NCBI GenBank assembly: GCA_000237975.1
Contig: CP003179.1
Span: 124,001 to 188,000 of the forward strand
Direction of reading: 5' to 3'
DNA: 64,000 bases
Source of the DNA: Sulfobacillus acidophilus DSM 10332
Lineage (GTDB): Bacteria > Bacillota > Sulfobacillia > Sulfobacillales > Sulfobacillaceae
Part shown: positions 1 to 64,000 of the stretch, piece after piece
Layout: each line of letters opens with the position of its first letter
Position numbering within the stretch: position 1 is the stretch's first letter
Notes under the pieces: model-generated
Database searches by the model: none
What the model saw: the letters and a program-made list of their open reading frames with translations, nothing else
Told to the model about the DNA's origin: nothing
Program-made: the position numbers and the translations under genes

Positions 1-1
1 A

Positions 2-94
2 GATTTTCACCCCATTTTGGATCGGGAGCGGATTCACAGCACCAATCGGGCGACCGTTATGGCCCTTAAAGAGCGCATTCCCTGGCTTTTATGA
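2..94 (+). CDS. C-terminal end of an unidentified protein (5' partial)
   Basis: The frame is open from the window edge and ends at TGA 92-94, giving 30 residues that finish ALKERIPWLL. The stop overlaps the last bases of the convergent dapA, a spacing common between real genes in compact genomes. The fragment has mixed charged and hydrophobic residues with no motif I recognise, so no function is offered. It could also be a chance open frame, since 30 codons without a stop is weak evidence. Confidence 0.35.
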   Translation, partial: DFHPILDRERIHSTNRATVMALKERIPWLL

Positions 95-991
95 AAGAAA
101 CGCGGCAGAGCTGCGGGAAGCCCGGATGCTTTCAAATTCGTCCGCCAGCCGGTTTAACGCCGTTTGATCTTCCGGGAATACCAGCGGTAAACGGACGGGG
201 CCGACCGGTACCCCGATATGGTTTAAAAGCCATTTGACCGGAATCGGGTTCGGCCAGCTGAAGAGATCGCGGAATAGCGGGGCCAACATCAGGTGCAGAC
301 GTTGCGCTTCCGCCCCCTGACCGCCGACAAAGGCTCCGATCATGCGGGCCATTTCCGGGCCGACGACATGTGCCGCTACACTGACCACCCCATAGGTTCC
401 TAAGCCCAACGAGGGATAGAAGAGGGCGTCGTCGCCGGAATAAATCGTGAGGTCGGGGCAATGCTCCCGCAACTGTTCAAATCCTTGAATCGTGCCGCCG
501 GCTTCTTTGATCGCAATCACATTAGGGGAGGCATCGATAATGCGGCGGACGGTGCGGGCTTCGAGGTTGACACCGGTTCGGCCGGGCACGTTATAGAGCA
601 TGGCGGGGATCGGTAAATCCCGGGTAATCCGGACGAAGTGGTGGAACAAACCGTCTTGCGGGGGTTTATTGTAGTAGGGGGTGACCAGTAGAACGCCATC
701 GGCTCCCCACTCGGCGGCTTGGTGCGACATTTCCCGGGCGTGCTCGGTATTGTTCGTACCGGTTCCCATCAAGACGGTCGCGGTAGGAGCTCCTCGCCGG
801 ACCGCACGGAACAGCCGTTCGCGTTCATCGGGCGTCAACGTGGGCGATTCCCCGGTGGTTCCGGCGACCACCAAACCTTCCGATCCTTGCTCGATTAACC
901 AATGGGCGAGCGATTCGGCGCGCTCTTCATCTAATTCGCCATTCTCGGTAAATGGGGTCACCATAGCCGTGATTAAACGGGGCCACTGCAT
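89..991 (-). CDS. dapA: 4-hydroxy-tetrahydrodipicolinate synthase (DapA)
   Basis: Condenses pyruvate with aspartate semialdehyde, the first committed step of lysine and diaminopimelate synthesis in the cytoplasm. The 300-residue length is normal for this TIM-barrel family. Visible signatures are GTTGESPTL near residue 44, the YYNKPP loop near 106, Tyr133 in YNVPGRTG, and the Schiff-base Lys162 in IAIKEAGG. The start is set by AAGGAGG ending eight bases before ATG at 991. It stands alone, without other dap genes next to it. In a spore former the product also feeds dipicolinate. Related aldolases such as N-acetylneuraminate lyase share the fold, but the motif set favours DapA. Confidence 0.93.
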   Translation of the reverse strand: MQWPRLITAMVTPFTENGELDEERAESLAHWLIEQGSEGLVVAGTTGESPTLTPDERERLFRAVRRGAPTATVLMGTGTNNTEHAREMSHQAAEWGADGVLLVTPYYNKPPQDGLFHHFVRITRDLPIPAMLYNVPGRTGVNLEARTVRRIIDASPNVIAIKEAGGTIQGFEQLREHCPDLTIYSGDDALFYPSLGLGTYGVVSVAAHVVGPEMARMIGAFVGGQGAEAQRLHLMLAPLFRDLFSWPNPIPVKWLLNHIGVPVGPVRLPLVFPEDQTALNRLADEFESIRASRSSAAFLS

Positions 992-1079
992 AAAAATGCC
1001 TCCTTAGGGGATATCTATGCGAAATGTGTCACAGACATACGCCGTTATCACTGTCGGCCATAACGGACTCAGGCTGTGC

Positions 1080-1091
1080 TACTGTACAGTA
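1080..1091. repeat. 12-bp perfect palindrome upstream of dapA
   Basis: TACTGTACAGTA reads the same on both strands and lies about 90 bases upstream of the dapA start. A second inverted repeat, CCGTTAT at 1042-1048 and ATAACGG at 1060-1066, lies between it and the gene and could form a hairpin in a dapA leader. Either could be an operator or RNA structure; I recognise no specific regulator, and a 12-bp palindrome can arise by chance. Confidence 0.35.
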
Positions 1092-1139
1092 ATCAGTTCC
1101 AGGAGATTGGTGACTGTTTGGAGGCGCCGGTTGCCGCGC

Positions 1140-1277
1140 TTAGGCGCAACAAACCGGCCAGGTCTTAACGCCCTTCTTGGCCAGGACGAAAGACCCGCCG
1201 AAGAAAGCGGGGGAAATCACACGAAAAAGGCGCGCCAACTCCAGCGTGGACATCAGTGGTGTCGCATGCTGATCCAT
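1140..1277 (-). CDS. Possible 45-residue small protein upstream of dapA
   Basis: This frame is short but has the signals of a gene: AAAGGAGG seven bases before ATG at 1277 and a promoter-like element just upstream (1312-1339). The product starts MDQHATPLMSTLELARLF and ends KTWPVCCA, so it has a moderately hydrophobic middle, a basic patch and two adjacent terminal cysteines. No family is recognised. It lies in the 372-base gap between the transporter and dapA and reads towards dapA, so it could be a small protein or a leader ORF. The signals could also belong to a non-coding RNA. Confidence 0.42.
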   Translation of the reverse strand: MDQHATPLMSTLELARLFRVISPAFFGGSFVLAKKGVKTWPVCCA

Positions 1278-1311
1278 GAGTTGGCCTCCTTTACACATAT
1301 CGTTAGTGCAT

Positions 1312-1339
1312 ATTATACAGGGTCACCAGGGAAAGACAA
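1312..1339 (-). promoter_or_regulatory. Sigma-A promoter for the small ORF / dapA direction
   Basis: Reading the minus strand, TTGTCT (1334-1339) and TATAAT (1312-1317) are separated by 16 bases. The -10 is a perfect consensus. It lies about 35 bases before the ATG of the 45-codon frame and points towards dapA. Confidence 0.6.
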
Positions 1340-1363
1340 GGGTTTTTGCGAAACTTTTTCAGG

Positions 1364-2260
1364 TTACCAGCCGGGGTCGTGATGGGTCGCGGAGGCGGTT
1401 TCGAATTGGATGGTCATATGCTCGATCCCCAGGGGCAATAACGCCGCTTGGATGGCTTCGAGAACGGCTTGCCCCTCGTCAAGAGTCATTCCGGTGCGAA
1501 TCTCGACATGACAGGCCAGGGCATTTTGACCTTGACTCACGCTCCACACGTGCACGTCATGCACGCGTTCGACCGCCGGGACGTCTTCGATGGCTTGAAT
1601 GACCTGGGAGAGCCGAATGCCGGGCGGCGTCGCCTCCAATAACACGGAGGTCGTTTCCGCGATGATGCCCCAGGTTCCCCAAAGGATAAAGATCGCGATC
1701 ACCACGGTCAGAATCGGATCAATCAGTGTCCAGCCCGTACGGGCGATGAGAACGGCCCCGACGAGAATGGCCAAGGATCCGAGGGCGTCGCTGGCGAGAT
1801 GCAACGACACGCTGCGGATATTGACATTGGCTTGTCGGTTGAAGCCCAAGACCAACACGATATCGGCCGCCAGGGCAATCGCGGCGGTGATCAGCATGGC
1901 GCCGGGCGCTACGGTAACCGGCTGCCGCCAGCGATGCCAGGACTCCCAGAGAAGCAGAATCGCCAGTCCGGTTAACGCCAGACTGTTAACCAGTGCCGCC
2001 AACACTTCGGTGCGACCATAGCCAAAGGTGAGGCGCTCGGTGGGAGGGCGGCGGGCAAGCCGCCAGGCATACCAGGATAAGCCCATCGCGGCCAGATCGG
2101 TCAAAGAGTGCGCGGCATCCGCCCATAGCGCGAGGCTATGCGCCCAAACCGCGCCAATCGCCTTGACGCCGATTAATAGGGCGGTCACGACAATCGCCCG
2201 CATGAGAGGGCGGCCGTCTCGCTCCGGCGATAAATGATGGGCGTGCTGATGATGTGCCAC
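1364..2260 (-). CDS. Cation diffusion facilitator (CzcD/ZitB-type metal efflux)
   Basis: A 298-residue inner-membrane antiporter expected to export Zn2+ or another divalent metal against protons. The N-terminus is histidine-rich (AHHQHAHH), followed by about six membrane helices. The metal site is visible as ADAAHSLTD in helix 2 and HLASDALGS in helix 5. A cytoplasmic C-terminal domain with VERVHDVHVWSVSQG is typical of the family. I start it at GTG 2260, eight bases after GGAGG; the longer frame back to a TTG at 2350 would begin upstream of the promoter found at 2312-2340. Metal specificity cannot be read with certainty. Metal efflux would suit a metal-rich acidic habitat. Confidence 0.88.
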   Translation of the reverse strand: MAHHQHAHHLSPERDGRPLMRAIVVTALLIGVKAIGAVWAHSLALWADAAHSLTDLAAMGLSWYAWRLARRPPTERLTFGYGRTEVLAALVNSLALTGLAILLLWESWHRWRQPVTVAPGAMLITAAIALAADIVLVLGFNRQANVNIRSVSLHLASDALGSLAILVGAVLIARTGWTLIDPILTVVIAIFILWGTWGIIAETTSVLLEATPPGIRLSQVIQAIEDVPAVERVHDVHVWSVSQGQNALACHVEIRTGMTLDEGQAVLEAIQAALLPLGIEHMTIQFETASATHHDPGW

Positions 2261-2311
2261 CGGGCGTTCCTCCAAAACCAGCTGCCGAGCTTTTGCCGAC
2301 TCTTGACTGAT

Positions 2312-2340
2312 ATTGTATGTCGAATCGGTACGCTTGTCAT
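2312..2340 (-). promoter_or_regulatory. Sigma-A promoter of the CDF transporter gene
   Basis: On the minus strand ATGACA (2335-2340) and TACAAT (2312-2317) are 17 bases apart. It lies inside the longer reading frame and supports the GTG start at 2260. Confidence 0.65.
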
Positions 2341-2350
2341 AGCCGCCCAA

Positions 2351-2375
2351 TAAAAAGCCGGCCTTGGCGGCCGGC
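2351..2375 (-). terminator. Rho-independent terminator of the phosphoesterase gene
   Basis: GCCGGCC and GGCCGGC form a perfect 7-bp stem with a 5-base loop, followed on the minus strand by CTTTTTA. It sits directly after the stop of the gene at 2391-3512. Confidence 0.75.
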
Positions 2376-2390
2376 AGAGGGGTGAGGAGA

Positions 2391-3512
2391 TTAGAGGTTC
2401 GGTTCGCCCGGAATGGGTAGCGTCTGGACTTGGTTGGCGTCCGAGGCGTTACCCAGAAAGCCGAGATGCCAATTTTGCTCGATCGTCCTCAATAACGAAT
2501 AATGGTTGGCCCAGGTGTTGAGGACAAAGTGGCGGGACGCCGCATTATCAATCACAATCAAGGGGACTTGACCGCCGCCGTAGGCGCCCCCGGGCCAATT
2601 AAAGCCGTCTACAGTGCCTGCGGGAACGATCGGGGCGTCCGGTCCGGGGGCGGTAAAAGTCGCCAGCGCGCTCGCACTGGGGGTGCCGTTCGGATAGGTG
2701 GCTTCGTCCCACATGATAAAAATGACGGACTTGCTGTCGTGCCAACTGCGCGAGTCCATAATCATTTGCACGGTGTGCTGCAGAAATTGATCACCCGCCT
2801 GATAGAGCGCGGTCGGATCATTGTAGGTGACGGTGGCACCCGGGCCGGGTGGTTGTCCATGCATATCGTTAATGACGTTGGGCGTAATCCACACGAAGTT
2901 CGGGACCCGGTTAGCGGCCAGATCAGTGGGCAGTTGCGAAAACGGGACGACATCGGCGAGGCGGGCGGGATTGTCCCGGATATCCGTCATTAATGTAAAG
3001 GGATTATGTTTTAAAGCATAGAGCGCATTTGGCGGGGTGACCGAAGGGGACGTGCCGGCGGGCAAATTATCCGGATACCAATAACCGGTATAGCCGACCG
3101 ACGGCATACTTTCCATGTAGCCCTTCCACGATAAATGGTGGGCTTCCAATTGGTCTACCAGGTTCGTGTGATTAAATTGCTGGGTCGGATCGTCGCTATT
3201 GGTGCCCCAGTTATTGCCGGTGAGAAACGCGACGTAATTGGCTAAGCTTTCATGGGTGACACCGTAATAGTTGTTGTCGTACCCGTAGGTCCGAATTAAG
3301 TGGTTCGTGTAAGGCAGCGCGGGATTCCCGAGAATCTCGGCGCTTCCCGTGTTTTCCATCATGATGACATACACATGTTGAAACGGATTTTGGCCGGATG
3401 CGGCTTCCGAAACCGGTGATGCGGCCATTAACGCCGGGTTTGAGGGGGCGACGAGGGCGATCGCCGCAAGCGTTGCCGTCGCAAGGCCGGTCAGCCAAGA
3501 AATTTTTTTCAT
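2391..3512 (-). CDS. Secreted phosphoesterase (phospholipase C / acid phosphatase-like)
   Basis: 373 residues. The N-terminus MKKISWLTGLATATLAAIAL is a typical Sec signal peptide, with likely cleavage near ALMAAS or SEAAS, so the protein should act outside the membrane. The mature part resembles the phosphoesterase family of the alkaline phosphatase superfamily: VIMMENTG near residue 50, HESLANYVAFLTG, a middle WITPNVINDMHG, and a late VIFIMWDEA, which carry the expected Asn/Glu/His/Asp metal ligands. The substrate could be a phospholipid or another phosphate ester. GAGGAGG lies before ATG 3512. The gene is divergent from the rhodanese gene and ends at a clear terminator. Confidence 0.8.
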   Translation of the reverse strand: MKKISWLTGLATATLAAIALVAPSNPALMAASPVSEAASGQNPFQHVYVIMMENTGSAEILGNPALPYTNHLIRTYGYDNNYYGVTHESLANYVAFLTGNNWGTNSDDPTQQFNHTNLVDQLEAHHLSWKGYMESMPSVGYTGYWYPDNLPAGTSPSVTPPNALYALKHNPFTLMTDIRDNPARLADVVPFSQLPTDLAANRVPNFVWITPNVINDMHGQPPGPGATVTYNDPTALYQAGDQFLQHTVQMIMDSRSWHDSKSVIFIMWDEATYPNGTPSASALATFTAPGPDAPIVPAGTVDGFNWPGGAYGGGQVPLIVIDNAASRHFVLNTWANHYSLLRTIEQNWHLGFLGNASDANQVQTLPIPGEPNL

Positions 3513-3664
3513 AGGGTCCTCCTCATGGGATGATTATGGGGACTATCCCTGATCTACGTTACCGGGGGACCGTTAATACCCCGTGAAGAATTTGGGCACA
3601 TTCGGTTAAATCTCTGTTGCAAGGGTTGCCGGATTCGGAATTCCTAATCGACCGGGGCGAACCA

Positions 3665-3673
3665 TGCTATAAT
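3665..3673 (+). promoter_or_regulatory. Extended -10 promoter of the rhodanese gene
   Basis: TGCTATAAT combines a perfect -10 hexamer with the TGn extension; no good -35 is visible at normal spacing, as expected for extended -10 promoters. It lies 38 bases before the ATG at 3712. Confidence 0.6.
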
Positions 3674-3711
3674 CATACCCATAGAGGTATATGCATGGAG
3701 GTGGATGCTGC

Positions 3712-4017
3712 ATGGTACGCCACTTGAGTCCCGAACGGGTCGAGGCATTGGCTCGCTCCGGTCAAGCGGTGATTGTGGATGTGCGGGAAGCGTCCGAATA
3801 CCGGGCGGGTCATATTCCTCGCGCCAAGCATATCTCATTGGGGCAATTGGTACATCGGTTAAAAGAGGTACCCAAAGATAAAACCGTGGTGGTCGTATGC
3901 CGCTCGGGCAGCCGTTCCAGCAAAGCGGCGGAACTCTTGGCGGAAGCCGGCTTTCGGAATGTCTTTAATATGAGTGGCGGTATGCAAAAATGGTCCGGAC
4001 CGGTTCAAACGGTCTAA
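3712..4017 (+). CDS. Single-domain rhodanese-like sulfurtransferase
   Basis: A 101-residue rhodanese domain that would carry sulfane sulfur as a persulfide on Cys63 in the loop CRSGSRSSKAAELL. Other family marks are IVDVREASEYRAGHIP at residues 21-36 and the C-terminal FNMSGGMQKW. The start at 3712 is chosen because GGAGGT (3697-3702) is nine bases upstream; an earlier ATG at 3691 lies before that site. It is followed by a DsrE-like gene and the soe locus, so a role in sulfur trafficking towards oxidation is plausible. That is inferred from context, since the domain itself is used in many pathways. Confidence 0.88.
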   Translation: MVRHLSPERVEALARSGQAVIVDVREASEYRAGHIPRAKHISLGQLVHRLKEVPKDKTVVVVCRSGSRSSKAAELLAEAGFRNVFNMSGGMQKWSGPVQTV

Positions 4018-4055
4018 AAGACCGGCTTACATCCCTAAAGTCCTAAGGATAACGG

Positions 4056-4084
4056 CAGCTCTCGGCTTAATGGCGCGAGAGCTG
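4056..4084 (+). terminator. Hairpin after the rhodanese gene
   Basis: CAGCTCTCG and CGAGAGCTG form a perfect 9-bp stem around an 11-base loop. The following bases are only weakly T-rich (TTCGTTCT), so it may be an inefficient terminator. The rest of the 259-base gap to the next gene holds a TACAAT at 4239-4244 that could be a -10 for the DsrE-like gene, without a good -35. Confidence 0.5.
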
Positions 4085-4276
4085 TTCGTTCTGCGGACGG
4101 CGGTTTTCCCCGTCTTTGGCGACTTACACCGTTTTCCGCAATCCTAACCGACAGTGTCACAAGAAGTCGGGTGTGAGACTCGGGAAAATCAATAGCCGAC
4201 TATCGGCATTTCTTATCCAAAAGCTTCCAAACCTTTTGTACAATGAAAAAGCGTCGAGGAGAAACGGGGGATTGGC

Positions 4277-4624
4277 ATGGCGAAGTTACTCGTGTTGATT
4301 ACCAGCGGACCGGACGAACCGGCCAAAGTCAAAGCCGGATTAGGGTTTGCCCGAGTGGCGAAGGATAGTGGGCGTGTTGAGGACGTTCAATGTTGTTTTT
4401 TTGCTGACGGCGTCGAGGTCCTGACACCGGCCAATCGGGGGCCCTTCGAATCGTTGCTGAATTCGCTCTGGGAACGTCAAATTCTCGTGATGGCCTGTCA
4501 ATATCATGCCGAACAAAAAGGGATCCGTAATCAAATCCGGCAACTTGAGCGGGTAGACCTGCACTATGTGGGTAAGGATTTGGTCGAGGCGTTAAATCAA
4601 GGATTCGAGTTTGTGACGTTCTAA
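4277..4624 (+). CDS. DsrE/DsrF-like family protein
   Basis: 115 residues with the alpha/beta pattern of the DsrE family: MAKLLVLITSGPDEPAKVK at the N-terminus, an FFADGVEVLTP strand near residues 41-51, and a small-residue segment VMACQYHAEQKG near 70. Family members bind or relay sulfane sulfur, and Cys73 is a candidate carrier. I cannot assign a subfamily. It has GGGG shortly before the ATG and ends two bases from the convergent LysR gene. Between a rhodanese and a sulfite-oxidising complex, a sulfur carrier role is reasonable but inferred. Confidence 0.7.
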   Translation: MAKLLVLITSGPDEPAKVKAGLGFARVAKDSGRVEDVQCCFFADGVEVLTPANRGPFESLLNSLWERQILVMACQYHAEQKGIRNQIRQLERVDLHYVGKDLVEALNQGFEFVTF

Positions 4625-4626
4625 CC

Positions 4627-5565
4627 TTAGACCGTGTCCGGCTGTAACGGTGGGGGAGACGGCTGTTCCAGAATTTCCGCCCAAGGGACCGTCACGAGCG
4701 TATGAATGAGCCGTAAAGCGGTCGAGTGGCTGAGTTCGTTCGGATACACAAGAGAAAAATTCCGGTACATCGGCAGTTCCTCCACCGGCAACAAGCGAAA
4801 CAGATGTCGTTCATACGGCAGTATCGTATAAGGGGACATGATGCTTACGGCGACGTCCTGGATAATCATGGTTTTGATCGCCTGGGTCGTGCCTAAGACA
4901 AACCGGATATTAAGCTGATTCAAGCCAATCCCGACTTGATTTAAGGCGTCCTCCAACACCCAGCGGGTGCCTGATCCCGGTTCCCGAACAATAAAAGGGG
5001 CATCAAGCAATTCTTCCAAATGGACGCTGGTTCGCTCGAACCAGGGATGTCGGGGACCGACGACAACCCGTAAATGGTCGTCCAAAAAAGGCCGCACGGT
5101 TAATTGAGGGACACTGATCGGCGCTTCCACCAATCCTAAATCCATTTCGCCATGTCGTACCCGATCGGCAATATCCCAGGAGTTGGCCATAAACACCGTC
5201 AAATGTGTTTTACCCAACACTTTTTCGATCCGGGGCAGGACATAAGGTAAGAGGTATTCGGCAATGGTCAGACTGGCGCCGAGAGTAAACGTGGTGGGTT
5301 GCTGTTGCAGACGTTCTTTCACCGCTTCGCGAGATTCGTTGAGGGTTTTCAGCATGAGGGTCACATAGCGGTAGACGAGTTCTCCGGTATCGGTCAAACT
5401 GACGCCTTGCGAGGTCCGCACAAACAGCGGGGTGCCATATTCGGATTCCATTTGGTGAATGTGCTGGCTTACCGCGGATTGCGACAAGTTTAAAAATCGG
5501 GCAGCCTGCGAGATGCTTCGTGTTTCGGCCACCGTTTTATAGGTCCGCCAGAGATGCTCGTTCAT
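4627..5565 (-). CDS. LysR-type transcriptional regulator (CysL/CbbR-like)
   Basis: 312 residues. The N-terminal winged helix-turn-helix is clear: ISQAARFLNLSQSAVSQHI at about residues 18-36, then YGTPLFVRTSQGVSLTDTG. The rest is the two-lobed effector-binding domain with FTLGASLTIAEYLLP near residue 90 and FIVREPGSGTRW near 190, a segment typical of CysB/CbbR-like members. It is divergent from soeABC across 206 bases that hold a TN11A-type palindrome, so it probably activates or represses that operon and itself. The inducer is unknown; a sulfur compound is a guess. Confidence 0.88.
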   Translation of the reverse strand: MNEHLWRTYKTVAETRSISQAARFLNLSQSAVSQHIHQMESEYGTPLFVRTSQGVSLTDTGELVYRYVTLMLKTLNESREAVKERLQQQPTTFTLGASLTIAEYLLPYVLPRIEKVLGKTHLTVFMANSWDIADRVRHGEMDLGLVEAPISVPQLTVRPFLDDHLRVVVGPRHPWFERTSVHLEELLDAPFIVREPGSGTRWVLEDALNQVGIGLNQLNIRFVLGTTQAIKTMIIQDVAVSIMSPYTILPYERHLFRLLPVEELPMYRNFSLVYPNELSHSTALRLIHTLVTVPWAEILEQPSPPPLQPDTV

Positions 5566-5600
5566 TCGGATGACCCCCTTTATATTTTGAACGTGCGGCT

Positions 5601-5629
5601 ATTGTGAAATGCGTACGCCATATTCGCAA
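5601..5629 (-). promoter_or_regulatory. lysR promoter overlapping a LysR-type box
   Basis: On the minus strand TTGCGA (5624-5629) and CACAAT (5601-5606) are 17 bases apart. The same bases hold TGCG-N11-CGCA (5610-5628), which matches the T-N11-A architecture of LysR boxes. Binding there could autorepress lysR and control soeABC. I see no convincing forward promoter for soeA in the remaining 140 bases. Confidence 0.55.
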
Positions 5630-5771
5630 TTAAATTTTACTATTTTTCTAGACACATAGTGCAAAGGGGCTAGCAAGATCGGGATTTTACAGAAGACCAT
5701 CTTCACCCGTTTCTCGTCATTTTCAGCCAAATCCTGTTATTGGGCAAGATTAATTTTTAGGGGGCTTCGCC

Positions 5772-8660
5772 ATGGCGCAAGTCAGACTGATTGATATTCA
5801 AGAACAACCGGAAGAAAACCCTAACCTGCGGAAAATCCACACGACGTGTTATATGTGTGCCTGCCGATGCGGGATTGAGGTGACGCTCGAAGGCGACCGG
5901 ATTCGGTTTATTTCTGGTATTCCGGAACACCCGGTCAACAAAGGGGTCTGGTGTGCCAAGGGCGGCGCCGGCATTATGACCGAATATAGTCCCGCACGTT
6001 TGTCACAGCCCTTGATGCGGGATCCGAGCGCGCCCCGCGGCGAAGGCAAGTTGGTTCCCGTCGATTGGGAAACCGCGTTGTCGACGGTCACCGGCTGGCT
6101 GAAAAATATCCGGGAAACCGATCCGCGGAAATTGGCCTATTTTACCGGCCGGGACCAAATGCAAGCCTTTAACGGCTATTGGGCGCGGCAGTTCGGTACG
6201 CCCAACTGGGCCGCTCACGGAGGGTTCTGCTCGGTGAACATGGCGGCCGGCGGCATGTATTCGGTCGGCGGGAGCCTTTGGGAGTTTGGCTGGCCTGATC
6301 TTGAAAAGGCCCGGCTATTTGTCATGTTTGGCGTGGCTGAGGACCATCCTTCCAATCCCCTGAAACTCGCCATTTCCGGATTAAAAGACCGCGGTGGGCG
6401 CTTTATCGTGGTTAACCCGGTTCGAAGCGGCTATGGCGCCCTCGCCGACGAATGGGTGCCAATCCGGCCCGGTACGGACGGTGCGTTCATTTTGGCCCTG
6501 ATGCACGTGTTAATCCGGGAAGGACTCGTGGACGAAGAGTATGTCCGGGCTTGGACAAACGGGCCGGCTTTGGTGATTGATGCGCCGGGCACACCGGAGA
6601 ACGGTCTCTTCTACCGCAATGAAGCCGGCGAAATGATGGTCGCGCTGGAGTCCGGGGATTTGGTGTCGTTTCTTCACGCGCAAGGGCAAGGGGTGTTGGA
6701 AGGCCGCTTTACGGTCGACGGCAAGACCTTACGGCCCGCATTCACGTATCTCCAAGAGGAGGTCATGAAGGCCACGCCCGCTTGGGCGGAATCGATTACG
6801 GGTATTCCCAAGCGGACCATCGTGCGGCTGGCGCTGGAGATGGGGAAAGTCAGCCGGGAGCACCCGGTGGTGTTGCCGATTCCTTGGACCGACTTTTACG
6901 GTCGGCAACATTCGCATACCATCGGGCGTCCGGTTGCGTTTCACGCGATGCGAGGCCTGGCGGCCCACACCAACGGGTTTCAGACCATTCGCGGCCTGTT
7001 CGACTTGATGATGCTGTTGGGCGCGGTGGATACACCGGGAGGATTTTTGTACAAGAGTCCCTATCCGAAACAGGTGCCGCCGCCGGTTAAGCCGGCGCCT
7101 AATCCGGAGGATTACCGACCCAACCAGCCGGCGAAGGCGCCCCTCTTAGGCTATCCGACCACGCCGGACGACATGCTGGTCGTGGGCGATGAGGCCATGC
7201 GGATTGATGAGGCCTATTCCTGGAAATATCCGTTGGCCGCGCATGGCGGGATTCAAAACGTGATCCGGAACGCGGCGGAAGGTCATCCTTACCCGATCGA
7301 CACGTTGATGATTTATATGGCCAACATTGCCTGGAACTCCACCTGGAATACGTTGGAAACCCGCGAGATGCTGACGGCGCGCGACGAGAAGACCGGGGAA
7401 TATAAAATTCCGCACGTCATCGTGTTCGATACGTTTGATTCGGAAACCGTGGCGTATGCCGATGTGGTATTTCCCGACACGACCTATTTGGAACGGTATG
7501 ACGCCACCTCGTTGCAAGACCGGCCGATTTCGGAGCCGGACGGGCCGGCCGATTCCATTCGTCAGCCTGCGGCGATGCCTTGGCTCGAATCTCGGCCGAC
7601 GGCCGATACGCTCATTGAACTGGCCAATCGGCTGAAACTACCGGGGTTTGTCGACGAACAAGGCCGCCCGAAATATCACACCTACCAGGACTTCATTCAG
7701 CTGTGGGAGACCGAGCCCGGTTCGGGCGTGGGCCTTTTAGCCGGCTATCGCGGAGTCAATGGCGATAAGATGCTGGTGGGTGAGCCGAATCCCCGGCAAC
7801 TGGAGTTCTACAAGGAAAACAAAGCCTTTTGGCGGTACCGATTACCCGATGACCAGCGATATTACCGCATGGCGAACCAGAAATACCTCAACTGGGCCGC
7901 CTCGGTAAAGTGGATTGGCAAACCGGAGCCGATCGTGCTGCATCTCTACTCCGAACCGCTGCAAACCTTCCGCTTGGCCGGGCAAGGGCTGTGGCCGGGC
8001 AAAAAACCGTCGGATCCGGTGCTCAAAGAACGGCTGGTGCGGTATTTTTCGCCGGTGCCGATTTGGTATCCGCCGTTAGAAGATCAAAGCAGCGATACCG
8101 AAAAGTTCCCGCTCCGGATTTTAACGCAAAGGCCCATGACCCATTATCACTCGTGGGGTTCGCATAATGCCTGGCTGCGCCAGCTCTTGAACGAAAATCC
8201 GGTGTACATGAACCCGGTGAAAGCCCGCGAGCTGGGGCTGGAAGACGGGCAATGGGTTTGGATCGAATCCCGGATTGGGAAGATGACCGCCCGGTTACGG
8301 TATTCGGATGCGGTGGAGCCCGACACGGTGTGGACCTGGAACGCCGTGGCCAAAGGCGCCGGCTCTTGGGCCCTTCATCCCGACAGCCCGGAAGTGACCC
8401 GGGCGGTGTTAATCAACCATATCATTCCCGACAAAGCCGCCGATGAACGAGGGCGCTTCTTCAATAACGATCCGGTGACCGGTCAGGCCGGATGGTATGA
8501 CACGCGGGTGGCGATCTACCCGTCGGAACTGCAAAAAGTGTGGCCCGAACCGCACGTGACGGCCCGTGACCCGGTCGCCCGCTCTGTGGCGTTGGAGCGA
8601 TATGCGTACACGACGAGTCAACCGATTCCGGTTGAGGCGCACGGAAAGGGGAATCATTAA
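5772..8660 (+). CDS. soeA: Molybdopterin oxidoreductase, SoeA-like sulfite dehydrogenase catalytic subunit
   Basis: 962 residues of the DMSO-reductase superfamily. Cys26, Cys29, Cys33 and Cys61 form the N-terminal [4Fe-4S] site, followed by molybdopterin-binding segments such as FTGRDQMQAFNG and AHGGFCSVNMAAG, where Cys153 is a candidate Mo ligand. There is no twin-arginine signal, so the enzyme should face the cytoplasm, as known for SoeABC and unlike TtrA or PsrA types. With the ferredoxin and DmsC-type anchor next door it would oxidise sulfite to sulfate and reduce quinone. Alternatives are DMSO or polysulfide reductase-like activity. The assignment rests on remembered family resemblance plus sulfur gene context. 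The stop overlaps the soeB start by one base. Confidence 0.75.
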   Translation: MAQVRLIDIQEQPEENPNLRKIHTTCYMCACRCGIEVTLEGDRIRFISGIPEHPVNKGVWCAKGGAGIMTEYSPARLSQPLMRDPSAPRGEGKLVPVDWETALSTVTGWLKNIRETDPRKLAYFTGRDQMQAFNGYWARQFGTPNWAAHGGFCSVNMAAGGMYSVGGSLWEFGWPDLEKARLFVMFGVAEDHPSNPLKLAISGLKDRGGRFIVVNPVRSGYGALADEWVPIRPGTDGAFILALMHVLIREGLVDEEYVRAWTNGPALVIDAPGTPENGLFYRNEAGEMMVALESGDLVSFLHAQGQGVLEGRFTVDGKTLRPAFTYLQEEVMKATPAWAESITGIPKRTIVRLALEMGKVSREHPVVLPIPWTDFYGRQHSHTIGRPVAFHAMRGLAAHTNGFQTIRGLFDLMMLLGAVDTPGGFLYKSPYPKQVPPPVKPAPNPEDYRPNQPAKAPLLGYPTTPDDMLVVGDEAMRIDEAYSWKYPLAAHGGIQNVIRNAAEGHPYPIDTLMIYMANIAWNSTWNTLETREMLTARDEKTGEYKIPHVIVFDTFDSETVAYADVVFPDTTYLERYDATSLQDRPISEPDGPADSIRQPAAMPWLESRPTADTLIELANRLKLPGFVDEQGRPKYHTYQDFIQLWETEPGSGVGLLAGYRGVNGDKMLVGEPNPRQLEFYKENKAFWRYRLPDDQRYYRMANQKYLNWAASVKWIGKPEPIVLHLYSEPLQTFRLAGQGLWPGKKPSDPVLKERLVRYFSPVPIWYPPLEDQSSDTEKFPLRILTQRPMTHYHSWGSHNAWLRQLLNENPVYMNPVKARELGLEDGQWVWIESRIGKMTARLRYSDAVEPDTVWTWNAVAKGAGSWALHPDSPEVTRAVLINHIIPDKAADERGRFFNNDPVTGQAGWYDTRVAIYPSELQKVWPEPHVTARDPVARSVALERYAYTTSQPIPVEAHGKGNH

Positions 8661-9322
8661 TGCAGCTGACGATCGTAACCGACCTGAATAAGTGCGTCGG
8701 ATGTAAAAGTTGTCAGGTTTCTTGTAAGGAGCACAATACCGCCGGTTCGTACGGACCGTTACCGGACATGGATCCCTATCAGGATCCCGACGGCATGTGG
8801 TGGAACCGTATTGTCATGATGGAGGCCGGGGATTTTCCCAACACCTCGGTCCTCTATCTCCCGAAAGCGTGCATGCATTGCTATGATGCGCCCTGTGTGC
8901 CGGTTTGTCCGACCGGGGCATCCTATAAACGGGCCGACAACGGCGTGGTGCTGGTCGACTACGACGCATGCATCGGGTGCCAGCTCTGTATGTGGGCGTG
9001 CCCCTATGGGGTACGGGAATTTGACGAACATGAAGGGGTCGTCAAAAAGTGTACGTTGTGTATCGACCGGATTGAAGACGAATCGTTACCCGAGAGTGAA
9101 CGGATTCCGGCTTGCGTGCAAAGTTGTCCCACCCACGCCCGTACCTTTGGGGATTTAGACGATCCCACGTCTCAAGTGGCCAAATTGGTCGCGGAGCGGC
9201 AAGGGTTCGGGTTGTTACCGGAATTGGGCGCACGCCCGGCGATTCACTACTTACCCCGTCGCCCGGCTCCCAGCGTGGTGCATGCGGAGGAAGTAGACGA
9301 GGTGCTGGAGGAGCGATATTAA
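8660..9322 (+). CDS. soeB: Four-cluster ferredoxin subunit (DmsB/SoeB-like)
   Basis: 220 residues carrying electrons between the molybdenum subunit and the membrane anchor. Four cysteine groups are visible: CVGCKSCQVSCKEHN near residue 12, CMHCYDAPCVPVCP near 73, CIGCQLCMWACPYG near 100, and CTLCID paired with ACVQSCPTHA near 132 and 152. This is the usual four [4Fe-4S] layout of the family. ATG at 8660 shares a base with the soeA stop (TAATG), which implies translational coupling. There is no Tat signal, consistent with a cytoplasmic complex. Confidence 0.88.
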   Translation: MQLTIVTDLNKCVGCKSCQVSCKEHNTAGSYGPLPDMDPYQDPDGMWWNRIVMMEAGDFPNTSVLYLPKACMHCYDAPCVPVCPTGASYKRADNGVVLVDYDACIGCQLCMWACPYGVREFDEHEGVVKKCTLCIDRIEDESLPESERIPACVQSCPTHARTFGDLDDPTSQVAKLVAERQGFGLLPELGARPAIHYLPRRPAPSVVHAEEVDEVLEERY

Positions 9323-10324
9323 ATGAAACCGACCGGACCACTACTGATGTTAACCGCGTTCCAAGGCTTGGCCGGGGGGGCGGTGCTGGCGTTAGCGTTG
9401 ATGATATCGCTCGCCCCCCACGACATCCCCGCCGGGGGTCGGGAATGGGCGCTGGGATTGGCTTTAGCGTTTGCCGCGCTGGGCGGCGTGTCCTCATTTT
9501 TCCATATGCATCGCATTCAAGCGGCGAAGTATGTGTTACGTCGGCTAAAAACCTCCTGGTTAAGCCGGGAGGCCTTGACGACCGGACTTTTTGGCGGGGC
9601 GTTAGCCTTAAACGCCGTCGTCGGACTCCTGGATCATTGGCAGGGAGGTCTCTTTATCGCGATCACCTGGCTCGCCGCTTTTGCCGGATTTATTGCGATG
9701 TTCGTCACGGCGATGCTATATGCCACGATCCCGGCGATGCTGAGTTGGCACTCCCCGCTGACGGTGTTGGTGTTGTTGGTGTTAGGGTGGCTTAGCGGCA
9801 GTGAAGTCACCTTGGCCTTTGCGGCGGCCCGGGGTGAGCGGATTGCGACATCGGTCCTGTTAGCCCTGATTGTCGTCGCCGCCTTAATGAAAGGCTTGCA
9901 GTGGCACTTCTTTACGCTCGCCCGTCGGCGGGTCAGCGCAAAGACCGGTGCCGGATTGCCCCGAGGCCCCTATCGCTTGCAAGACACCGGTACCACGCGT
10001 CCGCCTTATCGGACACAAACCCAAATCTATCCGGAAATGGATCCCGGTCAGCGCATCCTGGTGATGGCGTTCGTTTTGTTGACGTTGGTGATTGTGCCGG
10101 CCTTGGGGATTTTAGGCTGGATGCTGGATCGGGCCGCCTGGATGATGGCCGCCGCCGCGATTGTCGGAGCGATCGGGGTATTTGCCGAACGCTGGCTGTT
10201 CTTTCGGGATGCGACCCACAGCTCACGGGTATGGTTTACCGATGAGGCGCACCATCCGTCTCGGGTGGCGACGCACCGGTTCCGTCGGCCCCACCTCCGC
10301 TTTTCCCGGCAAATGGAGTCATGA
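9323..10324 (+). CDS. soeC: DmsC/SoeC-type membrane anchor
   Basis: 333 residues with about eight predicted membrane helices, matching the DmsC fold. The loop after helix 2 reads FFHMHRIQAAKYVLRRLKTS followed by WLSREAL, a segment characteristic of DmsC-family anchors. The role is to hold the complex at the inner membrane and pass electrons to or from the quinone pool. It starts immediately after the soeB stop, and its own TGA overlaps the next gene's ATG (ATGA), so the operon has at least four genes. NrfD-type anchors are an alternative family, but the WLSRE segment favours DmsC. Confidence 0.82.
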   Translation: MKPTGPLLMLTAFQGLAGGAVLALALMISLAPHDIPAGGREWALGLALAFAALGGVSSFFHMHRIQAAKYVLRRLKTSWLSREALTTGLFGGALALNAVVGLLDHWQGGLFIAITWLAAFAGFIAMFVTAMLYATIPAMLSWHSPLTVLVLLVLGWLSGSEVTLAFAAARGERIATSVLLALIVVAALMKGLQWHFFTLARRRVSAKTGAGLPRGPYRLQDTGTTRPPYRTQTQIYPEMDPGQRILVMAFVLLTLVIVPALGILGWMLDRAAWMMAAAAIVGAIGVFAERWLFFRDATHSSRVWFTDEAHHPSRVATHRFRRPHLRFSRQMES

Positions 10325-11196
10325 CCACCAGTCCCGAGGCCCGGATGTTCGACCAATGGGCCCGGAGTACGGCTCCGGGCCGTTGGCCTTGGCAATCGTC
10401 GCTCTGGTGGGGCGAGACAGGCCGAGGTCGTCCGCACGCCATCGTGTTGCTGGCGCCGGATCGTGAGCGCCTAACCCGCGTGCTGACGAAATGGCCCGAG
10501 CGTCCGATCCTCGTGGCCGAATCGCTGGATCCGGAATTGCCGACGGCGGACGCGCTCCGGATCTTGCCGCGTTTGGTGCCTCCCGTGGTGTATCCCTTGG
10601 CCACCGGGGCCGATGTGTTTGGCGTGACGGAACGGCTTCACTTGCATGAGCGCCCTCGCCTGGTGGTTGTCGGAGGGCAAGACGAGGGAGCCGCCACGAC
10701 TCGCGTACTGCAATTGGGTCGTCGGGTATTGGGCGCCGGCGGGGAGTTGGTCTGGCTGGATGCCCTCGACGTGCGCAATCGGTTGGCACCGGTAGTCCAC
10801 CAACTGCGGTTGTCCGAACAGGTGATTTTTGCCCCGCCGCTTTCCCGTCCCGATGTGGCGGCCTTATTGAAAAGTGCCGACCTGGTCGTCGTCCCGAGCG
10901 AGACGGGGGCGGATCCGGTCACGTTAAGCGACGTTTTGGCGGCGGGATGCCCTGCCGTGGCAGCCTATAGCGCCCATAACCAGGCGATTTTAGGGCCGGG
11001 TGCGCTGTGGATTTACGATATGAGCGAAGACGCCTGGGTCCAAGGTGTCCGCCAAGGGTTGTCCCAGGAGTTGATCCGAGAGGAGATCATCCGCCGGGCG
11101 CAAGAGTTGGCCGCTCCCTGGGAAGCGTCGATGGCCGCCCCCATCTGGGAAGAGATGTTGGCTAAGGTGTCGAAAGGGGCCATTTCGAAAGGATAA
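10321..11196 (+). CDS. Glycosyltransferase-fold protein of the soe operon, function unknown
   Basis: 291 residues resembling the C-terminal nucleotide-sugar lobe of GT-B (family 4-like) glycosyltransferases: RPRLVVVGGQDEG near residue 111, LSEQVIFAPPLSRPDVAALL, then LVVVPSETGADPVTLSDVLA and AGCPAVAAY. The acceptor-side N-terminal lobe looks reduced. The usual EX7E motif is degraded: the second acid is Asp and the first is out of register, so catalysis is doubtful. It overlaps soeC by four bases and must be translated with it, an unexpected neighbour for a respiratory complex. Homologous operons in relatives would show whether it is a maturation or binding factor. Confidence 0.6.
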   Translation: MTTSPEARMFDQWARSTAPGRWPWQSSLWWGETGRGRPHAIVLLAPDRERLTRVLTKWPERPILVAESLDPELPTADALRILPRLVPPVVYPLATGADVFGVTERLHLHERPRLVVVGGQDEGAATTRVLQLGRRVLGAGGELVWLDALDVRNRLAPVVHQLRLSEQVIFAPPLSRPDVAALLKSADLVVVPSETGADPVTLSDVLAAGCPAVAAYSAHNQAILGPGALWIYDMSEDAWVQGVRQGLSQELIREEIIRRAQELAAPWEASMAAPIWEEMLAKVSKGAISKG

Positions 11197-11596
11197 CCCA
11201 ATCGATACCGCCTAAATCTTGACGTAGTCGGGCTTCCGGCACATAGCCCCGGCGGCGGTAAAACGCTTCCGCACGACTGTCGGCATACGTGCGCAAGGTG
11301 ACTTTATGGCATCCCTGGTCCCACGCCGCGTTTTCGAAGGTTTCCAGCAGCGCGCGACCAATGCCGACGGTGCTCCGCTAGGCGGGGATCACGACCAATT
11401 GCCGGACGGTGGCCACGCCTGTGATAATCTCGCCCTATAGGGCGCCCACCCGTCGGTCGTTCACCCAGGCGTCGAACGCTAAAGAGACGGGCGCCCAATC
11501 GGGCCGATAGCCGAAATGCTCCTGTTCGACGTCATCCCAGGCCGCCTCTAAAAAGGCGGCCAAGACCGACGTTCGGGCCGTTCGGATGTCGATCAT
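11162..11596 (-). pseudogene. GNAT N-acetyltransferase interrupted by two in-frame TAG codons
   Basis: From ATG 11596, preceded by AAAGGAGA, the frame encodes a GNAT fold without any frameshift: an N-terminal half ending FDAWVNDRRVGAL, the strand VRQLVVIPA, the acetyl-CoA loop RSTVGIGRALLE, and the late strand AFYRRRGYVPEA. Two TAG codons interrupt it, at 11435-11437 (codon 54) and 11378-11380 (codon 73). Each could come from CAG by one C-to-T change. The 3' end overlaps the convergent glycosyltransferase-like gene. Nearby genes such as recR end normally at TAG, so general TAG recoding is unlikely and recent pseudogenisation is the simplest reading. Confidence 0.8.
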
Positions 11597-11615
11597 GGCG
11601 TCTCCTTTGCTTCGT

Positions 11616-11650
11616 GCCCCGAGGCTTTTGGCCCCGGGGCGTATTTTTTA
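11616..11650 (+). terminator. Strong hairpin with T-tract between glutaredoxin and GNAT sequences
   Basis: GCCCCG (11616-11621) pairs with CGGGGC (11635-11640), and GGC pairs with GCC inside, with one mismatch. GTATTTTTTA follows on the plus strand, so it would terminate rightward transcription, perhaps read-through from the soe operon. On the minus strand it has no T-tract. Confidence 0.5.
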
Positions 11651-11848
11651 GTCAAGACCCAACAAGGTTTTCAGCCGCCGCCGGTCAAAGCCGATCAGGA
11701 CCGAGCCGTTGAAGCGAATGACCGGAATGCCCCGTTCGCCCCGGCTCAGTCGCCGGGCTTCTTGGCGATTGGCGGCGTCTTCGAGCGGATGGTCAATATA
11801 GAAAAAGCCGTTTTGCGAAAGAAACTCTTTCGTCCCGTTACACACACT
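11648..11848 (-). CDS. Glutaredoxin domain in frame after a TGA: candidate selenoprotein or nonsense-broken gene
   Basis: Reading the minus strand without a break from the RluA-like gene, the sequence is DLYTAPT, TGA (11849-11851), then SVCNGTKEFLSQNG. This is the glutaredoxin strand and active site with the first cysteine of CxxC replaced by TGA. The rest of the fold follows, including RGIPVIRFNGSVLIGFD and LKTLLGLD before TAA. Without readthrough, translation would need a new start (GTG 11845) and would lack the redox site. Possible explanations are selenocysteine insertion (UxxC), a nonsense mutation, or a sequencing error. A hairpin that fits the bacterial SECIS rules lies downstream. Nearby GNAT sequence carries two more nonsense codons, which favours decay. 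Confidence 0.55.
   Translation of the reverse strand, partial: SVCNGTKEFLSQNGFFYIDHPLEDAANRQEARRLSRGERGIPVIRFNGSVLIGFDRRRLKTLLGLD
11816..11832 (-). promoter_or_regulatory. Candidate bacterial SECIS hairpin
   Basis: On the minus strand CGAAAG and CTTTCG form a perfect 6-bp stem with loop AGTTT. The loop starts 22 bases after the TGA and has G as its second base. Published bSECIS rules ask for an apical loop 16-37 bases from the UGA with a G in the first two loop positions, so it qualifies. A 6-bp stem with a 5-base loop is not rare by chance. Confidence 0.35.
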
Positions 11849-12436
11849 TCACGTGGGGGCCGTATAAAGGTCTATCTCGGGCAGTACGATGCGGTGGCCA
11901 AATCCTGCGGTTAGCCGTCGATAGGGGGTGGGCACTTCCACTTCATAGGCGTAAAACGTGGCGGGCGCTTCCGGATCCCCCAGCCAATCGGCGGCTAGTT
12001 GGGCGGTATCCCCAAGCGTGGCGTCAATATCATAGACGGTTATCGGTCCGTACGAGCGGGAATCGACCACCGTCACCGAAGGCGTGGTGTGCGGTACCAG
12101 AGTCTCCGGCACCTGCACGCGGTAACGAAAACGCCAGGCTCCATCCTGATGTGACTGTCGCAGCGATTCGGCGGTCTCGTCGGTTTTGGCTACCACGGTC
12201 ACCCCGCGATCTTGCCGTCGGAGCGTGTGAATCACCCCAGGACGAAGACTGGTTTCCATTTCCGCCAACCAGCGATTCGATTGTAAAAGCGCATTGACCA
12301 GCGTATCGTCTTGAAGGATCTCCTCCGGAAACGTCTCAAGTCCCGCCGGTTTATCGGCCACCAAAAAGGTTGGTCCTTCATACCACAGCACGATAGATCG
12401 CTGGGGATTGACCGGAATCAACGGGATTTTCTCCAA
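11849..12436 (-). CDS. RluA-family pseudouridine synthase-like protein lacking the catalytic Asp
   Basis: 195 residues to the TGA. The N-terminal part has the RluA signature LVADKPAGLETFP near residues 25-37. Where active enzymes carry HRLDxxTSG, this protein has IHTLRRQDRGVTVVAK, so the catalytic Asp is Arg73. It is also shorter than typical RluA proteins. The start is TTG 12436, ten bases after GAGGAGGT and just after in-frame stops. Loss of the Asp suggests a non-catalytic RNA-binding role or a decaying paralogue. The coding frame continues directly into glutaredoxin sequence after the TGA, so the two may form one 262-residue protein if the TGA is decoded. Confidence 0.65.
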   Translation of the reverse strand: MEKIPLIPVNPQRSIVLWYEGPTFLVADKPAGLETFPEEILQDDTLVNALLQSNRWLAEMETSLRPGVIHTLRRQDRGVTVVAKTDETAESLRQSHQDGAWRFRYRVQVPETLVPHTTPSVTVVDSRSYGPITVYDIDATLGDTAQLAADWLGDPEAPATFYAYEVEVPTPYRRLTAGFGHRIVLPEIDLYTAPT

Positions 12437-12711
12437 TCATCAAGCACCTCCTCGGCGGCCCGTGTTTCATATTCGAAACGCATAAACACGCCTGAAATAT
12501 TTAGGTCGCGAAATTTCTTGCGATACAAAAATGTTGTCCGGTGAAGACGTTGCTGCGATTGACCAGAACAGAGGAGCAGTTCACCAGAAATTGCTGACCA
12601 TTCGCGGCGAATGTCTCGTGACCCGGTTCACTTGCCGCGTACCATGAGCATAGCAGAATTCTCTTATCACAGCATGGGTAGACGAACGGCTTCTCTGGGA
12701 GGGAATCAGAC

Positions 12712-14286
12712 ATGGCAGTGGACATCAAGGGTCCAACGGTTCCGGGAAGCGAACGCATTTTAACATCGGACGCGCTCACCTTTCTGGAGGATTTGCATCG
12801 GACCTTTAACCCGCGGCGGTTGGAGCGGTTACGCGCCCGTCAGGAAATCCAACAACGCATCTTTCAGGGATGGCGGCCGGACTTTCGGCCGGATACCCGA
12901 GAGATACGGGAATCCGAATGGACGGTGGGAACCATACCCGCCGATCTCACGGATCGCCGGGTGGAAATCACCGGTCCGACGGATCGCAAAATGGTGATTA
13001 ATGCCCTGAATTCCGGGGCTCGGGTCTTTATGGCCGACTTCGAAGACGCGAACAGTCCGACTTGGACCAACCTGGTTTTGGGTCAGATGAACTTAATCGA
13101 CGCGATTGAGCGGACGATTACGTTCGAATCGCCTCAGGGGGAGACATACCGCTTAAAGGATCAGGTGGCCACCTTGGTGGTGCGACCGCGGGGATGGCAT
13201 TTGCCCGAGCGGCATCTGACGGTAGACGGTGAACCGATGGCGGGAGCCTTGGTCGATTTCGGACTGTACGTGTTTCACAACGCCCGCCGACTGGTGGAAC
13301 GAGGGAGTGCCCCCTATTTATATTTGCCGAAACTCGAAAACATGGAAGAAGCCCAGTTGTGGGAAGACGTGCTCGGCTGGGCGGAGGAGCGGGTGGGGCT
13401 TCCCTTCGGCACCATGAAAGTGACGGTACTGATTGAAACCATTTTAGCGGCTTTTGAAATGGAAGAGATTTTGTGGGCCTTGCGTCCGCACATTGTGGGA
13501 TTGAATGCGGGCCGCTGGGACTATCTGTTCAGCATTATTAAGAAATTCCGTCGCCAACCGGACGTCATGCCGGCCGACCGGCAGCAAATTACCATGACCG
13601 TGCCGTTTATGCGGGCATACACCGAACTTTTGGTCAAAACCTGTCATCGGCGGGGGGCTTATGCCATTGGAGGCATGGCGGCATTTATCCCGAGCCGCCG
13701 GGATCCGGAGATTAACCGCGTGGCGCTGGCGAAAGTCGAGGACGACAAAGAGCGGGAAGCGCGTGACGGATTCGACGGGACCTGGGTGGCCCATCCCGAC
13801 CTCGTGCCGGTTGCGACCGCCGTTTTTGACCGGGTGCTGGGGCCGCGTCCTCATCAACGCGACCGCCAACGGGACGATGTGGTCGTAACCGCCGACGATT
13901 TACTGGATTTCCGGGTACCCGGAGGCACCATGACCGAGGCGGGACTGAAAAATAATGTGGCGGTTGCCATCCAATACTTGGCGGCTTGGCTCGGCGGTTC
14001 GGGGGCGGTGGGGCTTTATAACCTGATGGAGGATGCGGCGACCGCGGAAATTGCCCGGGCCCAAGTGTGGCAGTGGATTACCCATGGCGTGCGGTTGTCC
14101 GACGGTAAGCCGGTGACGGCCCAACTGGTGGAACGGTTAATTCAAGAAGGCCTTCAGGAATGGGGAGCCCATTGGCCCGAACGGGATGCGGCGGTGGACG
14201 TTTTCCGGTCGGTCGCCTTGTCGTCCGAATGGGTCGATTTTCTCACATTGCCGGCCTATGACCGCCTGTTAGCGATTTTACATTAA
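12712..14286 (+). CDS. aceB: Malate synthase A
   Basis: 524 residues, normal for malate synthase A. It condenses glyoxylate with acetyl-CoA to malate in the glyoxylate shunt. Clear segments are MADFEDANSPTWTNL near residue 104, VRPRGWHLPERH near 156, the LPKLENMEEAQLWEDV stretch near 205, NAGRWDYLFS near 265, and MTVPFMRAY near 297. GGGAGGGAATCAGAC precedes ATG 12712. The 275-base upstream gap contains an inverted repeat TCGC-N10-GCGA around 12513-12530 but no convincing promoter. The isocitrate lyase gene follows after 18 bases, so the two form an operon for growth on C2 units or fatty acids. Confidence 0.96.
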   Translation: MAVDIKGPTVPGSERILTSDALTFLEDLHRTFNPRRLERLRARQEIQQRIFQGWRPDFRPDTREIRESEWTVGTIPADLTDRRVEITGPTDRKMVINALNSGARVFMADFEDANSPTWTNLVLGQMNLIDAIERTITFESPQGETYRLKDQVATLVVRPRGWHLPERHLTVDGEPMAGALVDFGLYVFHNARRLVERGSAPYLYLPKLENMEEAQLWEDVLGWAEERVGLPFGTMKVTVLIETILAAFEMEEILWALRPHIVGLNAGRWDYLFSIIKKFRRQPDVMPADRQQITMTVPFMRAYTELLVKTCHRRGAYAIGGMAAFIPSRRDPEINRVALAKVEDDKEREARDGFDGTWVAHPDLVPVATAVFDRVLGPRPHQRDRQRDDVVVTADDLLDFRVPGGTMTEAGLKNNVAVAIQYLAAWLGGSGAVGLYNLMEDAATAEIARAQVWQWITHGVRLSDGKPVTAQLVERLIQEGLQEWGAHWPERDAAVDVFRSVALSSEWVDFLTLPAYDRLLAILH

Positions 14287-14304
14287 TGAGGAGGGGCTAA
14301 ACGC

Positions 14305-15585
14305 ATGACGGAGTTGAACGATCGCATCCGGATGATCGAGGAGCAATGGCGCACGCCACGGTTTGAGGGAATTACCCGGGGATACGGCGCGGCCGACGTG
14401 GCGAAGTTGCAGGGAAGCGTCATGATTGAGCACACCTTGGCGCGACGAGGCGCCGAGCGGCTCTGGCGGCTTTTGCATGAACGTCATTTTGTCCCCGCGT
14501 TGGGCGCTTTGACGGGTAATCAAGCGGTCCAGCAAGTCAAGGCGGGGTTGGAAGCCATCTATTTGAGCGGATGGCAGGTGGCTGCCGACGCCAACTTGGC
14601 CGGGCAAACGTATCCCGATCAGTCGTTATACCCGGCGAACAGCGTGCCCGAAGTCGTGCGTCGGATCAATCGGGCGCTGATGCGGGCCGACCAGATTGAC
14701 ACGTTGGAAGGTCGGCACGGTACCGACTGGTTTGCGCCCATTGTGGCCGATGCGGAAGCCGGGTTCGGCGGTCCCTTAAACGTCTTTGAATTGACGAAGG
14801 CGCTGATTGAGGCGGGTGCGGCCGGGGTGCATCTCGAAGACCAAATGTCATCCGAAAAGAAATGCGGGCATATGGGCGGGAAAGTGCTGATTCCCACTTC
14901 TTGGGCGGTACGCAACTTGACGGCGGCCCGTTTGGCCATGGATGTGCTGGGCGTGCCGACCATCTTGGTGGCCCGAACCGATGCGAACGGGGCCAACCTT
15001 CTCACGTCCGACGTCGATCCGGCCGACCATCCCTTTATGACCGGGGAACGCACGGCGGAAGGCTTTTACCGGGTCAAGAGCGGGCTGGATCAGGCGGTGC
15101 ACCGAGGGCTGGCCTACGCGCCCTATGCGGACATGATTTGGTGCGAAACCTCGGAACCCGATTTAGACGAAGCGCGGGAATTTGCCCGACGGATTCACGC
15201 GGAATTCCCCGGCAAGCTTTTAGCCTACAACTGCTCGCCGTCATTTAACTGGCGCCGTCGTTGGGATGAGCGGGGGCTGGAACGCTTCCAAATCGAATTG
15301 GCCGACATGGGCTATAAGTTCCAGTTCATTACGCTGGCCGGATTCCACGCGTTGAATTACAGCATGTTTCAGCTGGCCCACGACTATAAGGCAAACGGCA
15401 TGAAGGCCTATGCCGATTTGCAGGATCAGGAATTTCAGGCCGAAAAAGACGGGTACACGGCCGTTCGGCATCAGCGGGAAGTGGGGGCCGGGTATTTTGA
15501 CGAGGTGTCGCTAGTGATTTCCGGCGGTTCGTCCTCAACCATTGCGTTGGTCGGTTCGACCGAAGAAGCGCAATTTCAATCGTAA
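14305..15585 (+). CDS. aceA: Isocitrate lyase
   Basis: 426 residues, normal length. It cleaves isocitrate to succinate and glyoxylate. The signature KKCGHMGGK is at residues 185-193 with catalytic Cys187. [17 protein letters not shown] near residue 147 gives acidic metal ligands, and [12 protein letters not shown] near 306 is the other conserved block. GAGGAGGGG lies nine bases before ATG 14305. It is co-transcribed with aceB, and together they bypass the decarboxylating steps of the TCA cycle. Confidence 0.97.
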
Positions 15586-15632
15586 TCTTGGTTGGCGACG
15601 GGTTCGGGGAGGAAGACTAACAAAGGAGGCGC

Positions 15633-15818
15633 ATGACCATGCCGCGTTGTGTGACGAATGGGTATCATGGGGATCATGGGGTGTTGGTGGACGTTTATGC
15701 GTGTCGGGCCTGTCATACGCTCTGGTGCCGCCATTGTGAAGCGGAGTCCCTCACCTGTCCCACGTGTGGGGGCGCCGAGGTTGACCAGATGACGCTGGGC
15801 GACGACGCGTATCTCTAA
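15633..15818 (+). CDS. Small zinc-ribbon-like protein
   Basis: 61 residues with three CxxC pairs (CRAC, CRHC, CPTC) between residues 25 and 45, a pattern expected to bind one or two zinc ions. AAGGAGG is four to five bases before ATG 15633, a strong initiation site. It follows aceA by 47 bases in the same direction, so it may be the third gene of the operon. No family is recognised, and a structural zinc or nucleic-acid or protein binding role is all that can be suggested. Confidence 0.65.
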   Translation: MTMPRCVTNGYHGDHGVLVDVYACRACHTLWCRHCEAESLTCPTCGGAEVDQMTLGDDAYL

Positions 15819-15876
15819 TCCGGCTTGAATCCGATCAGGCGAGCGGCTGTCCGGAAAAGGCAGCCGCTTTGCTTCG

Positions 15877-17007
15877 CTATCGGCGGATATGGACCCGGTT
15901 TTGCCAGAGAATGGCCAGTGCATGCCGGCGTAGGGTATCATAGTCGGTCCGTTGGGTGGCAATTCCCAAGTAGTCTTCGAGCAAGAGCTGATTTTCCAGG
16001 AAAAAAGGCGCCCAAAAAGCGGTGAGCGGATAGAAAATCCGGGCCATGCCGGAAGCCGCCTTCCAGGACGGTCCCAGCGTGTGACGCAAGAGCTGGTCAT
16101 AGTGGGTCAAGGGGACGTGGGATTGGAGATGGCGGACGATGGCATCGGCGGCCAAATGGCCGGAAACTAAGGCGGAATAGATGCCCTCGGCCGAAAACGG
16201 ATCCATGAGGCCGGCGGCGTCGCCGACCCATAAGACCCGGCCTTTGATCGGAGGGACCCAGCGATGCCGATACGGTAAAGGATGCGCCCGGACCGTCCGG
16301 GCGGGGGGCAAATCCCCGAAAATCGCGGTCATGAACGTATCCAGCATCTTTTTTAGAGCCAGTCCCTCCGCGCGAAAAGAGCCCACCCCAACATTTAGGA
16401 TAGGCGATCGGGGAATGACCCAGGCATAGCCCCAAGGAATTTCGGTAAAATGGATTTCCACCCGGTCGCGAAAGCGATCGTAAAACGTGGGGGACACCGG
16501 GACTTCCACTTCCAGAGCCGCGCCCATTCGCGGGCGGGGCAACCCTAATAGGCGTCGGCTCGGTCCCTGGCCGCCGTCGGCGGCGATAACGTAACGGGCC
16601 TGAAACGGTCCGCGGGAGGTCATCACCCCGACCCCGTCGGGTTCTTCTTTCAGCCCGGTGACCGGATGTTCGGTCAGGACGACGGCGCCGGCGGTTTCGG
16701 CGTGCCGGGTTAGCCATGCGTCAAATTCTGGCCGGTCCACAATATGACAATAGGGTTCGGGCCGGGTCAGGGTCACCGGAGGCAGCCGGGCGGCCTGGCA
16801 GGTCCACTGATAGGGGTGGGTTTGGAGGACGGCGGAATAGTCCGGCGGCAACCAGGCTAAGGCGCGGTCGGTCAACGCGCCTCCGCAAGGCTTTACCCGC
16901 GGAATCGCCGCCTTTTCCAGAAGACGCACCTGAAGCCCGGATTCGGCGAGCCGACGCGCAGCGGTGGCGCCTCCCGGTCCCGCTCCGATGACGATCACAT
17001 CATCCAT
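15877..17007 (-). CDS. Geranylgeranyl reductase-family FAD oxidoreductase
   Basis: 376 residues. The N-terminus is the FAD-binding Rossmann motif VIVIGAGPGGATAARRLAES at residues 4-23, followed by KPCGGALTDRAL, which is the hallmark of the geranylgeranyl reductase family. A later VLWVGDAAGLMDPFSAEGIY is the second flavin motif. Such enzymes saturate double bonds of isoprenoid chains or lipids, or act as electron-transfer flavoprotein dehydrogenases. The start at 17007 follows AAGGGAGA by seven bases. With HMG-CoA reductase at 46.1 kb, a role in isoprenoid quinone or lipid modification is plausible. Confidence 0.82.
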   Translation of the reverse strand: MDDVIVIGAGPGGATAARRLAESGLQVRLLEKAAIPRVKPCGGALTDRALAWLPPDYSAVLQTHPYQWTCQAARLPPVTLTRPEPYCHIVDRPEFDAWLTRHAETAGAVVLTEHPVTGLKEEPDGVGVMTSRGPFQARYVIAADGGQGPSRRLLGLPRPRMGAALEVEVPVSPTFYDRFRDRVEIHFTEIPWGYAWVIPRSPILNVGVGSFRAEGLALKKMLDTFMTAIFGDLPPARTVRAHPLPYRHRWVPPIKGRVLWVGDAAGLMDPFSAEGIYSALVSGHLAADAIVRHLQSHVPLTHYDQLLRHTLGPSWKAASGMARIFYPLTAFWAPFFLENQLLLEDYLGIATQRTDYDTLRRHALAILWQNRVHIRR

Positions 17008-17131
17008 GAAAGTCTCCCTTCGATCACGCACGCTGGCCACATGTCTTAACAAAATCTTAACCGAACGATCATAAAACGTTAATCTTGGGGGACCATGATG
17101 CCAGGGGGAGTCTCAGGAGGAGGACGACATC

Positions 17132-18481
17132 ATGGCCCACACCAACACCACCGAATCGCTGAATCAAGCGCCGCTATCACTCTATCATTTTAAAACCGCT
17201 CTTATTACCGGGATGGGTTATTTTACCGACGCCTATGATCTCTTTATTATCGGGGCGGCATTGGCTTTGATTCAAGCCGAATGGGCCCCCAGGCAATATA
17301 TGATCGGCTTGGTCGGGTCAATCGCTCTTTTGGCGGCATTTTTAGGGGCGTTGATTTTCGGACGGTTGGCGGACGTGTGGGGACGAAGCCGTCTCTATGG
17401 ACTCGAAGCGGCCTTGATGACCGTGGGGGCCCTGGTATCGGCCATGGCCCCGAATGTGACGGGGCTATTGATTGGCCGGGTATTGGTGGGACTCGGCATC
17501 GGCGGGGATTACCCGGTGAGTGCCGTCTTGATGAGTGAATTCGCCAACGTGCGGGACCGGGGAAAATTGGTCGGCATGGTCTTTTCCATGCAAGCGCTGG
17601 GTCTTTTGGTCGGGCCGATGGTCGCGATGACGCTTTTGGCGGCGGGGATACCGTCCCATTTGGCCTGGCGGCTCATGCTCGGATTTGGCGCCGTTCCCGC
17701 GGGCGTCATCATTTATTTTCGCCGGCGGATGCCGGAATCTCCGCGCTATCGGGCCCAAATAATGGAGGAGTCCTCCGCCCCGCCCGCGCGTTTGACTTTG
17801 GGACAAGTCCTCTCCCATCCCCAGCTTTTGCGGGTCCTGATTGGGGTGGCCGGGACCTGGTTCCTCTTTGATTATGCCTACTATGGCAATTCCATCTCCC
17901 TGCCGTTGGTGTTGAAGGCGGTTGCGCCTCATGCGTCTCACTTGGCGGATATGGCATGGTCGTTGATTATTTTCGCGGTGTTTGCCTTACCGGGCTATGT
18001 CGTCGCGTTTTTGACCATTGATCGGATCGGACATCGTCGGTTGCAATGGATCGGCTTTTTGATCATGGCGGGCGCCTTTCTCGCTATCCGGTGGGTACCT
18101 GTGCTGACCGAGTGGATTCCCGGGTTTTTGGCGATTTTTGGGGTGAGCTACTTTTTTTCGGAATTTGGGCCTAACACGACGACGTTTGTCTTGACCGCCG
18201 AAGTCTTTCCGGTCCATATTCGCACCAGTGCCCATGGCATCGCCTCGGGATTGGCGAAATTCGGCGCTTTTATCGGCGTGTTCTTGTTCCCCATTTTGGA
18301 ACATCGGTGGGGCGTGCGGGGCACTCTCATGATGACCGGCCTACTGTCCCTCGCGGGCCTCGGCTTAACCTTTCTTTTACCGGAACCGGCCGGTCGCTCG
18401 CTCGAAGAGGTCGGCGCCCTGACGCTTCAGGCGCCGGACCAGCCACCTACCCCGGATTCCCGCCGTTCGCTGATGCCCTAA
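17132..18481 (+). CDS. MFS transporter (phosphate/metabolite:H+ symporter-like)
   Basis: 449 residues with about twelve membrane helices. The loop after helix 2 reads GRLADVWGRSRLYG, the classic MFS motif. GLGIGGDYPVSAVLMSEFAN and the acidic FTDAYDLFIIGAAL in helix 1 resemble the phosphate:H+ symporter branch and sugar or aromatic-acid symporters. GGAGGAGG is seven bases before ATG 17132. The substrate cannot be read from sequence. The gene overlaps the convergent LigB-like gene by four bases. Confidence 0.82.
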   Translation: MAHTNTTESLNQAPLSLYHFKTALITGMGYFTDAYDLFIIGAALALIQAEWAPRQYMIGLVGSIALLAAFLGALIFGRLADVWGRSRLYGLEAALMTVGALVSAMAPNVTGLLIGRVLVGLGIGGDYPVSAVLMSEFANVRDRGKLVGMVFSMQALGLLVGPMVAMTLLAAGIPSHLAWRLMLGFGAVPAGVIIYFRRRMPESPRYRAQIMEESSAPPARLTLGQVLSHPQLLRVLIGVAGTWFLFDYAYYGNSISLPLVLKAVAPHASHLADMAWSLIIFAVFALPGYVVAFLTIDRIGHRRLQWIGFLIMAGAFLAIRWVPVLTEWIPGFLAIFGVSYFFSEFGPNTTTFVLTAEVFPVHIRTSAHGIASGLAKFGAFIGVFLFPILEHRWGVRGTLMMTGLLSLAGLGLTFLLPEPAGRSLEEVGALTLQAPDQPPTPDSRRSLMP

Positions 18482-19284
18482 TCGCTCTCAAACGTGACGA
18501 CATCGAGGGAAGCGGCTTGGTATTCGAGCGCATGGGCCCAGTGGTGCGTTCGGATCGGGGTCGAGAGGGCCCCGGATAAGACGGCAAGCGGTTTAAGGTC
18601 GCCTTCGGGTGCAAGACGTTTCATCCAATCGTCCGGCATGTGCCATAAGGCGTCCCAATCGGCGGCCAATAGTCGGGCGATGACCGCATCCAGAGCGTTC
18701 AACGTCTCGTCGTCCAGCTGATCCGGCGGGTGGCCCCAATAATCCAAGCGATGTAAAAGGGACCCGGTGGCCACTAAGGCGACTTGCCGAGAGCCGGTTG
18801 CGATTTCCAGCGCTTGACCGAAGGCGACATGTTCGGCGAGGTCCAAAAAGCGGGCGATGCCAAACGGGACGATGGGCCAGTGGGCTTCGGGGTCCAGATT
18901 CATCAACGGGCCAAAGGCTCCATGGTCGAGTCCCCAGCGTGTTGTCGACGCTATTCGGGACCTGGTCGACGGGCTGGTTAAAATTTGCTCGACTAATGCC
19001 GCGTCTTCGGTGGGATGATAAGCGATATCATAATAGGCATCGGGAAAGCCGTCGTAGTCGTAAATCAGGGGAACGGGAGAAGCTTTGGCCATCGGGATTT
19101 GATGCCAGCCCTGAAAATGGGGCGAAACGGTGATCAGGGCGTCAATGCCGCGTTGCCGCCAGGCTTGACCGACTTGTTGCAAGGCGGTATGAATCGCCGT
19201 GTGGGGTAAAAATCCGGGCGCTTTTTCGGCCAGCGGGATAATCGTGGGCGTGTTCGGAACATAGGCGGCGGCAACAATCATCAT
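18478..19284 (-). CDS. LigB/DODA-type extradiol dioxygenase-like protein
   Basis: 268 residues from ATG 19284, which follows GAGGGG. The class III extradiol fold is suggested by ITVSPHF (His56), DYDGFPDAYYDIAYHP near residues 76-91, and WGLDHGAFGPLMNL (His121), which match DODA/LigB proteins. The first metal His, normally in a segment like SHGSP or VPHPP, is replaced here: AAYVPNTP has Asn11. The protein may therefore bind metal differently or have lost ring-cleavage activity. It could also belong to the Memo-like branch of the same superfamily. No aromatic pathway genes are nearby. Confidence 0.72.
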   Translation of the reverse strand: MMIVAAAYVPNTPTIIPLAEKAPGFLPHTAIHTALQQVGQAWRQRGIDALITVSPHFQGWHQIPMAKASPVPLIYDYDGFPDAYYDIAYHPTEDAALVEQILTSPSTRSRIASTTRWGLDHGAFGPLMNLDPEAHWPIVPFGIARFLDLAEHVAFGQALEIATGSRQVALVATGSLLHRLDYWGHPPDQLDDETLNALDAVIARLLAADWDALWHMPDDWMKRLAPEGDLKPLAVLSGALSTPIRTHHWAHALEYQAASLDVVTFESD

Positions 19285-19407
19285 GGACCCCTCATTTCCA
19301 AAATTTGCTTCAGCATACCATATCGCCGCCGTGGGCAAGATGGCAAATTCGGTGTGACTTACCGTTGCGTCGAGGGGATGAATTTGATATTCTTTCGATG
19401 GCGCACT

Positions 19408-19436
19408 TTGACGCCACAACACAGGTTTGATATGAT
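19408..19436 (+). promoter_or_regulatory. Sigma-A promoter of tRNA-Arg/tadA
   Basis: TTGACG (19408-19413) and TATGAT (19431-19436) are 17 bases apart, about 33 bases before the tRNA. Confidence 0.8.
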
Positions 19437-19468
19437 GATGTCCTCAAAGCGAGGGCAAGGAGAGGTAT

Positions 19469-19544
19469 GCGCCCGTAGCTCAGGGGATAGAGCAGAGGTT
19501 TCCTAAACCTTGTGTCGGTGGTTCGAGTCCTCCCGGGCGCACCA
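19469..19544 (+). tRNA. tRNA-Arg (anticodon CCT)
   Basis: A 76-base cloverleaf: the acceptor stem GCGCCCG pairs with CGGGCGC, the anticodon loop TTCCTAA carries CCT (reads AGG), the T-arm is GGTGG-TTCGAGT-CCTCC, and the CCA end is encoded. Confidence 0.96.
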
Positions 19545-19555
19545 AACGTTTTTTG

Positions 19556-20011
19556 GTGACATATGACGCGTGGATGCGCCTAGCTCTTGAGGAGGCGCAA
19601 CGAGCGGCAGACACCGGAGAGGTACCGGTGGGGGCCGTATTAATTGATGACGCGGGCCAGGTGGTGGCACGCAATCATAATCAACGGGAAACGCAGCAGG
19701 ATCCGACCGCGCACGCGGAAATGCTCGTGTTGCGGGAGGGGGCTCAACGCCGCGGCAGTTGGCGGTTAACCGGGTATACGTTGGTCGTGACTCTGGAGCC
19801 GTGTGCCATGTGCGCAGGAGCCATTGTGCTGGCCCGCATCGACCGATTGGTCTTTGGGGCCTGGGACCCTAAGGCGGGAGCGGTTGAAAGTCTTTATCAT
19901 CTGGTGACCGATCCCCGGTTAAATCATCGGGTGGAGGTTGTGCCGGGGGTTCTGGCGGAAACCGGCGGAATGCTCTTGAAGGAGTTCTTTCGGGCGCGAC
20001 GTCACAAGTGA
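19556..20011 (+). CDS. tadA: tRNA-specific adenosine deaminase
   Basis: About 151 residues. It converts A34 to inosine in tRNA-Arg(ACG). The zinc and proton-relay residues are in TAHAEM (His53, Glu55) and TLEPCAMCAGA (Cys83, Cys86), with EVPVGAVLI near residue 22. Start codons are non-ATG: GTG 19556, or TTG 19553 one codon earlier; neither has a good ribosome site because the gene starts only 12-14 bases after the tRNA-Arg CCA, so it is probably read from the same transcript. A partner role next to an arginine tRNA is neat, though the CCT isoacceptor is not its substrate. Confidence 0.93.
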   Translation: MTYDAWMRLALEEAQRAADTGEVPVGAVLIDDAGQVVARNHNQRETQQDPTAHAEMLVLREGAQRRGSWRLTGYTLVVTLEPCAMCAGAIVLARIDRLVFGAWDPKAGAVESLYHLVTDPRLNHRVEVVPGVLAETGGMLLKEFFRARRHK

Positions 20012-20022
20012 ATAATGAATGC

Positions 20023-20116
20023 GGAGAGGTGTCTGAGCTGGTCGAAGGAGCCCGACTCGAAATCGGGTAGGCGGCTTATCCCCGTCTCGTGGGTTCGAAT
20101 CCCACCCTCTCCGCCA
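20023..20116 (+). tRNA. tRNA-Ser (anticodon CGA)
   Basis: A class II tRNA of 94 bases with a long variable arm. GGAGAGG pairs with CCTCTCC, the anticodon loop ACTCGAAAT region carries CGA (reads TCG), and GCCA closes the 3' end. Confidence 0.95.
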
Positions 20117-20128
20117 TGGATCTCATAT

Positions 20129-20222
20129 GGAGGGGTGGCCGAGTGGTTTAAGGCGCACGCCTGGAAAGCGTGTTGGCGGGCCCAAACCTGCCTCGAGGGT
20201 TCGAATCCCTCCTCCTCCGCCA
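20129..20222 (+). tRNA. tRNA-Ser (anticodon GGA)
   Basis: A class II tRNA of 94 bases. The acceptor GGAGGGG pairs with CTCCTCC (one G-U), CTGGAAA carries GGA (reads TCC/TCT), the variable arm is long, and CCA is encoded. It lies 12 bases after the previous tRNA-Ser. Confidence 0.95.
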
Positions 20223-20249
20223 TTTGGATTAAGCCATGGAGTTGCATCG

Positions 20250-20345
20250 ATTGGGTCCCGCGCGGACGGCCCCTGTGAACCCCGTCAGGCCCGGAAGGGA
20301 GCAGCGGTAAGCAGATCGGCTGTGGTGCCGTGGGAGTGCCTGATC
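20250..20345 (+). ncRNA. ffs: Signal recognition particle RNA (small bacterial type)
   Basis: The conserved core is present: GTCAGGCCCGGAAGGGAGCA (20284-20303), then GCGGTAAGCAGA, the GGAA-tetraloop domain that binds Ffh. Flanking arms can fold back to close the rod. It sits between tRNA-Ser and dnaX as in many Firmicutes. The ends are approximate. A short AGCC/GGCT hairpin and an eight-T run (to about 20373) probably terminate it. Confidence 0.9.
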
Positions 20346-20417
20346 GGTGCAGCCCTATGGCTTAATTTTTTTTCTCGCGCACGGTACAATAGAAGGGCAA
20401 CTGGAGGGACGGAACCG

Positions 20418-22004
20418 ATGGCGCATCAAGCCTTATACCGCGTATACCGGCCCCGGACCTTTTCGGAAGTGGCCGGGCAGCGCCGGACCGTGGCCACGCT
20501 TCGGGAAGCGGTACGCCAGGGGCGGGTTGCCCATGCGTATTTGTTTGCCGGTCCCCGGGGGACCGGAAAGACCAGTATTGCCCGGATTTTGGCCAAAACG
20601 TTAAACTGTGCCGCTCCCACCGAAGCCGGCGATCCGTGCTTGACCTGTACCTCGTGTCAAGCGGTGGAACAAGGCAACCATCTTGATGTGATTGAAATCG
20701 ATGCCGCGTCCAACCGCGGGATTGACGAAATCCGGGAGATTAAAGAACGGATTTATCACCAAACCGCCATGAGTCGGTATAAGGTGTACATCGTCGACGA
20801 AGTGCATATGTTGACACCGGAGGCCTTCAATGCGCTACTGAAAACCTTGGAAGAACCGCCAAGCCATGTGGTGTTTATCTTGGCCACGACCGAGCCGCAG
20901 AAACTGCCCGTCACGGTGTTGTCGCGTTGTCAACGATATGAGTTTCAACGATTAAGCTTGGAGGATATCGTGGATCGGCTGACCCGGGTCGTCCACGAGG
21001 AATCGGTTGCCTTTGAGCCGGAAGCGTTACAAATGATTGCCGACCATGCCGACGGCGCCCTCCGCGATGCGTTAAGCATGCTCGATCAGGTGATTGCGAT
21101 GCATGGGGCGGTGCGCTTGGCGGATAGCATTGAGGTGTTGGGGGCGCTACACCCGGAGCGTTTGGCCACCCTCATCGGGGCATTGGGGCAAAGCGTGGAC
21201 AGCGTGGTTCGAGCCCTGGCCGAATTGGTCGACGCCGGCGCCGATTATACGCGGATTTTGCGCGATACGGCTCGTCATCTGCGAGACGTCATGGTGTACC
21301 GGCTAGCAGGAGGTGCCGTATTTGCCCCCTACCGTCGGGAGTGGTTGGAAAGGGTCGATCGCGAGCTTCCTGCCGCCATACCGGAAGCGGCCTGGATTCA
21401 GGCCGCCGATGTGTTGGCGGAAGCCGAATCCCGTATCAAAGGGGGATTCCCCCCGGATTTGGCCACGGAGCTGGGGTTGTTTAAAGCGCAACAGCTATTG
21501 GCGGGAGACGCGACACGTGGACGGGAGCGCCCTCGACCCGAGGCTTTGGAACCGGCTTTCGTGCCGTCTTTCGCGGCCGCGCCGCCTTCAACCCCGCCGC
21601 CTCCGGCTACAGCGACTGTTCCGACACTCGAGCGGGCCAAAGGGTCCGGGCGCAGTCAAGAAGTGCTGGAATTGGTGCGCCGGGAGCGTCCGTCGACGTA
21701 TGCGCTTTTGCAATCCGCCCAATTTGTCGACCTCGGCAATAATCAATGGGCCATCCAATTTGAATTTCCGGCCCATCTCAATTTGATGGAACAAACCACC
21801 AATCGGGACGTTTTTACCCGCGCGTTTAAGGCGGTGTTTGGGCCGGCGGCGGGGTTTCGCTTGGAAATCCGTCCGTCGGGCGACCAGGCGACCGGCCCGT
21901 CTCCCTTGGTGGAGGAAATCCGTCAATGGTTTGGTGAGGATGTACGGCTGGTGGGGTTTGACGAGGACGCTCGGGAAGATATGAATGGAGGGGATCCGCG
22001 ATGA
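20418..22004 (+). CDS. dnaX: DNA polymerase III subunits gamma/tau
   Basis: 528 residues. The clamp-loader ATPase is shown by Walker A GPRGTGKT at residues 45-52, zinc cysteines 64, 74, 77 and 80, and a DEVHML Walker B near 122. The C-terminal part after residue 370 is Pro/Ala-rich and then a tau-like tail. ATG 20418 is placed by GGAGGG twelve bases upstream; a longer frame would run back through the SRP RNA and a tRNA. A TACAAT at 20385-20390 may be its own -10. The stop overlaps the next gene's ATG. Confidence 0.95.
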   Translation: MAHQALYRVYRPRTFSEVAGQRRTVATLREAVRQGRVAHAYLFAGPRGTGKTSIARILAKTLNCAAPTEAGDPCLTCTSCQAVEQGNHLDVIEIDAASNRGIDEIREIKERIYHQTAMSRYKVYIVDEVHMLTPEAFNALLKTLEEPPSHVVFILATTEPQKLPVTVLSRCQRYEFQRLSLEDIVDRLTRVVHEESVAFEPEALQMIADHADGALRDALSMLDQVIAMHGAVRLADSIEVLGALHPERLATLIGALGQSVDSVVRALAELVDAGADYTRILRDTARHLRDVMVYRLAGGAVFAPYRREWLERVDRELPAAIPEAAWIQAADVLAEAESRIKGGFPPDLATELGLFKAQQLLAGDATRGRERPRPEALEPAFVPSFAAAPPSTPPPPATATVPTLERAKGSGRSQEVLELVRRERPSTYALLQSAQFVDLGNNQWAIQFEFPAHLNLMEQTTNRDVFTRAFKAVFGPAAGFRLEIRPSGDQATGPSPLVEEIRQWFGEDVRLVGFDEDAREDMNGGDPR

Positions 22005-22333
22005 GTTTCAACCAGAACAATATGCAGAAAATGATGAAGCAGATGCAAAAGATGCAACAAGACGTCGCACGCGTACAAGAGGAACTGAAAACCGCGCAGG
22101 TTGAGGCGGTAGCCGGCGGTGGCGTGGTGAAAGCGGTGTTTAACGGGCATGGTGAAATTCAATCCCTGACGATTTTGCCCGAGGCGGTCGATCCCGAGGA
22201 TGTCGAGATGCTACAAGATTTGATATTAGCCGCCGTGCGGCAAGGACAGGCGGATGCCCAGAAGCTGGCGGAAGAACGGTTGGGAGCTGTCACTCAAAAT
22301 TTGCGTGTGCCCGGGATGCCAGGGTTATTCTAA
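22001..22333 (+). CDS. ybaB: YbaB/EbfC nucleoid-associated protein
   Basis: 110 residues. The N-terminus is a Met/Gln/Lys-rich helix (MQKMMKQMQKMQQDVARVQE), followed by a short beta section with VEAVAGGGVVKAVFNGHGE. Family members are dimeric DNA-binding proteins that coat the nucleoid. The ATG overlaps the dnaX stop (ATGA), and recR follows without a gap, the standard dnaX-ybaB-recR operon. Confidence 0.94.
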   Translation: MSFNQNNMQKMMKQMQKMQQDVARVQEELKTAQVEAVAGGGVVKAVFNGHGEIQSLTILPEAVDPEDVEMLQDLILAAVRQGQADAQKLAEERLGAVTQNLRVPGMPGLF

Positions 22334-22930
22334 ATGTTATATCCGGAACCCATTCAAGACTTGGTGCAAGAATTGGCCAAACTACCCGGCATAGGGCCTA
22401 AAACGGCTCAACGATTGGCTTTTTTTCTATTAAACATGCCCAAAGGCGAAGCCGAGCAATTAGCCCAGGCGATTATCCAGGCGCGTCAGCGCATCCGCTA
22501 TTGCTCGGAATGCTTCAATTTTACCGATGCCGATCCGTGTTTTATTTGTAAAAACCCTGCGCGGGACGCCGGCTGGATTATGGTGGTCGAGCACCCGAAA
22601 GATGTGGTCGCGATGGAAAAAACCCGCGAATTTAAAGGGCGCTATCATGTCTTGCACGGGGCGATTTCCCCCATGGAAGGGATCGGCCCGGACGAGTTGA
22701 AGATTCGCGAGCTGGTCACGCGGTTGGAGCGGGTGAACCCTAAAGAAATCGTCTTGGCGACCAGTTCCAGTTTGGAAGGGGAAGCCACGGCGCTGTATTT
22801 GGCCCGCTTATTAAAGCCGATGGGCTTTAAAGTCACGCGTATTGCGCGCGGCTTGCCCATGGGCGGCGATTTGGATTATACGGATGAAATGACCTTAACC
22901 AAAGCCCTGGAAGGCCGCCAAGACATCTAG
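22334..22930 (+). CDS. recR: Recombination mediator RecR
   Basis: 198 residues, full length. It works with RecF and RecO in loading RecA at gaps. The N-terminal helix-hairpin-helix KLPGIGPKTAQRLAFF at about residues 17-32, a zinc finger with CSECFNFTDADPCFIC near 57-72, and a Toprim domain (IMVVEHPKDV, then LATSSSLEGEATALYL) are all in order. The ATG follows the ybaB stop directly. It ends at TAG, which shows that TAG is a working stop in this genome. Confidence 0.96.
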   Translation: MLYPEPIQDLVQELAKLPGIGPKTAQRLAFFLLNMPKGEAEQLAQAIIQARQRIRYCSECFNFTDADPCFICKNPARDAGWIMVVEHPKDVVAMEKTREFKGRYHVLHGAISPMEGIGPDELKIRELVTRLERVNPKEIVLATSSSLEGEATALYLARLLKPMGFKVTRIARGLPMGGDLDYTDEMTLTKALEGRQDI

Positions 22931-22992
22931 GAACCAGGAACCTCTCGATCGACTATGGAATAAATTACCGTAGACGGTGAGGGGGGATTTGC

Positions 22993-23178
22993 ATGAAAGG
23001 GTTAAAACTGAAGCCCCGATGGGAACAGCAAATTTTTTTTGACCCACCCGGGTGGGATCCGGAAAGTTGGCACACGCTGAGTCAACAATGGCCCCTGGTC
23101 GGACTACGACCGCTCCCAACGGCTCGTCGGGAACGACGTTGGCATGATCCGTGCACATGGCGTCGGGGGGCTACCTAA
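22993..23178 (+). CDS. Small basic hypothetical protein downstream of recR
   Basis: 61 residues rich in Trp, Arg and Pro (KPRWEQQIFFDPPGW, then RRERRWHDPCTWRRG). GAGGGGGG is six bases before the ATG. It occupies the place of yaaL in Bacillus but has no resemblance I can see. It could be a real small protein or a chance frame; the strong ribosome site favours the former. Confidence 0.45.
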   Translation: MKGLKLKPRWEQQIFFDPPGWDPESWHTLSQQWPLVGLRPLPTARRERRWHDPCTWRRGAT

Positions 23179-23199
23179 TGCGGTCGGGCCGACGTCCCG

Positions 23200-23784
23200 C
23201 TAGCTGACGGCGAGGTGGACCATGAGTAAAATGAGGGCAAATTGCAACACGGCCTGAATGGTTACCAAGACGCGGTAGAGTTTCACCAGACGCGTGATGG
23301 TGTCTAGCGGGGGAACCGCTTGGCGCCCGGCCTGAAACACGCGGTAGTTGATGGGCAAAATGCCGCCTAACCCTTCCACGGTGAGAATCACCGTGATGGC
23401 ACCAATCGCCCAAATGGCCGGAGCCGGTGCCTGATGGGGTGGGAAGTGCCCTAGCCAGTGACCCAGGGTCCATCCGCTAAACCCGACGGTAATGGCCAGA
23501 ATGGGCATTAAAAAGAGCATGCGGGGCATTAATTGACTTACGACCTCCTGCCGTGCGGCGGGGTGAACCCGTTGCAACACGGGACCGAGAACCAATCCCA
23601 TAAAGATATCGATAGCGGTCCACAAGAGGGCTCCCATGACATGTACCCAATCTAACCAAAAGAGGCTATGAAGCATGACCGCCGCGGCGAACCCGACCGG
23701 AAAGATCAGCACCCACGCGACGGAAGCAAATGCGCGACCTAACCCGAGCGAGGCCCTGAATGATGGAGCCGCAGCCGGTTTCAT
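23200..23784 (-). CDS. Integral membrane protein, DUF2269/CopD-like
   Basis: 194 residues with about four to five membrane helices. WLDWVHVMGALLWTAIDIFM near residue 43 resembles the helix with a conserved His seen in small haem or copper-associated membrane proteins (CopD or DUF2269 types), but the match is only by pattern. GAGGTG is seven bases before ATG 23784. It is divergent from gltX. No function is claimed beyond membrane location. Confidence 0.6.
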   Translation of the reverse strand: MKPAAAPSFRASLGLGRAFASVAWVLIFPVGFAAAVMLHSLFWLDWVHVMGALLWTAIDIFMGLVLGPVLQRVHPAARQEVVSQLMPRMLFLMPILAITVGFSGWTLGHWLGHFPPHQAPAPAIWAIGAITVILTVEGLGGILPINYRVFQAGRQAVPPLDTITRLVKLYRVLVTIQAVLQFALILLMVHLAVS

Positions 23785-23873
23785 GGGGCATCACCTCGGC
23801 AACAACATTCGGGAACGGCGTCAGGAAATCCTTCCCAGGGTCGGGAAAAATCGTTCGACAACGCTCGTGTTTC

Positions 23874-23902
23874 TTGACCCTCATAAGGGGCTTGGGTACA
23901 CT
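23874..23902 (+). promoter_or_regulatory. Sigma-A promoter of gltX
   Basis: TTGACC (23874-23879) and TACACT (23897-23902) are 17 bases apart. Transcription would start near 23909, just before the GGAGGAGG of gltX, which rules out starts further upstream in the frame. Confidence 0.75.
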
Positions 23903-23927
23903 GACGCTCAGAGATATGGAGGAGGAG

Positions 23928-25376
23928 ATGTGCGTGGTCCGGGTGCGCTATGCCCCAAGTCCCACGGGAACGTTACATATTGGCGGCGCTCGCACGGCGC
24001 TGTTTAACTTTTTATTTGCACGGCATCACGGCGGCCGGCTCATTTTACGGGTGGAGGATACCGACCAGTCCCGGCAGGTTCCCGATTCGGAAGCCCAGAT
24101 GATGCGGGGGCTTCAAAGCTTGGGTATCGAGTGGGATGAAGGGCCCGATCGAGGGGGCGATTTTGGGCCGTACCGTCAATCGGAAAGGTTAGCGCGCCAT
24201 CAGGAGCTGGCCAATCGACTATTGGCGGAGGACAAGGCCTACCGCTGCTATTGCACGCCGGAAGAACTGGAAGCCGAGCGCAAAGCGCGGCAAAAAGAGG
24301 GGCTTCCCCCTCGGTATAGCGGTCGTTGCCGCTTTTTGACCCCGGACGAAATCCGTCAGCGGGAGGGACAACCCTATGTCGTGCGGTTGAAAGTCCCGGA
24401 CACGGGGGAGACCGTGGTGGAAGACCTCATTCGAGGGACGGTCCGCTTCGATAATCGGGTGCTCGACGATTTTATCATCATGAAACGGGATTATACGCCC
24501 GTATATAATTTTGCGGTGGTTGCCGATGACCACGATATGGCGATGACGCACGTGATTCGGGGCGAGGAACATCTCTCCAATACCCCGAAGCAACTGTTGG
24601 TCTATCAGGCCCTCGGCTTTCAACCGCCCCAATTTGCGCATTTACCCATGATTTTGGCGCCCGATCGCTCCAAGTTGTCCAAACGCCACGGGGCAACGTC
24701 GGTCGAAGAATACCGGGATCAAGGCATATTACCGGAAGCTTTGGCCAACTATTTGCTGTTGCTGGGATGGTCGGATCCCAACGGACGGGAATTTTTGACG
24801 CTGAAAGAGGCGGCCCGGTTGTTTACCCTCGACCGGGTGCAACATACCGCCGCGATCTATGACCAAAAGAAACTGGAGTGGATGAACCATCAATATTTGA
24901 TGCAGCTGCCGCTCGAACGCGTGGTGGAGGCGGTGCGTCCGTTTATTACCTATGCGCTGGACAACGGTCCGCCGCTTTCGGATGCCGTCGCCTTGTCCCG
25001 CGAACGGTCGGCGACGTTGGTGCAATTGGCCGAGTCGATGCGGTTTTTGTATGAAGCGCCGCGGACGTTTGAAGCGAAAGCGGTGGCTAAGCAATTTACG
25101 GCCGGCGTGGACGAACTCCTAGAGGCGATTCGGGATCGGCTCTTGACCGTTACCCCTTGGGATCACGATCACCTGATGAACGCCTATGACCAACTGGCGG
25201 AAGCCCGCCAAGTCAAACGGGCCGTCTTAATCCATCCTACCCGGCTCGCCGTCACCGGACGGAGTGTGGGGCCCGGGTTATTTGAACTATTGACGCTATT
25301 AGGCCGGGACGAGACGGTCAAACGACTCCAATTTGCCGCGGACGCTCTGCGGACGGGCACGTTGGCGACCGACTAA
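23928..25376 (+). CDS. gltX: Glutamyl-tRNA synthetase
   Basis: About 482 residues, a class I enzyme. It charges tRNA-Glu and, where GatCAB is used, tRNA-Gln. The HIGH-type motif is in APSPTGTLHIGGARTALF near residue 9, and the KMSKS equivalent is SKLSKRHGATSVEEY near 245. Zinc-region cysteines are reduced to CYC near 105. The start is ATG 23928 or GTG 23934; both sit after the GGAGGAGGAG run at 23918-23927. Its stop overlaps the convergent HipA-like gene by four bases. Confidence 0.95.
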   Translation: MCVVRVRYAPSPTGTLHIGGARTALFNFLFARHHGGRLILRVEDTDQSRQVPDSEAQMMRGLQSLGIEWDEGPDRGGDFGPYRQSERLARHQELANRLLAEDKAYRCYCTPEELEAERKARQKEGLPPRYSGRCRFLTPDEIRQREGQPYVVRLKVPDTGETVVEDLIRGTVRFDNRVLDDFIIMKRDYTPVYNFAVVADDHDMAMTHVIRGEEHLSNTPKQLLVYQALGFQPPQFAHLPMILAPDRSKLSKRHGATSVEEYRDQGILPEALANYLLLLGWSDPNGREFLTLKEAARLFTLDRVQHTAAIYDQKKLEWMNHQYLMQLPLERVVEAVRPFITYALDNGPPLSDAVALSRERSATLVQLAESMRFLYEAPRTFEAKAVAKQFTAGVDELLEAIRDRLLTVTPWDHDHLMNAYDQLAEARQVKRAVLIHPTRLAVTGRSVGPGLFELLTLLGRDETVKRLQFAADALRTGTLATD

Positions 25377-26167
25377 ACCGTTTTGCTGTTCCACACGCGT
25401 TGAAGGCGGCGGGCCCAAGCCGAGAGTCGCGGTTGCCGGTTGACGAGAAACCGGGCCGCGGCTTTTTGGTCCGTGCCGGAAAAACCCCATCCACGCGGCA
25501 CGGACGCCATGAGGCTCAGTAAATCGTCCTCGGTCACGGCCCCAAGAATCGTTAGCGCTTCGTCAAACCGAAACGGATAGGGGACGCTGCGGGCGAGCGC
25601 GGTCAAGGGACCGATGGAGGGGATGGTGTCGCGCTGACGGGTGAGAATCGCCGGCGTCCAATCCGGTCCGCCCGGAAAGATAAATCCATGGTCGGCCATT
25701 AAAAAGCGGGGGACAGGATCCGGCGTCCACAAGAGATGGGAAAATTTGACGTCGTTATTGTAAACCCAGAGTTCGTAGAGGGCTAAAAGGGGCAAATCCG
25801 ACCAGTTGGTCAGCCGAGTAAGCGGTGTGTCGGCCGAAAATTTGCGGGCGTTGGCTAAAAACCGCGTTCCGAATTGCCAGCCCGGATACCAGCGGAGACG
25901 GGTCAAAATCGGGATGTCGACCAGATGGCTCCGGTCGAGCGCCACCAAGACCACTTCGGGGACCGGGACGCCAAGCGCGGATGCCAATAAGGTCCCCACC
26001 CAGTCATTAATTAAGCTCCTGGTGGATTGCGGATTATGCTGCAATTTGACGTGCACGATCCGGCCATCCACCGTTTCCAGCAAAATCGGACGGGAGCCGC
26101 CGTGCCCGCCCCAGCCCAGATATCGACGGGGGGTGACCACAGGGACCCGATTCCACACGTAATCCAC
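25373..26167 (-). CDS. Stand-alone HipA-like kinase
   Basis: 264 residues from GTG 26167, which follows AGGAGGGA. It resembles the HipA-like kinase family found without a HipB antitoxin: HVKLQHNPQSTRSLINDWVG near residue 40, where Lys is the likely ATP ligand, YNNDVKFSHLLW near 135 as a catalytic-loop-like segment, and LMADHGFIFPGG near 152. Classical HipA phosphorylates GltX, and this gene lies convergent to gltX with a four-base overlap, an interesting coincidence. No HTH antitoxin is adjacent, so a toxin role is not assured. Confidence 0.68.
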   Translation of the reverse strand: MDYVWNRVPVVTPRRYLGWGGHGGSRPILLETVDGRIVHVKLQHNPQSTRSLINDWVGTLLASALGVPVPEVVLVALDRSHLVDIPILTRLRWYPGWQFGTRFLANARKFSADTPLTRLTNWSDLPLLALYELWVYNNDVKFSHLLWTPDPVPRFLMADHGFIFPGGPDWTPAILTRQRDTIPSIGPLTALARSVPYPFRFDEALTILGAVTEDDLLSLMASVPRGWGFSGTDQKAAARFLVNRQPRLSAWARRLQRVWNSKTV

Positions 26168-26287
26168 AAAATCCCTCCTGGGGACAAAAACACGACCGAA
26201 GACAACGCGGAGCAGCATGTCGGAAGGGGCATTCGCATATCATGCCATAGCCCCCGGATCGGGAACTGATTCGCTAAGGAGGTACAG

Positions 26288-26770
26288 GTGGTGAGCCCTT
26301 CCGAACATTGGACGTCTGAGGGTCTCGAACGGGCCGGGGAGTCTCCCCGAGCACCGCTCAAAGGTCGATTAGACCGGGAATTTTTGCACCAACGGGAATC
26401 GGACACCCGGGTGGTGCCGGAACCGTCGACCCCCGTCACGCCGCAGGCGGAAGTGCGCCCGCCGGTAGAACCTCCCGAAGTCAAAGATTCGGCGATCCCG
26501 TCTCCCGAAACACCGACGGCCGGCACGCCGGTACGGGGAGAACCGGTTCGCGCGCCTTTGGTGGAAGACCTTTTGCGAGTAGCCCGGATGTTGACGTCGC
26601 TGGCTTTGACCCTGGAATCTCTCGATGGGTTGATGCATCGGCTCCGGACCGACGAAGCCGGCGGTACCACATCCTTAACCGAACTGTTGTCGCGGTTGTC
26701 GCAAACCGGCGAGACCCAGCGGCCACGGGGCGATATTCAAGATTTATTGCGTCAATATTTGCAACGCTAA
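26288..26770 (+). CDS. Hypothetical protein with Pro/Glu-rich linker
   Basis: 160 residues starting at GTG 26288 after AAGGAGG. Residues 1-85 are low complexity and rich in Pro, Glu, Thr and Val (PEPSTPVTPQAEVRPPVEPP), likely disordered. Residues 88-160 are helical, with LLRVARMLTSLALTLESLDG and a C-terminal IQDLLRQYLQR. No family is recognised. Its position next to the low-complexity sigma-K-type pair hints at a sporulation or coat role, but its own promoter is not evident. Confidence 0.6.
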   Translation: MVSPSEHWTSEGLERAGESPRAPLKGRLDREFLHQRESDTRVVPEPSTPVTPQAEVRPPVEPPEVKDSAIPSPETPTAGTPVRGEPVRAPLVEDLLRVARMLTSLALTLESLDGLMHRLRTDEAGGTTSLTELLSRLSQTGETQRPRGDIQDLLRQYLQR

Positions 26771-26776
26771 ACCGTG

Positions 26777-26810
26777 CCGGGGCGGGAGAGACGGCGGTTC
26801 CCACCCCGGG
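26777..26810. terminator. Bidirectional hairpin between convergent genes
   Basis: CCGGGGCGGG pairs with CCCACCCCGG with one mismatch around a 13-base loop. No T-tract follows, so its strength is uncertain. Confidence 0.4.
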
Positions 26811-26822
26811 GATTTCATCCAT

Positions 26823-27263
26823 TTACCACCCGGAACCGGAACGCAGTAGGAACGGCAAAATTTCCAGGATATAGGGTACGCGCTCAATGGCTCCCACATT
26901 GTCCAAGGGGATGGATAGGCGTTCCCGAAACCCAAGGGAAATGCCTCCCGCCGACGCGTCACGGAGCAAGATAAAGTCGCTGCCCACAGCTTCTAACTTA
27001 CCGACAATCACGATAGCATTGTCGACCGCATTGACAACACTCACCCGGACGATTTCGCCGACCAAACCCGCCGCATAGGCCGCGAAACTGGTCGGGATGG
27101 ATGTCGGGTCGTCGCCGCCCGAACGGCTCTCTGATGAGCTGCTGGAGCTTGAACTGCCGAATCCGCCTTCCAGCAACAGGAGCAATGGCAGTAAATCTTG
27201 ATGGTGGTCCCCACCTAACAGCAATAACGGCAACAAGTCATGAAGTGATGAGCTATTGCTCAC
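26823..27263 (-). CDS. Ser/Leu-rich protein with Sm-like (DUF2642-type) C-terminus, probable spore-layer protein
   Basis: 146 residues. The start is GTG 27263, eight bases after GAGGAGGG. The N-terminus holds two similar blocks, SSSLHDLLPLLLLGGDHHQD and LLPLLLLLEGGFG, then a run of eight serines. Residues 66-140 look like a small beta-barrel: LVGEIVRVSVVNAVDNAIVI, then GKLEAVGSDFILLRD and IPLDNVGAIERV, a pattern like DUF2642 spore proteins. A perfect sigma-K-like promoter lies upstream, and a divergent gene encodes a protein of similar odd composition. Assembly into the spore coat late in sporulation is inferred from these signs. Confidence 0.68.
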   Translation of the reverse strand: MSNSSSLHDLLPLLLLGGDHHQDLLPLLLLLEGGFGSSSSSSSSESRSGGDDPTSIPTSFAAYAAGLVGEIVRVSVVNAVDNAIVIVGKLEAVGSDFILLRDASAGGISLGFRERLSIPLDNVGAIERVPYILEILPFLLRSGSGW

Positions 27264-27291
27264 GGTAATTTCCCTCCTCATAGGTTTGCTT

Positions 27292-27319
27292 TACGGTATG
27301 CCGACGGCACTCAAAGGGT
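27292..27319 (-). promoter_or_regulatory. Sigma-K-like promoter, leftward
   Basis: On the minus strand AC (27318-27319), 17 bases, then CATACCGTA (27292-27300), which matches the sigma-K pattern AC-N17-CATANNNTA. The start point would be near 27285, which supports the GTG start at 27263. Confidence 0.6.
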
Positions 27320-27339
27320 TCCTTGATCGCTAGTCAGTG

Positions 27340-27367
27340 ACAGATTTGGTAATAGTTGCATACCTTA
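27340..27367 (+). promoter_or_regulatory. Sigma-K-like promoter, rightward
   Basis: AC (27340-27341), 17 bases, then CATACCTTA (27359-27367), again a full match to AC-N17-CATANNNTA. It is 20 bases from its leftward mirror and reads into the His-rich gene at 27434. Confidence 0.6.
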
Positions 27368-27433
27368 CCATGAACCCCGCATCTTTCGGCAGGGCTCAAA
27401 CCGCTCAAGGATGAAATCGAGGAGGGTACGCCC

Positions 27434-27607
27434 ATGGGTTATCATCATCACTCGCACCATCGTCACCATCGTCGGATTTCCCGTTTGTTGTTGCTGCTGT
27501 TATTGTTGGGGCGATTTGAACGCACGTCTTCCAGCTCGAGTTCCCATCGTCATCACCGCCATTGGGACGGTGGAGGGAACCACGGCGTGCCGGCCGTTCG
27601 GTCGTAA
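27434..27607 (+). CDS. Small His/Leu/Ser-rich protein, probable spore-layer protein
   Basis: 57 residues: MGYHHHSHHRHHRRISR, then a run of eight leucines, GRFERTSSSSSSHRHHRHW, and a glycine-rich end. GAGGAGGG is seven bases before ATG 27434. The leucine and serine blocks echo the divergent gene at 26823-27263, and a sigma-K-like promoter lies 67 bases upstream. A strong terminator follows at once, so it is a monocistronic unit. Histidine-rich coat proteins are known in spore formers and may bind metals; here the function is inferred only from composition and promoter. Confidence 0.65.
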   Translation: MGYHHHSHHRHHRRISRLLLLLLLLGRFERTSSSSSSHRHHRHWDGGGNHGVPAVRS

Positions 27608-27613
27608 CCGGAG

Positions 27614-27644
27614 AGCCTGGTCTCCCAAGAGATCAGGCTTTTTC
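27614..27644 (+). terminator. Rho-independent terminator of the His-rich gene
   Basis: AGCCTGGTCTC pairs with GAGATCAGGCT (11 bp, one G-U) around CCAA, followed by TTTTT. Confidence 0.85.
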
Positions 27645-27716
27645 CTGGTCATTCGTCAAATCAGGCCAAAAAGGCTAAAATGGGTCCACACCTATCGAAG
27701 GAGGACCGATGGAACC

Positions 27717-28889
27717 ATGGCGGAAGGGGAAGTCCGGTTAAAACCGGGGCCGCATCGGGTGCTGGAAGGCTCACCCTGGGTATACCGGACAGAAATTGAA
27801 CCGACGGAGGCGCGTCCCGGGGCGGTCGTGCGTCTCCTGTCGGCGCGTGGGCGCCTCTTGGGCGAAGGGTTTTATAATCCGCAATCGATGATTGCCGTGC
27901 GGATTATGACGTTTTCGGATGCCGAATCGGTTACGCCGGCGTTAGTGTCCCGCCGAATCCGGGAGGCCTGGGCGCTGCGGGAGGAATTGGTCGGCGATCG
28001 GGACGCTTACCGGTTAGTGCATGCGGAAGCCGACGGCTTACCGGGTTTGGTCATCGATCGATATGGGCCGGTGTTTGTCGTCGAAGTGACCTCGCTCGGG
28101 ATGAATGCGTTTCTCCCGACGATTGTGGAAACCCTCGTCGAACGCGGCCAACCGCTTGCGATTTATGAACGGGGAGACTTACCCGTTCGCGATCGGGAAG
28201 GATTGCCGCGCGTCAATCGTATCTTATATGGTAGTGTGCCGGCCACCGTCGAGATTCATGAGCATGGGGTCATCATGCAGGTGAATTTGTTAGCTGGACA
28301 AAAGACCGGCCATTTTCTCGATCAATATGCCAACCGGGGTCGCGTCGGCGAATTGGCCGCAGGCCGACGGGTGTTTGACGCGTTTTGCCATACGGGGGGA
28401 TTCGGGTTGGTGGCCGCTCGGCATGGCGCGCAAGAAGTGACAGCGATTGATATCGATCCGGAGGCCATCTTGCAAGCCGAACAAAATGCCCGGATCAACC
28501 GGTTGGATGACCGGATGCGTTTCGTAACGGCCAATGCGTTTGATTGGCTTCGACAAGCCAGTGATCAAGGCCCTCAATTTGATTTGGGGATTTTGGATCC
28601 GCCGGCGTTTACCAAATCCAAAGATCGGGTTCCCGAAGCTTTACGAGGGTACAAAGAGATCAATCTACGGGGCATGAAGCTGATTCGTCCCGGCGGCTTT
28701 TTGGTGACCTCGAGCTGTTCCTATCATGTGTCGGAAACCGAATTCATTCGTGTCGTGCAACAAGCCGGCCATGACGCCAAAAGGCGGGTGCGGATTTTGG
28801 AAATTCGTGGTCAAGGGGTGGACCATCCGGTGCTGCCGGCGTTATGGGAATCCCGTTATTTAAAGTGCCTGGTTCTGCGGATTGACTAA
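27717..28889 (+). CDS. rlmI: RlmI-like 23S rRNA cytosine-C5 methyltransferase
   Basis: 390 residues. An N-terminal PUA domain (HRVLEGSPWVYRTEIEPTEA near residue 14) is followed by a Rossmann methyltransferase with FDAFCHTGGFGLVAARHGA near 220 as the SAM site and LGILDPPAFTKSK near 293 as the catalytic DPP motif; Cys-containing TSSCSYHV near 335 fits C5-methylcytosine chemistry. It would modify 23S rRNA. AAGGAGG lies about 12 bases before ATG 27717. The next promoter-like element was not found. The gene ends at a clear bidirectional terminator. Confidence 0.87.
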   Translation: MAEGEVRLKPGPHRVLEGSPWVYRTEIEPTEARPGAVVRLLSARGRLLGEGFYNPQSMIAVRIMTFSDAESVTPALVSRRIREAWALREELVGDRDAYRLVHAEADGLPGLVIDRYGPVFVVEVTSLGMNAFLPTIVETLVERGQPLAIYERGDLPVRDREGLPRVNRILYGSVPATVEIHEHGVIMQVNLLAGQKTGHFLDQYANRGRVGELAAGRRVFDAFCHTGGFGLVAARHGAQEVTAIDIDPEAILQAEQNARINRLDDRMRFVTANAFDWLRQASDQGPQFDLGILDPPAFTKSKDRVPEALRGYKEINLRGMKLIRPGGFLVTSSCSYHVSETEFIRVVQQAGHDAKRRVRILEIRGQGVDHPVLPALWESRYLKCLVLRID

Positions 28890-28891
28890 AC

Positions 28892-28920
28892 AAAACCCTT
28901 CGAGCGATTCGAAGGGTTTT
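28892..28920. terminator. Bidirectional terminator between rlmI and erpA
   Basis: AAAACCCTTCGA and TCGAAGGGTTTT form a perfect 12-bp stem with loop GCGAT; the A/T ends supply a T-tract on both strands. Confidence 0.9.
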
Positions 28921-28928
28921 GGCTGCGA

Positions 28929-29285
28929 TTAGTGGCTGCACGCGTTAGGGGCACCCGCCTGATCTTTGGTGCGGAACGAATGGCCACACCCGCAAGAGCT
29001 CACGGCATTCGGATTTTCGATGGAAAACCCGCCGCCCATTAACGAGTTGACATAATCGACTTCGATGCCGTCCAAAAGCGGGGCACTATCGGGGTCAATA
29101 ACCACCTTAATCGGGCCGAACTGGAAGGTGTTGTCGGTCGGCTGAGGTTCATCCAAGGCCATCCCGTAGCTAAACCCGCTACAACCGCCCCGGGATACGT
29201 AAATCCGCAGTGCCAGATCTTCGCGATTTTTCATGGTCATAAATTCGCGAACTTTTTCGACGGCCGCATCCGTTAACGTAATCAA
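28929..29285 (-). CDS. erpA: Iron-sulfur cluster insertion protein (ErpA/HesB type)
   Basis: 118 residues of the A-type carrier family that delivers Fe-S clusters to apoproteins. The three cluster cysteines are in GGCSGFSYGM (Cys35) and SSCGCGHSF (Cys98, Cys100). The length is normal, plus a short C-terminal tail. The start is TTG 29285, seven bases after GGAGGG. It lies alone on the minus strand after marR, and many Fe-S clients exist in this window, including soeB and soeA. Confidence 0.92.
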   Translation of the reverse strand: MITLTDAAVEKVREFMTMKNREDLALRIYVSRGGCSGFSYGMALDEPQPTDNTFQFGPIKVVIDPDSAPLLDGIEVDYVNSLMGGGFSIENPNAVSSCGCGHSFRTKDQAGAPNACSH

Positions 29286-29324
29286 ATCGAACCCCTCCTT
29301 GTAATTCGGAATTATAACATAGGC

Positions 29325-29810
29325 CTAGTCATCCGAAAAGGCATCGGCCGGAATTTTGACTTCATGTTCTAAATCTTGAAACACCTTGAGAAGGGCCGAG
29401 AGACCCTCAATCAGTTTGTCCCGATGTTCGGCGGATAATCGTTCGGCAAAGCGGGTAAATTGCTGTTCCCGACGGCGAAAAACCAAATCGGCCAACTGGC
29501 GTCCATAGGTGGACAAGCGCACCCGCACGACACGCCGATCGGTTTCGTCACGCTCTCGTCGGACCAGATTCATTTTAAGCAGCCGATCGACCAATCGCGT
29601 GGCGGCACTTTCGGTTAACCCGAGTTGATCCGCCAGTTCGCCCATGGGGAGATTTTTCGGTTCATAGAGGACAACCAAGGCGTTCATTTGGGCGGGCGTG
29701 ACCTCCAACCCAATGAGTTCACGGGCGGCTTCGGCTTCTAAATAGCGCATGATACGCGGAAAAAGACGTTGAATTTGTTCCACAAACCATTGAATTTCGG
29801 TGTCCGCCAT
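29325..29810 (-). CDS. MarR-family transcriptional regulator
   Basis: 161 residues with a winged helix: PMGELADQLGLTESAATRLV near residues 55-74 is the recognition region and RRERDETDRRVVRVRLS is the wing. It is divergent from the beta-oxidation operon. Two inverted repeats of TTGTC/GACAA in the shared region overlap the operon promoter, so it is probably the repressor of that operon and of itself. An acyl-CoA or aromatic ligand would be typical for such a locus but is not proven. Confidence 0.88.
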   Translation of the reverse strand: MADTEIQWFVEQIQRLFPRIMRYLEAEAARELIGLEVTPAQMNALVVLYEPKNLPMGELADQLGLTESAATRLVDRLLKMNLVRRERDETDRRVVRVRLSTYGRQLADLVFRRREQQFTRFAERLSAEHRDKLIEGLSALLKVFQDLEHEVKIPADAFSDD

Positions 29811-29838
29811 GGGTGTCCCTCCTTATGATATTCCTTCT

Positions 29839-29927
29839 ATCATACCACAAATGGTTGACAAGGGCATTATTGTCCCATCGAAGTAAAAAACTTGTCGTTG
29901 ACAAATATTGATGATGGTCTCTATACT
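29839..29927. promoter_or_regulatory. Divergent marR / beta-oxidation promoters with MarR-type operators
   Basis: Rightward: TTGACA (29898-29903), 18 bases, TATACT (29922-29927). Leftward: an extended -10, TGGTATGAT, at 29839-29847. TTGTC-GTT-GACAA (29892-29904) overlaps the rightward -35, and GACAA-N8-TTGTC (29857-29874) lies in front of the leftward -10. Both repeats share the same half-site, suggesting one repressor. Confidence 0.7.
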
Positions 29928-29962
29928 GCAAACAACGACCAAACTCATGGGGGCGTATCAGA

Positions 29963-30811
29963 ATGTTTATTAAAAAAGTGGCGGTGGTGGGCGCCGGGAC
30001 GATGGGGGCAGATATTGCCTACGTGGTCGCGCAAGCCGGGATTCCGGTGGTGTTGAAAGACGTGACCGAGGAATTATTGCAAAAAGCGTCCACGCATATT
30101 CAAGAGCTTTTCTCCTCACGCGTCGCGCGAGGCCGGATGTCACCGGAAGATGCGGCCGACCGGCAGGGGCTGATTCACTATACGACGGATCTGGCCCCGC
30201 TTAAGGACGTCTCGTTGGTCATTGAGGCGGTCACGGAAAAATTGTCGGTCAAGCAGGCGGTGTTGCAAGAGATCGCCGCGGTCGTTTCCCCGCTGACGGT
30301 GCTCGCTTCCAATACCTCGGCGCTCAGCATTACCGCGTTATCGGAGGCGGTGTCCCGTCCCGAACGGGTGGCGGGTTTTCATTTCTTTTATCCCGCCCAC
30401 ATGATGAAACTGGTAGAGGTCATCCGGGGCGAGACCACCGACGAGGAGACGGTATCGACCCTCGTTCGTTTTGCTGAGGAAATTCGAAAAATTCCGGTCG
30501 TGGTCAAAGAGTGTCCCGGGTTTGTCGTCAACCGGGTGCTGATGGCCGGCATGGCGGAAGTCCTGCGGTTTCAATCGGAGACCGGCGTCCCGTACGGAGA
30601 GATTGATCAGGCCATCACGGCTCATAAATTGGCGCCGATGGGGCCTTTCGTGTTAGCCGACGCCTTAGGGCTGGATGTGGCGCTGGCGGTGTCCAAAACC
30701 TTAACGGCGGCCTACGGTGACCGCTTTCGGCCGGGCCCGCAACTAGAGACGTTGGTCTCTCAGGGCCACTTAGGGGTTAAGACGGGACAGGGTTTTTATT
30801 CCTATCGGTAA
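29963..30811 (+). CDS. 3-hydroxyacyl-CoA dehydrogenase
   Basis: 282 residues, normal for the short single-domain enzyme (Hbd/PaaH type). The NAD-binding motif VAVVGAGTMGADIAYVVAQA is at residues 7-26. ASNTSALSITALSEAVSRPE near 117 and GFHFFYPAHMMKLVEVI near 139, with the catalytic His, are conserved. The C-terminal dimer domain ends VSQGHLGVKTGQGFYSY. It oxidises L-3-hydroxyacyl-CoA to 3-ketoacyl-CoA. It is the first gene after the MarR-controlled promoter. Confidence 0.94.
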   Translation: MFIKKVAVVGAGTMGADIAYVVAQAGIPVVLKDVTEELLQKASTHIQELFSSRVARGRMSPEDAADRQGLIHYTTDLAPLKDVSLVIEAVTEKLSVKQAVLQEIAAVVSPLTVLASNTSALSITALSEAVSRPERVAGFHFFYPAHMMKLVEVIRGETTDEETVSTLVRFAEEIRKIPVVVKECPGFVVNRVLMAGMAEVLRFQSETGVPYGEIDQAITAHKLAPMGPFVLADALGLDVALAVSKTLTAAYGDRFRPGPQLETLVSQGHLGVKTGQGFYSYR

Positions 30812-30827
30812 AGTTGGAGGGGCGGAG

Positions 30828-31151
30828 ATGGAGAAAACATTGGAAGATCAATTAATCGAGCGATTTACGTTGGCCACGTTTTTGGAAAGTGTCCGCTTAT
30901 TCGAAGAGGGCATTGCCGGCCCCGAAGATATTGATATCGCCATGCGGGCCGGAGCCGGACTCCCCCTCGGCCCGTTTGCGTGGGCCGACCGGGAAGGCCT
31001 GGACGTAATTTTAAACCGCCTGGAAAAATGGGCCCAAAGCTTACCGGGGTTTGAACCGCCGGTCTCCTTGAGACAGCGGGTCGCTCGTGGCGATCTAGGG
31101 GTCAAGACGGGACGCGGGTACCTCCGTTACGGGAAGGAGGCGGTAGAATGA
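30828..31151 (+). CDS. Stand-alone 3-hydroxyacyl-CoA dehydrogenase C-terminal domain
   Basis: 107 residues that match only the C-terminal domain of the dehydrogenase: GIAGPEDIDIAMRAGAGLPL, then GPFAWADREGLDVIL and the closing RGDLGVKTGRGYLRYGK. There is no NAD-binding part. In larger dehydrogenases two copies of this domain follow the Rossmann fold, so this may pair with the upstream protein in trans. GGAGGGGCGGAG precedes the ATG, and the stop overlaps the next gene by four bases, so it is a deliberate operon member. Confidence 0.85.
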   Translation: MEKTLEDQLIERFTLATFLESVRLFEEGIAGPEDIDIAMRAGAGLPLGPFAWADREGLDVILNRLEKWAQSLPGFEPPVSLRQRVARGDLGVKTGRGYLRYGKEAVE

Positions 31152-31903
31152 GCGTGTTAACGGTTGAGAGGAGAGACCAGGTCGCGATTTGGCGAATGAG
31201 CCATCCGCCGGTGAATGCCATTAACGGGGAGCTTTTGCAAGCGTTGGCGGACGAGATAGAAAAAGTGCGTCTGGACGAGGCGGTGCGGGCCGTCGTGATT
31301 ACGGGGAACGGTCCGACCTTTGCGGCCGGCGCCGACGTGATGGGGTTTTTACAGATGGGCGGCAGCTTGGCGGACTTCCAGCAGGCGGGGGCCCGGTTGT
31401 TTCGCCAGATTGAAATGCATCCGAAGCCCTTTGTTGCGGCGGTGAATGGGGTCGCTTACGGAGGCGGCAACGAGTTGGCCATGGCCTGTGACATTCGGGT
31501 GGCCAGCAAAAACGCCCGGTTTGGTCAACCCGAAGTGAATTTGGGGATTATTCCCGCTTGGGGAGGAACCTGGCGACTGCCGGACCTGGTGGGCCGTTCG
31601 GTTGCGACCCGCCTTTTGTTAACCGGAGACCCCATTTCAGCAGAAGAAGCCTGGCGTATCGGCTTGGTCGATCGGGTGGTCGATGCCGATGTGTTGCTCG
31701 ATTATGCGATAAATATCGCCGACCGCTTAGCGAGTTTGGCACCTCGGGCTTTGGCGGAGCTGAAGCAGCTGCTGGCCCGGCGCGGTCCCGAAAGCCCGAA
31801 AGCCGAAGCCGAAGCGGCCGCACGTTTGATGACGACGGCCGATGCCGTGGAAGGCGTTATGGCTTTTCAACAAAAGCGTCGCCCCCGATTTCAAGGCCGA
31901 TAG
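31148..31903 (+). CDS. Enoyl-CoA hydratase/isomerase
   Basis: 251 residues of the crotonase fold. GNGPTFAAGADVMGF near residue 57 is the oxyanion-hole segment, VNGVAYGGGNELAMACDIRV near 99 is the second, and FGQPEVNLGIIPAWGGTWRL carries the position of a catalytic Glu. It hydrates 2-enoyl-CoA to 3-hydroxyacyl-CoA, the step before the dehydrogenase in the same operon. The ATG overlaps the previous stop. Its end overlaps the convergent small membrane gene by 13 bases. Confidence 0.93.
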   Translation: MSVLTVERRDQVAIWRMSHPPVNAINGELLQALADEIEKVRLDEAVRAVVITGNGPTFAAGADVMGFLQMGGSLADFQQAGARLFRQIEMHPKPFVAAVNGVAYGGGNELAMACDIRVASKNARFGQPEVNLGIIPAWGGTWRLPDLVGRSVATRLLLTGDPISAEEAWRIGLVDRVVDADVLLDYAINIADRLASLAPRALAELKQLLARRGPESPKAEAEAAARLMTTADAVEGVMAFQQKRRPRFQGR

Positions 31904-32217
31904 AATCGGGAATAGGCTCCCAACAGCCCTACAAGGGCTAGCGCGCCGAGTCCGAAGGTCATGATGAGGGCGAGACGGTGAACATGGTAGAGGGCGATCG
32001 CGACCAAAAACAACGTAATCGACCAGGCACCGAGCCAGGGGTGAGCCGAACGGGTCAAGGTCACGAGAATCGCCGTCATCAGGCTAAAACCGATCCACCA
32101 AAGCCACCCGGACGATAACGTCAAAAGTCCTAGCGTGGTCGCTACGGCCAACAGACGGACTAACCCGTCCGGGGCGACACGGTATGCGGGTTGGGAACGG
32201 GATTGGCGAGATACCAT
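31891..32217 (-). CDS. Small integral membrane protein
   Basis: 108 residues with about four hydrophobic helices and a basic N-terminus (MVSRQSRSQPAYRVAPDG). No motif is recognised. GGAG lies about nine bases before ATG 32217. It is downstream of the cell-wall hydrolase gene on the same strand, but a strong terminator separates them, so it needs its own promoter or read-through. Confidence 0.6.
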   Translation of the reverse strand: MVSRQSRSQPAYRVAPDGLVRLLAVATTLGLLTLSSGWLWWIGFSLMTAILVTLTRSAHPWLGAWSITLFLVAIALYHVHRLALIMTFGLGALALVGLLGAYSRFYRP

Positions 32218-32256
32218 TCATGGACGCTCCTTTGAGGGGATTCTGACCTTTAACGA

Positions 32257-32287
32257 AAGAGACACCCGGACCCTCCGGGTGTCTCTT
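32257..32287 (-). terminator. Rho-independent terminator of the NlpC/P60 gene
   Basis: A 14-bp perfect stem (AAGAGACACCCGGA with TCCGGGTGTCTCTT) and a 3-base loop, followed on the minus strand by TCGTT. Confidence 0.82.
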
Positions 32288-32311
32288 GCCTTGAGACCAT
32301 TGGATTCACGA

Positions 32312-33544
32312 TTAAAGTTGCACGGCACCGTCATAGGTTTGACTCCAGTAAGGGGCCGAGAGGCTTTGAATGATAACGCCTTGGGATGGGGTGGCGGCAG
32401 AAATAAATTCGCCGTTACCCAAGTAAATTCCGACATGATTGGCAAAAATGCCGTCGGTTGAAAAAAAGACCAGATCTCCGGGTTGGAGCTGATCGTAGCT
32501 GACATGGGTCCCGACGTTCCATTGGGCGTAGGATGTGCGGGGAAGAGAAATGCCGACTTGGCCGTATACCCATTGAGTAAAGCCGGAACAATCGAATCCG
32601 GTCGCCGGGCTATTCCCGCCGAAACGGTAACTATAACCCAGGTACTTCATGGCCAACCCCACCGCAGCCGTACCGTTCGCCGAGACGGCTCCACGATTGA
32701 CGCCGGCTTGGACGCCTCCGGCCAACACTTGAGATAGGGCATTCCAGGTCAAGGTTCCCACCAGTCCATAGGAGGGAAGACCGTGCGCTTCTTGAAAGGC
32801 GACTACCGCCGCTTTGGTTTCCGGTCCGAAAATGCCGTCTACGCCACCGGTCGAATACCCGGCTTGGGTCAGCTCGGATTGGAGTTTGGCGACGAGAGCC
32901 CCGGTTGCGCCTTCTTGGAGGTAACCGGAGAGGGACTCCGGCGGCGCCGCTTCGACCGGAGTCGAAACCGCCGCATTGCCGCTGGCCAGACTTTCCAGTA
33001 ATCCCATGGTAGCCGGCCCGGCAATTCCGTCGACGGCTAACCCGTGCGCGGCTTGAAAATTCCGGACCGCCGCATAGGTGAGAGGCCCGAAGTTGCCGTC
33101 GGTGGCCAAGCCATAGCCTTGGGTGTCGAGCAACTGTTGCAAATGAACAACGGCCGAACCCGTGCTGCCCAATTGCAATAAAGGAGCGCTATCTTGAAAA
33201 GTCGGCGAAGCGCTATTGGTGGTAGTGGCCGGGGCATTCACGGCCGCGCTCAATCGGGCCCAGGTCAAAGGTCCGATAATGGCATCTTGGGCGAGTCCGT
33301 GTTGGCCCTGGAATGTGAGAATCGCTTGATGCAGTTCGGGCCCGAAGATTCCGTCAATGGCACCGTGATAATACCCCAAAATCTGCAGATCTTTTTCGGC
33401 TAAGGACACGGCCGGACCCCGATCACCCATTTGGATCACGGGTTCGGTTAATACCTGTGCCTGGACGACTTGAGACATTGCAGGAACAGCAATCACTGCA
33501 AGTCCTGCCGCCGCCGTCGGCAACACACGACGTCGATTATTCAA
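32312..33544 (-). CDS. Secreted peptidoglycan hydrolase: three PG-binding domains plus NlpC/P60
   Basis: 410 residues. A Sec signal peptide (residues 1-29, ending VVQAQ) is followed by three peptidoglycan-binding domains at roughly 36-100, 122-185 and 206-270, each with a DGxFGP-type turn. The NlpC/P60 endopeptidase at 290-410 has catalytic Cys319 in FDCSGFTQWVYG and His370 in ANHVGIYLG. It should cleave wall stem peptides outside the cell. The start is TTG 33544. A c-di-AMP riboswitch and a sigma-A promoter lie upstream, the regulation expected for wall hydrolases in Firmicutes. Confidence 0.9.
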   Translation of the reverse strand: MNNRRRVLPTAAAGLAVIAVPAMSQVVQAQVLTEPVIQMGDRGPAVSLAEKDLQILGYYHGAIDGIFGPELHQAILTFQGQHGLAQDAIIGPLTWARLSAAVNAPATTTNSASPTFQDSAPLLQLGSTGSAVVHLQQLLDTQGYGLATDGNFGPLTYAAVRNFQAAHGLAVDGIAGPATMGLLESLASGNAAVSTPVEAAPPESLSGYLQEGATGALVAKLQSELTQAGYSTGGVDGIFGPETKAAVVAFQEAHGLPSYGLVGTLTWNALSQVLAGGVQAGVNRGAVSANGTAAVGLAMKYLGYSYRFGGNSPATGFDCSGFTQWVYGQVGISLPRTSYAQWNVGTHVSYDQLQPGDLVFFSTDGIFANHVGIYLGNGEFISAATPSQGVIIQSLSAPYWSQTYDGAVQL

Positions 33545-33570
33545 CGATATTTCGTCCTTCCTTCTGCGAT

Positions 33571-33703
33571 CTGCCTCCGAGGTTAGTTAACGGTTTCCCG
33601 TGGTTCGGGGGAGAAGGAGCCCCCTACTGGTTTGGCCAGATTCACCTACCCGCCCGCTGGGCGGGATCCCCCGTACCCTGAATGTCAGGGATTCGGCACA
33701 ACT
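33571..33703 (-). ncRNA. c-di-AMP riboswitch (ydaO type)
   Basis: On the minus strand the leader contains, in order, CCGAATCC (33689-33696), GGGGGATCC (33664-33672), GGTGAATC near 33645, a GGGGGCTCC block near 33615, and GTTAACTAACCTCGGAGGC (33573-33591). These match the conserved islands of the ydaO class as I remember them, especially the last. It lies between a promoter and a wall hydrolase gene, the commonest setting of this riboswitch. High c-di-AMP would be expected to lower hydrolase expression. Ends are approximate. Confidence 0.82.
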
Positions 33704-33715
33704 ATCATATGCTTC

Positions 33716-33745
33716 AGTGTATCGAGGGGTGCCGTTTGGTGTCAA
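33716..33745 (-). promoter_or_regulatory. Sigma-A promoter of the riboswitch-hydrolase unit
   Basis: On the minus strand TTGACA (33740-33745) and TACACT (33716-33721) are 18 bases apart. Transcription would begin near 33709, just ahead of the riboswitch. Confidence 0.78.
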
Positions 33746-33849
33746 GGAAATAAGCGGTTTTCTGGTGAAAACTTGCGAATGGTGGATAAAACTGGGTGAA
33801 CTTGGCCAAGATAAAATCGCTACGACTTGCTGGGATTTCGTCCGATCAG

Positions 33850-33858
33850 TGGTATAAT
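33850..33858 (+). promoter_or_regulatory. Extended -10 promoter of rpoE-pyrG
   Basis: TGGTATAAT has a perfect -10 with TGn extension, 36 bases before the rpoE ATG. The remaining part of the 349-base divergent gap is the riboswitch and its promoter. Confidence 0.7.
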
Positions 33859-33893
33859 ACTACGGAAACTTTGCGGAGGATGGGATTCAGCCT

Positions 33894-34187
33894 ATGAGGG
33901 CGACGGACGCGGCGTACCAGGTATTGCGAAATCAGGGCCAGCCGATGGATATCCAAGACCTGTTAGACGAGACACTGGCGACACTCGGCCTCGACCGCGA
34001 ACCGCGGCAAGTGGCGAGGATATATACCGACATCAATATGGACGTGAGATTTCAGTACCGCGGCAGCAATCAGTGGGGTTTGAAGGAATGGCAACCCAAA
34101 TCGCCCGGACGGTCCGTATCCTTGGGGCGAGACCGCGGAGGCTACGATGACGAGGACGGCGAGGAATTAGAGGAGGACGACGGCTAA
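33894..34187 (+). CDS. rpoE: RNA polymerase delta subunit
   Basis: 97 residues. The N-terminal HARE-HTH domain (AAYQVLRNQGQPMDIQDLLD, then QVARIYTDINMDVRFQYRGS and NQWGLKEW) is followed by a very acidic tail (YDDEDGEELEEDDG). This is the Gram-positive delta factor that displaces nucleic acids from RNA polymerase. The tail is shorter than in Bacillus. pyrG follows after 66 bases, the same pairing as in Bacillus, which supports the call. Confidence 0.9.
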   Translation: MRATDAAYQVLRNQGQPMDIQDLLDETLATLGLDREPRQVARIYTDINMDVRFQYRGSNQWGLKEWQPKSPGRSVSLGRDRGGYDDEDGEELEEDDG

Positions 34188-36120
<1,933 letters not shown>

Positions 36121-36193
36121 GCCTCAAGTCGCTCTCCTTTATTGGGTTATCGCTAGTGTCCCCGTCTGGCCGGGATGCATACCTAGAGCGTCT

Positions 36194-36223
36194 TTGACAA
36201 GAAAATTCGCCTGGGCATATACT
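36194..36223 (+). promoter_or_regulatory. Sigma-A promoter of pspA
   Basis: TTGACA (36194-36199) and TATACT (36218-36223) are 18 bases apart, 24 bases before the ATG of pspA. Confidence 0.82.
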
Positions 36224-36246
36224 GAGTCCAAGAGAGGAGGCTTCCC

Positions 36247-36975
36247 ATGGGATTAATTGCGCGAGTCTCAACCATCTTTAAATCGAAGGTCAACTCGGTG
36301 CTCGACAAAGCGGAGGATCCCCGCGAGACCTTAGATTATTCGTATCAAAAACAGGTGGAGCAATTACAGAATATTCGCCGCGGTATTGCGGATGTGGTGA
36401 CGTCGAAAAAACGGCTGGAGCTTCAAATGGCGCGGCTACAACAGCAGGTGGCGCAATTTGATGAGGATGCCCGGGACGCCGTCAAAGCCGGGCGGGATGA
36501 TTTGGCGCAAGAAGCCCTGACGCGGAAACAAAGTTTCCAAGCGCAGTTGGCTCAATTGCAGACCCAAGTGGATGACCTCGCACGAGAAGAAGCCCGCTTA
36601 ACCGATTTGCAGCAAAAGCTGCAAGTGAAGGTCGAATCGTTCCGGGTCCAAAAAGAAGTGATTAAAGCCCAATATTCGGCCGCCCAAGCGCAGGTGAAAA
36701 TTGGCGAAGCGTTTACGGGACTCGGAGAAGACATGGCCGATGTCAATATGGCGCTCCAACGGGCGCAAGACAAAACGGAAGCCCTGCGTGCGCGAGCGGA
36801 AGCGGTCGACGCCTTGGCCGAGCATCCGGCTTTTCAAACCGAGGCGTTACCCAGTAGCGGCGATTCCATCCGGGACGAGCTGAATAAACTCAAAGCGTCC
36901 TCCAGTGTTTCGGATGAATTGGCCCGGCTGAAAGCGGAGTTAGGTCCCGCGGATTCCTCGGGAGACGCTTCATGA
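36247..36975 (+). CDS. pspA: PspA/IM30 membrane-protecting protein
   Basis: 242 residues, almost wholly helical coiled coil. The N-terminus GLIARVSTIFKSKVNSVLDK and the following AEDPRETLDYSYQKQVEQL are the PspA/IM30 amphipathic helix and signature. Such proteins polymerise on damaged inner membrane. GAGAGGAGG precedes the ATG. Its stop overlaps the pspAA start. There is no PspF-type sigma-54 activator, and the gene has a sigma-A promoter. Confidence 0.92.
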   Translation: MGLIARVSTIFKSKVNSVLDKAEDPRETLDYSYQKQVEQLQNIRRGIADVVTSKKRLELQMARLQQQVAQFDEDARDAVKAGRDDLAQEALTRKQSFQAQLAQLQTQVDDLAREEARLTDLQQKLQVKVESFRVQKEVIKAQYSAAQAQVKIGEAFTGLGEDMADVNMALQRAQDKTEALRARAEAVDALAEHPAFQTEALPSSGDSIRDELNKLKASSSVSDELARLKAELGPADSSGDAS

Positions 36976-37238
36976 TTGTTCGGATTTTATCGGAAGGCCA
37001 ATACCGCGTCGATGCGAAGCAATTGGACCAGATTAAGGCGATTGACGGGGAGTTAATGCAAGCCGTGACCGATCACGATGAGCCGGCGTTTCACCGGCTC
37101 ATGGAGGAACTCATGGCTATCGTCCGTCAAGGCGACGCCTTGGGACCGGACGACTTGGTGGAATCGGATTTGATTTTACCCCCGCATGATATGACGATCG
37201 AGGAAGCCAAAAAATTTTTTGCCGACCCTCTCGCCTAG
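36972..37238 (+). CDS. pspAA: PspA-associated protein PspAA
   Basis: 88 residues: IVRILSEGQYRVDAKQLDQI at the N-terminus, then a helical middle and LILPPHDMTIEEAKKFF at the end. This matches the small PspAA partner found after PspA in actinobacteria, cyanobacteria and some Firmicutes. The ATG overlaps the pspA stop by four bases. Its exact role is not known, but it is taken to tune PspA. Confidence 0.85.
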   Translation: MIVRILSEGQYRVDAKQLDQIKAIDGELMQAVTDHDEPAFHRLMEELMAIVRQGDALGPDDLVESDLILPPHDMTIEEAKKFFADPLA

Positions 37239-37241
37239 CCG

Positions 37242-37805
37242 TTAAGGACCGAGCGGAGGATCCCATAGGGGATACCATCGCTCGGGGTCTTTTTCGATGG
37301 GAAGTAATGTGGCCAACACCTCACGGATGCGAAATTCTCGGCTTTCGTCCCGCCGCTGACCCGGGCGAGGGACAAACGGGTAAAAAGTTCCTCGCCGGTA
37401 GTTGTAGATAAGATACCAATCGGGATCAAAAGCAAACATGGCCGCTAACAGACTATCCCCGTAACCGGCTTGTTTGACCAGTTCCGCACTCAAATGGAGA
37501 CCGTTGATAGCATCCTCTAAAGCCGGTCCGGACATGATAATCCAACGGAACCCCAAATTATCGGTCAGCATTTTGGCGGTGATGGCCAAATCGCGCCCGC
37601 CTAAATTTAACACATCGTGGATATCGCGTTCGATCGTTTCATAGGCCGAGTTATCGACGGCGCGCAGAATAATGGCCGATTGCCCCAAGTAGTGGCTGGC
37701 GAGACGTGTTTCGATGTCGAGGGCGGCGGTGGACAGGGCAAAAAGTTGATCGGTTTTCCCGCTGGGAACCCGTGTGCGTCCAAATAGCGCGTCAAATAGG
37801 CCCAT
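37242..37805 (-). CDS. pspAB: PspA-associated protein PspAB
   Basis: 187 residues beginning MGLFDALFGRTRVPSG, then DQLFALSTAALDIETRLA, the opening typical of PspAB. The rest is an alpha/beta fold with LGFRWIIMSGPALEDAI and WYLIYNYRRGTFYPFVP. GGAGG is seven bases before ATG 37805. It is convergent with pspAA, three bases apart, and is followed upstream on its strand by htpX, giving the PspA-PspAA/PspAB-HtpX set known from actinobacteria. Confidence 0.8.
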   Translation of the reverse strand: MGLFDALFGRTRVPSGKTDQLFALSTAALDIETRLASHYLGQSAIILRAVDNSAYETIERDIHDVLNLGGRDLAITAKMLTDNLGFRWIIMSGPALEDAINGLHLSAELVKQAGYGDSLLAAMFAFDPDWYLIYNYRRGTFYPFVPRPGQRRDESREFRIREVLATLLPIEKDPERWYPLWDPPLGP

Positions 37806-37838
37806 GAGGGTATCCTCCTAACGTCATGCGACGGGGGT

Positions 37839-38759
37839 CTACGGTTTTTTCTCCATTTGTTGTTGGAGACTTTCTAAGCGCCGGATACGATGCTCGATGG
37901 TGGGATGGGTCGCAAAGAGCTCCATGAGACTATCTTTGCGCATCGCCGGGAAAATAAAGAACGCATTGAAGGCCTCGGCTTGTCGCAAATCACGCGTGGG
38001 GGCCATCCGCATGCCGGATTGAATCTTCAATAAGGCGCTGGCCAGATAGCCCGGGTGTCCGGTCAAGATGGCAGAGCCTCGATCGGCCGCGTATTCCCGA
38101 TACCGCGACAAGGTGCGGATTAACACATAACTCACCGCCCACACGATAATGGACGCAAGCCAGACCACCATGACGGCCGACACGCCGCCTCCTTGGCGGT
38201 CCCGGCGATCGTTTTCCATGCCAAAACCAAAAAAGAAAAACTGTTGGACAATGAACGAGGCCACCATGGCGAAAAAGCTGGCCAGGGTTATCACGGTAAC
38301 GTCGCGGTTTTTAATGTGGGTTAACTCGTGTGCCAGGACTGCTTCCAGTTCGTTTTCGTCCAACCGGTCGACCAACCCTTGAGTGACGGCAACCACGGCG
38401 TTTTTCGGATTTTTCCCGATCGTGAAGGCGTTGGGCATCCGGGTGTTAATCCAAGCCAACTTCGGTGTCGGTAAATCGGCAATTTGTGCTAACCGTGTGA
38501 TGATGCGGTGGAGTTCCGGCGCTTCTTGGGGTCGCAGAATCCGAGCTCCCGCGGACCAGAGAACAATTTGATCGGAAAGCGCATATTGCGACAAAGCGAC
38601 TAAGGCCATAATAAAAATCAACAGACCCCAGGGCACGTGAACGGCCCACAGGACGGCCACGAATCCCGCGTATAGCGCCGCCAGCAGAAGCATGGTGATC
38701 ATCATGCGAACCGATAATCCGAGATCGCGTCCATACCACGGACGAGCCGATTTAGCCAT
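37839..38759 (-). CDS. htpX: HtpX membrane metalloprotease (M48)
   Basis: 306 residues. Two N-terminal membrane helices (about 18-38 and 42-62), then the zinc site HELTH at residues 144-148, two further helices near 160-215, and YREYAADRGSAILTG with the third zinc ligand Glu. It degrades misfolded membrane proteins at the inner membrane. GGAGGGA precedes ATG 38759. HtpX and PspAB are 33 bases apart on the same strand and probably form one operon for membrane quality control. Confidence 0.94.
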   Translation of the reverse strand: MAKSARPWYGRDLGLSVRMMITMLLLAALYAGFVAVLWAVHVPWGLLIFIMALVALSQYALSDQIVLWSAGARILRPQEAPELHRIITRLAQIADLPTPKLAWINTRMPNAFTIGKNPKNAVVAVTQGLVDRLDENELEAVLAHELTHIKNRDVTVITLASFFAMVASFIVQQFFFFGFGMENDRRDRQGGGVSAVMVVWLASIIVWAVSYVLIRTLSRYREYAADRGSAILTGHPGYLASALLKIQSGMRMAPTRDLRQAEAFNAFFIFPAMRKDSLMELFATHPTIEHRIRRLESLQQQMEKKP

Positions 38760-38854
38760 AGCGACAATGTCCCTCCTTATTTATAGTCTACGTTTTAGTG
38801 GCGCTTCACTCAAGACTCTCCTTGATCGCGGAAAATCTTAACGGCTCTACACTC

Positions 38855-38883
38855 TTGATTCGGGTCCAGGTTCTTTATATAAT
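38855..38883 (+). promoter_or_regulatory. Sigma-A promoter of the tRNA-Gln/tRNA-Glu unit
   Basis: TTGATT (38855-38860) and TATAAT (38878-38883) are 17 bases apart, 16 bases before the first tRNA. Confidence 0.82.
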
Positions 38884-38899
38884 AGTTTCCGTGCTCGTT

Positions 38900-38973
38900 T
38901 GGGGGATGATGTAGCGGTAGCATAGGTGACTCTGGATCACCTCGCCCAGGTTCGAATCCTGGTCCCCCAGCCA
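38900..38973 (+). tRNA. tRNA-Gln (anticodon CTG)
   Basis: 74 bases. TGGGGGA pairs with TCCCCCA, the anticodon stem-loop GGTGA-CTCTGGA-TCACC carries CTG (reads CAG), the T-arm is CCAGG-TTCGAAT-CCTGG, and GCCA is encoded. Confidence 0.95.
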
Positions 38974-38980
38974 TCAACGG

Positions 38981-39056
38981 GGCCCCATAGTCTAGAGGCC
39001 TAGGACGCCGGACCCTCATTCCGGAAACAGCGGTTCGAATCCGCTTGGGGCTACCA
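38981..39056 (+). tRNA. tRNA-Glu (anticodon CTC)
   Basis: 76 bases. GGCCCCA pairs with TGGGGCT (terminal G-U), CCGGA-CCCTCAT-TCCGG carries CTC (reads GAG), the T-arm is AGCGG-TTCGAAT-CCGCT, and ACCA is encoded. It lies seven bases after tRNA-Gln. Confidence 0.94.
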
Positions 39057-39086
39057 ACAACTCAATATGTATGATTTTTAATCAAT

Positions 39087-39112
39087 CCGCCGATGTGTCA
39101 GGCGGTTTTTTT
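39087..39112 (+). terminator. Terminator of the tRNA unit
   Basis: CCGCC and GGCGG around a 9-base loop, followed by seven T. Confidence 0.8.
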
Positions 39113-39149
39113 GTTATGATATGCCTAGGCGGCGAGGGGAGGCCCATTC

Positions 39150-39617
39150 ATGTCAAACTCACCCACCCAATGGGAAACTGTGGTGCGCTGGGCCGAATGT
39201 GATGCGGCCGGCATTATCTATCATGCCCGCGTATTTGATTGGTTTTCGGAGGCACGGGTCAGCTGGTTGGCTGAACATGCTCTCAGCTATTATCACGTTT
39301 TACGGCCCCAAGGCGTCGAATTGCTGGTTAAATCGGCCCACGCACATTTTCGGCATGCCCTGGCCCCCGGCGATCGCGTCCGGGTAACCATTCGGCTCCA
39401 GCAAATCACTCCGACCCGAGCTACCTTTCATTATGAAGGGTTTTTATGGCGTGAGGAGTGGATTTTGGCGTTAGAAGGGGAAACCGACCATGCGTTTGTG
39501 CAGGGCGGGCGAGCCCAACGTCTGGATCGTCGGCATCCGGATATTTACCAAGCTTTTTGTGAAAGCCTAGAGATCACCGGTGGGATGAGGAGTTCAGCTC
39601 AACAGGAGGCGCAATAA
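39150..39617 (+). CDS. Acyl-CoA thioesterase (YbgC/4HBT hot-dog fold)
   Basis: 155 residues. WAECDAAGIIYHARVFDWF at residues 15-33 carries the catalytic Asp and the helix of the 4HBT family, and RVSWLAEHALSYY follows. These enzymes release free acids from acyl-CoA. GGGGAGG lies seven bases before ATG 39150. It is followed two bases later by the P5C dehydrogenase gene, so they share a transcript, although the pathways are not obviously linked. Confidence 0.88.
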   Translation: MSNSPTQWETVVRWAECDAAGIIYHARVFDWFSEARVSWLAEHALSYYHVLRPQGVELLVKSAHAHFRHALAPGDRVRVTIRLQQITPTRATFHYEGFLWREEWILALEGETDHAFVQGGRAQRLDRRHPDIYQAFCESLEITGGMRSSAQQEAQ

Positions 39618-39619
39618 TC

Positions 39620-41170
39620 ATGGCAATCCAACCGTACCGCAGTGAACCGCTAACCGATTTTCACCAGCCCGAAAATCAAGCCCGTATGCAAGAAGCGCTA
39701 GCATGGGTGCGTTCACAATTCGGGCAAGAGTATCCTCTGGTCATCGGCGGGGTGCGGCATACGACTCCGGACGTGATTGTGTCGACGAATCCGGCCAATC
39801 CGGATGAAATCGTGGGGCGGGTCAGCAAAGCCACGCGAGAACATATTGACCAGGCGCTGGAGGCGGCTTGGAACGCTTTTGCGGAATGGAAACGCTTAAC
39901 CGGGGAAGAACGGGCACGATATCTCTTTAAGGCCGCGGCCATCATGCGTCGGCGCAAATGGGAATTGGCCGCCTGGGAAGTGTTTGAAGCCGGAAAGCCG
40001 TGGGCGGAAGCCGACGCGGACGTAGCGGAAGCGATCGACTTCTTGGAATACTACGGGCGCCAGATGATTCGGTTATCCGGGCCGATTCCCTTAACTCCCC
40101 TTTCGGGTGAAGAAGACGAGGCGTTTTATGTCCCGTTGGGGGTGGGCGCCATTATCCCGCCGTGGAACTTTCCTCTTGCGATCTTGACCGGGATGAGCGC
40201 GGCCGCCATTGTTGCGGGCAATCCGATTTTACTGAAGCCGGCCAGTCCGACGCCGATTATGGGGGCGAAGTTCACCGAAATTATGGAGGAAGCGGGATTG
40301 CCGCCGGGGGTGCTGAACTTTGTGCCGGGCGATGGAGGGGTCATCGGCGATCATTTGGTCACCCATCCGCTGACACGATTTGTCAGCTTTACCGGATCCC
40401 GGGAGGTGGGACTGCGGATCAACCGACTGGCCGCCGAAGTCGGCCCGGGCCAACGGTGGATTAAACGGGTCGTAGCCGAGATGGGCGGCAAGGATGCCAT
40501 TATCGTTGACGAGACAGCGGATTTGGAAGCGGCGGCCGAGGGCATCGTCGTCTCGGCATTTGGGTTTCAGGGCCAAAAATGTTCGGCGTGTTCACGGGCT
40601 ATCGTGGTGGAATCGGTCTATGACGAGCTATTGGAAAAGGTTGTGGAAAAGACCCGGGCGTTAACCATCGGGCAGCCGGAAGCACCCGAAAACTGGCTCG
40701 GTCCGGTCATTGACGCGAAGGCCGAGAAGAAGATTCTGAGTTATATCGACTGGGGAAAAGAGCACGCCCGGTTAGTTTACGGCGGCGAAAAACTGAGTCG
40801 ACCCGGCCATTTTATTCAACCGACGATTTTTTCCGATGTCGCTCCGGGCTCTAAAATCGAACAGGAGGAAATTTTTGGGCCTGTCTTGTCGTTTATCCGG
40901 GCGAAAGATTTTGACCAGGCGTTGGCTATCGCCAATGATACGGAATACGGATTAACCGGGTCGGTCTACAGCCGCCGTCGTGACCGGATTGAGCGGGCCC
41001 GAGCCGAGTTTGAAGTCGGAAACCTCTATATTAATCGAAAGTGTACGGGAGCCGTAGTGGGCGCGCATCCTTTCGGAGGATTTAACATGTCGGGGACCGA
41101 TTCCAAGACCGGCAGTCCGGATTATTTACTGTTGTTTTTGCAAATGAAGGCGGTCGGCGAACGGTTATAA
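39620..41170 (+). CDS. rocA: 1-pyrroline-5-carboxylate dehydrogenase
   Basis: 516 residues. It oxidises glutamate semialdehyde to glutamate in proline and arginine breakdown. The aldehyde dehydrogenase catalytic Cys is in [12 protein letters not shown] near residue 320, Glu in [13 protein letters not shown] near 285, and the cofactor region in [14 protein letters not shown] near 255. The N-terminal extension [20 protein letters not shown] and the C-terminal [20 protein letters not shown] are typical of the RocA/PruA branch. No proline dehydrogenase is adjacent. GGAGG lies ten bases before ATG 39620. It ends at a strong terminator. Confidence 0.92.
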
Positions 41171-41172
41171 GC

Positions 41173-41203
41173 AAACCCGCGGGTTAAATGCCCGCGGGTT
41201 TTT
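41173..41203 (+). terminator. Terminator of the thioesterase-rocA unit
   Basis: AAACCCGCGGG and CCCGCGGGTTT form an 11-bp stem with a 7-base loop, followed by TTT. Confidence 0.88.
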
Positions 41204-41234
41204 GCTATCGGGATAAATTTCTAGATCAAAACCC

Positions 41235-41263
41235 TAGACAAATGATGTTGGGCGCGATATAAT
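41235..41263 (+). promoter_or_regulatory. rRNA operon promoter
   Basis: TAGACA (41235-41240) and a perfect TATAAT (41258-41263) are 17 bases apart, about 97 bases before the mature 16S. The leader between holds a short TTGAAAACT anti-termination-like segment but no gene. Confidence 0.75.
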
Positions 41264-41360
41264 CCTTTTTGCTGTCGCGAGACAGTCCCGGTCCTTGAAA
41301 ACTATATCATCATGCCACACGCAAGAATGTGTTTGAAGTATGACGGTGTTTTACCGAGCT

Positions 41361-42903
<1,543 letters not shown>

Positions 42904-42969
42904 GGGAGCCGTGGCGGCATGATGATATGGTTTGGAAGGACCGGGTCCTTCCGGACGTTGACAACTTCA

Positions 42970-45890
<2,921 letters not shown>

Positions 45891-45922
45891 GGAAGTTGTG
45901 AACGCCCGGAAGGGCGGTAGGT

Positions 45923-46044
45923 TTGGTCGGTGCGTTGCGCCGGGTGAGTTGACCCGTTCCCATGCCGAACACGGTCGTCCCCCGCCCGTACGCTGAGACT
46001 ACTGGTCCCGTCGGGGACTGGGATCATCAGGCCGTGCCGACCAA
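45923..46044 (+). rRNA. rrf: 5S ribosomal RNA
   Basis: TTGGTCGGTGC at the 5' end pairs with GTGCCGACCAA at the 3' end. GACCCGTTCCCATGCCGAAC is the universally conserved internal block. It follows 23S by about 32 bases. Confidence 0.95.
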
Positions 46045-46056
46045 TGATATTAGGTT

Positions 46057-46086
46057 CCCTCTGCCCCGGGCAGGGGGCTTTTTTCT
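46057..46086 (+). terminator. rRNA operon terminator
   Basis: CCCTCTGCCC pairs with GGGCAGGGGG (one G-U), followed by CTTTTTTC. Confidence 0.88.
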
Positions 46087-46102
46087 ATCGGGAGGGTAAA
46101 AC

Positions 46103-47395
46103 ATGTCTCCGCGACGTTGGACTCATCGTAATCATCGAGCGGCTATCGAAGACCGTCAGGCCGCCTTACGGGCCTTGCCCCAATGGCGGCCGGAAGACGA
46201 CCGCGTTTTCGACTGGTCGGTTGATCCGGAACAATTAGGGACCCATTTGGAGTCGTTGACGGCTCAAATGGTACTCCCGGTGGCCGTGGTCGGACCGGCC
46301 ACCATCACCTACGGCCAATATCATTGGCATCGGGGAGCGTTTGAGGAGGTCCGTCGGCAGACCGAATCGATTTTTGTACCATTGGCGCATACGGAAGGCG
46401 GCTTATCCGTCTCCATGCAACGAGGGTTCAATATTTTAAATGAAGCGGGCGGCGTCCAAACCTATGTATTAAACGATATGATGACCAGGGACTCGGCTTT
46501 TGTCTTTTATACCGCTCAAGAAGCGTATGCCTTTCAACAGTGGATTTTAGAACGGCGTGAGGCGCTCCGCCAGTGGCTCAACGATCCGGATCTACCGGAA
46601 AAGAAGGTCCCGCCCGGGCAAAAAGTGGCGCCGGTATCCCGGCATGCGGAACTCCTCGCTATCGATACGGTTTTAGTCGGACCGGTCTGTCACTTGCTCT
46701 ATCGGTTTTATACTCATGAAGCCTGCGGGCCGAATATGATGACCCGTAACGCGTACGCCTTGAATCGGGAGATTGTCCGTCAAACCGAACCGTATGGGTG
46801 GAAACCCCTGAACATTTTTCTCGAGGCCAATATGGGGGGCGATAAAAAGCCGAGCCATGAGCACTATAACGGGGGCCATGGGAAAACCGTCTTGGCGACC
46901 GCGACGTTAACCCATCAGCAGTTGAAGCACTTTTTAAATATTACCGTAGAGGATGTACGCCGTTTGGAATGGACCGGGCTACACGGGTCGAACGCGAGCG
47001 GTATGCAATCTTTCGCGTTTACGCCGGCATCGGCCGTCGCGGCGATTTTTGCCACCACCGGTCAGGACTTAGGTATGGTGGGGACAAGCAGTATGGCTCA
47101 TGCGACGATTCAGGAAGTGCCGGAGGGGGCAGCCTTTAGTTTGCAACTGGGGGGCGTCGAAGTCGGAACGGTAGGGGGCGGAACCACCTTACCCCATGCG
47201 GAAACCTTTTTGCGGTTAATGGGCTGCCAAGGTCCCGGCTCCGCCCAAAAACTGGCGCAGATCATTGCCGCGGCGGCATTGGCGCTCGAGATTTCGGCTT
47301 CGGCGTCCATGGCCAGCCGGGGAAGCGAAAACTTCTTTCGGGCTCATCTCGAACGGGGCGGCCACCGCAGTGAAAAAGGACAGCAGCCCAGTTAG
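46103..47395 (+). CDS. mvaA: Hydroxymethylglutaryl-CoA reductase
   Basis: 430 residues. It reduces HMG-CoA to mevalonate, the committed step of the mevalonate route to isoprenoids. The catalytic set is visible: Glu98 in HTEGGLSVSMQRG, Lys248 in NMGGDKKPS, Asp322 in TTGQDLGMVG, and His415 in FFRAHLERGGH; GTVGGGTTLPH near 355 is the conserved late motif. GGGAGGG is six bases before ATG 46103. It follows the rRNA terminator directly and overlaps the convergent diiron gene by four bases. No other mevalonate gene is in the window. Most Firmicutes use the DXP route, so presence here is notable. Confidence 0.92.
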   Translation: MSPRRWTHRNHRAAIEDRQAALRALPQWRPEDDRVFDWSVDPEQLGTHLESLTAQMVLPVAVVGPATITYGQYHWHRGAFEEVRRQTESIFVPLAHTEGGLSVSMQRGFNILNEAGGVQTYVLNDMMTRDSAFVFYTAQEAYAFQQWILERREALRQWLNDPDLPEKKVPPGQKVAPVSRHAELLAIDTVLVGPVCHLLYRFYTHEACGPNMMTRNAYALNREIVRQTEPYGWKPLNIFLEANMGGDKKPSHEHYNGGHGKTVLATATLTHQQLKHFLNITVEDVRRLEWTGLHGSNASGMQSFAFTPASAVAAIFATTGQDLGMVGTSSMAHATIQEVPEGAAFSLQLGGVEVGTVGGGTTLPHAETFLRLMGCQGPGSAQKLAQIIAAAALALEISASASMASRGSENFFRAHLERGGHRSEKGQQPS

Positions 47396-48318
47396 CGACA
47401 CTGGGCTGCCGTAATCAGTCGGGATTGGCATAAAAGGGTCACGAAACAGCCGTCACAGCGCGAGCTTTGAACCAACGCGGAAAACTTACTGGTGATATCT
47501 TCAGCCCGGCTTTTGATGCCGTCGCCAATCCCTTGAAAAATCCGCCGGAGACCGTCGCCGTCGCCCGGCGGGTTCTGATCCAAGCCAATCCGTCGGGCTT
47601 TTTTCTCGATTTCGGCACGGAGGTTATCCAAAAATGCCCGGCCGTCAATATTGAGCCGTGCGGCGTCGTCGACCAGGTGCCGATACATATCGTCCATGAT
47701 GTCTAAGAGTTCATCACGCATCAGTGCCAACGCGTGCACCCGTTCCGGCGGCAGATGCGGCAAGGCGCGCTTCAGATAGGTTTCGGCAAACGCTTGATGG
47801 CGGGACTCGTCTTGCAAAATTTTACCCGACAAGCGGCCGAATAAGGCCTCGGGTTGCGCTTTAAAGAAGATTTGATAAAAGTTTTTGGCGAAAATGTCGC
47901 TAATTAAGATCCCCCACACCCAGTCGATGCGGTCACCTTTACGCAAACGGTTATGATAGCGTAACATCGCCGGCATTTGGCGGACATTTAAGGGATCCGC
48001 TTCCAAACGGCGATAGAGGCGGGTCAAGACCTCAAAGTGACGGGCTTCGTCCATTAAAAAGCTGCTCAAATAAATTTGGGAGGTCGTTTCGCCTGCCAAT
48101 GCCATCTGGGGAAGAACGACGCTAGCCCCAATCATGGCCGACTGTTCGCCCAGATAAACCGGTGTCAGCATATGCGCCAGGGCTTGGGCTTCATCGGGGT
48201 TTAACCATAATGGTTGTTCCCATTCGACATCGGAAACCGTCCACTGGGCTTTAACCCCTTTATGGAAAAGTCGGATGAAAAGATCCTGATCATCAAATTG
48301 GGGATAGATTTTTATCAC
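47392..48318 (-). CDS. Ferritin-like diiron protein (R2-like) with Cys-rich tail
   Basis: 308 residues from GTG 48318, seven bases after GGAGG. The four-helix diiron pattern is present: Glu58 in LGEQSAM, Glu91 and His94 in MDEARHFEVL, and Glu171 and His174 in QDESRHQAFAE. The third helix has Asp141 (ISDIFAKNF) where a Glu is usual, so the metal site is slightly different. It resembles ribonucleotide reductase R2-like oxidases. The C-terminus ends SSRCDGCFVTLLCQ plus a last CR, four cysteines that could bind metal or form disulfides. The substrate is unknown; a hydroxylase or desaturase acting on lipids is possible given neighbouring isoprenoid and acyl-CoA genes. Confidence 0.72.
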   Translation of the reverse strand: MIKIYPQFDDQDLFIRLFHKGVKAQWTVSDVEWEQPLWLNPDEAQALAHMLTPVYLGEQSAMIGASVVLPQMALAGETTSQIYLSSFLMDEARHFEVLTRLYRRLEADPLNVRQMPAMLRYHNRLRKGDRIDWVWGILISDIFAKNFYQIFFKAQPEALFGRLSGKILQDESRHQAFAETYLKRALPHLPPERVHALALMRDELLDIMDDMYRHLVDDAARLNIDGRAFLDNLRAEIEKKARRIGLDQNPPGDGDGLRRIFQGIGDGIKSRAEDITSKFSALVQSSRCDGCFVTLLCQSRLITAAQCR

Positions 48319-48416
48319 GCGTATTCCTCCACCTCGTCGGTAAAAGCCGGCCACGAAAACATACGGTACCAAGATGCCTAGTATATCATATTATACGAGA
48401 TCCGGCGTCGAGCCGC

Positions 48417-49988
48417 TTAGCTGGGGGGCGCTGCCCACTCGCGTTCACGGAGCTCGACGCGCCGGATTTTACCGGAGACGGTTTTCGGCAATTCGTGAAC
48501 GAATTCAATCCGCCGCGGATATTTATAGGGTGCGGTGGTTTTTTTCACGTGCTCTTGTAGTTCGGCGACTAACGCGTCCGACGGCGTGACGTCCGGCCGT
48601 AGAACTACAAACGCTTTGACCACGGCACCCCGTACGGGATCCGGACTGGCCACGGCGGCCGCCTCAACCACGGCGGGATGTTCAATTAAGGCCGATTCCA
48701 CTTCGAAGGGACCAATCCGATACCCGGCGCTAATAATCACGTCGTCGGCGCGCCCAACAAACCAAAAGTACCCCTCGTCATCTTGGATCGCCCGATCTCC
48801 GGTAAGATACCACGGTCCCCGCCGGCGTTTGGCGACTTCGTCGGGATCTCCCAGGTATGTTTCAAACAGGCCCGGCGGACGTTCGGGCGATACGAGCAGA
48901 GCGATATCTCCTTCACGGCCGACGACCGGTTGTCCGTCGTCATCTAAAACAGCCATCGTGAAGGGCGGAGCCGGACGCCCCATAGAACCCGGTTTGACCG
49001 GTGCTCCCGGTGGGTTGCCGATGAGGAGGACGGTCTCGGTTTGGCCGTAGCCGTCTCGCACGGTCAGGCCGGTCATCCGCTCCATCGCGGCGATGATCTC
49101 GGGATTTAAGGGCTCGCCGGCCGCGGCGAGGGATCGGAGGGCAGGAAATTGACCGGGCTTGAGATCCAGTTGGACGAGCATGCGATAGGCCGTGGGCGGG
49201 GCACAGAGACTGGTGACCGGCTCGCGGGAAAGAATCGACACCAGATCTTCCGGCCGAAACCGGCCCACCAACGGATCCACCAGAACCGTGGCGCCAACCA
49301 TCCAGGGACCAAACAGGGAAGACCAGGCGGCTTTCGCCCATCCGGTATCGGACAGATTCCAATGGAGGTCGTCCGCGGTCAATCCTAGCCAATAGCTGGC
49401 GGTGATGTGGTGGGCCCGAGGGTAATCATGGGTATGCAAAACCATTTTGGGGTGGCCGGTGGTGCCGCTGGTGAAATACAGCAAAGCCGGATCGTCGACG
49501 CGGGTGGGATGACTCCACAAATGGGTGGGCGTGGTCAAATGCCAGGGATCGTACAGGTCAAAATCCGGCACCGATCCGACCGCTATGCGGACGTTTAAGA
49601 GGCTTTTGACGTCAGGGGAGAGGCGGGTGGCAATTTCCGGCAGCAAAATGGCGGCCTGGGATTCGGCCCGGCTCAAGCGAAAGTGGATATCGCGGTCGGT
49701 GAGTTGGGTGGTGGCGGGCATGGGTACGGCGCCCATTTGTAACAGGGCGACCATGACGGGCCAAAAGGCCGGATTTTTGCCGAGCATGACGAGGACCCGG
49801 TCGCCGGGTCGAATGCCGTGGTCACGGAAATAATGCACCGTTTGATTGATGACGGAGCCGAGTACACCGAAACTAATCTGCCGACGGCGACCGTCCGGCT
49901 CGACGATATAAAGGGCGGGTCGGTCTTTTCGTTGGCGGGCCCATTCGTGTATGACATCGGTACTAAAATTCCAATATTCGGCTGACAC
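48417..49988 (-). CDS. Acyl-CoA synthetase (AMP-forming, medium-chain/acetyl type)
   Basis: 523 residues. The P-loop YFTSGTTGHPKMVLHTHDY near residue 171, DGYGQTETVLLIG near 310 and YLTGDRAIQDDEGYFWFVGR near 395 are the ANL-family motifs, and the C-terminal lysine lies in ELPKTVSGKIRRVELR. It activates carboxylic acids to acyl-CoA. HWNLSDTGWAKAAWSSLFGP resembles the acetate/medium-chain branch. GTG 49988 follows AGGAGG by eight bases. It could feed the beta-oxidation enzymes at 30-32 kb. Confidence 0.9.
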   Translation of the reverse strand: MSAEYWNFSTDVIHEWARQRKDRPALYIVEPDGRRRQISFGVLGSVINQTVHYFRDHGIRPGDRVLVMLGKNPAFWPVMVALLQMGAVPMPATTQLTDRDIHFRLSRAESQAAILLPEIATRLSPDVKSLLNVRIAVGSVPDFDLYDPWHLTTPTHLWSHPTRVDDPALLYFTSGTTGHPKMVLHTHDYPRAHHITASYWLGLTADDLHWNLSDTGWAKAAWSSLFGPWMVGATVLVDPLVGRFRPEDLVSILSREPVTSLCAPPTAYRMLVQLDLKPGQFPALRSLAAAGEPLNPEIIAAMERMTGLTVRDGYGQTETVLLIGNPPGAPVKPGSMGRPAPPFTMAVLDDDGQPVVGREGDIALLVSPERPPGLFETYLGDPDEVAKRRRGPWYLTGDRAIQDDEGYFWFVGRADDVIISAGYRIGPFEVESALIEHPAVVEAAAVASPDPVRGAVVKAFVVLRPDVTPSDALVAELQEHVKKTTAPYKYPRRIEFVHELPKTVSGKIRRVELREREWAAPPS

Positions 49989-50026
49989 GGTTTTTGCCTC
50001 CTATGGGGTCAGTGTGGCCATGAATA

Positions 50027-50053
50027 GGGGACGGACACCGCACGACCGTCCCC
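50027..50053 (-). terminator. Hairpin after the secreted DUF5666-like gene
   Basis: GGGGACGGAC pairs with GACCGTCCCC with one mismatch. The T-tract on the minus strand is poor (CTATTC), so strength is uncertain. Confidence 0.45.
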
Positions 50054-50117
50054 TTCGTTCGGCCGGGTTGCCTCAAGACTGACCTCATTGTAGCGCCACC
50101 CAAAACGACCAACAAGT

Positions 50118-50753
50118 CTAACTTTTTTGTGAACGCACCAACACCGTGACGGCCGTCAATCCGGAGTTGGGGGTATTGTTGGGGACGACCCATACGCGAA
50201 CCGCCGAGCCGGTGCTTAATTGGGTAAAATCGCCGTTGGGAAAGAAAAAGGCGGTATGTGAGGTTAAGACGATATCGGCGGGGGCGCTTTGACCAGGGAC
50301 CGTCAGCGTCAGAGACGAAGGGCCGACCGATTGAATGGTACCGGTTAGGGGCGGAAAACTTACTTGGACCACGTCGGCTTCCAGAGCATTGGTCAGTGTG
50401 GCGTGACCCCGAATGGTGACGCGATAGCCTTGTTTCAGGTACGCCAAACCTTGAGCACCGGTGACGGTCGGTTTACCCGGCGTCATATAACGGGTGGCAT
50501 TACTCAGCTCAATTTGCCGGGTTAAGGTGGTAAGGTCGCCGTGCGGATCTTCAAGGGTAACGGTTAACCGATCGGATGCCAGTTGGGTAATCTCTCCGCG
50601 TAGGGCGACCGCCATCTGGGGATGCCCCATCACCGTTTGGGCCAATTGTTGGGGGCTTTTTTGATAGGTGAAATGAATCACCACTAATGCGGCCATAATC
50701 GCGACCAACCAGGCCGCCGTGCGCCGTGAAAAATGAGATGCGCCCGATTTCAT
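50118..50753 (-). CDS. Membrane-anchored protein with two DUF5666-like barrels
   Basis: 211 residues from ATG 50753, six bases after GGAGGG. One N-terminal membrane helix (WLVAIMAALVVIHFTY) anchors an extracytoplasmic part containing two similar beta modules: LRGEITQLASDRLTVTL near residue 52 and LTGTIQSVGPSSLTLTV near 138. The repeated GxIxxxxxxxLTVT pattern is like DUF5666. Function is unknown; these domains are common in envelope proteins. Confidence 0.68.
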   Translation of the reverse strand: MKSGASHFSRRTAAWLVAIMAALVVIHFTYQKSPQQLAQTVMGHPQMAVALRGEITQLASDRLTVTLEDPHGDLTTLTRQIELSNATRYMTPGKPTVTGAQGLAYLKQGYRVTIRGHATLTNALEADVVQVSFPPLTGTIQSVGPSSLTLTVPGQSAPADIVLTSHTAFFFPNGDFTQLSTGSAVRVWVVPNNTPNSGLTAVTVLVRSQKS

Positions 50754-50850
50754 GTCCATCCCTCCCGGTAGGACATATTCCGATCATGCGCAAAATAGTC
50801 CACGGCTAAAACCGGGGAAAGAGGATAAGCTAGCCGAGGAGGTGGTTCCC

Positions 50851-51072
50851 ATGCCGCAAGACAGGTTAATTCCTAATGTGGCGCCGGCGGATCGGGCTCT
50901 ACGCAGTGCGGTGGCGATTTTTCTCTTGTTTTGGGCTTGGCGCGGTGCGCTTGTACGTTGGCAAGTGGTCGGGCTCGGCGTGTTGGACGGTCTTTTATGG
51001 TCGACGGTTTTGACCGGATATTGTCTTATCTATCGCTGGCTTGGCATTCGGACCAATCACCCCATACGGTAA
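50851..51072 (+). CDS. DUF2892-like small membrane protein
   Basis: 73 residues from ATG 50851, which follows GAGGAGG. The N-terminus RLIPNVAPADRALRSAVAIF, then two hydrophobic helices, matches the YgaP-type DUF2892 layout (N-terminal NxxxxDRxxR followed by two membrane segments). No catalytic domain is attached. Function is unknown. Confidence 0.72.
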   Translation: MPQDRLIPNVAPADRALRSAVAIFLLFWAWRGALVRWQVVGLGVLDGLLWSTVLTGYCLIYRWLGIRTNHPIR

Positions 51073-51138
51073 TCGGTGCTATTAGCCATGCCCCGAACGC
51101 GGTACAATAAACCCGATCCTTAGCGACGGGGGTTTGGC

Positions 51139-52506
51139 ATGCCTTCCGACTTTCCCATCATTCGGGCGCTGGAACGTTATCGTCACGCAAACCGTCAACG
51201 GTGGCACACCCCGGGACACAAGGGGACGGCACCGAGTCACGGGCATTTTCTCGACTGGGTTTATGATATTACCGAGGTGGGGGAATTTTCAAATCCTCTC
51301 GAAGGGCCCGTATCAGCCTCCCGACAGTTGATGGCGGAGACCTATGGGGCACTTAAGACCTGGTATTCCGTTCAAGGGGCCACTCTTCCGGTGATGGCGG
51401 CGATTTTGGCCGCCAATCCGTGGCGACATCGGATCTGGGTCGATCGCAACGCCCATCAGGCAGTCTTACACGCGTTGATTTTAGGCGATTACACCCCCCA
51501 ATGGATTGACCCGCCGTTATTGCAAGCGGGGATTTTACTGCCGATTGACGACCGACCGATGCCGACCGACCGACCGGGCGGCTTGGTATTAACCCGTCCA
51601 ACCTATGACGGGTTGGCCGGTCCGATCGACCAATGGATCGCGAGTGCGCACCGGGCCGGACAAACCGTGGTCATTGACGAAGCCCATGGCAGTCATTGGA
51701 CGGGAGACGTTTTTCCGCGGCCTGCCGGCCGTTTAGGGGCCGATTTGGTGGCCCAGGGGTCGCATAAATCCGAAGCGACGCTCACCCAAACCGGACTTTT
51801 GCATCGGTATTCGAACCGTATCGACGACGACGCGGTCGATCGCGCCTGGGCTCTCTTGGCCACCACCAGCCCATCGTATTTATTGCTGGCCGCCTTGGAT
51901 CGGCTGCAGGGCGAGCGGCATCAACCGGCGTATTTCGAGAGGTGGCAGTCTTTTGGCCGCACCATGTTTTCGGTCTGGGAGGGCTTAGCCGAGAAGGGGT
52001 TTCTGGTGCTGCAAAAATGGGCGCACGAGCACGGCTATCAAGTGGATCCGGCGCGGTTGACGCTAATCGGTCCCGGACCGATTTGGGCCCGCCATTTGGA
52101 GCGGGTGGGGGTGGTGGAAAAAGTCACCCCCGGGTCCGTCACATTTTTCCTCACACCGGCCACACCGCTGGAGCCGCTGGTCGAGGCCATCCGTCAGTTA
52201 CCGCCGACGGATCATCCTGAGCGTGGGCTGACCTCGATTTCTTATCCGCGGTTGGATGGGGCGCTGTCACCTCGGGAGGCTTGGAGTGCCCGTCACCGCT
52301 GGGTTCCGGCCGACGAGGCCATCGGACGCATCTTAGCCGGTCCGCTGATCCCCTATCCACCGGGGATTCCGCTCGGCTGGCCGGGGGAGGTCGTGTCGCC
52401 GGAGGTCTTGGAGTGGCTGGCCGATTGGCGGCAGGCGACCGGCGCCGCGATTCAGGGGCTAAAAGAACAAGGGGGCAGACCATGGATTCGCGTGGTGGAG
52501 GCATAG
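51139..52506 (+). CDS. yaaO: Orn/Lys/Arg decarboxylase-family PLP enzyme (YaaO type)
   Basis: 455 residues, the short form without a wing domain. TPGHKGTAPSHGHFL near residue 24 and VVIDEAHGSHW near 175 are family marks, and the PLP lysine is in AQGSHKSEATLTQTG near 213. It would decarboxylate a basic amino acid, but the exact substrate (Arg, Lys or Orn) cannot be read. As in Bacillus it stands directly before tmk. The stop is TAG, and tmk begins 25 bases inside its 3' end. Confidence 0.86.
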   Translation: MPSDFPIIRALERYRHANRQRWHTPGHKGTAPSHGHFLDWVYDITEVGEFSNPLEGPVSASRQLMAETYGALKTWYSVQGATLPVMAAILAANPWRHRIWVDRNAHQAVLHALILGDYTPQWIDPPLLQAGILLPIDDRPMPTDRPGGLVLTRPTYDGLAGPIDQWIASAHRAGQTVVIDEAHGSHWTGDVFPRPAGRLGADLVAQGSHKSEATLTQTGLLHRYSNRIDDDAVDRAWALLATTSPSYLLLAALDRLQGERHQPAYFERWQSFGRTMFSVWEGLAEKGFLVLQKWAHEHGYQVDPARLTLIGPGPIWARHLERVGVVEKVTPGSVTFFLTPATPLEPLVEAIRQLPPTDHPERGLTSISYPRLDGALSPREAWSARHRWVPADEAIGRILAGPLIPYPPGIPLGWPGEVVSPEVLEWLADWRQATGAAIQGLKEQGGRPWIRVVEA

Positions 52507-53123
52507 GCCATTGGATTTCTTTTGAGGGCATTGACGGCGTCGGCAAGACGACGCAAGCTTCGCGTTTGGCCGAATGGTTAGTCCAACACGGTCGGGATGC
52601 CCTCCTGGTGCGAGAACCGGGCGGCACGGCGCTTGGCGAGGCTTTACGGCATATGATATTACATGATGTAGAGATTCATGATGCGTGGGCGGAATTTTTA
52701 CTGTTTGCCGCCGCTCGCGCCGAATTGGTCACGACCGTCATTCGCCCGGCCTTGGCTGCGGGGCGCTGGGTGATTTCGGATCGGTTTACGGATTCCAGCA
52801 TTGCATATCAAGTGTTTGGTCGCGGGTTACCCTGGGGCCCGGTGGATCAGGTGAACCGGTGGATTTCTCGGGGGGAACGCCCGGATATGACCGTTTGGTT
52901 AGACGGCCAGCCGTTAACGGCACGCGGTGACGATCGCCTTGAACAGCGGGAGGCGGCCTATTTTGACCGGGTACAAGAAGGCTATGCCTGGCTTTGGGCC
53001 CGGGAGCCAAATCGCATTTACCGGGTCCCGGCCAATCAACCGGCCGAGGCGGTCTCGGACGCCATAAAAGAGGCGCTTATCCGGCGGTGGCCGGATTTGG
53101 AGCGGAAAGGGGAATCGCCATGA
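52482..53123 (+). CDS. tmk: Thymidylate kinase
   Basis: 213 residues. It phosphorylates dTMP to dTDP. FEGIDGVGKTTQASRL near residue 14 is the P-loop, VREPGGTALGE near 44 the DR/E-type binding loop, and VISDRFTDSSIAYQVFGRG near 96 the DRx motif. ATG 52482, after AAGGGGGC, lies inside yaaO; no in-frame start exists nearer the TAG. The order yaaO-tmk-darA-holB is conserved with Bacillus. Confidence 0.94.
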   Translation: MDSRGGGIGHWISFEGIDGVGKTTQASRLAEWLVQHGRDALLVREPGGTALGEALRHMILHDVEIHDAWAEFLLFAAARAELVTTVIRPALAAGRWVISDRFTDSSIAYQVFGRGLPWGPVDQVNRWISRGERPDMTVWLDGQPLTARGDDRLEQREAAYFDRVQEGYAWLWAREPNRIYRVPANQPAEAVSDAIKEALIRRWPDLERKGESP

Positions 53124-53446
53124 AACTGGTGGTCGCCATCCTACAAGATAAAGATGCCCAGCATGCGATTAGCGAATTAAATCGGCGCGGATTTCGGGCC
53201 ACCAAATTGGCGAGTACCGGCGGGTTTTTACGCGAGGGCAATACCACGATCTTGATTGGGGTCGACGAAAAAGAGGTGGAGCACGTTTTGTCGGTATTAC
53301 GGAGGACCAGTTCGTTACGCAAAGAGACATTGACTCCGCAAACACCCGCCCATAGCGGCGAGCCGTACGTACCGTTTCCGGTCGAGGTCACCGTCGGCGG
53401 GGCGACAGTCTTTGTGCTGGATGTTGATCGTTATGAGAAATTCTAG
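53120..53446 (+). CDS. darA: c-di-AMP receptor DarA (PII-like)
   Basis: 108 residues. LASTGGFLREGNTTILIGVD at about 33-52 and YVPFPVEVTVGGATVFVLDV at about 84-103 match the YaaQ/DarA family closely. The protein is a PII-like trimer that binds cyclic di-AMP; its targets are not established. The ATG overlaps the tmk stop. A c-di-AMP riboswitch occurs in the same window, so the second messenger is clearly in use. Confidence 0.93.
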   Translation: MKLVVAILQDKDAQHAISELNRRGFRATKLASTGGFLREGNTTILIGVDEKEVEHVLSVLRRTSSLRKETLTPQTPAHSGEPYVPFPVEVTVGGATVFVLDVDRYEKF

Positions 53447-54155
53447 ATATCTGGACGAGTGGGCCGGACTTGACGAGGCATGGGCCCATGAACGGGTAGG
53501 ACAAGCCCTCTTTTTCGAAGGCGCGGAGAGCACCTGGGAACGGTTGAAACCGCGGTTGGTGCGGCAACTCTTGTGTGAAGCGACGGCTCAAGCCGATTGT
53601 ACCTGTCGATCGTGTCAAACGCCGTTGGACCGCCATCCCGACTGGCGCCGATTGACCCCGGCGACCCGTGTGCATATTGATAAGGAACAGATTGTCGAGA
53701 TGACGGAATGGGCGGAGACACGGCCGTTATGGTCGCCTCGGAAGCTGGTGGTTATCGACCCGGCGGACAAATTGTCGCGGGTGGCGGAAAGTCACCTGTT
53801 AAAGCATTTGGAGGAACCGCCGGCCTATCTCGTTTATGCGCTCTGGTCATCGACTCCGGATCAGGTGTTGCCGACGATTCACAGTCGCTGTCAACACTGG
53901 CGGTTGGCCTTTTCTCCAGGCGATAGGCCGGCCGGGTGGTCATTAAATATTTTGCAGCAAAAGGATCAGATGACGTTAGACAACGTGCTGTGGGCGGCAC
54001 GGTATGCCCGCGAACGGTACCGTTCGACGGGGAGGGCGGAGTGGCTGAGGTTTTGGGAAGCGTTAGCCGACGTGCATCGTACCCTGGCCGCCAACGGCAA
54101 CCCCGATTTGGCGTTGGGGCGGCTTTATCCCGTCTGGCCGGAGGGTGCCCCGTAA
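53433..54155 (+). CDS. holB: DNA polymerase III delta' subunit
   Basis: 240 residues, shorter than the Bacillus protein. The zinc module appears as CEATAQADCTCRSC near 51-64, HLLKHLEEPPAYLVYALWSS near 119 is the clamp-loader core, and TIHSRCQHW the SRC motif. Walker A is absent, as expected for delta'. ATG 53433 lies 14 bases inside darA. The reduced length is mainly in the C-terminal domain. It works with DnaX (20.4 kb) in the clamp loader. Confidence 0.88.
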   Translation: MRNSRYLDEWAGLDEAWAHERVGQALFFEGAESTWERLKPRLVRQLLCEATAQADCTCRSCQTPLDRHPDWRRLTPATRVHIDKEQIVEMTEWAETRPLWSPRKLVVIDPADKLSRVAESHLLKHLEEPPAYLVYALWSSTPDQVLPTIHSRCQHWRLAFSPGDRPAGWSLNILQQKDQMTLDNVLWAARYARERYRSTGRAEWLRFWEALADVHRTLAANGNPDLALGRLYPVWPEGAP

Positions 54156-54418
54156 TGTGGTGGGTGTATGTTTTGCGGTGTCGGGACGGCTCCTTTTATA
54201 CCGGAGCCACCAATCATCTGCGACGTCGGGTGGAGTCCCACCAAGCCGGCCAGGGGGCTCGCTATACACGGAGTCGGCGGCCGGTTCGATTGTGGTGGGT
54301 GAGCGGACCCTATGGGCACTCGCAGGCACTGCGGCTGGAGTCCCGCATTAAACGGTTGTCTCACAGTGAGAAAATGGCTCTACCGGGTCGTACGGCGTCC
54401 GAAGGGGGTATGGGCTGA
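54155..54418 (+). CDS. yazA: GIY-YIG domain protein (YazA type)
   Basis: 87 residues. WVYVLRCRDGSFYTGATNHL at the N-terminus is the GIY-YIG core, followed by Arg in RRRVESHQAG and RYTRSRRPVRLWW, with Glu in RLESRIKRLSH. The family is nuclease-like but the cellular role of YazA proteins is not known. The ATG shares a base with the holB stop. As in Bacillus it precedes rsmI. Confidence 0.9.
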   Translation: MWWVYVLRCRDGSFYTGATNHLRRRVESHQAGQGARYTRSRRPVRLWWVSGPYGHSQALRLESRIKRLSHSEKMALPGRTASEGGMG

Positions 54419-54534
54419 CGCCCTTCATACCGCCGCCGGATGGACCGTCCCGGATTTCGAGACCAATCGATACCCGAGAAGGATCGGTCGGTGCGGTTCG
54501 GACAACCAGGGAGCATAAGCAGGGAGAATCGGCG

Positions 54535-55383
54535 ATGATCGCAAAGAAATGGGTAGAACCCGGAACCTTGTATGTGGTCGGCACCCCCATCGGAAATCAG
54601 TCCGACTGGACTTTTCGGGCGCTGGACGTATTGGCCGAGGTGGACCGGGTATTAGCCGAAGATACCCGGGAAACCCGGCAGGTGTTTCATGCCCACGATA
54701 TACACACCCCTCTGGTGTCGTTGCATGAACATAATTGGCGGCAGCGCTTGCCGGATATCCGGCGGTGGCTTGAAGCCGGCGAAGCCCTCGCTTTGGTGAG
54801 CGATCGGGGGATGCCGGCGGTGTCCGATCCCGGGCAGGAAGTGGTGGACTACTGTCGAACAGAAGGCTTTCCGGTATCGGTGGTGCCGGGCCCTTCAGCC
54901 GTGGTGACCGCGTTTGCCGCTTCCGGATTTCCCCATCCCTTTATCTTTTGGGGGTTTTTGCCGCGCCAGGGGCGGGCACGGGATACGCGACTGGAGGAAA
55001 TCCGCCAGTCGCCTTATACCCAAATTTTATACGAAGCCCCTCACCGCCTGGCCGATACGGTTGATGAACTGGCACGCCATTTGGGGGACGATTATCCGGT
55101 TTTTATCGGTCGAGAGATGACCAAACGGTTTGAGGAATTCTGGCGGGGAACGTTGGGGGCATTACGTCAACGGTCCGAGTGGCGTGGCGAATGGGTTATC
55201 GTGCTGGGGCCCAAACCCCCGGAAACCACTCGGGCCGGGGAGATCGATTGGTCTCTCCTCGCGGCCCGCGTGCGTGCTCAACAGGAATCGGGAATGGCGA
55301 TCAATGAGGCCATTAAACGGGTGGCCGGTGAGGCCGGCGTTACGAAACGAGAGCTTTACCGCTACATCCACCAAACCGATTAA
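54535..55383 (+). CDS. rsmI: 16S rRNA 2'-O-ribose methyltransferase RsmI
   Basis: 282 residues. It methylates C1402 of 16S rRNA. LYVVGTPIGNQSDWTFRALD near residue 11, EDTRETRQVFHAH near 42, LVSDRGMPAVSDPGQ near 84 and VVPGPSAVVTAFAASGF near 112 are the family blocks. GGGAG is nine bases before ATG 54535. The 116-base gap before it shows no other signal. Its end overlaps abrB, on the other strand, by four bases. Confidence 0.95.
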   Translation: MIAKKWVEPGTLYVVGTPIGNQSDWTFRALDVLAEVDRVLAEDTRETRQVFHAHDIHTPLVSLHEHNWRQRLPDIRRWLEAGEALALVSDRGMPAVSDPGQEVVDYCRTEGFPVSVVPGPSAVVTAFAASGFPHPFIFWGFLPRQGRARDTRLEEIRQSPYTQILYEAPHRLADTVDELARHLGDDYPVFIGREMTKRFEEFWRGTLGALRQRSEWRGEWVIVLGPKPPETTRAGEIDWSLLAARVRAQQESGMAINEAIKRVAGEAGVTKRELYRYIHQTD

Positions 55384-55628
55384 ACGGCTTCCGAGTGCAG
55401 GTCCTTCAAGCAGCTCTGACAGATGTTTTTGCCTCGGTAGGTTTCGATGTTTTCGGCGTTGCCGCAAAAAATGCAGGCCGGCTCGTATTTCTTCAAAATA
55501 ATTTTCTCGCCGTCGACGTAAATTTCGAGCGAATCTTTGTCGCTGATGTTTAAGGTCCGACGTAATTCAATGGGGAGAACCACTCGGCCCAATTCGTCGA
55601 CACGTCGGACAATCCCTGTGGATTTCAT
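55380..55628 (-). CDS. abrB: AbrB-like transition-state regulator
   Basis: 82 residues. The swapped-hairpin DNA-binding domain MKSTGIVRRVDELGRVVLPI opens the protein, then ELRRTLNI. The C-terminus adds a zinc-ribbon-like CIFCGNAENIETYRGKNICQ with SC following, as in several Clostridia-type AbrB proteins. It should be a global regulator of the transition to stationary phase and sporulation. AAAGGAGG is eight bases before ATG 55628. The position between rsmI and metS is as in Bacillus. Confidence 0.93.
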   Translation of the reverse strand: MKSTGIVRRVDELGRVVLPIELRRTLNISDKDSLEIYVDGEKIILKKYEPACIFCGNAENIETYRGKNICQSCLKDLHSEAV

Positions 55629-55665
55629 GACGACACCTCCTTTTGTTCGACATAGCGATGGCAGT

Positions 55666-55695
55666 ATAGTACCAGAAATACCAAAAAATAGTCAA
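55666..55695 (-). promoter_or_regulatory. abrB promoter
   Basis: On the minus strand TTGACT (55690-55695) and TACTAT (55666-55671) are 18 bases apart. The surroundings are AT-rich, as is common for AbrB autoregulation sites. Confidence 0.6.
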
Positions 55696-55750
55696 TGGAC
55701 AAGCGGTATTTTTGTCGAAAAGTCCCTGATCTTGTCGTTAAATCCCCAAT

Positions 55751-55779
55751 TTGACAGTCGGTATATCGCCTGGTACAAT
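55751..55779 (+). promoter_or_regulatory. metS promoter
   Basis: TTGACA (55751-55756) and TACAAT (55774-55779) are 17 bases apart, giving a leader of about 150 bases. Confidence 0.82.
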
Positions 55780-55785
55780 CCGCCT

Positions 55786-55915
55786 ACGAAGGATCAGACC
55801 GATTTATTCGGCGGTACTCGATCGTGAATGTCCTGTGTCGGACCCTCGGAGCTATTGTAGGGTGATACCGTGGCAGAGAGGTCGCCCCTTTCGCGAGGGG
55901 GGCGGCTTTTTTGTG
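55786..55915 (+). promoter_or_regulatory. metS leader: metS attenuator leader, possibly a degenerate T-box
   Basis: The leader has AGGGTGATACCG (55859-55870), close to the T-box core AGGGTGGNACCG with one change in the tRNA-pairing UGGN. It then has a strong terminator: GTCGCCCC (55881-55888) with GGGGGCGGC and TTTTTT (55907-55912). A CCGCC/GGCGG stem closes the first half, and an ATG triplet that could serve as specifier lies near 55828. Control of metS by uncharged tRNA-Met is suggested. The leader is short, and the altered UGGN makes a classical T-box uncertain; the terminator alone shows attenuation of some kind. Confidence 0.5.
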
Positions 55916-55934
55916 AAATGACGAAGGAGGCACT

Positions 55935-57821
55935 ATGGGAAATCCTGTTTGGTACATTACCACTCCAATCTATTATCCCAGTGATAACTTACACGTGGGT
56001 CATGCCTATACCACCGTGGCGGCGGATGCCTTGGCCCGGTATCATCGCTTAAAAGGCGAACCGGTGTGGTTTGTGACCGGGACGGATGAACACGGGCAAA
56101 AAATCGAACGGCGCGCGCGAGAGGCCGGCGTGACGCCAAAAGCGTTTGTGGATCCCATCGTGCGGTATATCCAAGATCCTCTCTGGAAGCGGCTTCACAT
56201 CCAATATGATGATTTCATCCGCACCACCGAACCGCGGCATGCCGCGGTGGTCCAGCAAATCTTTGAACGCCTGCGTGCCCAAGGAGACATTTACAAAGGC
56301 GTTTATGAAGGCTGGTATTGTGTGCCGGACGAGACGTTCTGGACGGAAAACAAGTTAGTCGACGGGAAGTGCCCGGATTGTGGCCGACCGGTCGAGCGTG
56401 TGCGGCAAGAAAGCTATTTCTTTAAACTGAGTAAATATCAAGACCGCTTGCGCCAATTTATCGTGGATCACCCGGATTTTGTGCAACCCGCCAGCCGGCA
56501 GCATGAAATGCTGAACTTTATTGATGCCGGACTCGAGGACTTGTCGGTATCCCGTACGGGTCTGACTTGGGGCATACCGGTACCGGGGGATCCCGAACAT
56601 GTGATTTATGTCTGGTTTGACGCGCTCAGCAATTACCTTACGGCAGCCGGATATTTGCAGGACGAGGCCAAGTTTCAACGTATTTGGCCCGCGAATGTGC
56701 ATGTGGTCGGCAAGGAAATTGTGCGATTTCATGCCGTCATTTGGCCCATTATGCTGATGGCGCTCGACCTGCCGTTGCCGCAACATGTGTTTGGGCATGG
56801 GTGGCTTTTGATTGGCGAGTCCAAAATGGGCAAGTCGCTCGGCAACGCCGTGGATCCCATCCAATTGCTCGATCGCTACGGGGTAGACCCGGTGCGGTAT
56901 TATTTGCTGCGAGAAGTGCCGTTTGGCGCCGACGGCAGTTATACCGAAGATGCGCTGGTGTTGCGGACCAACGTGGATTTGGCCAACGACTTGGGAAACT
57001 TGTTAAGCCGGACCACCGCCATGATTAACCGATTTTGGCAAGGAGAGATTCCCCCGCTGGTCGCCGATGAAGATGACGGTGTGATTGCGCGGGAAGTGGC
57101 AACGGTTTATCAAGAAGTTCAGGCGGCGATGGAGCGCTTGGCCATCTCCGACGCATTGGTTTCGATTGGGCGTTTGGTCCGGACCGCCAACAAATATATC
57201 GAGGATCAGAAGCCGTGGGATTTGGCCAAAGATCCGGCGCAAAAGGTCCGGTTAGGTAATGTGCTGTATGGCTTGGCGGAGGCGTTACGGGTTCTTTCGG
57301 TCCTATTGACCCCGTTTTTGGTGGAGACCCCCGGTCGGATTCGGTATCAATTGGGATTGGATAGCCCGGTGCAAGAATACCGCGAGGCGATTTTCGGCGG
57401 GTTACCGGCCGGGATTAAAATTCGGCGGGGGGAACCGCTGTTTCCCCGGATCGAGAGCAAAGCCGCCACTCCGCAGGAGCCGGATGCCGGCGACGACCGG
57501 AGTATTGGCTTGGAGGATTTCCAAAAGCTCGATCTCCGGGTCGGTACGGTAAGGACGGCGGAGGTGGTCGAGGGGGCCGATCGCTTGTTAAAACTGACCG
57601 TTTTTGACGGGACACGGGAACGGACGATTGTTTCGGGCATCCGGGCCCATTATGATCCCGAATCGTTAATCGGGCAGCAAGTCGTGTTGGTGGCTAATTT
57701 GAAACCGGTCAAAATCCGCGGGATCTTGAGCGAAGGCATGTTATTGGCCGGATCGGCGGGCGGCGAGTTGGCGTTGGTGGCTCCCATCCGCCGTTTGCCG
57801 GAAGGAGCGCGGGTGAAGTAA
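55935..57821 (+). CDS. metS: Methionyl-tRNA synthetase
   Basis: 628 residues. The HIGH motif is HVGH at residues 20-23, the zinc knuckle includes CPDCGRPVERV, and the KMSKS loop reads SKMGKSLGNAVDP near 297. The C-terminal 110 residues, from LEDFQKLDLRVGTVRTAEVV, are the EMAP/tRNA-binding domain used for dimerisation. AAGGAGG precedes ATG 55935. Only one CxxC pair is seen where MetG2-type enzymes may have four cysteines. The stop overlaps dayD by one base. Confidence 0.96.
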   Translation: MGNPVWYITTPIYYPSDNLHVGHAYTTVAADALARYHRLKGEPVWFVTGTDEHGQKIERRAREAGVTPKAFVDPIVRYIQDPLWKRLHIQYDDFIRTTEPRHAAVVQQIFERLRAQGDIYKGVYEGWYCVPDETFWTENKLVDGKCPDCGRPVERVRQESYFFKLSKYQDRLRQFIVDHPDFVQPASRQHEMLNFIDAGLEDLSVSRTGLTWGIPVPGDPEHVIYVWFDALSNYLTAAGYLQDEAKFQRIWPANVHVVGKEIVRFHAVIWPIMLMALDLPLPQHVFGHGWLLIGESKMGKSLGNAVDPIQLLDRYGVDPVRYYLLREVPFGADGSYTEDALVLRTNVDLANDLGNLLSRTTAMINRFWQGEIPPLVADEDDGVIAREVATVYQEVQAAMERLAISDALVSIGRLVRTANKYIEDQKPWDLAKDPAQKVRLGNVLYGLAEALRVLSVLLTPFLVETPGRIRYQLGLDSPVQEYREAIFGGLPAGIKIRRGEPLFPRIESKAATPQEPDAGDDRSIGLEDFQKLDLRVGTVRTAEVVEGADRLLKLTVFDGTRERTIVSGIRAHYDPESLIGQQVVLVANLKPVKIRGILSEGMLLAGSAGGELALVAPIRRLPEGARVK

Positions 57822-58585
57822 TGGAGTTAACGGCTATCGACAGCCATACGCATGTGCAAGACCCAGCCTTTGATGACGATCGGGAGTCCGTTTATGAACG
57901 GGCGCGATCCGAAGGGCTTGGGATGATTGTGCCGGGATATGATTGGACGAGCTCCGAGCGGGGGGTGGCCTGGGTCTCGCAGCATGACGCCTGTTGGGCG
58001 GCCGTGGGGATTCACCCCCATGACGCGACGACCTTTCAAGAAGGCGACCGCGATCGTCTTATACGGTTGGCCCAGGCGCCGAAGGTGGTCGGCATCGGGG
58101 AAATCGGACTTGATTATCACTATAACAACAGTCCCCCGGAAATCCAGCGCGAGGCATTTCGCCGGCAATTGGCGGTTGCCGGGACGATGGGGCTGCCGCC
58201 GATTGTTCACTCGCGCGAAGCGGAAGCCGATACGCTCGAAATCATTCGGCAATCGGGCATTACCCCCGGCGTCCTCCACTGCTTTACCGGAAGCTGGGAG
58301 TTTGCCGAGGCGTTATTAGCGCTCGGTTGGTATATTTCGTTTGCGGGGGTCATTTCTTTTAAGAATGCCGCGCCTTTACGCGAGGTGGTGGCTCGGGTGC
58401 CTTGGGATCGGCTCTTGATTGAAACGGACGCTCCGTATTTAACCCCCGTGCCGTGGCGTGGTCAGCGCAATGAACCGGCCCGTGTCATCCGTGTTGCCGA
58501 AATCGTGGCAGCGCAAAAAAACTGCCGGACAAAAGAGGTATTTGAGGCCACGATGTCGAATACCCAAAAACTGTTTTGTCTCTAA
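57821..58585 (+). CDS. dayD: TatD-family metal-dependent hydrolase
   Basis: 254 residues of the amidohydrolase fold. IDSHTHVQDPAFDDDRE at residues 6-22 has the two metal His, GIGEIGLDYHYNNSP near 91 the Glu, PPIVHSREAEADT near 127 and VLHCFTGSWEFAE near 150 the further His, and LLIETDAPYLTPVPWRG near 200 the Asp. Members act as D-aminoacyl-tRNA deacylase or 3' exonuclease. The YabD orthologue in Bacillus has been linked to D-aminoacyl-tRNA deacylation. It is coupled to metS. Confidence 0.92.
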   Translation: MELTAIDSHTHVQDPAFDDDRESVYERARSEGLGMIVPGYDWTSSERGVAWVSQHDACWAAVGIHPHDATTFQEGDRDRLIRLAQAPKVVGIGEIGLDYHYNNSPPEIQREAFRRQLAVAGTMGLPPIVHSREAEADTLEIIRQSGITPGVLHCFTGSWEFAEALLALGWYISFAGVISFKNAAPLREVVARVPWDRLLIETDAPYLTPVPWRGQRNEPARVIRVAEIVAAQKNCRTKEVFEATMSNTQKLFCL

Positions 58586-58672
58586 TAATAACTGGATAAT
58601 TCTGGCGGAAAAGTCATTCGTTGGCTGATGTTGGAGTTACAGAAGGAGTGCGATGTCAAAGGAGGACGCCTG

Positions 58673-59662
58673 TTGACTAAATGGCTGACACGAGGACTAC
58701 GGTCCTGGATTCTCGGCGCAGCCGCCATTACGGCGATGGGAGCGGGAATTATCGGTACGCAGTTCCGACCGGTCGACATTGTGGTCCAGAGCCCTAAAGG
58801 ACAACGGAACATTTCGTTATGGACCTTTCGTTCGAAAGTGCGTGACATTTTACAGCAAGCAGGTATTCCGATCACGACGCACGATCGGGTGAGTCCGGCG
58901 CTTAATCAAATGGTGGCCGGACGGGCGATTGTGGTGGATCAAGCAGTACCGATTTGGATTAAAACGGCTCACCGACGACTGAAGTGGTTTGCCACGTCCT
59001 ATCGGGTGGAACAAATTCTTCATGCGGCCGGAATTAAATTAGGGGCTATGGATGAAGTGAAACCGGCCTTAAGCGCATGGGTTAAGCCGGGAGCCACGAT
59101 TCAGGTGATTCGGCGATGGCTTTTAACTAAACAGGTCGCGGTGACGATCCCTTATACGGTTGAATATCGGCCGGATCCGAACCTTTTTAAAGGACACACG
59201 GAAATTTTATCGACCGGGCGCAACGGCACCGAGGTCAAAACCGTCCAAGTCTTGATGCAAAACGGGTTCCCCGTACGCCAAACGATCGTCAAGACGCAGC
59301 AAACGCAAGCGCCTACCCCCGAAGTGATTCTATACGGTACGCAACAACTCGTCGATCGCGGCGGGCAAGTTCTTCAGTTTTCCCGGGAACTGACCGTCAT
59401 GGCGACCGCTTATTGGCCTGATCCCGCGTGGTCGAGCGGGTATACGGCCACCGGCTGGCGTGCACAATATGGTATTATTGCCGTCGATCCGGCCGTTATC
59501 CCCTTGGGGTCCCGGGTTTATATCCCCGGGTACGGCATTGCGGTAGCCCAGGATACGGGATCGGCCATTGTCGGGGATCATATTGACTTGTGCTTCGATA
59601 CCGCGACCCAAGCGCAAGACTGGGGTGTGCGTACGGTCAACGTATTTATTTTAGACCCGTAA
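58673..59662 (+). CDS. yabE: YabE/RpfB-like wall protein with G5 and 3D domains
   Basis: 329 residues from TTG 58673, seven bases after AAAGGAGG. A basic N-terminus and a single hydrophobic segment (WILGAAAITAMGAGIIG) serve as signal or anchor. Two DUF348 units (about 35-75 and 92-132), a G5 domain (about 140-215) and a 3D domain follow; the 3D motif has its three Asp in GIIAVDPAVIPLGS, AQDTGSAI and GDHIDLCFD. Such proteins resemble resuscitation-promoting factors and act on peptidoglycan. Confidence 0.9.
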   Translation: MTKWLTRGLRSWILGAAAITAMGAGIIGTQFRPVDIVVQSPKGQRNISLWTFRSKVRDILQQAGIPITTHDRVSPALNQMVAGRAIVVDQAVPIWIKTAHRRLKWFATSYRVEQILHAAGIKLGAMDEVKPALSAWVKPGATIQVIRRWLLTKQVAVTIPYTVEYRPDPNLFKGHTEILSTGRNGTEVKTVQVLMQNGFPVRQTIVKTQQTQAPTPEVILYGTQQLVDRGGQVLQFSRELTVMATAYWPDPAWSSGYTATGWRAQYGIIAVDPAVIPLGSRVYIPGYGIAVAQDTGSAIVGDHIDLCFDTATQAQDWGVRTVNVFILDP

Positions 59663-59726
59663 AGCGACGACTAGACAAGGGGTACCTACACTGGAATTTA
59701 CCGATCCGCGTACGTTAGAAGGCTTA

Positions 59727-60557
59727 TTGCAGGCTTTGGCCCGAGTGGGATGGACGCCCAGCCATCGGTGGGGGCAAAATTTTCTGGTGGCCTCGGAGGT
59801 TTTTACGGACATTGCGACCCGGGTGGTCCGGCAGCCCGACGAGGCCGTGCTGGAAATCGGTCCCGGGCCCGGAGGCCTGACGGTGACGCTATTGGAAGCG
59901 GGCGCCCGGGTCACGGCGGTTGAGATTGATTCGCGGGCTGCGCAGTTGCTGAAGCCCTTGGAACATCGATGGCCGGATCGGTTTCATCTCCTGATCGGCG
60001 ATGCCTTACACATGGCCTGGGACCAGATGATTGCCCCGTTAGGCCCGGCGCCGGTGACGGTGACGGGCAATTTGCCCTATTATATTACCTCGCCCTTTTT
60101 AGGCCGGCTATTGGAGGACTTTGTCGGATACTGGTCCCGGGGCATCTTCATGGTACAACGGGATGTGGCGGTGCGACTGGTCGAGCCCCCTGGTCACCGA
60201 AATTCTTCGGTGCTGGGGGTATTATTGCGGTATCAAGCCGATGTGACCTGGGTTTTGCCGGAAGTTTCCCCTAATGCCTTTTATCCGTCTCCGGAAATTG
60301 TCTCATCTGTGATACAATTAGAACGTCGAGATCCGTTGCCGGTCGATTGGCAGGCCTTTCGTTGGGTCGTTCGCGCCGGGTTTCAGCATCGCCGGAAGAC
60401 ACTGCGGCAAGCGCTTGCCCGCGGGCCGGATTCCCCCGGTGACGCGAGTTATTGGGCGAACCAATTGACGGAGATCGGCATTGATCCCGCCCGGCGGGCG
60501 GAATCTTTAACGTTGGAGGAGTGGGTGCGGTTAGCGTCGCAGTGGCGACGTGCATAA
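59727..60557 (+). CDS. ksgA: 16S rRNA dimethyladenosine transferase (KsgA/RsmA)
   Basis: 276 residues from TTG 59727; an in-frame CTG at 59691 after AAGGGG would add 12 residues and may be the true start. It dimethylates the two adenosines near the 3' end of 16S rRNA. WGQNFLVASEVFTDIA near residue 15, LEIGPGPGGLTVTLLEAGAR near 42 (SAM site) and VTGNLPYYITSPFL near 112 (catalytic NLPY) are present. The rnmV gene that precedes it in Bacillus is missing here. Confidence 0.93.
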   Translation: MQALARVGWTPSHRWGQNFLVASEVFTDIATRVVRQPDEAVLEIGPGPGGLTVTLLEAGARVTAVEIDSRAAQLLKPLEHRWPDRFHLLIGDALHMAWDQMIAPLGPAPVTVTGNLPYYITSPFLGRLLEDFVGYWSRGIFMVQRDVAVRLVEPPGHRNSSVLGVLLRYQADVTWVLPEVSPNAFYPSPEIVSSVIQLERRDPLPVDWQAFRWVVRAGFQHRRKTLRQALARGPDSPGDASYWANQLTEIGIDPARRAESLTLEEWVRLASQWRRA

Positions 60558-60574
60558 AGCGAGGCGATATTCGG

Positions 60575-61045
60575 ATGATCTTCGAGAGTCCCAGCAAGGG
60601 TCGCTTGACATTTGAGCAGATGTTCGCCGATTTACTTCAGTATTTGAGCCAAGCGCCAAACGACCGATATAAGCTGATTATCGGAACCGATTCGCATACC
60701 CGCCACGATACGGTCTTGGTGACGGCTGTCGTCATTCATCACCTGGGCAAAGGCGGGCGTTACTACTTTCATAAATCCCACCGTCGTGCCATTAAGAGTC
60801 TACGGCAAAAAATATTTTATGAAACCTCGACGAGTTTGGCGGTGGCCGCTCGCTTGACGAATCTGCTGGACGAGTCCGGCTTTATCGATTTCGACGTCGA
60901 GATCCATATTGATGTCGGGCACCAAGGCGAAACGAAGGATCTCATTCGGGAAATTGTGGGGATGGTGACCGGCAGCGGGTATCATGCCGCCATTAAACCA
61001 CACTCGTTTGGCGCGTCCAAAGTCGCGGACAAGTACACGAAATAA
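60575..61045 (+). CDS. DUF458 / YkuK-like RNase H-fold protein
   Basis: 156 residues. IIGTDSHTRHDTVLVTAVVI at about 30-49 has the first Asp of an RNase H-like fold, and FDVEIHIDVGHQGETKDLIR at about 108-127 supplies further acids. This is the DUF458 (YkuK) family in spore-forming Firmicutes; its function is unknown. Only a weak GAGG precedes ATG 60575. It takes the place of yabG between ksgA and veg. Confidence 0.82.
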   Translation: MIFESPSKGRLTFEQMFADLLQYLSQAPNDRYKLIIGTDSHTRHDTVLVTAVVIHHLGKGGRYYFHKSHRRAIKSLRQKIFYETSTSLAVAARLTNLLDESGFIDFDVEIHIDVGHQGETKDLIREIVGMVTGSGYHAAIKPHSFGASKVADKYTK

Positions 61046-61078
61046 TCCACCGGATGCCGAAACGGGCCGAAAATCCTA

Positions 61079-61147
61079 TTGACCACTAGTGGCCGACTTG
61101 GTAAAATAAACGGCTTATTTGACAGGGATCGGATAGAATGTTAAACT
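61079..61147 (+). promoter_or_regulatory. Two tandem sigma-A promoters of veg
   Basis: P1: TTGACC (61079-61084), 17 bases, TAAAAT (61102-61107). P2: TTGACA (61119-61124), 17 bases, TAAACT (61142-61147). The arrangement recalls the strong vegetative promoters of Bacillus veg. Confidence 0.75.
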
Positions 61148-61187
61148 TTATAGCGTGCCCTTCATCAGTGAGGAAGGAAGTGATTCT

Positions 61188-61442
61188 GTGGCTGCCAAGA
61201 GCGTCTTGGATGAAATCAAGAAAGAGCTTGATTCTCACGTAGGAGAGAGGATTCGGGTCAAAGCCAACAAAGGCCGCAAGAAGGTCGATGAAAAAGAGGG
61301 TATTCTCGAGAAAACCTACCCCCACATCTTTGTGGTCAAGATTGAGGAAGGTCACCTTTCAGAGCGGCGCGTATCTTATTCCTATACAGACGTCCTCACC
61401 GAAACGGTCGAATTAATCCTTCCGGAGTCACTGAGCAGCTAG
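61188..61442 (+). CDS. veg: Veg protein
   Basis: 84 residues from GTG 61188 after GGAAGGAAG. SVLDEIKKELDSHVGERIRV at residues 5-24, KANKGRKKVDEKEGILEKTY and SYSYTDVLTETVEL match the Veg family, a small SH3-like protein linked to biofilm regulation in Bacillus. Two strong promoters precede it. The next gene is separated by a terminator. Confidence 0.92.
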   Translation: MAAKSVLDEIKKELDSHVGERIRVKANKGRKKVDEKEGILEKTYPHIFVVKIEEGHLSERRVSYSYTDVLTETVELILPESLSS

Positions 61443-61519
61443 AGGCGGCATCTTGAAGATTTGGCCTCCGTGTTGCGAGGCTGTCTATTTGGTATAAATC
61501 CCTGCCAAGGGACCACACT

Positions 61520-61551
61520 AGAACGCGTGTGCATGCACCGCGTTCTTTTTT
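61520..61551 (+). terminator. veg terminator
   Basis: AGAACGCG pairs with CGCGTTCT, and GTGC/GCAC pairs inside; six T follow. Confidence 0.85.
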
Positions 61552-61579
61552 GCATGATCTCGGGCAGGGGGGACTGGCG

Positions 61580-62452
61580 ATTAGCGGACCGTTATTCATC
61601 ATCGGCGGCAATGAAGACAAAAAGGGACCGCGACGGATCCTGAAGCGCATCGCGGCTCTGGTGCGGCAATCCGAGCGCGGGGGCGGATTGGGCATTATCA
61701 CGACCGCGTCTCTCGAAGAGCGGCAGGCTTATGAGACCTATCGGGCCGTGTTTTACGAACTCGGTGTCCATACGGTGGAGCACTTGCCGGTCTCCACGCG
61801 TCTAAAAGCGTCAGAAGAGACCGTCGTCAATCGCATCCGACCGTTGTCGTTGGTGTTTTTCAGTGGCGGGGATCAGCTCCGTATCACCAGCTTATTAGGG
61901 GGAACGCTTCTTCATCGGACCTTACTGGAAGAACATCGGCGCGGGTTGGCGATTGCCGGCACCTCCGCCGGCGCGTCCATGATGTCCGATACGATGATCG
62001 TGGCCGGTGATGCCGAGACGATGCCCACCCGGAACACGGTGGAAATGGCGCCCGGTATGGGGTTTTGGCCGGGAGCGGTAATCGATCAGCACTTTTCTCA
62101 ACGGGGGCGGATTGGGCGGCTGGTTTCGGCTTTGGCTCAAAACCCGGGGATTTTAGGCGTAGGGTTGGATGAGGACACCGCGATTGAAGTCCGACTGGAC
62201 GAGGCGCGTCTATTGGTGCACGGATCACGCACCGTCACGATTTTAGATGGCCGGGAGGTCACCGAAACGAACGCCTCCGAGTCTTCCCCCGGTCAACCGT
62301 TGGCCTTAACGTCGGTCCGCCTCCATGTCCTGCCCGACGGATATGGTTTTGATTTGACCCGGCGTCTGCCGCTCTCGGCTGAGGACCCCACTTGGAGTAG
62401 GGAGGACATCATCCGTGGAGATTCTATCCACCCGCTTTTATCCCGGCCCTAA
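61580..62452 (+). CDS. cphB: Cyanophycinase
   Basis: About 290 residues of the S51 peptidase family, which degrades cyanophycin to beta-Asp-Arg dipeptides. The N-terminus SGPLFIIGGNEDKKGPRRIL and the nucleophile elbow AGTSAGASMMSDTMI (catalytic Ser near residue 131) are typical. The best start is ATT 61580, eight bases after a six-G run, since family members begin exactly there; upstream GTG and TTG codons fall in the veg terminator and lack a ribosome site. It overlaps cphA by 38 bases, so the two are coupled. Transcription may depend on veg read-through, as I see no promoter between. Confidence 0.85.
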   Translation: MSGPLFIIGGNEDKKGPRRILKRIAALVRQSERGGGLGIITTASLEERQAYETYRAVFYELGVHTVEHLPVSTRLKASEETVVNRIRPLSLVFFSGGDQLRITSLLGGTLLHRTLLEEHRRGLAIAGTSAGASMMSDTMIVAGDAETMPTRNTVEMAPGMGFWPGAVIDQHFSQRGRIGRLVSALAQNPGILGVGLDEDTAIEVRLDEARLLVHGSRTVTILDGREVTETNASESSPGQPLALTSVRLHVLPDGYGFDLTRRLPLSAEDPTWSREDIIRGDSIHPLLSRP

Positions 62453-64000
62453 TCGCCATACGTTATTTCCCGCTTTGGAAGCGATTCTGGACCTGCAGGG
62501 CTATGGGGCGTTTCCTACCTCTCGGCGTCCGTCGTTCATTGCCGCGTTGTTGGAGGGGTTGCCCGGATTGCGGGACCATCACTGCTCACGGGGACGCCCC
62601 GGCGGTTTTGTGGAGCGCCTGACCGAAGGGACCTATTTAGGTCATGTGGTTGAGCATGTGGCGCTTGAACTCCTTTTTCAGGGGGGAGAGACCGGCATCT
62701 ACGGGAAGACACGGGAGATTCAGCCGCCGCGCGTCCGCGTGGTGTTTGAATCGGAAACGGCGGACGGTGGGCGTCTCGCGCTCGAGACGGCGATAGGGAT
62801 TGTGACGCGGTTATGGGACGGACAGCCTGTCGATTGGCCGGCGTTATTTTTATCCGTCCGCAATCAATTGGCCCGTTACCATTTGGGGCCCAGTACGCGC
62901 GCGATTGTGGCGGAAGCGCGTCGCCGCGGCATTCCCGTGGAGCGTTTGGACCAGGATAATTGGGTACGGCTCGGACAGGGCGTCCGGCAGCGCCGGATTA
63001 TGGCGACCATGACGGATGCCACCAGCATTATTAGCGTGGAGTTGGCCCAATCCAAATGGGTGACCCGTCGGGTACTCGATGACGCCGGGATTCCCGTCCC
63101 TCAAGCCCGATTGGTCCATCACTGGGAGGAGGCGTGGGAAGCGGCCCAAGCCATCGGCATGCCGGTGGTGGTCAAACCGTTGGCGGGACATCAAGGCCGA
63201 GGCGTGACCATGGGCGTCGATAGCCGGGCGGCGCTCCGCCGGGCGTGGGAAACCGCCCACGAAGGGTCTTCTGCGGTATTGGTGGAACAACAGGTCCCCG
63301 GCACCGCCTATCGGCTGTTAGTGATCGGATCCAACATGGTGGCCGCGACCGAGCGCATTCCTCCTTTTGTGGTCGGGGACGGACAACAAACGATTCGCGC
63401 TCTCGTCGATCGGTTGAATCAGGACCCCCGTCGGGGGCCCGATCATGGTTTTCCGATGAGTGAAGTGCAAATTGACGCGGATGCCGTTACCACCTTAACG
63501 GCCCAGGGATGGACCTTGGAGGATGTTCCGCCGGTCGGCCATACGGTATGGATTCGACGGACGGCCAATATGTCGACCGGGGCCTTGGCGCGGGATGTTA
63601 CGGACGGCGTCCATCCGGATTTGGCCGATGACGCGGTTCGGGCCGCTCGTGCACTGGGCCTGGACGTGGCGGGGGTGGATATCGTCACCCCGCGTCTTGA
63701 TCGGGGGCTTTCCGAGGCCGGTGGGGCCGTGGTGGAGGTCAACGCCGCCCCGGGGCTTCGGATGCATCTTTATCCGGCGGAAGGAACTCCGCGCCCTGTA
63801 GACCGCTATTTCGTAGACTGGCTCTTTCCCGACGACCAGGGCCGTATTCCCGTGGCCGCGGTGACCGGTACCAACGGGAAGACCACCGTGACCCGGATGA
63901 TTGCCCACATTATGGGCTTAACGGGCCAGGTAGTCGGCATGGCGACGACCGACGGGATCACCATCGGCCGGCGAGTCATTCAAACCGGCGACTTGACCGG
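62415..64000 (+). CDS. cphA: Cyanophycin synthetase (3' partial)
   Basis: The first 528 codons of about 870-900; the window ends inside the gene. It makes the Asp-Arg polymer cyanophycin without a ribosome. GTG 62415 follows GGGAGGACATCATCC. The order of domains is as expected: an N-terminal domain with HVVEHVALELLFQGGE near residue 76, an ATP-grasp module with VELAQSKWVTRRVLDDAGIP near 207 and PVVVKPLAGHQGRGVTMGV near 252, VVEVNAAPGLRMHLYPAEG near 438, then a Mur-ligase-like module with the P-loop AVTGTNGKTTVTRM near 481. The pair cphB-cphA suggests storage of nitrogen, carbon and energy. Confidence 0.9.
   Translation, partial: MEILSTRFYPGPNRHTLFPALEAILDLQGYGAFPTSRRPSFIAALLEGLPGLRDHHCSRGRPGGFVERLTEGTYLGHVVEHVALELLFQGGETGIYGKTREIQPPRVRVVFESETADGGRLALETAIGIVTRLWDGQPVDWPALFLSVRNQLARYHLGPSTRAIVAEARRRGIPVERLDQDNWVRLGQGVRQRRIMATMTDATSIISVELAQSKWVTRRVLDDAGIPVPQARLVHHWEEAWEAAQAIGMPVVVKPLAGHQGRGVTMGVDSRAALRRAWETAHEGSSAVLVEQQVPGTAYRLLVIGSNMVAATERIPPFVVGDGQQTIRALVDRLNQDPRRGPDHGFPMSEVQIDADAVTTLTAQGWTLEDVPPVGHTVWIRRTANMSTGALARDVTDGVHPDLADDAVRAARALGLDVAGVDIVTPRLDRGLSEAGGAVVEVNAAPGLRMHLYPAEGTPRPVDRYFVDWLFPDDQGRIPVAAVTGTNGKTTVTRMIAHIMGLTGQVVGMATTDGITIGRRVIQTGDLT

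Follow-up and report, generated by a model that had tools for sequence, protein, structure and literature searches.

Selenocysteine glutaredoxins (Sec-Grx) are an already known selenoprotein family (PMC13188914). Their fold is that of glutaredoxins (PF00462) and their active site is UxxC, as in cGrx1 of Clostridium (Alkaliphilus) oremlandii, and by description they are small oxidoreductases. A selenocysteine-bearing glutaredoxin-like domain, sometimes fused to another domain, is also present in the NCBIfam families Uxx-star (NF041212) and HUGP/GUXX-star (NF045501), and the single-domain profile of the YruB-family glutaredoxin-like protein (TIGR02196) spans 74 positions with no fusion. The published bSECIS model has a loop of 3–9 nt, a stem of 4–16 bp and a spacing of 16–37 nt from the UGA, with a G in the first two loop positions (PMC13188914). 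The loop follows the pattern N1-G-[G/U]-N-N2, in which N1 pairs with N2 (PMC13188914).

The gene described here shares the UxxC active site and fold of Sec-Grx and has them C-terminally, in a protein of two domains. The N-terminal domain resembles the pseudouridine synthases RluA, RluD and RluC (TIGR00005, PF00849) in fold and in the order of motifs. The architecture, an RluA fold followed by a selenocysteine glutaredoxin, is the new part, since Sec-Grx and fusions of glutaredoxin-like selenoproteins such as HUGP/GUXX-star were already known. A literature search for a fusion of pseudouridine synthase, selenocysteine and glutaredoxin led to a single paper, on archaeal methionine sulfoxide reductases. 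The papers that were searched contained no pseudouridine-synthase fusion, and the word "pseudouridine" is absent from the main text of PMC13188914 and PMC12013277. The gene would add a selenoprotein family whose fusion partner is missing from the catalogues checked.

The reading frame and its two domains

The window, the whole stretch of 64,000 nucleotides that was analysed (C1:124001-188000), belongs to a host genome of 3,557,831 bases in two contigs. The following features were assigned, with positions numbered within the window:

11648-12436, minus strand: whole predicted selenoprotein gene, 262 codons with the putative selenocysteine codon inside, and a final TAA (11650-11648)
12446-12453, minus strand: Shine-Dalgarno-like GAGGAGGT, seen on direct reading of the sequence, 9 nt upstream of the TTG
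12436-12434, minus strand: probable start codon TTG
11882-12388, minus strand: N-terminal RluA/RluD-fold domain, about residues 17-185, from the structure model, RluD matches and profile alignment
12254-12277, minus strand: NRWLAEME motif inside the RluA-like domain, residues 54-61, invariant in 24 of 24 aligned rows, Bacilli included
11849-11851, minus strand: UGA codon of residue 196, predicted to encode selenocysteine at the first position of the U-S-V-C motif
11816-11832, minus strand: putative bSECIS hairpin CGAAAGA-GUU-UCUUUCG, a 6-bp stem plus a closing A-U pair
11651-11878, minus strand: C-terminal glutaredoxin domain, residues 187-262, PF00462 above gathering score

Translation and domain matches show the minus-strand frame 12436-11648 to be a single gene encoding an RluA-fold domain and then a glutaredoxin domain. 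It translates as ...DLYTAPT*SVCNGTKEFLSQNGFFYIDH...LKTLLGLD* and contains a single internal stop, the TGA at 11851-11849, which is residue 196 of 262 and occupies exactly the position of the first Cys of the glutaredoxin CxxC. The TTG was chosen as the start because the similarity of the homologues begins at that same residue. An earlier note on this DNA had described an RluA-like frame that runs through DLYTAPT-TGA into a whole glutaredoxin fold, with the TGA at the first catalytic cysteine, and both statements are borne out by the translation, the Pfam matches and the exchange of Cys and TGA among homologues. On sequence comparison, this UGA "stop" almost certainly codes for a selenocysteine in the active site of a redox protein. 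Reading with the standard table 11 truncates the fusion gene at its active site in the window genome and its relatives. Just downstream of the fusion gene, positions 11197-11596 of the minus strand hold a GNAT acetyltransferase pseudogene with one in-frame TAG and one in-frame TGA.

The glutaredoxin domain matches Pfam Glutaredoxin (PF00462) over residues 190–245 with 30.9 bits, above the gathering score of 22.9. The closest solved structures are those of cGrx1 (7c10 and 7c12; 37–39% identity, Z 11.8–12.6), which we take to be natively a selenocysteine protein of C. oremlandii. Position 196 (Cys or selenocysteine), Cys199 and the pair Ile237-Pro238 are invariant in the 24-row alignment. The gene reaches no NCBIfam cut-off. 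The best NCBIfam match of its glutaredoxin domain is TIGR02196 (44.5 bits, under the cut-off of 88.55), and the scores are 36 bits for NF041212 (cut-off 66) and 23.5 bits for NF045501 (cut-off 325). The latter profile is matched only in the glutaredoxin part, and therefore the fusion partner differs.

The similarity of the N-terminal domain to pseudouridine synthases is below the thresholds of both family profiles, at 22 bits against 26.8 for PF00849 (PseudoU_synth_2, residues 24–110) and 36.6 against 192.7 bits for TIGR00005. A structure model of the two-domain protein, based on the 24-row alignment, has a mean pLDDT of 92.2 and a pTM of 0.89. Its N-terminal domain matches RluD structures with Z 15.4–15.7 (at best 191 residues aligned, rmsd 4.6), and RluA and RluC match too.

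Homologues, selection and the hairpin

Homologues were sought in 101 relatives and, by one scan, in 84,980 species genomes. With duplicates removed, this gave 28 distinct full-length homologues including the window gene, most of them from metagenome-assembled genomes (MAGs). The other 27 have a span in common with the window gene. The fusion is no single case but belongs to a small conserved family. Twenty-six members are from the order of the window organism, and two are from the Bacillaceae Terrihalobacillus insolitus and Bacillus pinisoli (34–35% identity, TGA in both). The codon at the selenocysteine position is TGA in 22 of the 28 genes, TGC in six, and never any other. Beside the window gene, 21 homologues with 34–62% identity have the TGA at the identical codon, and the 26 genes from the window's order contain no further in-frame stops. 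The alignment of orthologues that the earlier note had proposed as a check thus yields TGA or Cys at one codon of the same uninterrupted fusion. The contrary outcome that it had named, an intact Cys with a separate start, was not seen, since all six TGC genes are single fused reading frames. The Sec/Cys label needs three changes on the tree of the 28 sequences, and the exchange therefore occurred more than once; as the root of the tree is not fixed, the changes are counted without direction. With 22 selenocysteine and six cysteine versions, the former retaining the SECIS hairpin and the latter having lost it, the family offers a natural comparison of the two residues.

Full-length SelA is present in 33 of 37 genomes of the family and order. 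Three of the four genomes lacking it (G003, G012 and G036) also lack the fusion. The exception is G017, a MAG of 400 contigs that contains a TGA gene, where the absence of SelA is likely an assembly gap. Both Bacillaceae genomes contain SelA. Among 398 genomes from across the phylum, full-length matches were found only in G000 and G002, and 397 genomes from the order of one Bacillaceae member provided only the two Bacillaceae genes already in the set. The family therefore looks narrow at such sampling, and among the genomes searched the combination of RluA-like and glutaredoxin domains occurs only in sulfobacilli and two bacilli. The Bacillaceae loci (L088 6001-6804 and L089 6001-6786) are TGA members of the family with no others in the 397-genome sample of the order, and their isolation suggests horizontal transfer or wide loss.

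The sequence after the TGA is under purifying selection, with a constraint at least equal to that of the upstream part. Close pairs of TGA genes have dN/dS values of 0.02–0.17 downstream of the codon, and the median pN/pS of 190 pairs is 0.36 downstream versus 0.44 upstream. Differences at the three codon positions are distributed as 0.37/0.27/0.63 upstream and 0.30/0.23/0.60 downstream.

The 6-bp hairpin to which the earlier note had pointed is present and agrees with the published bSECIS model, including the N1-G-[G/U]-N-N2 loop. It reads CGAAAG-AGUUU-CUUUCG, and its loop starts 22 nt after the UGA, or 23 nt if the loop-closing A-U pair is counted. The folding energy of the window hairpin alone is unremarkable (z = 0.25), and the case for the hairpin is therefore comparative. 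An equally good bSECIS-like stem appeared in only 11 of 2000 synonymous recodings of the window gene alone. The TGA genes contain a small loop 19–23 nt after the codon on a stem of 5–13 bp, mostly ACGAAAG-AGUUU-CUUUCGU. Their mean stem score is 7.85, compared to 3.81 (sd 0.23) for synonymous recodings, none of which matched it in 1000 attempts. The TGC genes score 3.58 against 3.43 when recoded, which was matched by 374 of 1000 recodings and is at chance level. The stem signal is therefore tied to TGA, as expected of a SECIS: the hairpin is kept in TGA genes and gone in TGC genes.

The recoding test is independent of the alignment used for covariation, in which ten variants of the element were cut by hand around the loop; that alignment therefore leans towards the hairpin. 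In it, two-sided changes occur in six of eight pairs and 92.5% of the cells pair. None of the 500 shuffles and none of the slid versions reaches its covariation score. The N1:N2 pair covaries from A-U to C-G. Codons +6 to +11 after the TGA have the highest synonymous conservation among 194 six-codon windows (0.864, mean 0.412). In homologues L049 and L058 the same loop is located one nucleotide earlier on a different stem, and the amino acids are changed (KSFLT for KEFLS), so that the protein sequence seems to follow the needs of the RNA element.

Selenocysteine machinery and further UGA genes

All four components for which the earlier note had proposed a genome search were found. The matches score 472 bits for SelA, 339 bits for SelB, which is above its cut-off, 357 bits for SelD, and 73 bits for a tRNA-Sec with anticodon UCA that was also called by ARAGORN. 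The SelD gene (L030, C1:1401608-1402540, plus strand) has its own UGA at the active-site position (SKSG-U-GCK; SGUGCK motif), with a hairpin after it. In Sulfobacillus thermotolerans, the selenocysteine peroxiredoxin PrxU is raised in the proteome of ore-grown cells (PMC7409299), which suggests that selenocysteine is in use in the genus.

At least two further redox genes of the genome have a UGA at a Cys position of a CxxC motif, a small glutaredoxin and a PDO-type protein. A search of the genome for glutaredoxins retrieved three genes of this fold with one in-frame TGA each, the fusion gene included. The second glutaredoxin gene (L003 1501-1674, plus strand, C1:1997754-1997927) contains the TGA at the first Cys (VYVQPG-U-HAC), and by its sequence probably encodes another selenoprotein. 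The PDO-type protein (L005, C1:1555736-1555909, minus strand) has two thioredoxin domains and a TGA at the first Cys of the C-terminal CxxC (VFVTPT-U-PYC). It scores 184.3 bits with TIGR02187 "PDO_seleno_TRX", for which the cut-off is 185.

The genome also encodes a 95-nt tRNA-Cys(GCA) with a long variable arm (L009 1497-1591, minus strand, C1:1007562-1007656), which scores 56.2 bits with the Rfam tRNA-Sec model (gathering score 47). Fifteen other genomes of the family contain matches to it with 72–97% identity, mostly over the whole length. It is similar to the selC-like tRNA-Cys described in the review PMC7609411, where Sulfobacillus is not named.

Rival readings and proposed function

A plain nonsense mutation or a sequencing error could have split an ordinary cysteine fusion and left the downstream frame as a decaying remnant, and the earlier note had warned that such a mutation explains the data. 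The frame has only one in-frame stop, its hairpin is thermodynamically ordinary, and two stops lie in the next gene, which the earlier note had counted against the selenocysteine reading. Those two stops are real, but they belong to the separate GNAT pseudogene and therefore have no bearing on the fusion gene. A remnant would not have its TGA repeated at the same codon in 21 diverged homologues with an intact and constrained downstream part, nor a covarying hairpin limited to TGA genes, in a genome with the full selenocysteine system. The homologues refute the mutation for the family, and for the window gene it is effectively excluded. We give equally little credence to two separate proteins, an RluA-like frame stopping at the TGA and a glutaredoxin-like protein restarting at the GTG at 11845. 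That start codon is located shortly past the TGA, but a product begun there would miss both the first Cys of the active site and the initial strand of the fold, and the TGA codon is never TAA or TAG in the 28 homologues. The separate restart was rejected on the homologue and RNA evidence. The UGA might also be a regulated stop, so that a 195-residue RluA-like protein is the main product and the fusion is formed by selenocysteine read-through when selenium is plentiful. The decoding of selenocysteine is always in competition with termination, and the UGA comes right after the end of the N-terminal domain. However, the UGA is located inside the glutaredoxin fold rather than in a linker, and the short product would have the first glutaredoxin strand as a tail. 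The six TGC homologues make the fusion constantly, and so in them it is the fusion that functions. A regulated stop is thus very improbable. A selenocysteine-decoded fusion of RluA-like and glutaredoxin domains that acts as a redox protein is, on these comparisons, the reading that we hold with high confidence.

Within this selenocysteine fusion, the RluA-like domain could still be an active RNA-modifying enzyme that employs a different chemistry or a shifted Asp. Pseudouridine synthases have their catalytic residue in the HRLD motif, where it is the Asp (D64 in RluA, D139 in RluD). The profile alignment to RluD runs through GIVHRLDKDTTGLMVVAK, the region of the HRLD motif, and places the catalytic Asp in the column of residue 73. 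This residue is Arg in the window protein; of the 24 rows, 23 have R, M, A, E or H there and one has Asp. Asp76 and Gly78, three and five residues past the lost position, are invariant in the 24 rows and could offer a substitute, and His70 and Tyr105 are conserved almost throughout, as is the fold. In contrast, in an alignment made by eye, Asp or Asn at position 143 (G142-D143-T144) apparently stands where the GR-T motif has its basic residue. The family has thus lost the catalytic Asp of RluA, RluD and RluC and gained the NRWLAEME motif. Without that Asp, the domain probably does not function as a pseudouridine synthase, and we consider retained RNA-modifying activity improbable. The proposal of a new RluA-like/Sec-glutaredoxin fusion in the earlier note therefore holds for the fusion and for the selenocysteine reading, with the refinement that the RluA-like part lacks the catalytic Asp. 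An enzyme fold kept beside a redox domain after the loss of its catalytic residue provides a testable case.

Based on the exchange of UGA and Cys codons, the SECIS hairpin and the selenocysteine machinery, from which we infer insertion of selenocysteine at residue 196, a mechanism can be proposed. SelB would bind the hairpin 17–33 nt after the UGA and deliver Sec-tRNA-Sec to the codon. Translation would continue past the UGA into the glutaredoxin domain with its U-S-V-C active site, resulting in one selenoprotein of approximately 29 kDa. As the glutaredoxin fold and the conservation of the UxxC and Ile-Pro motifs imply, the selenolate of Sec196 may attack a substrate disulfide or other oxidised thiol, and Cys199 may resolve the mixed selenosulfide. 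The N-terminal domain, perhaps still binding RNA or the ribosome, would position the redox domain. The whole protein is likely a selenothiol-disulfide reductase with a former pseudouridine-synthase domain as a docking module, to judge from its motifs. Taken by itself, the role of the RluA-like domain in docking or substrate recognition is a tentative proposal, made because the fold is kept and the catalytic Asp is lost. We speculate, with considerable doubt, that the inactive pseudouridine-synthase domain still attaches to rRNA, tRNA or the ribosome and so brings the selenocysteine redox centre to that site. If so, sulfobacilli, which live in acid, metal-rich habitats, would own a selenium-dependent device for repair or redox sensing on the translation machinery.

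The gene neighbourhoods are not conserved across the relatives and give no pointer to the substrate. According to neighbour names read off the sequences by eye, the fusion gene has various neighbours elsewhere, and it adjoins genes of malate synthase and isocitrate lyase in the window and in some relatives (L072, L078 and, in part, L079).
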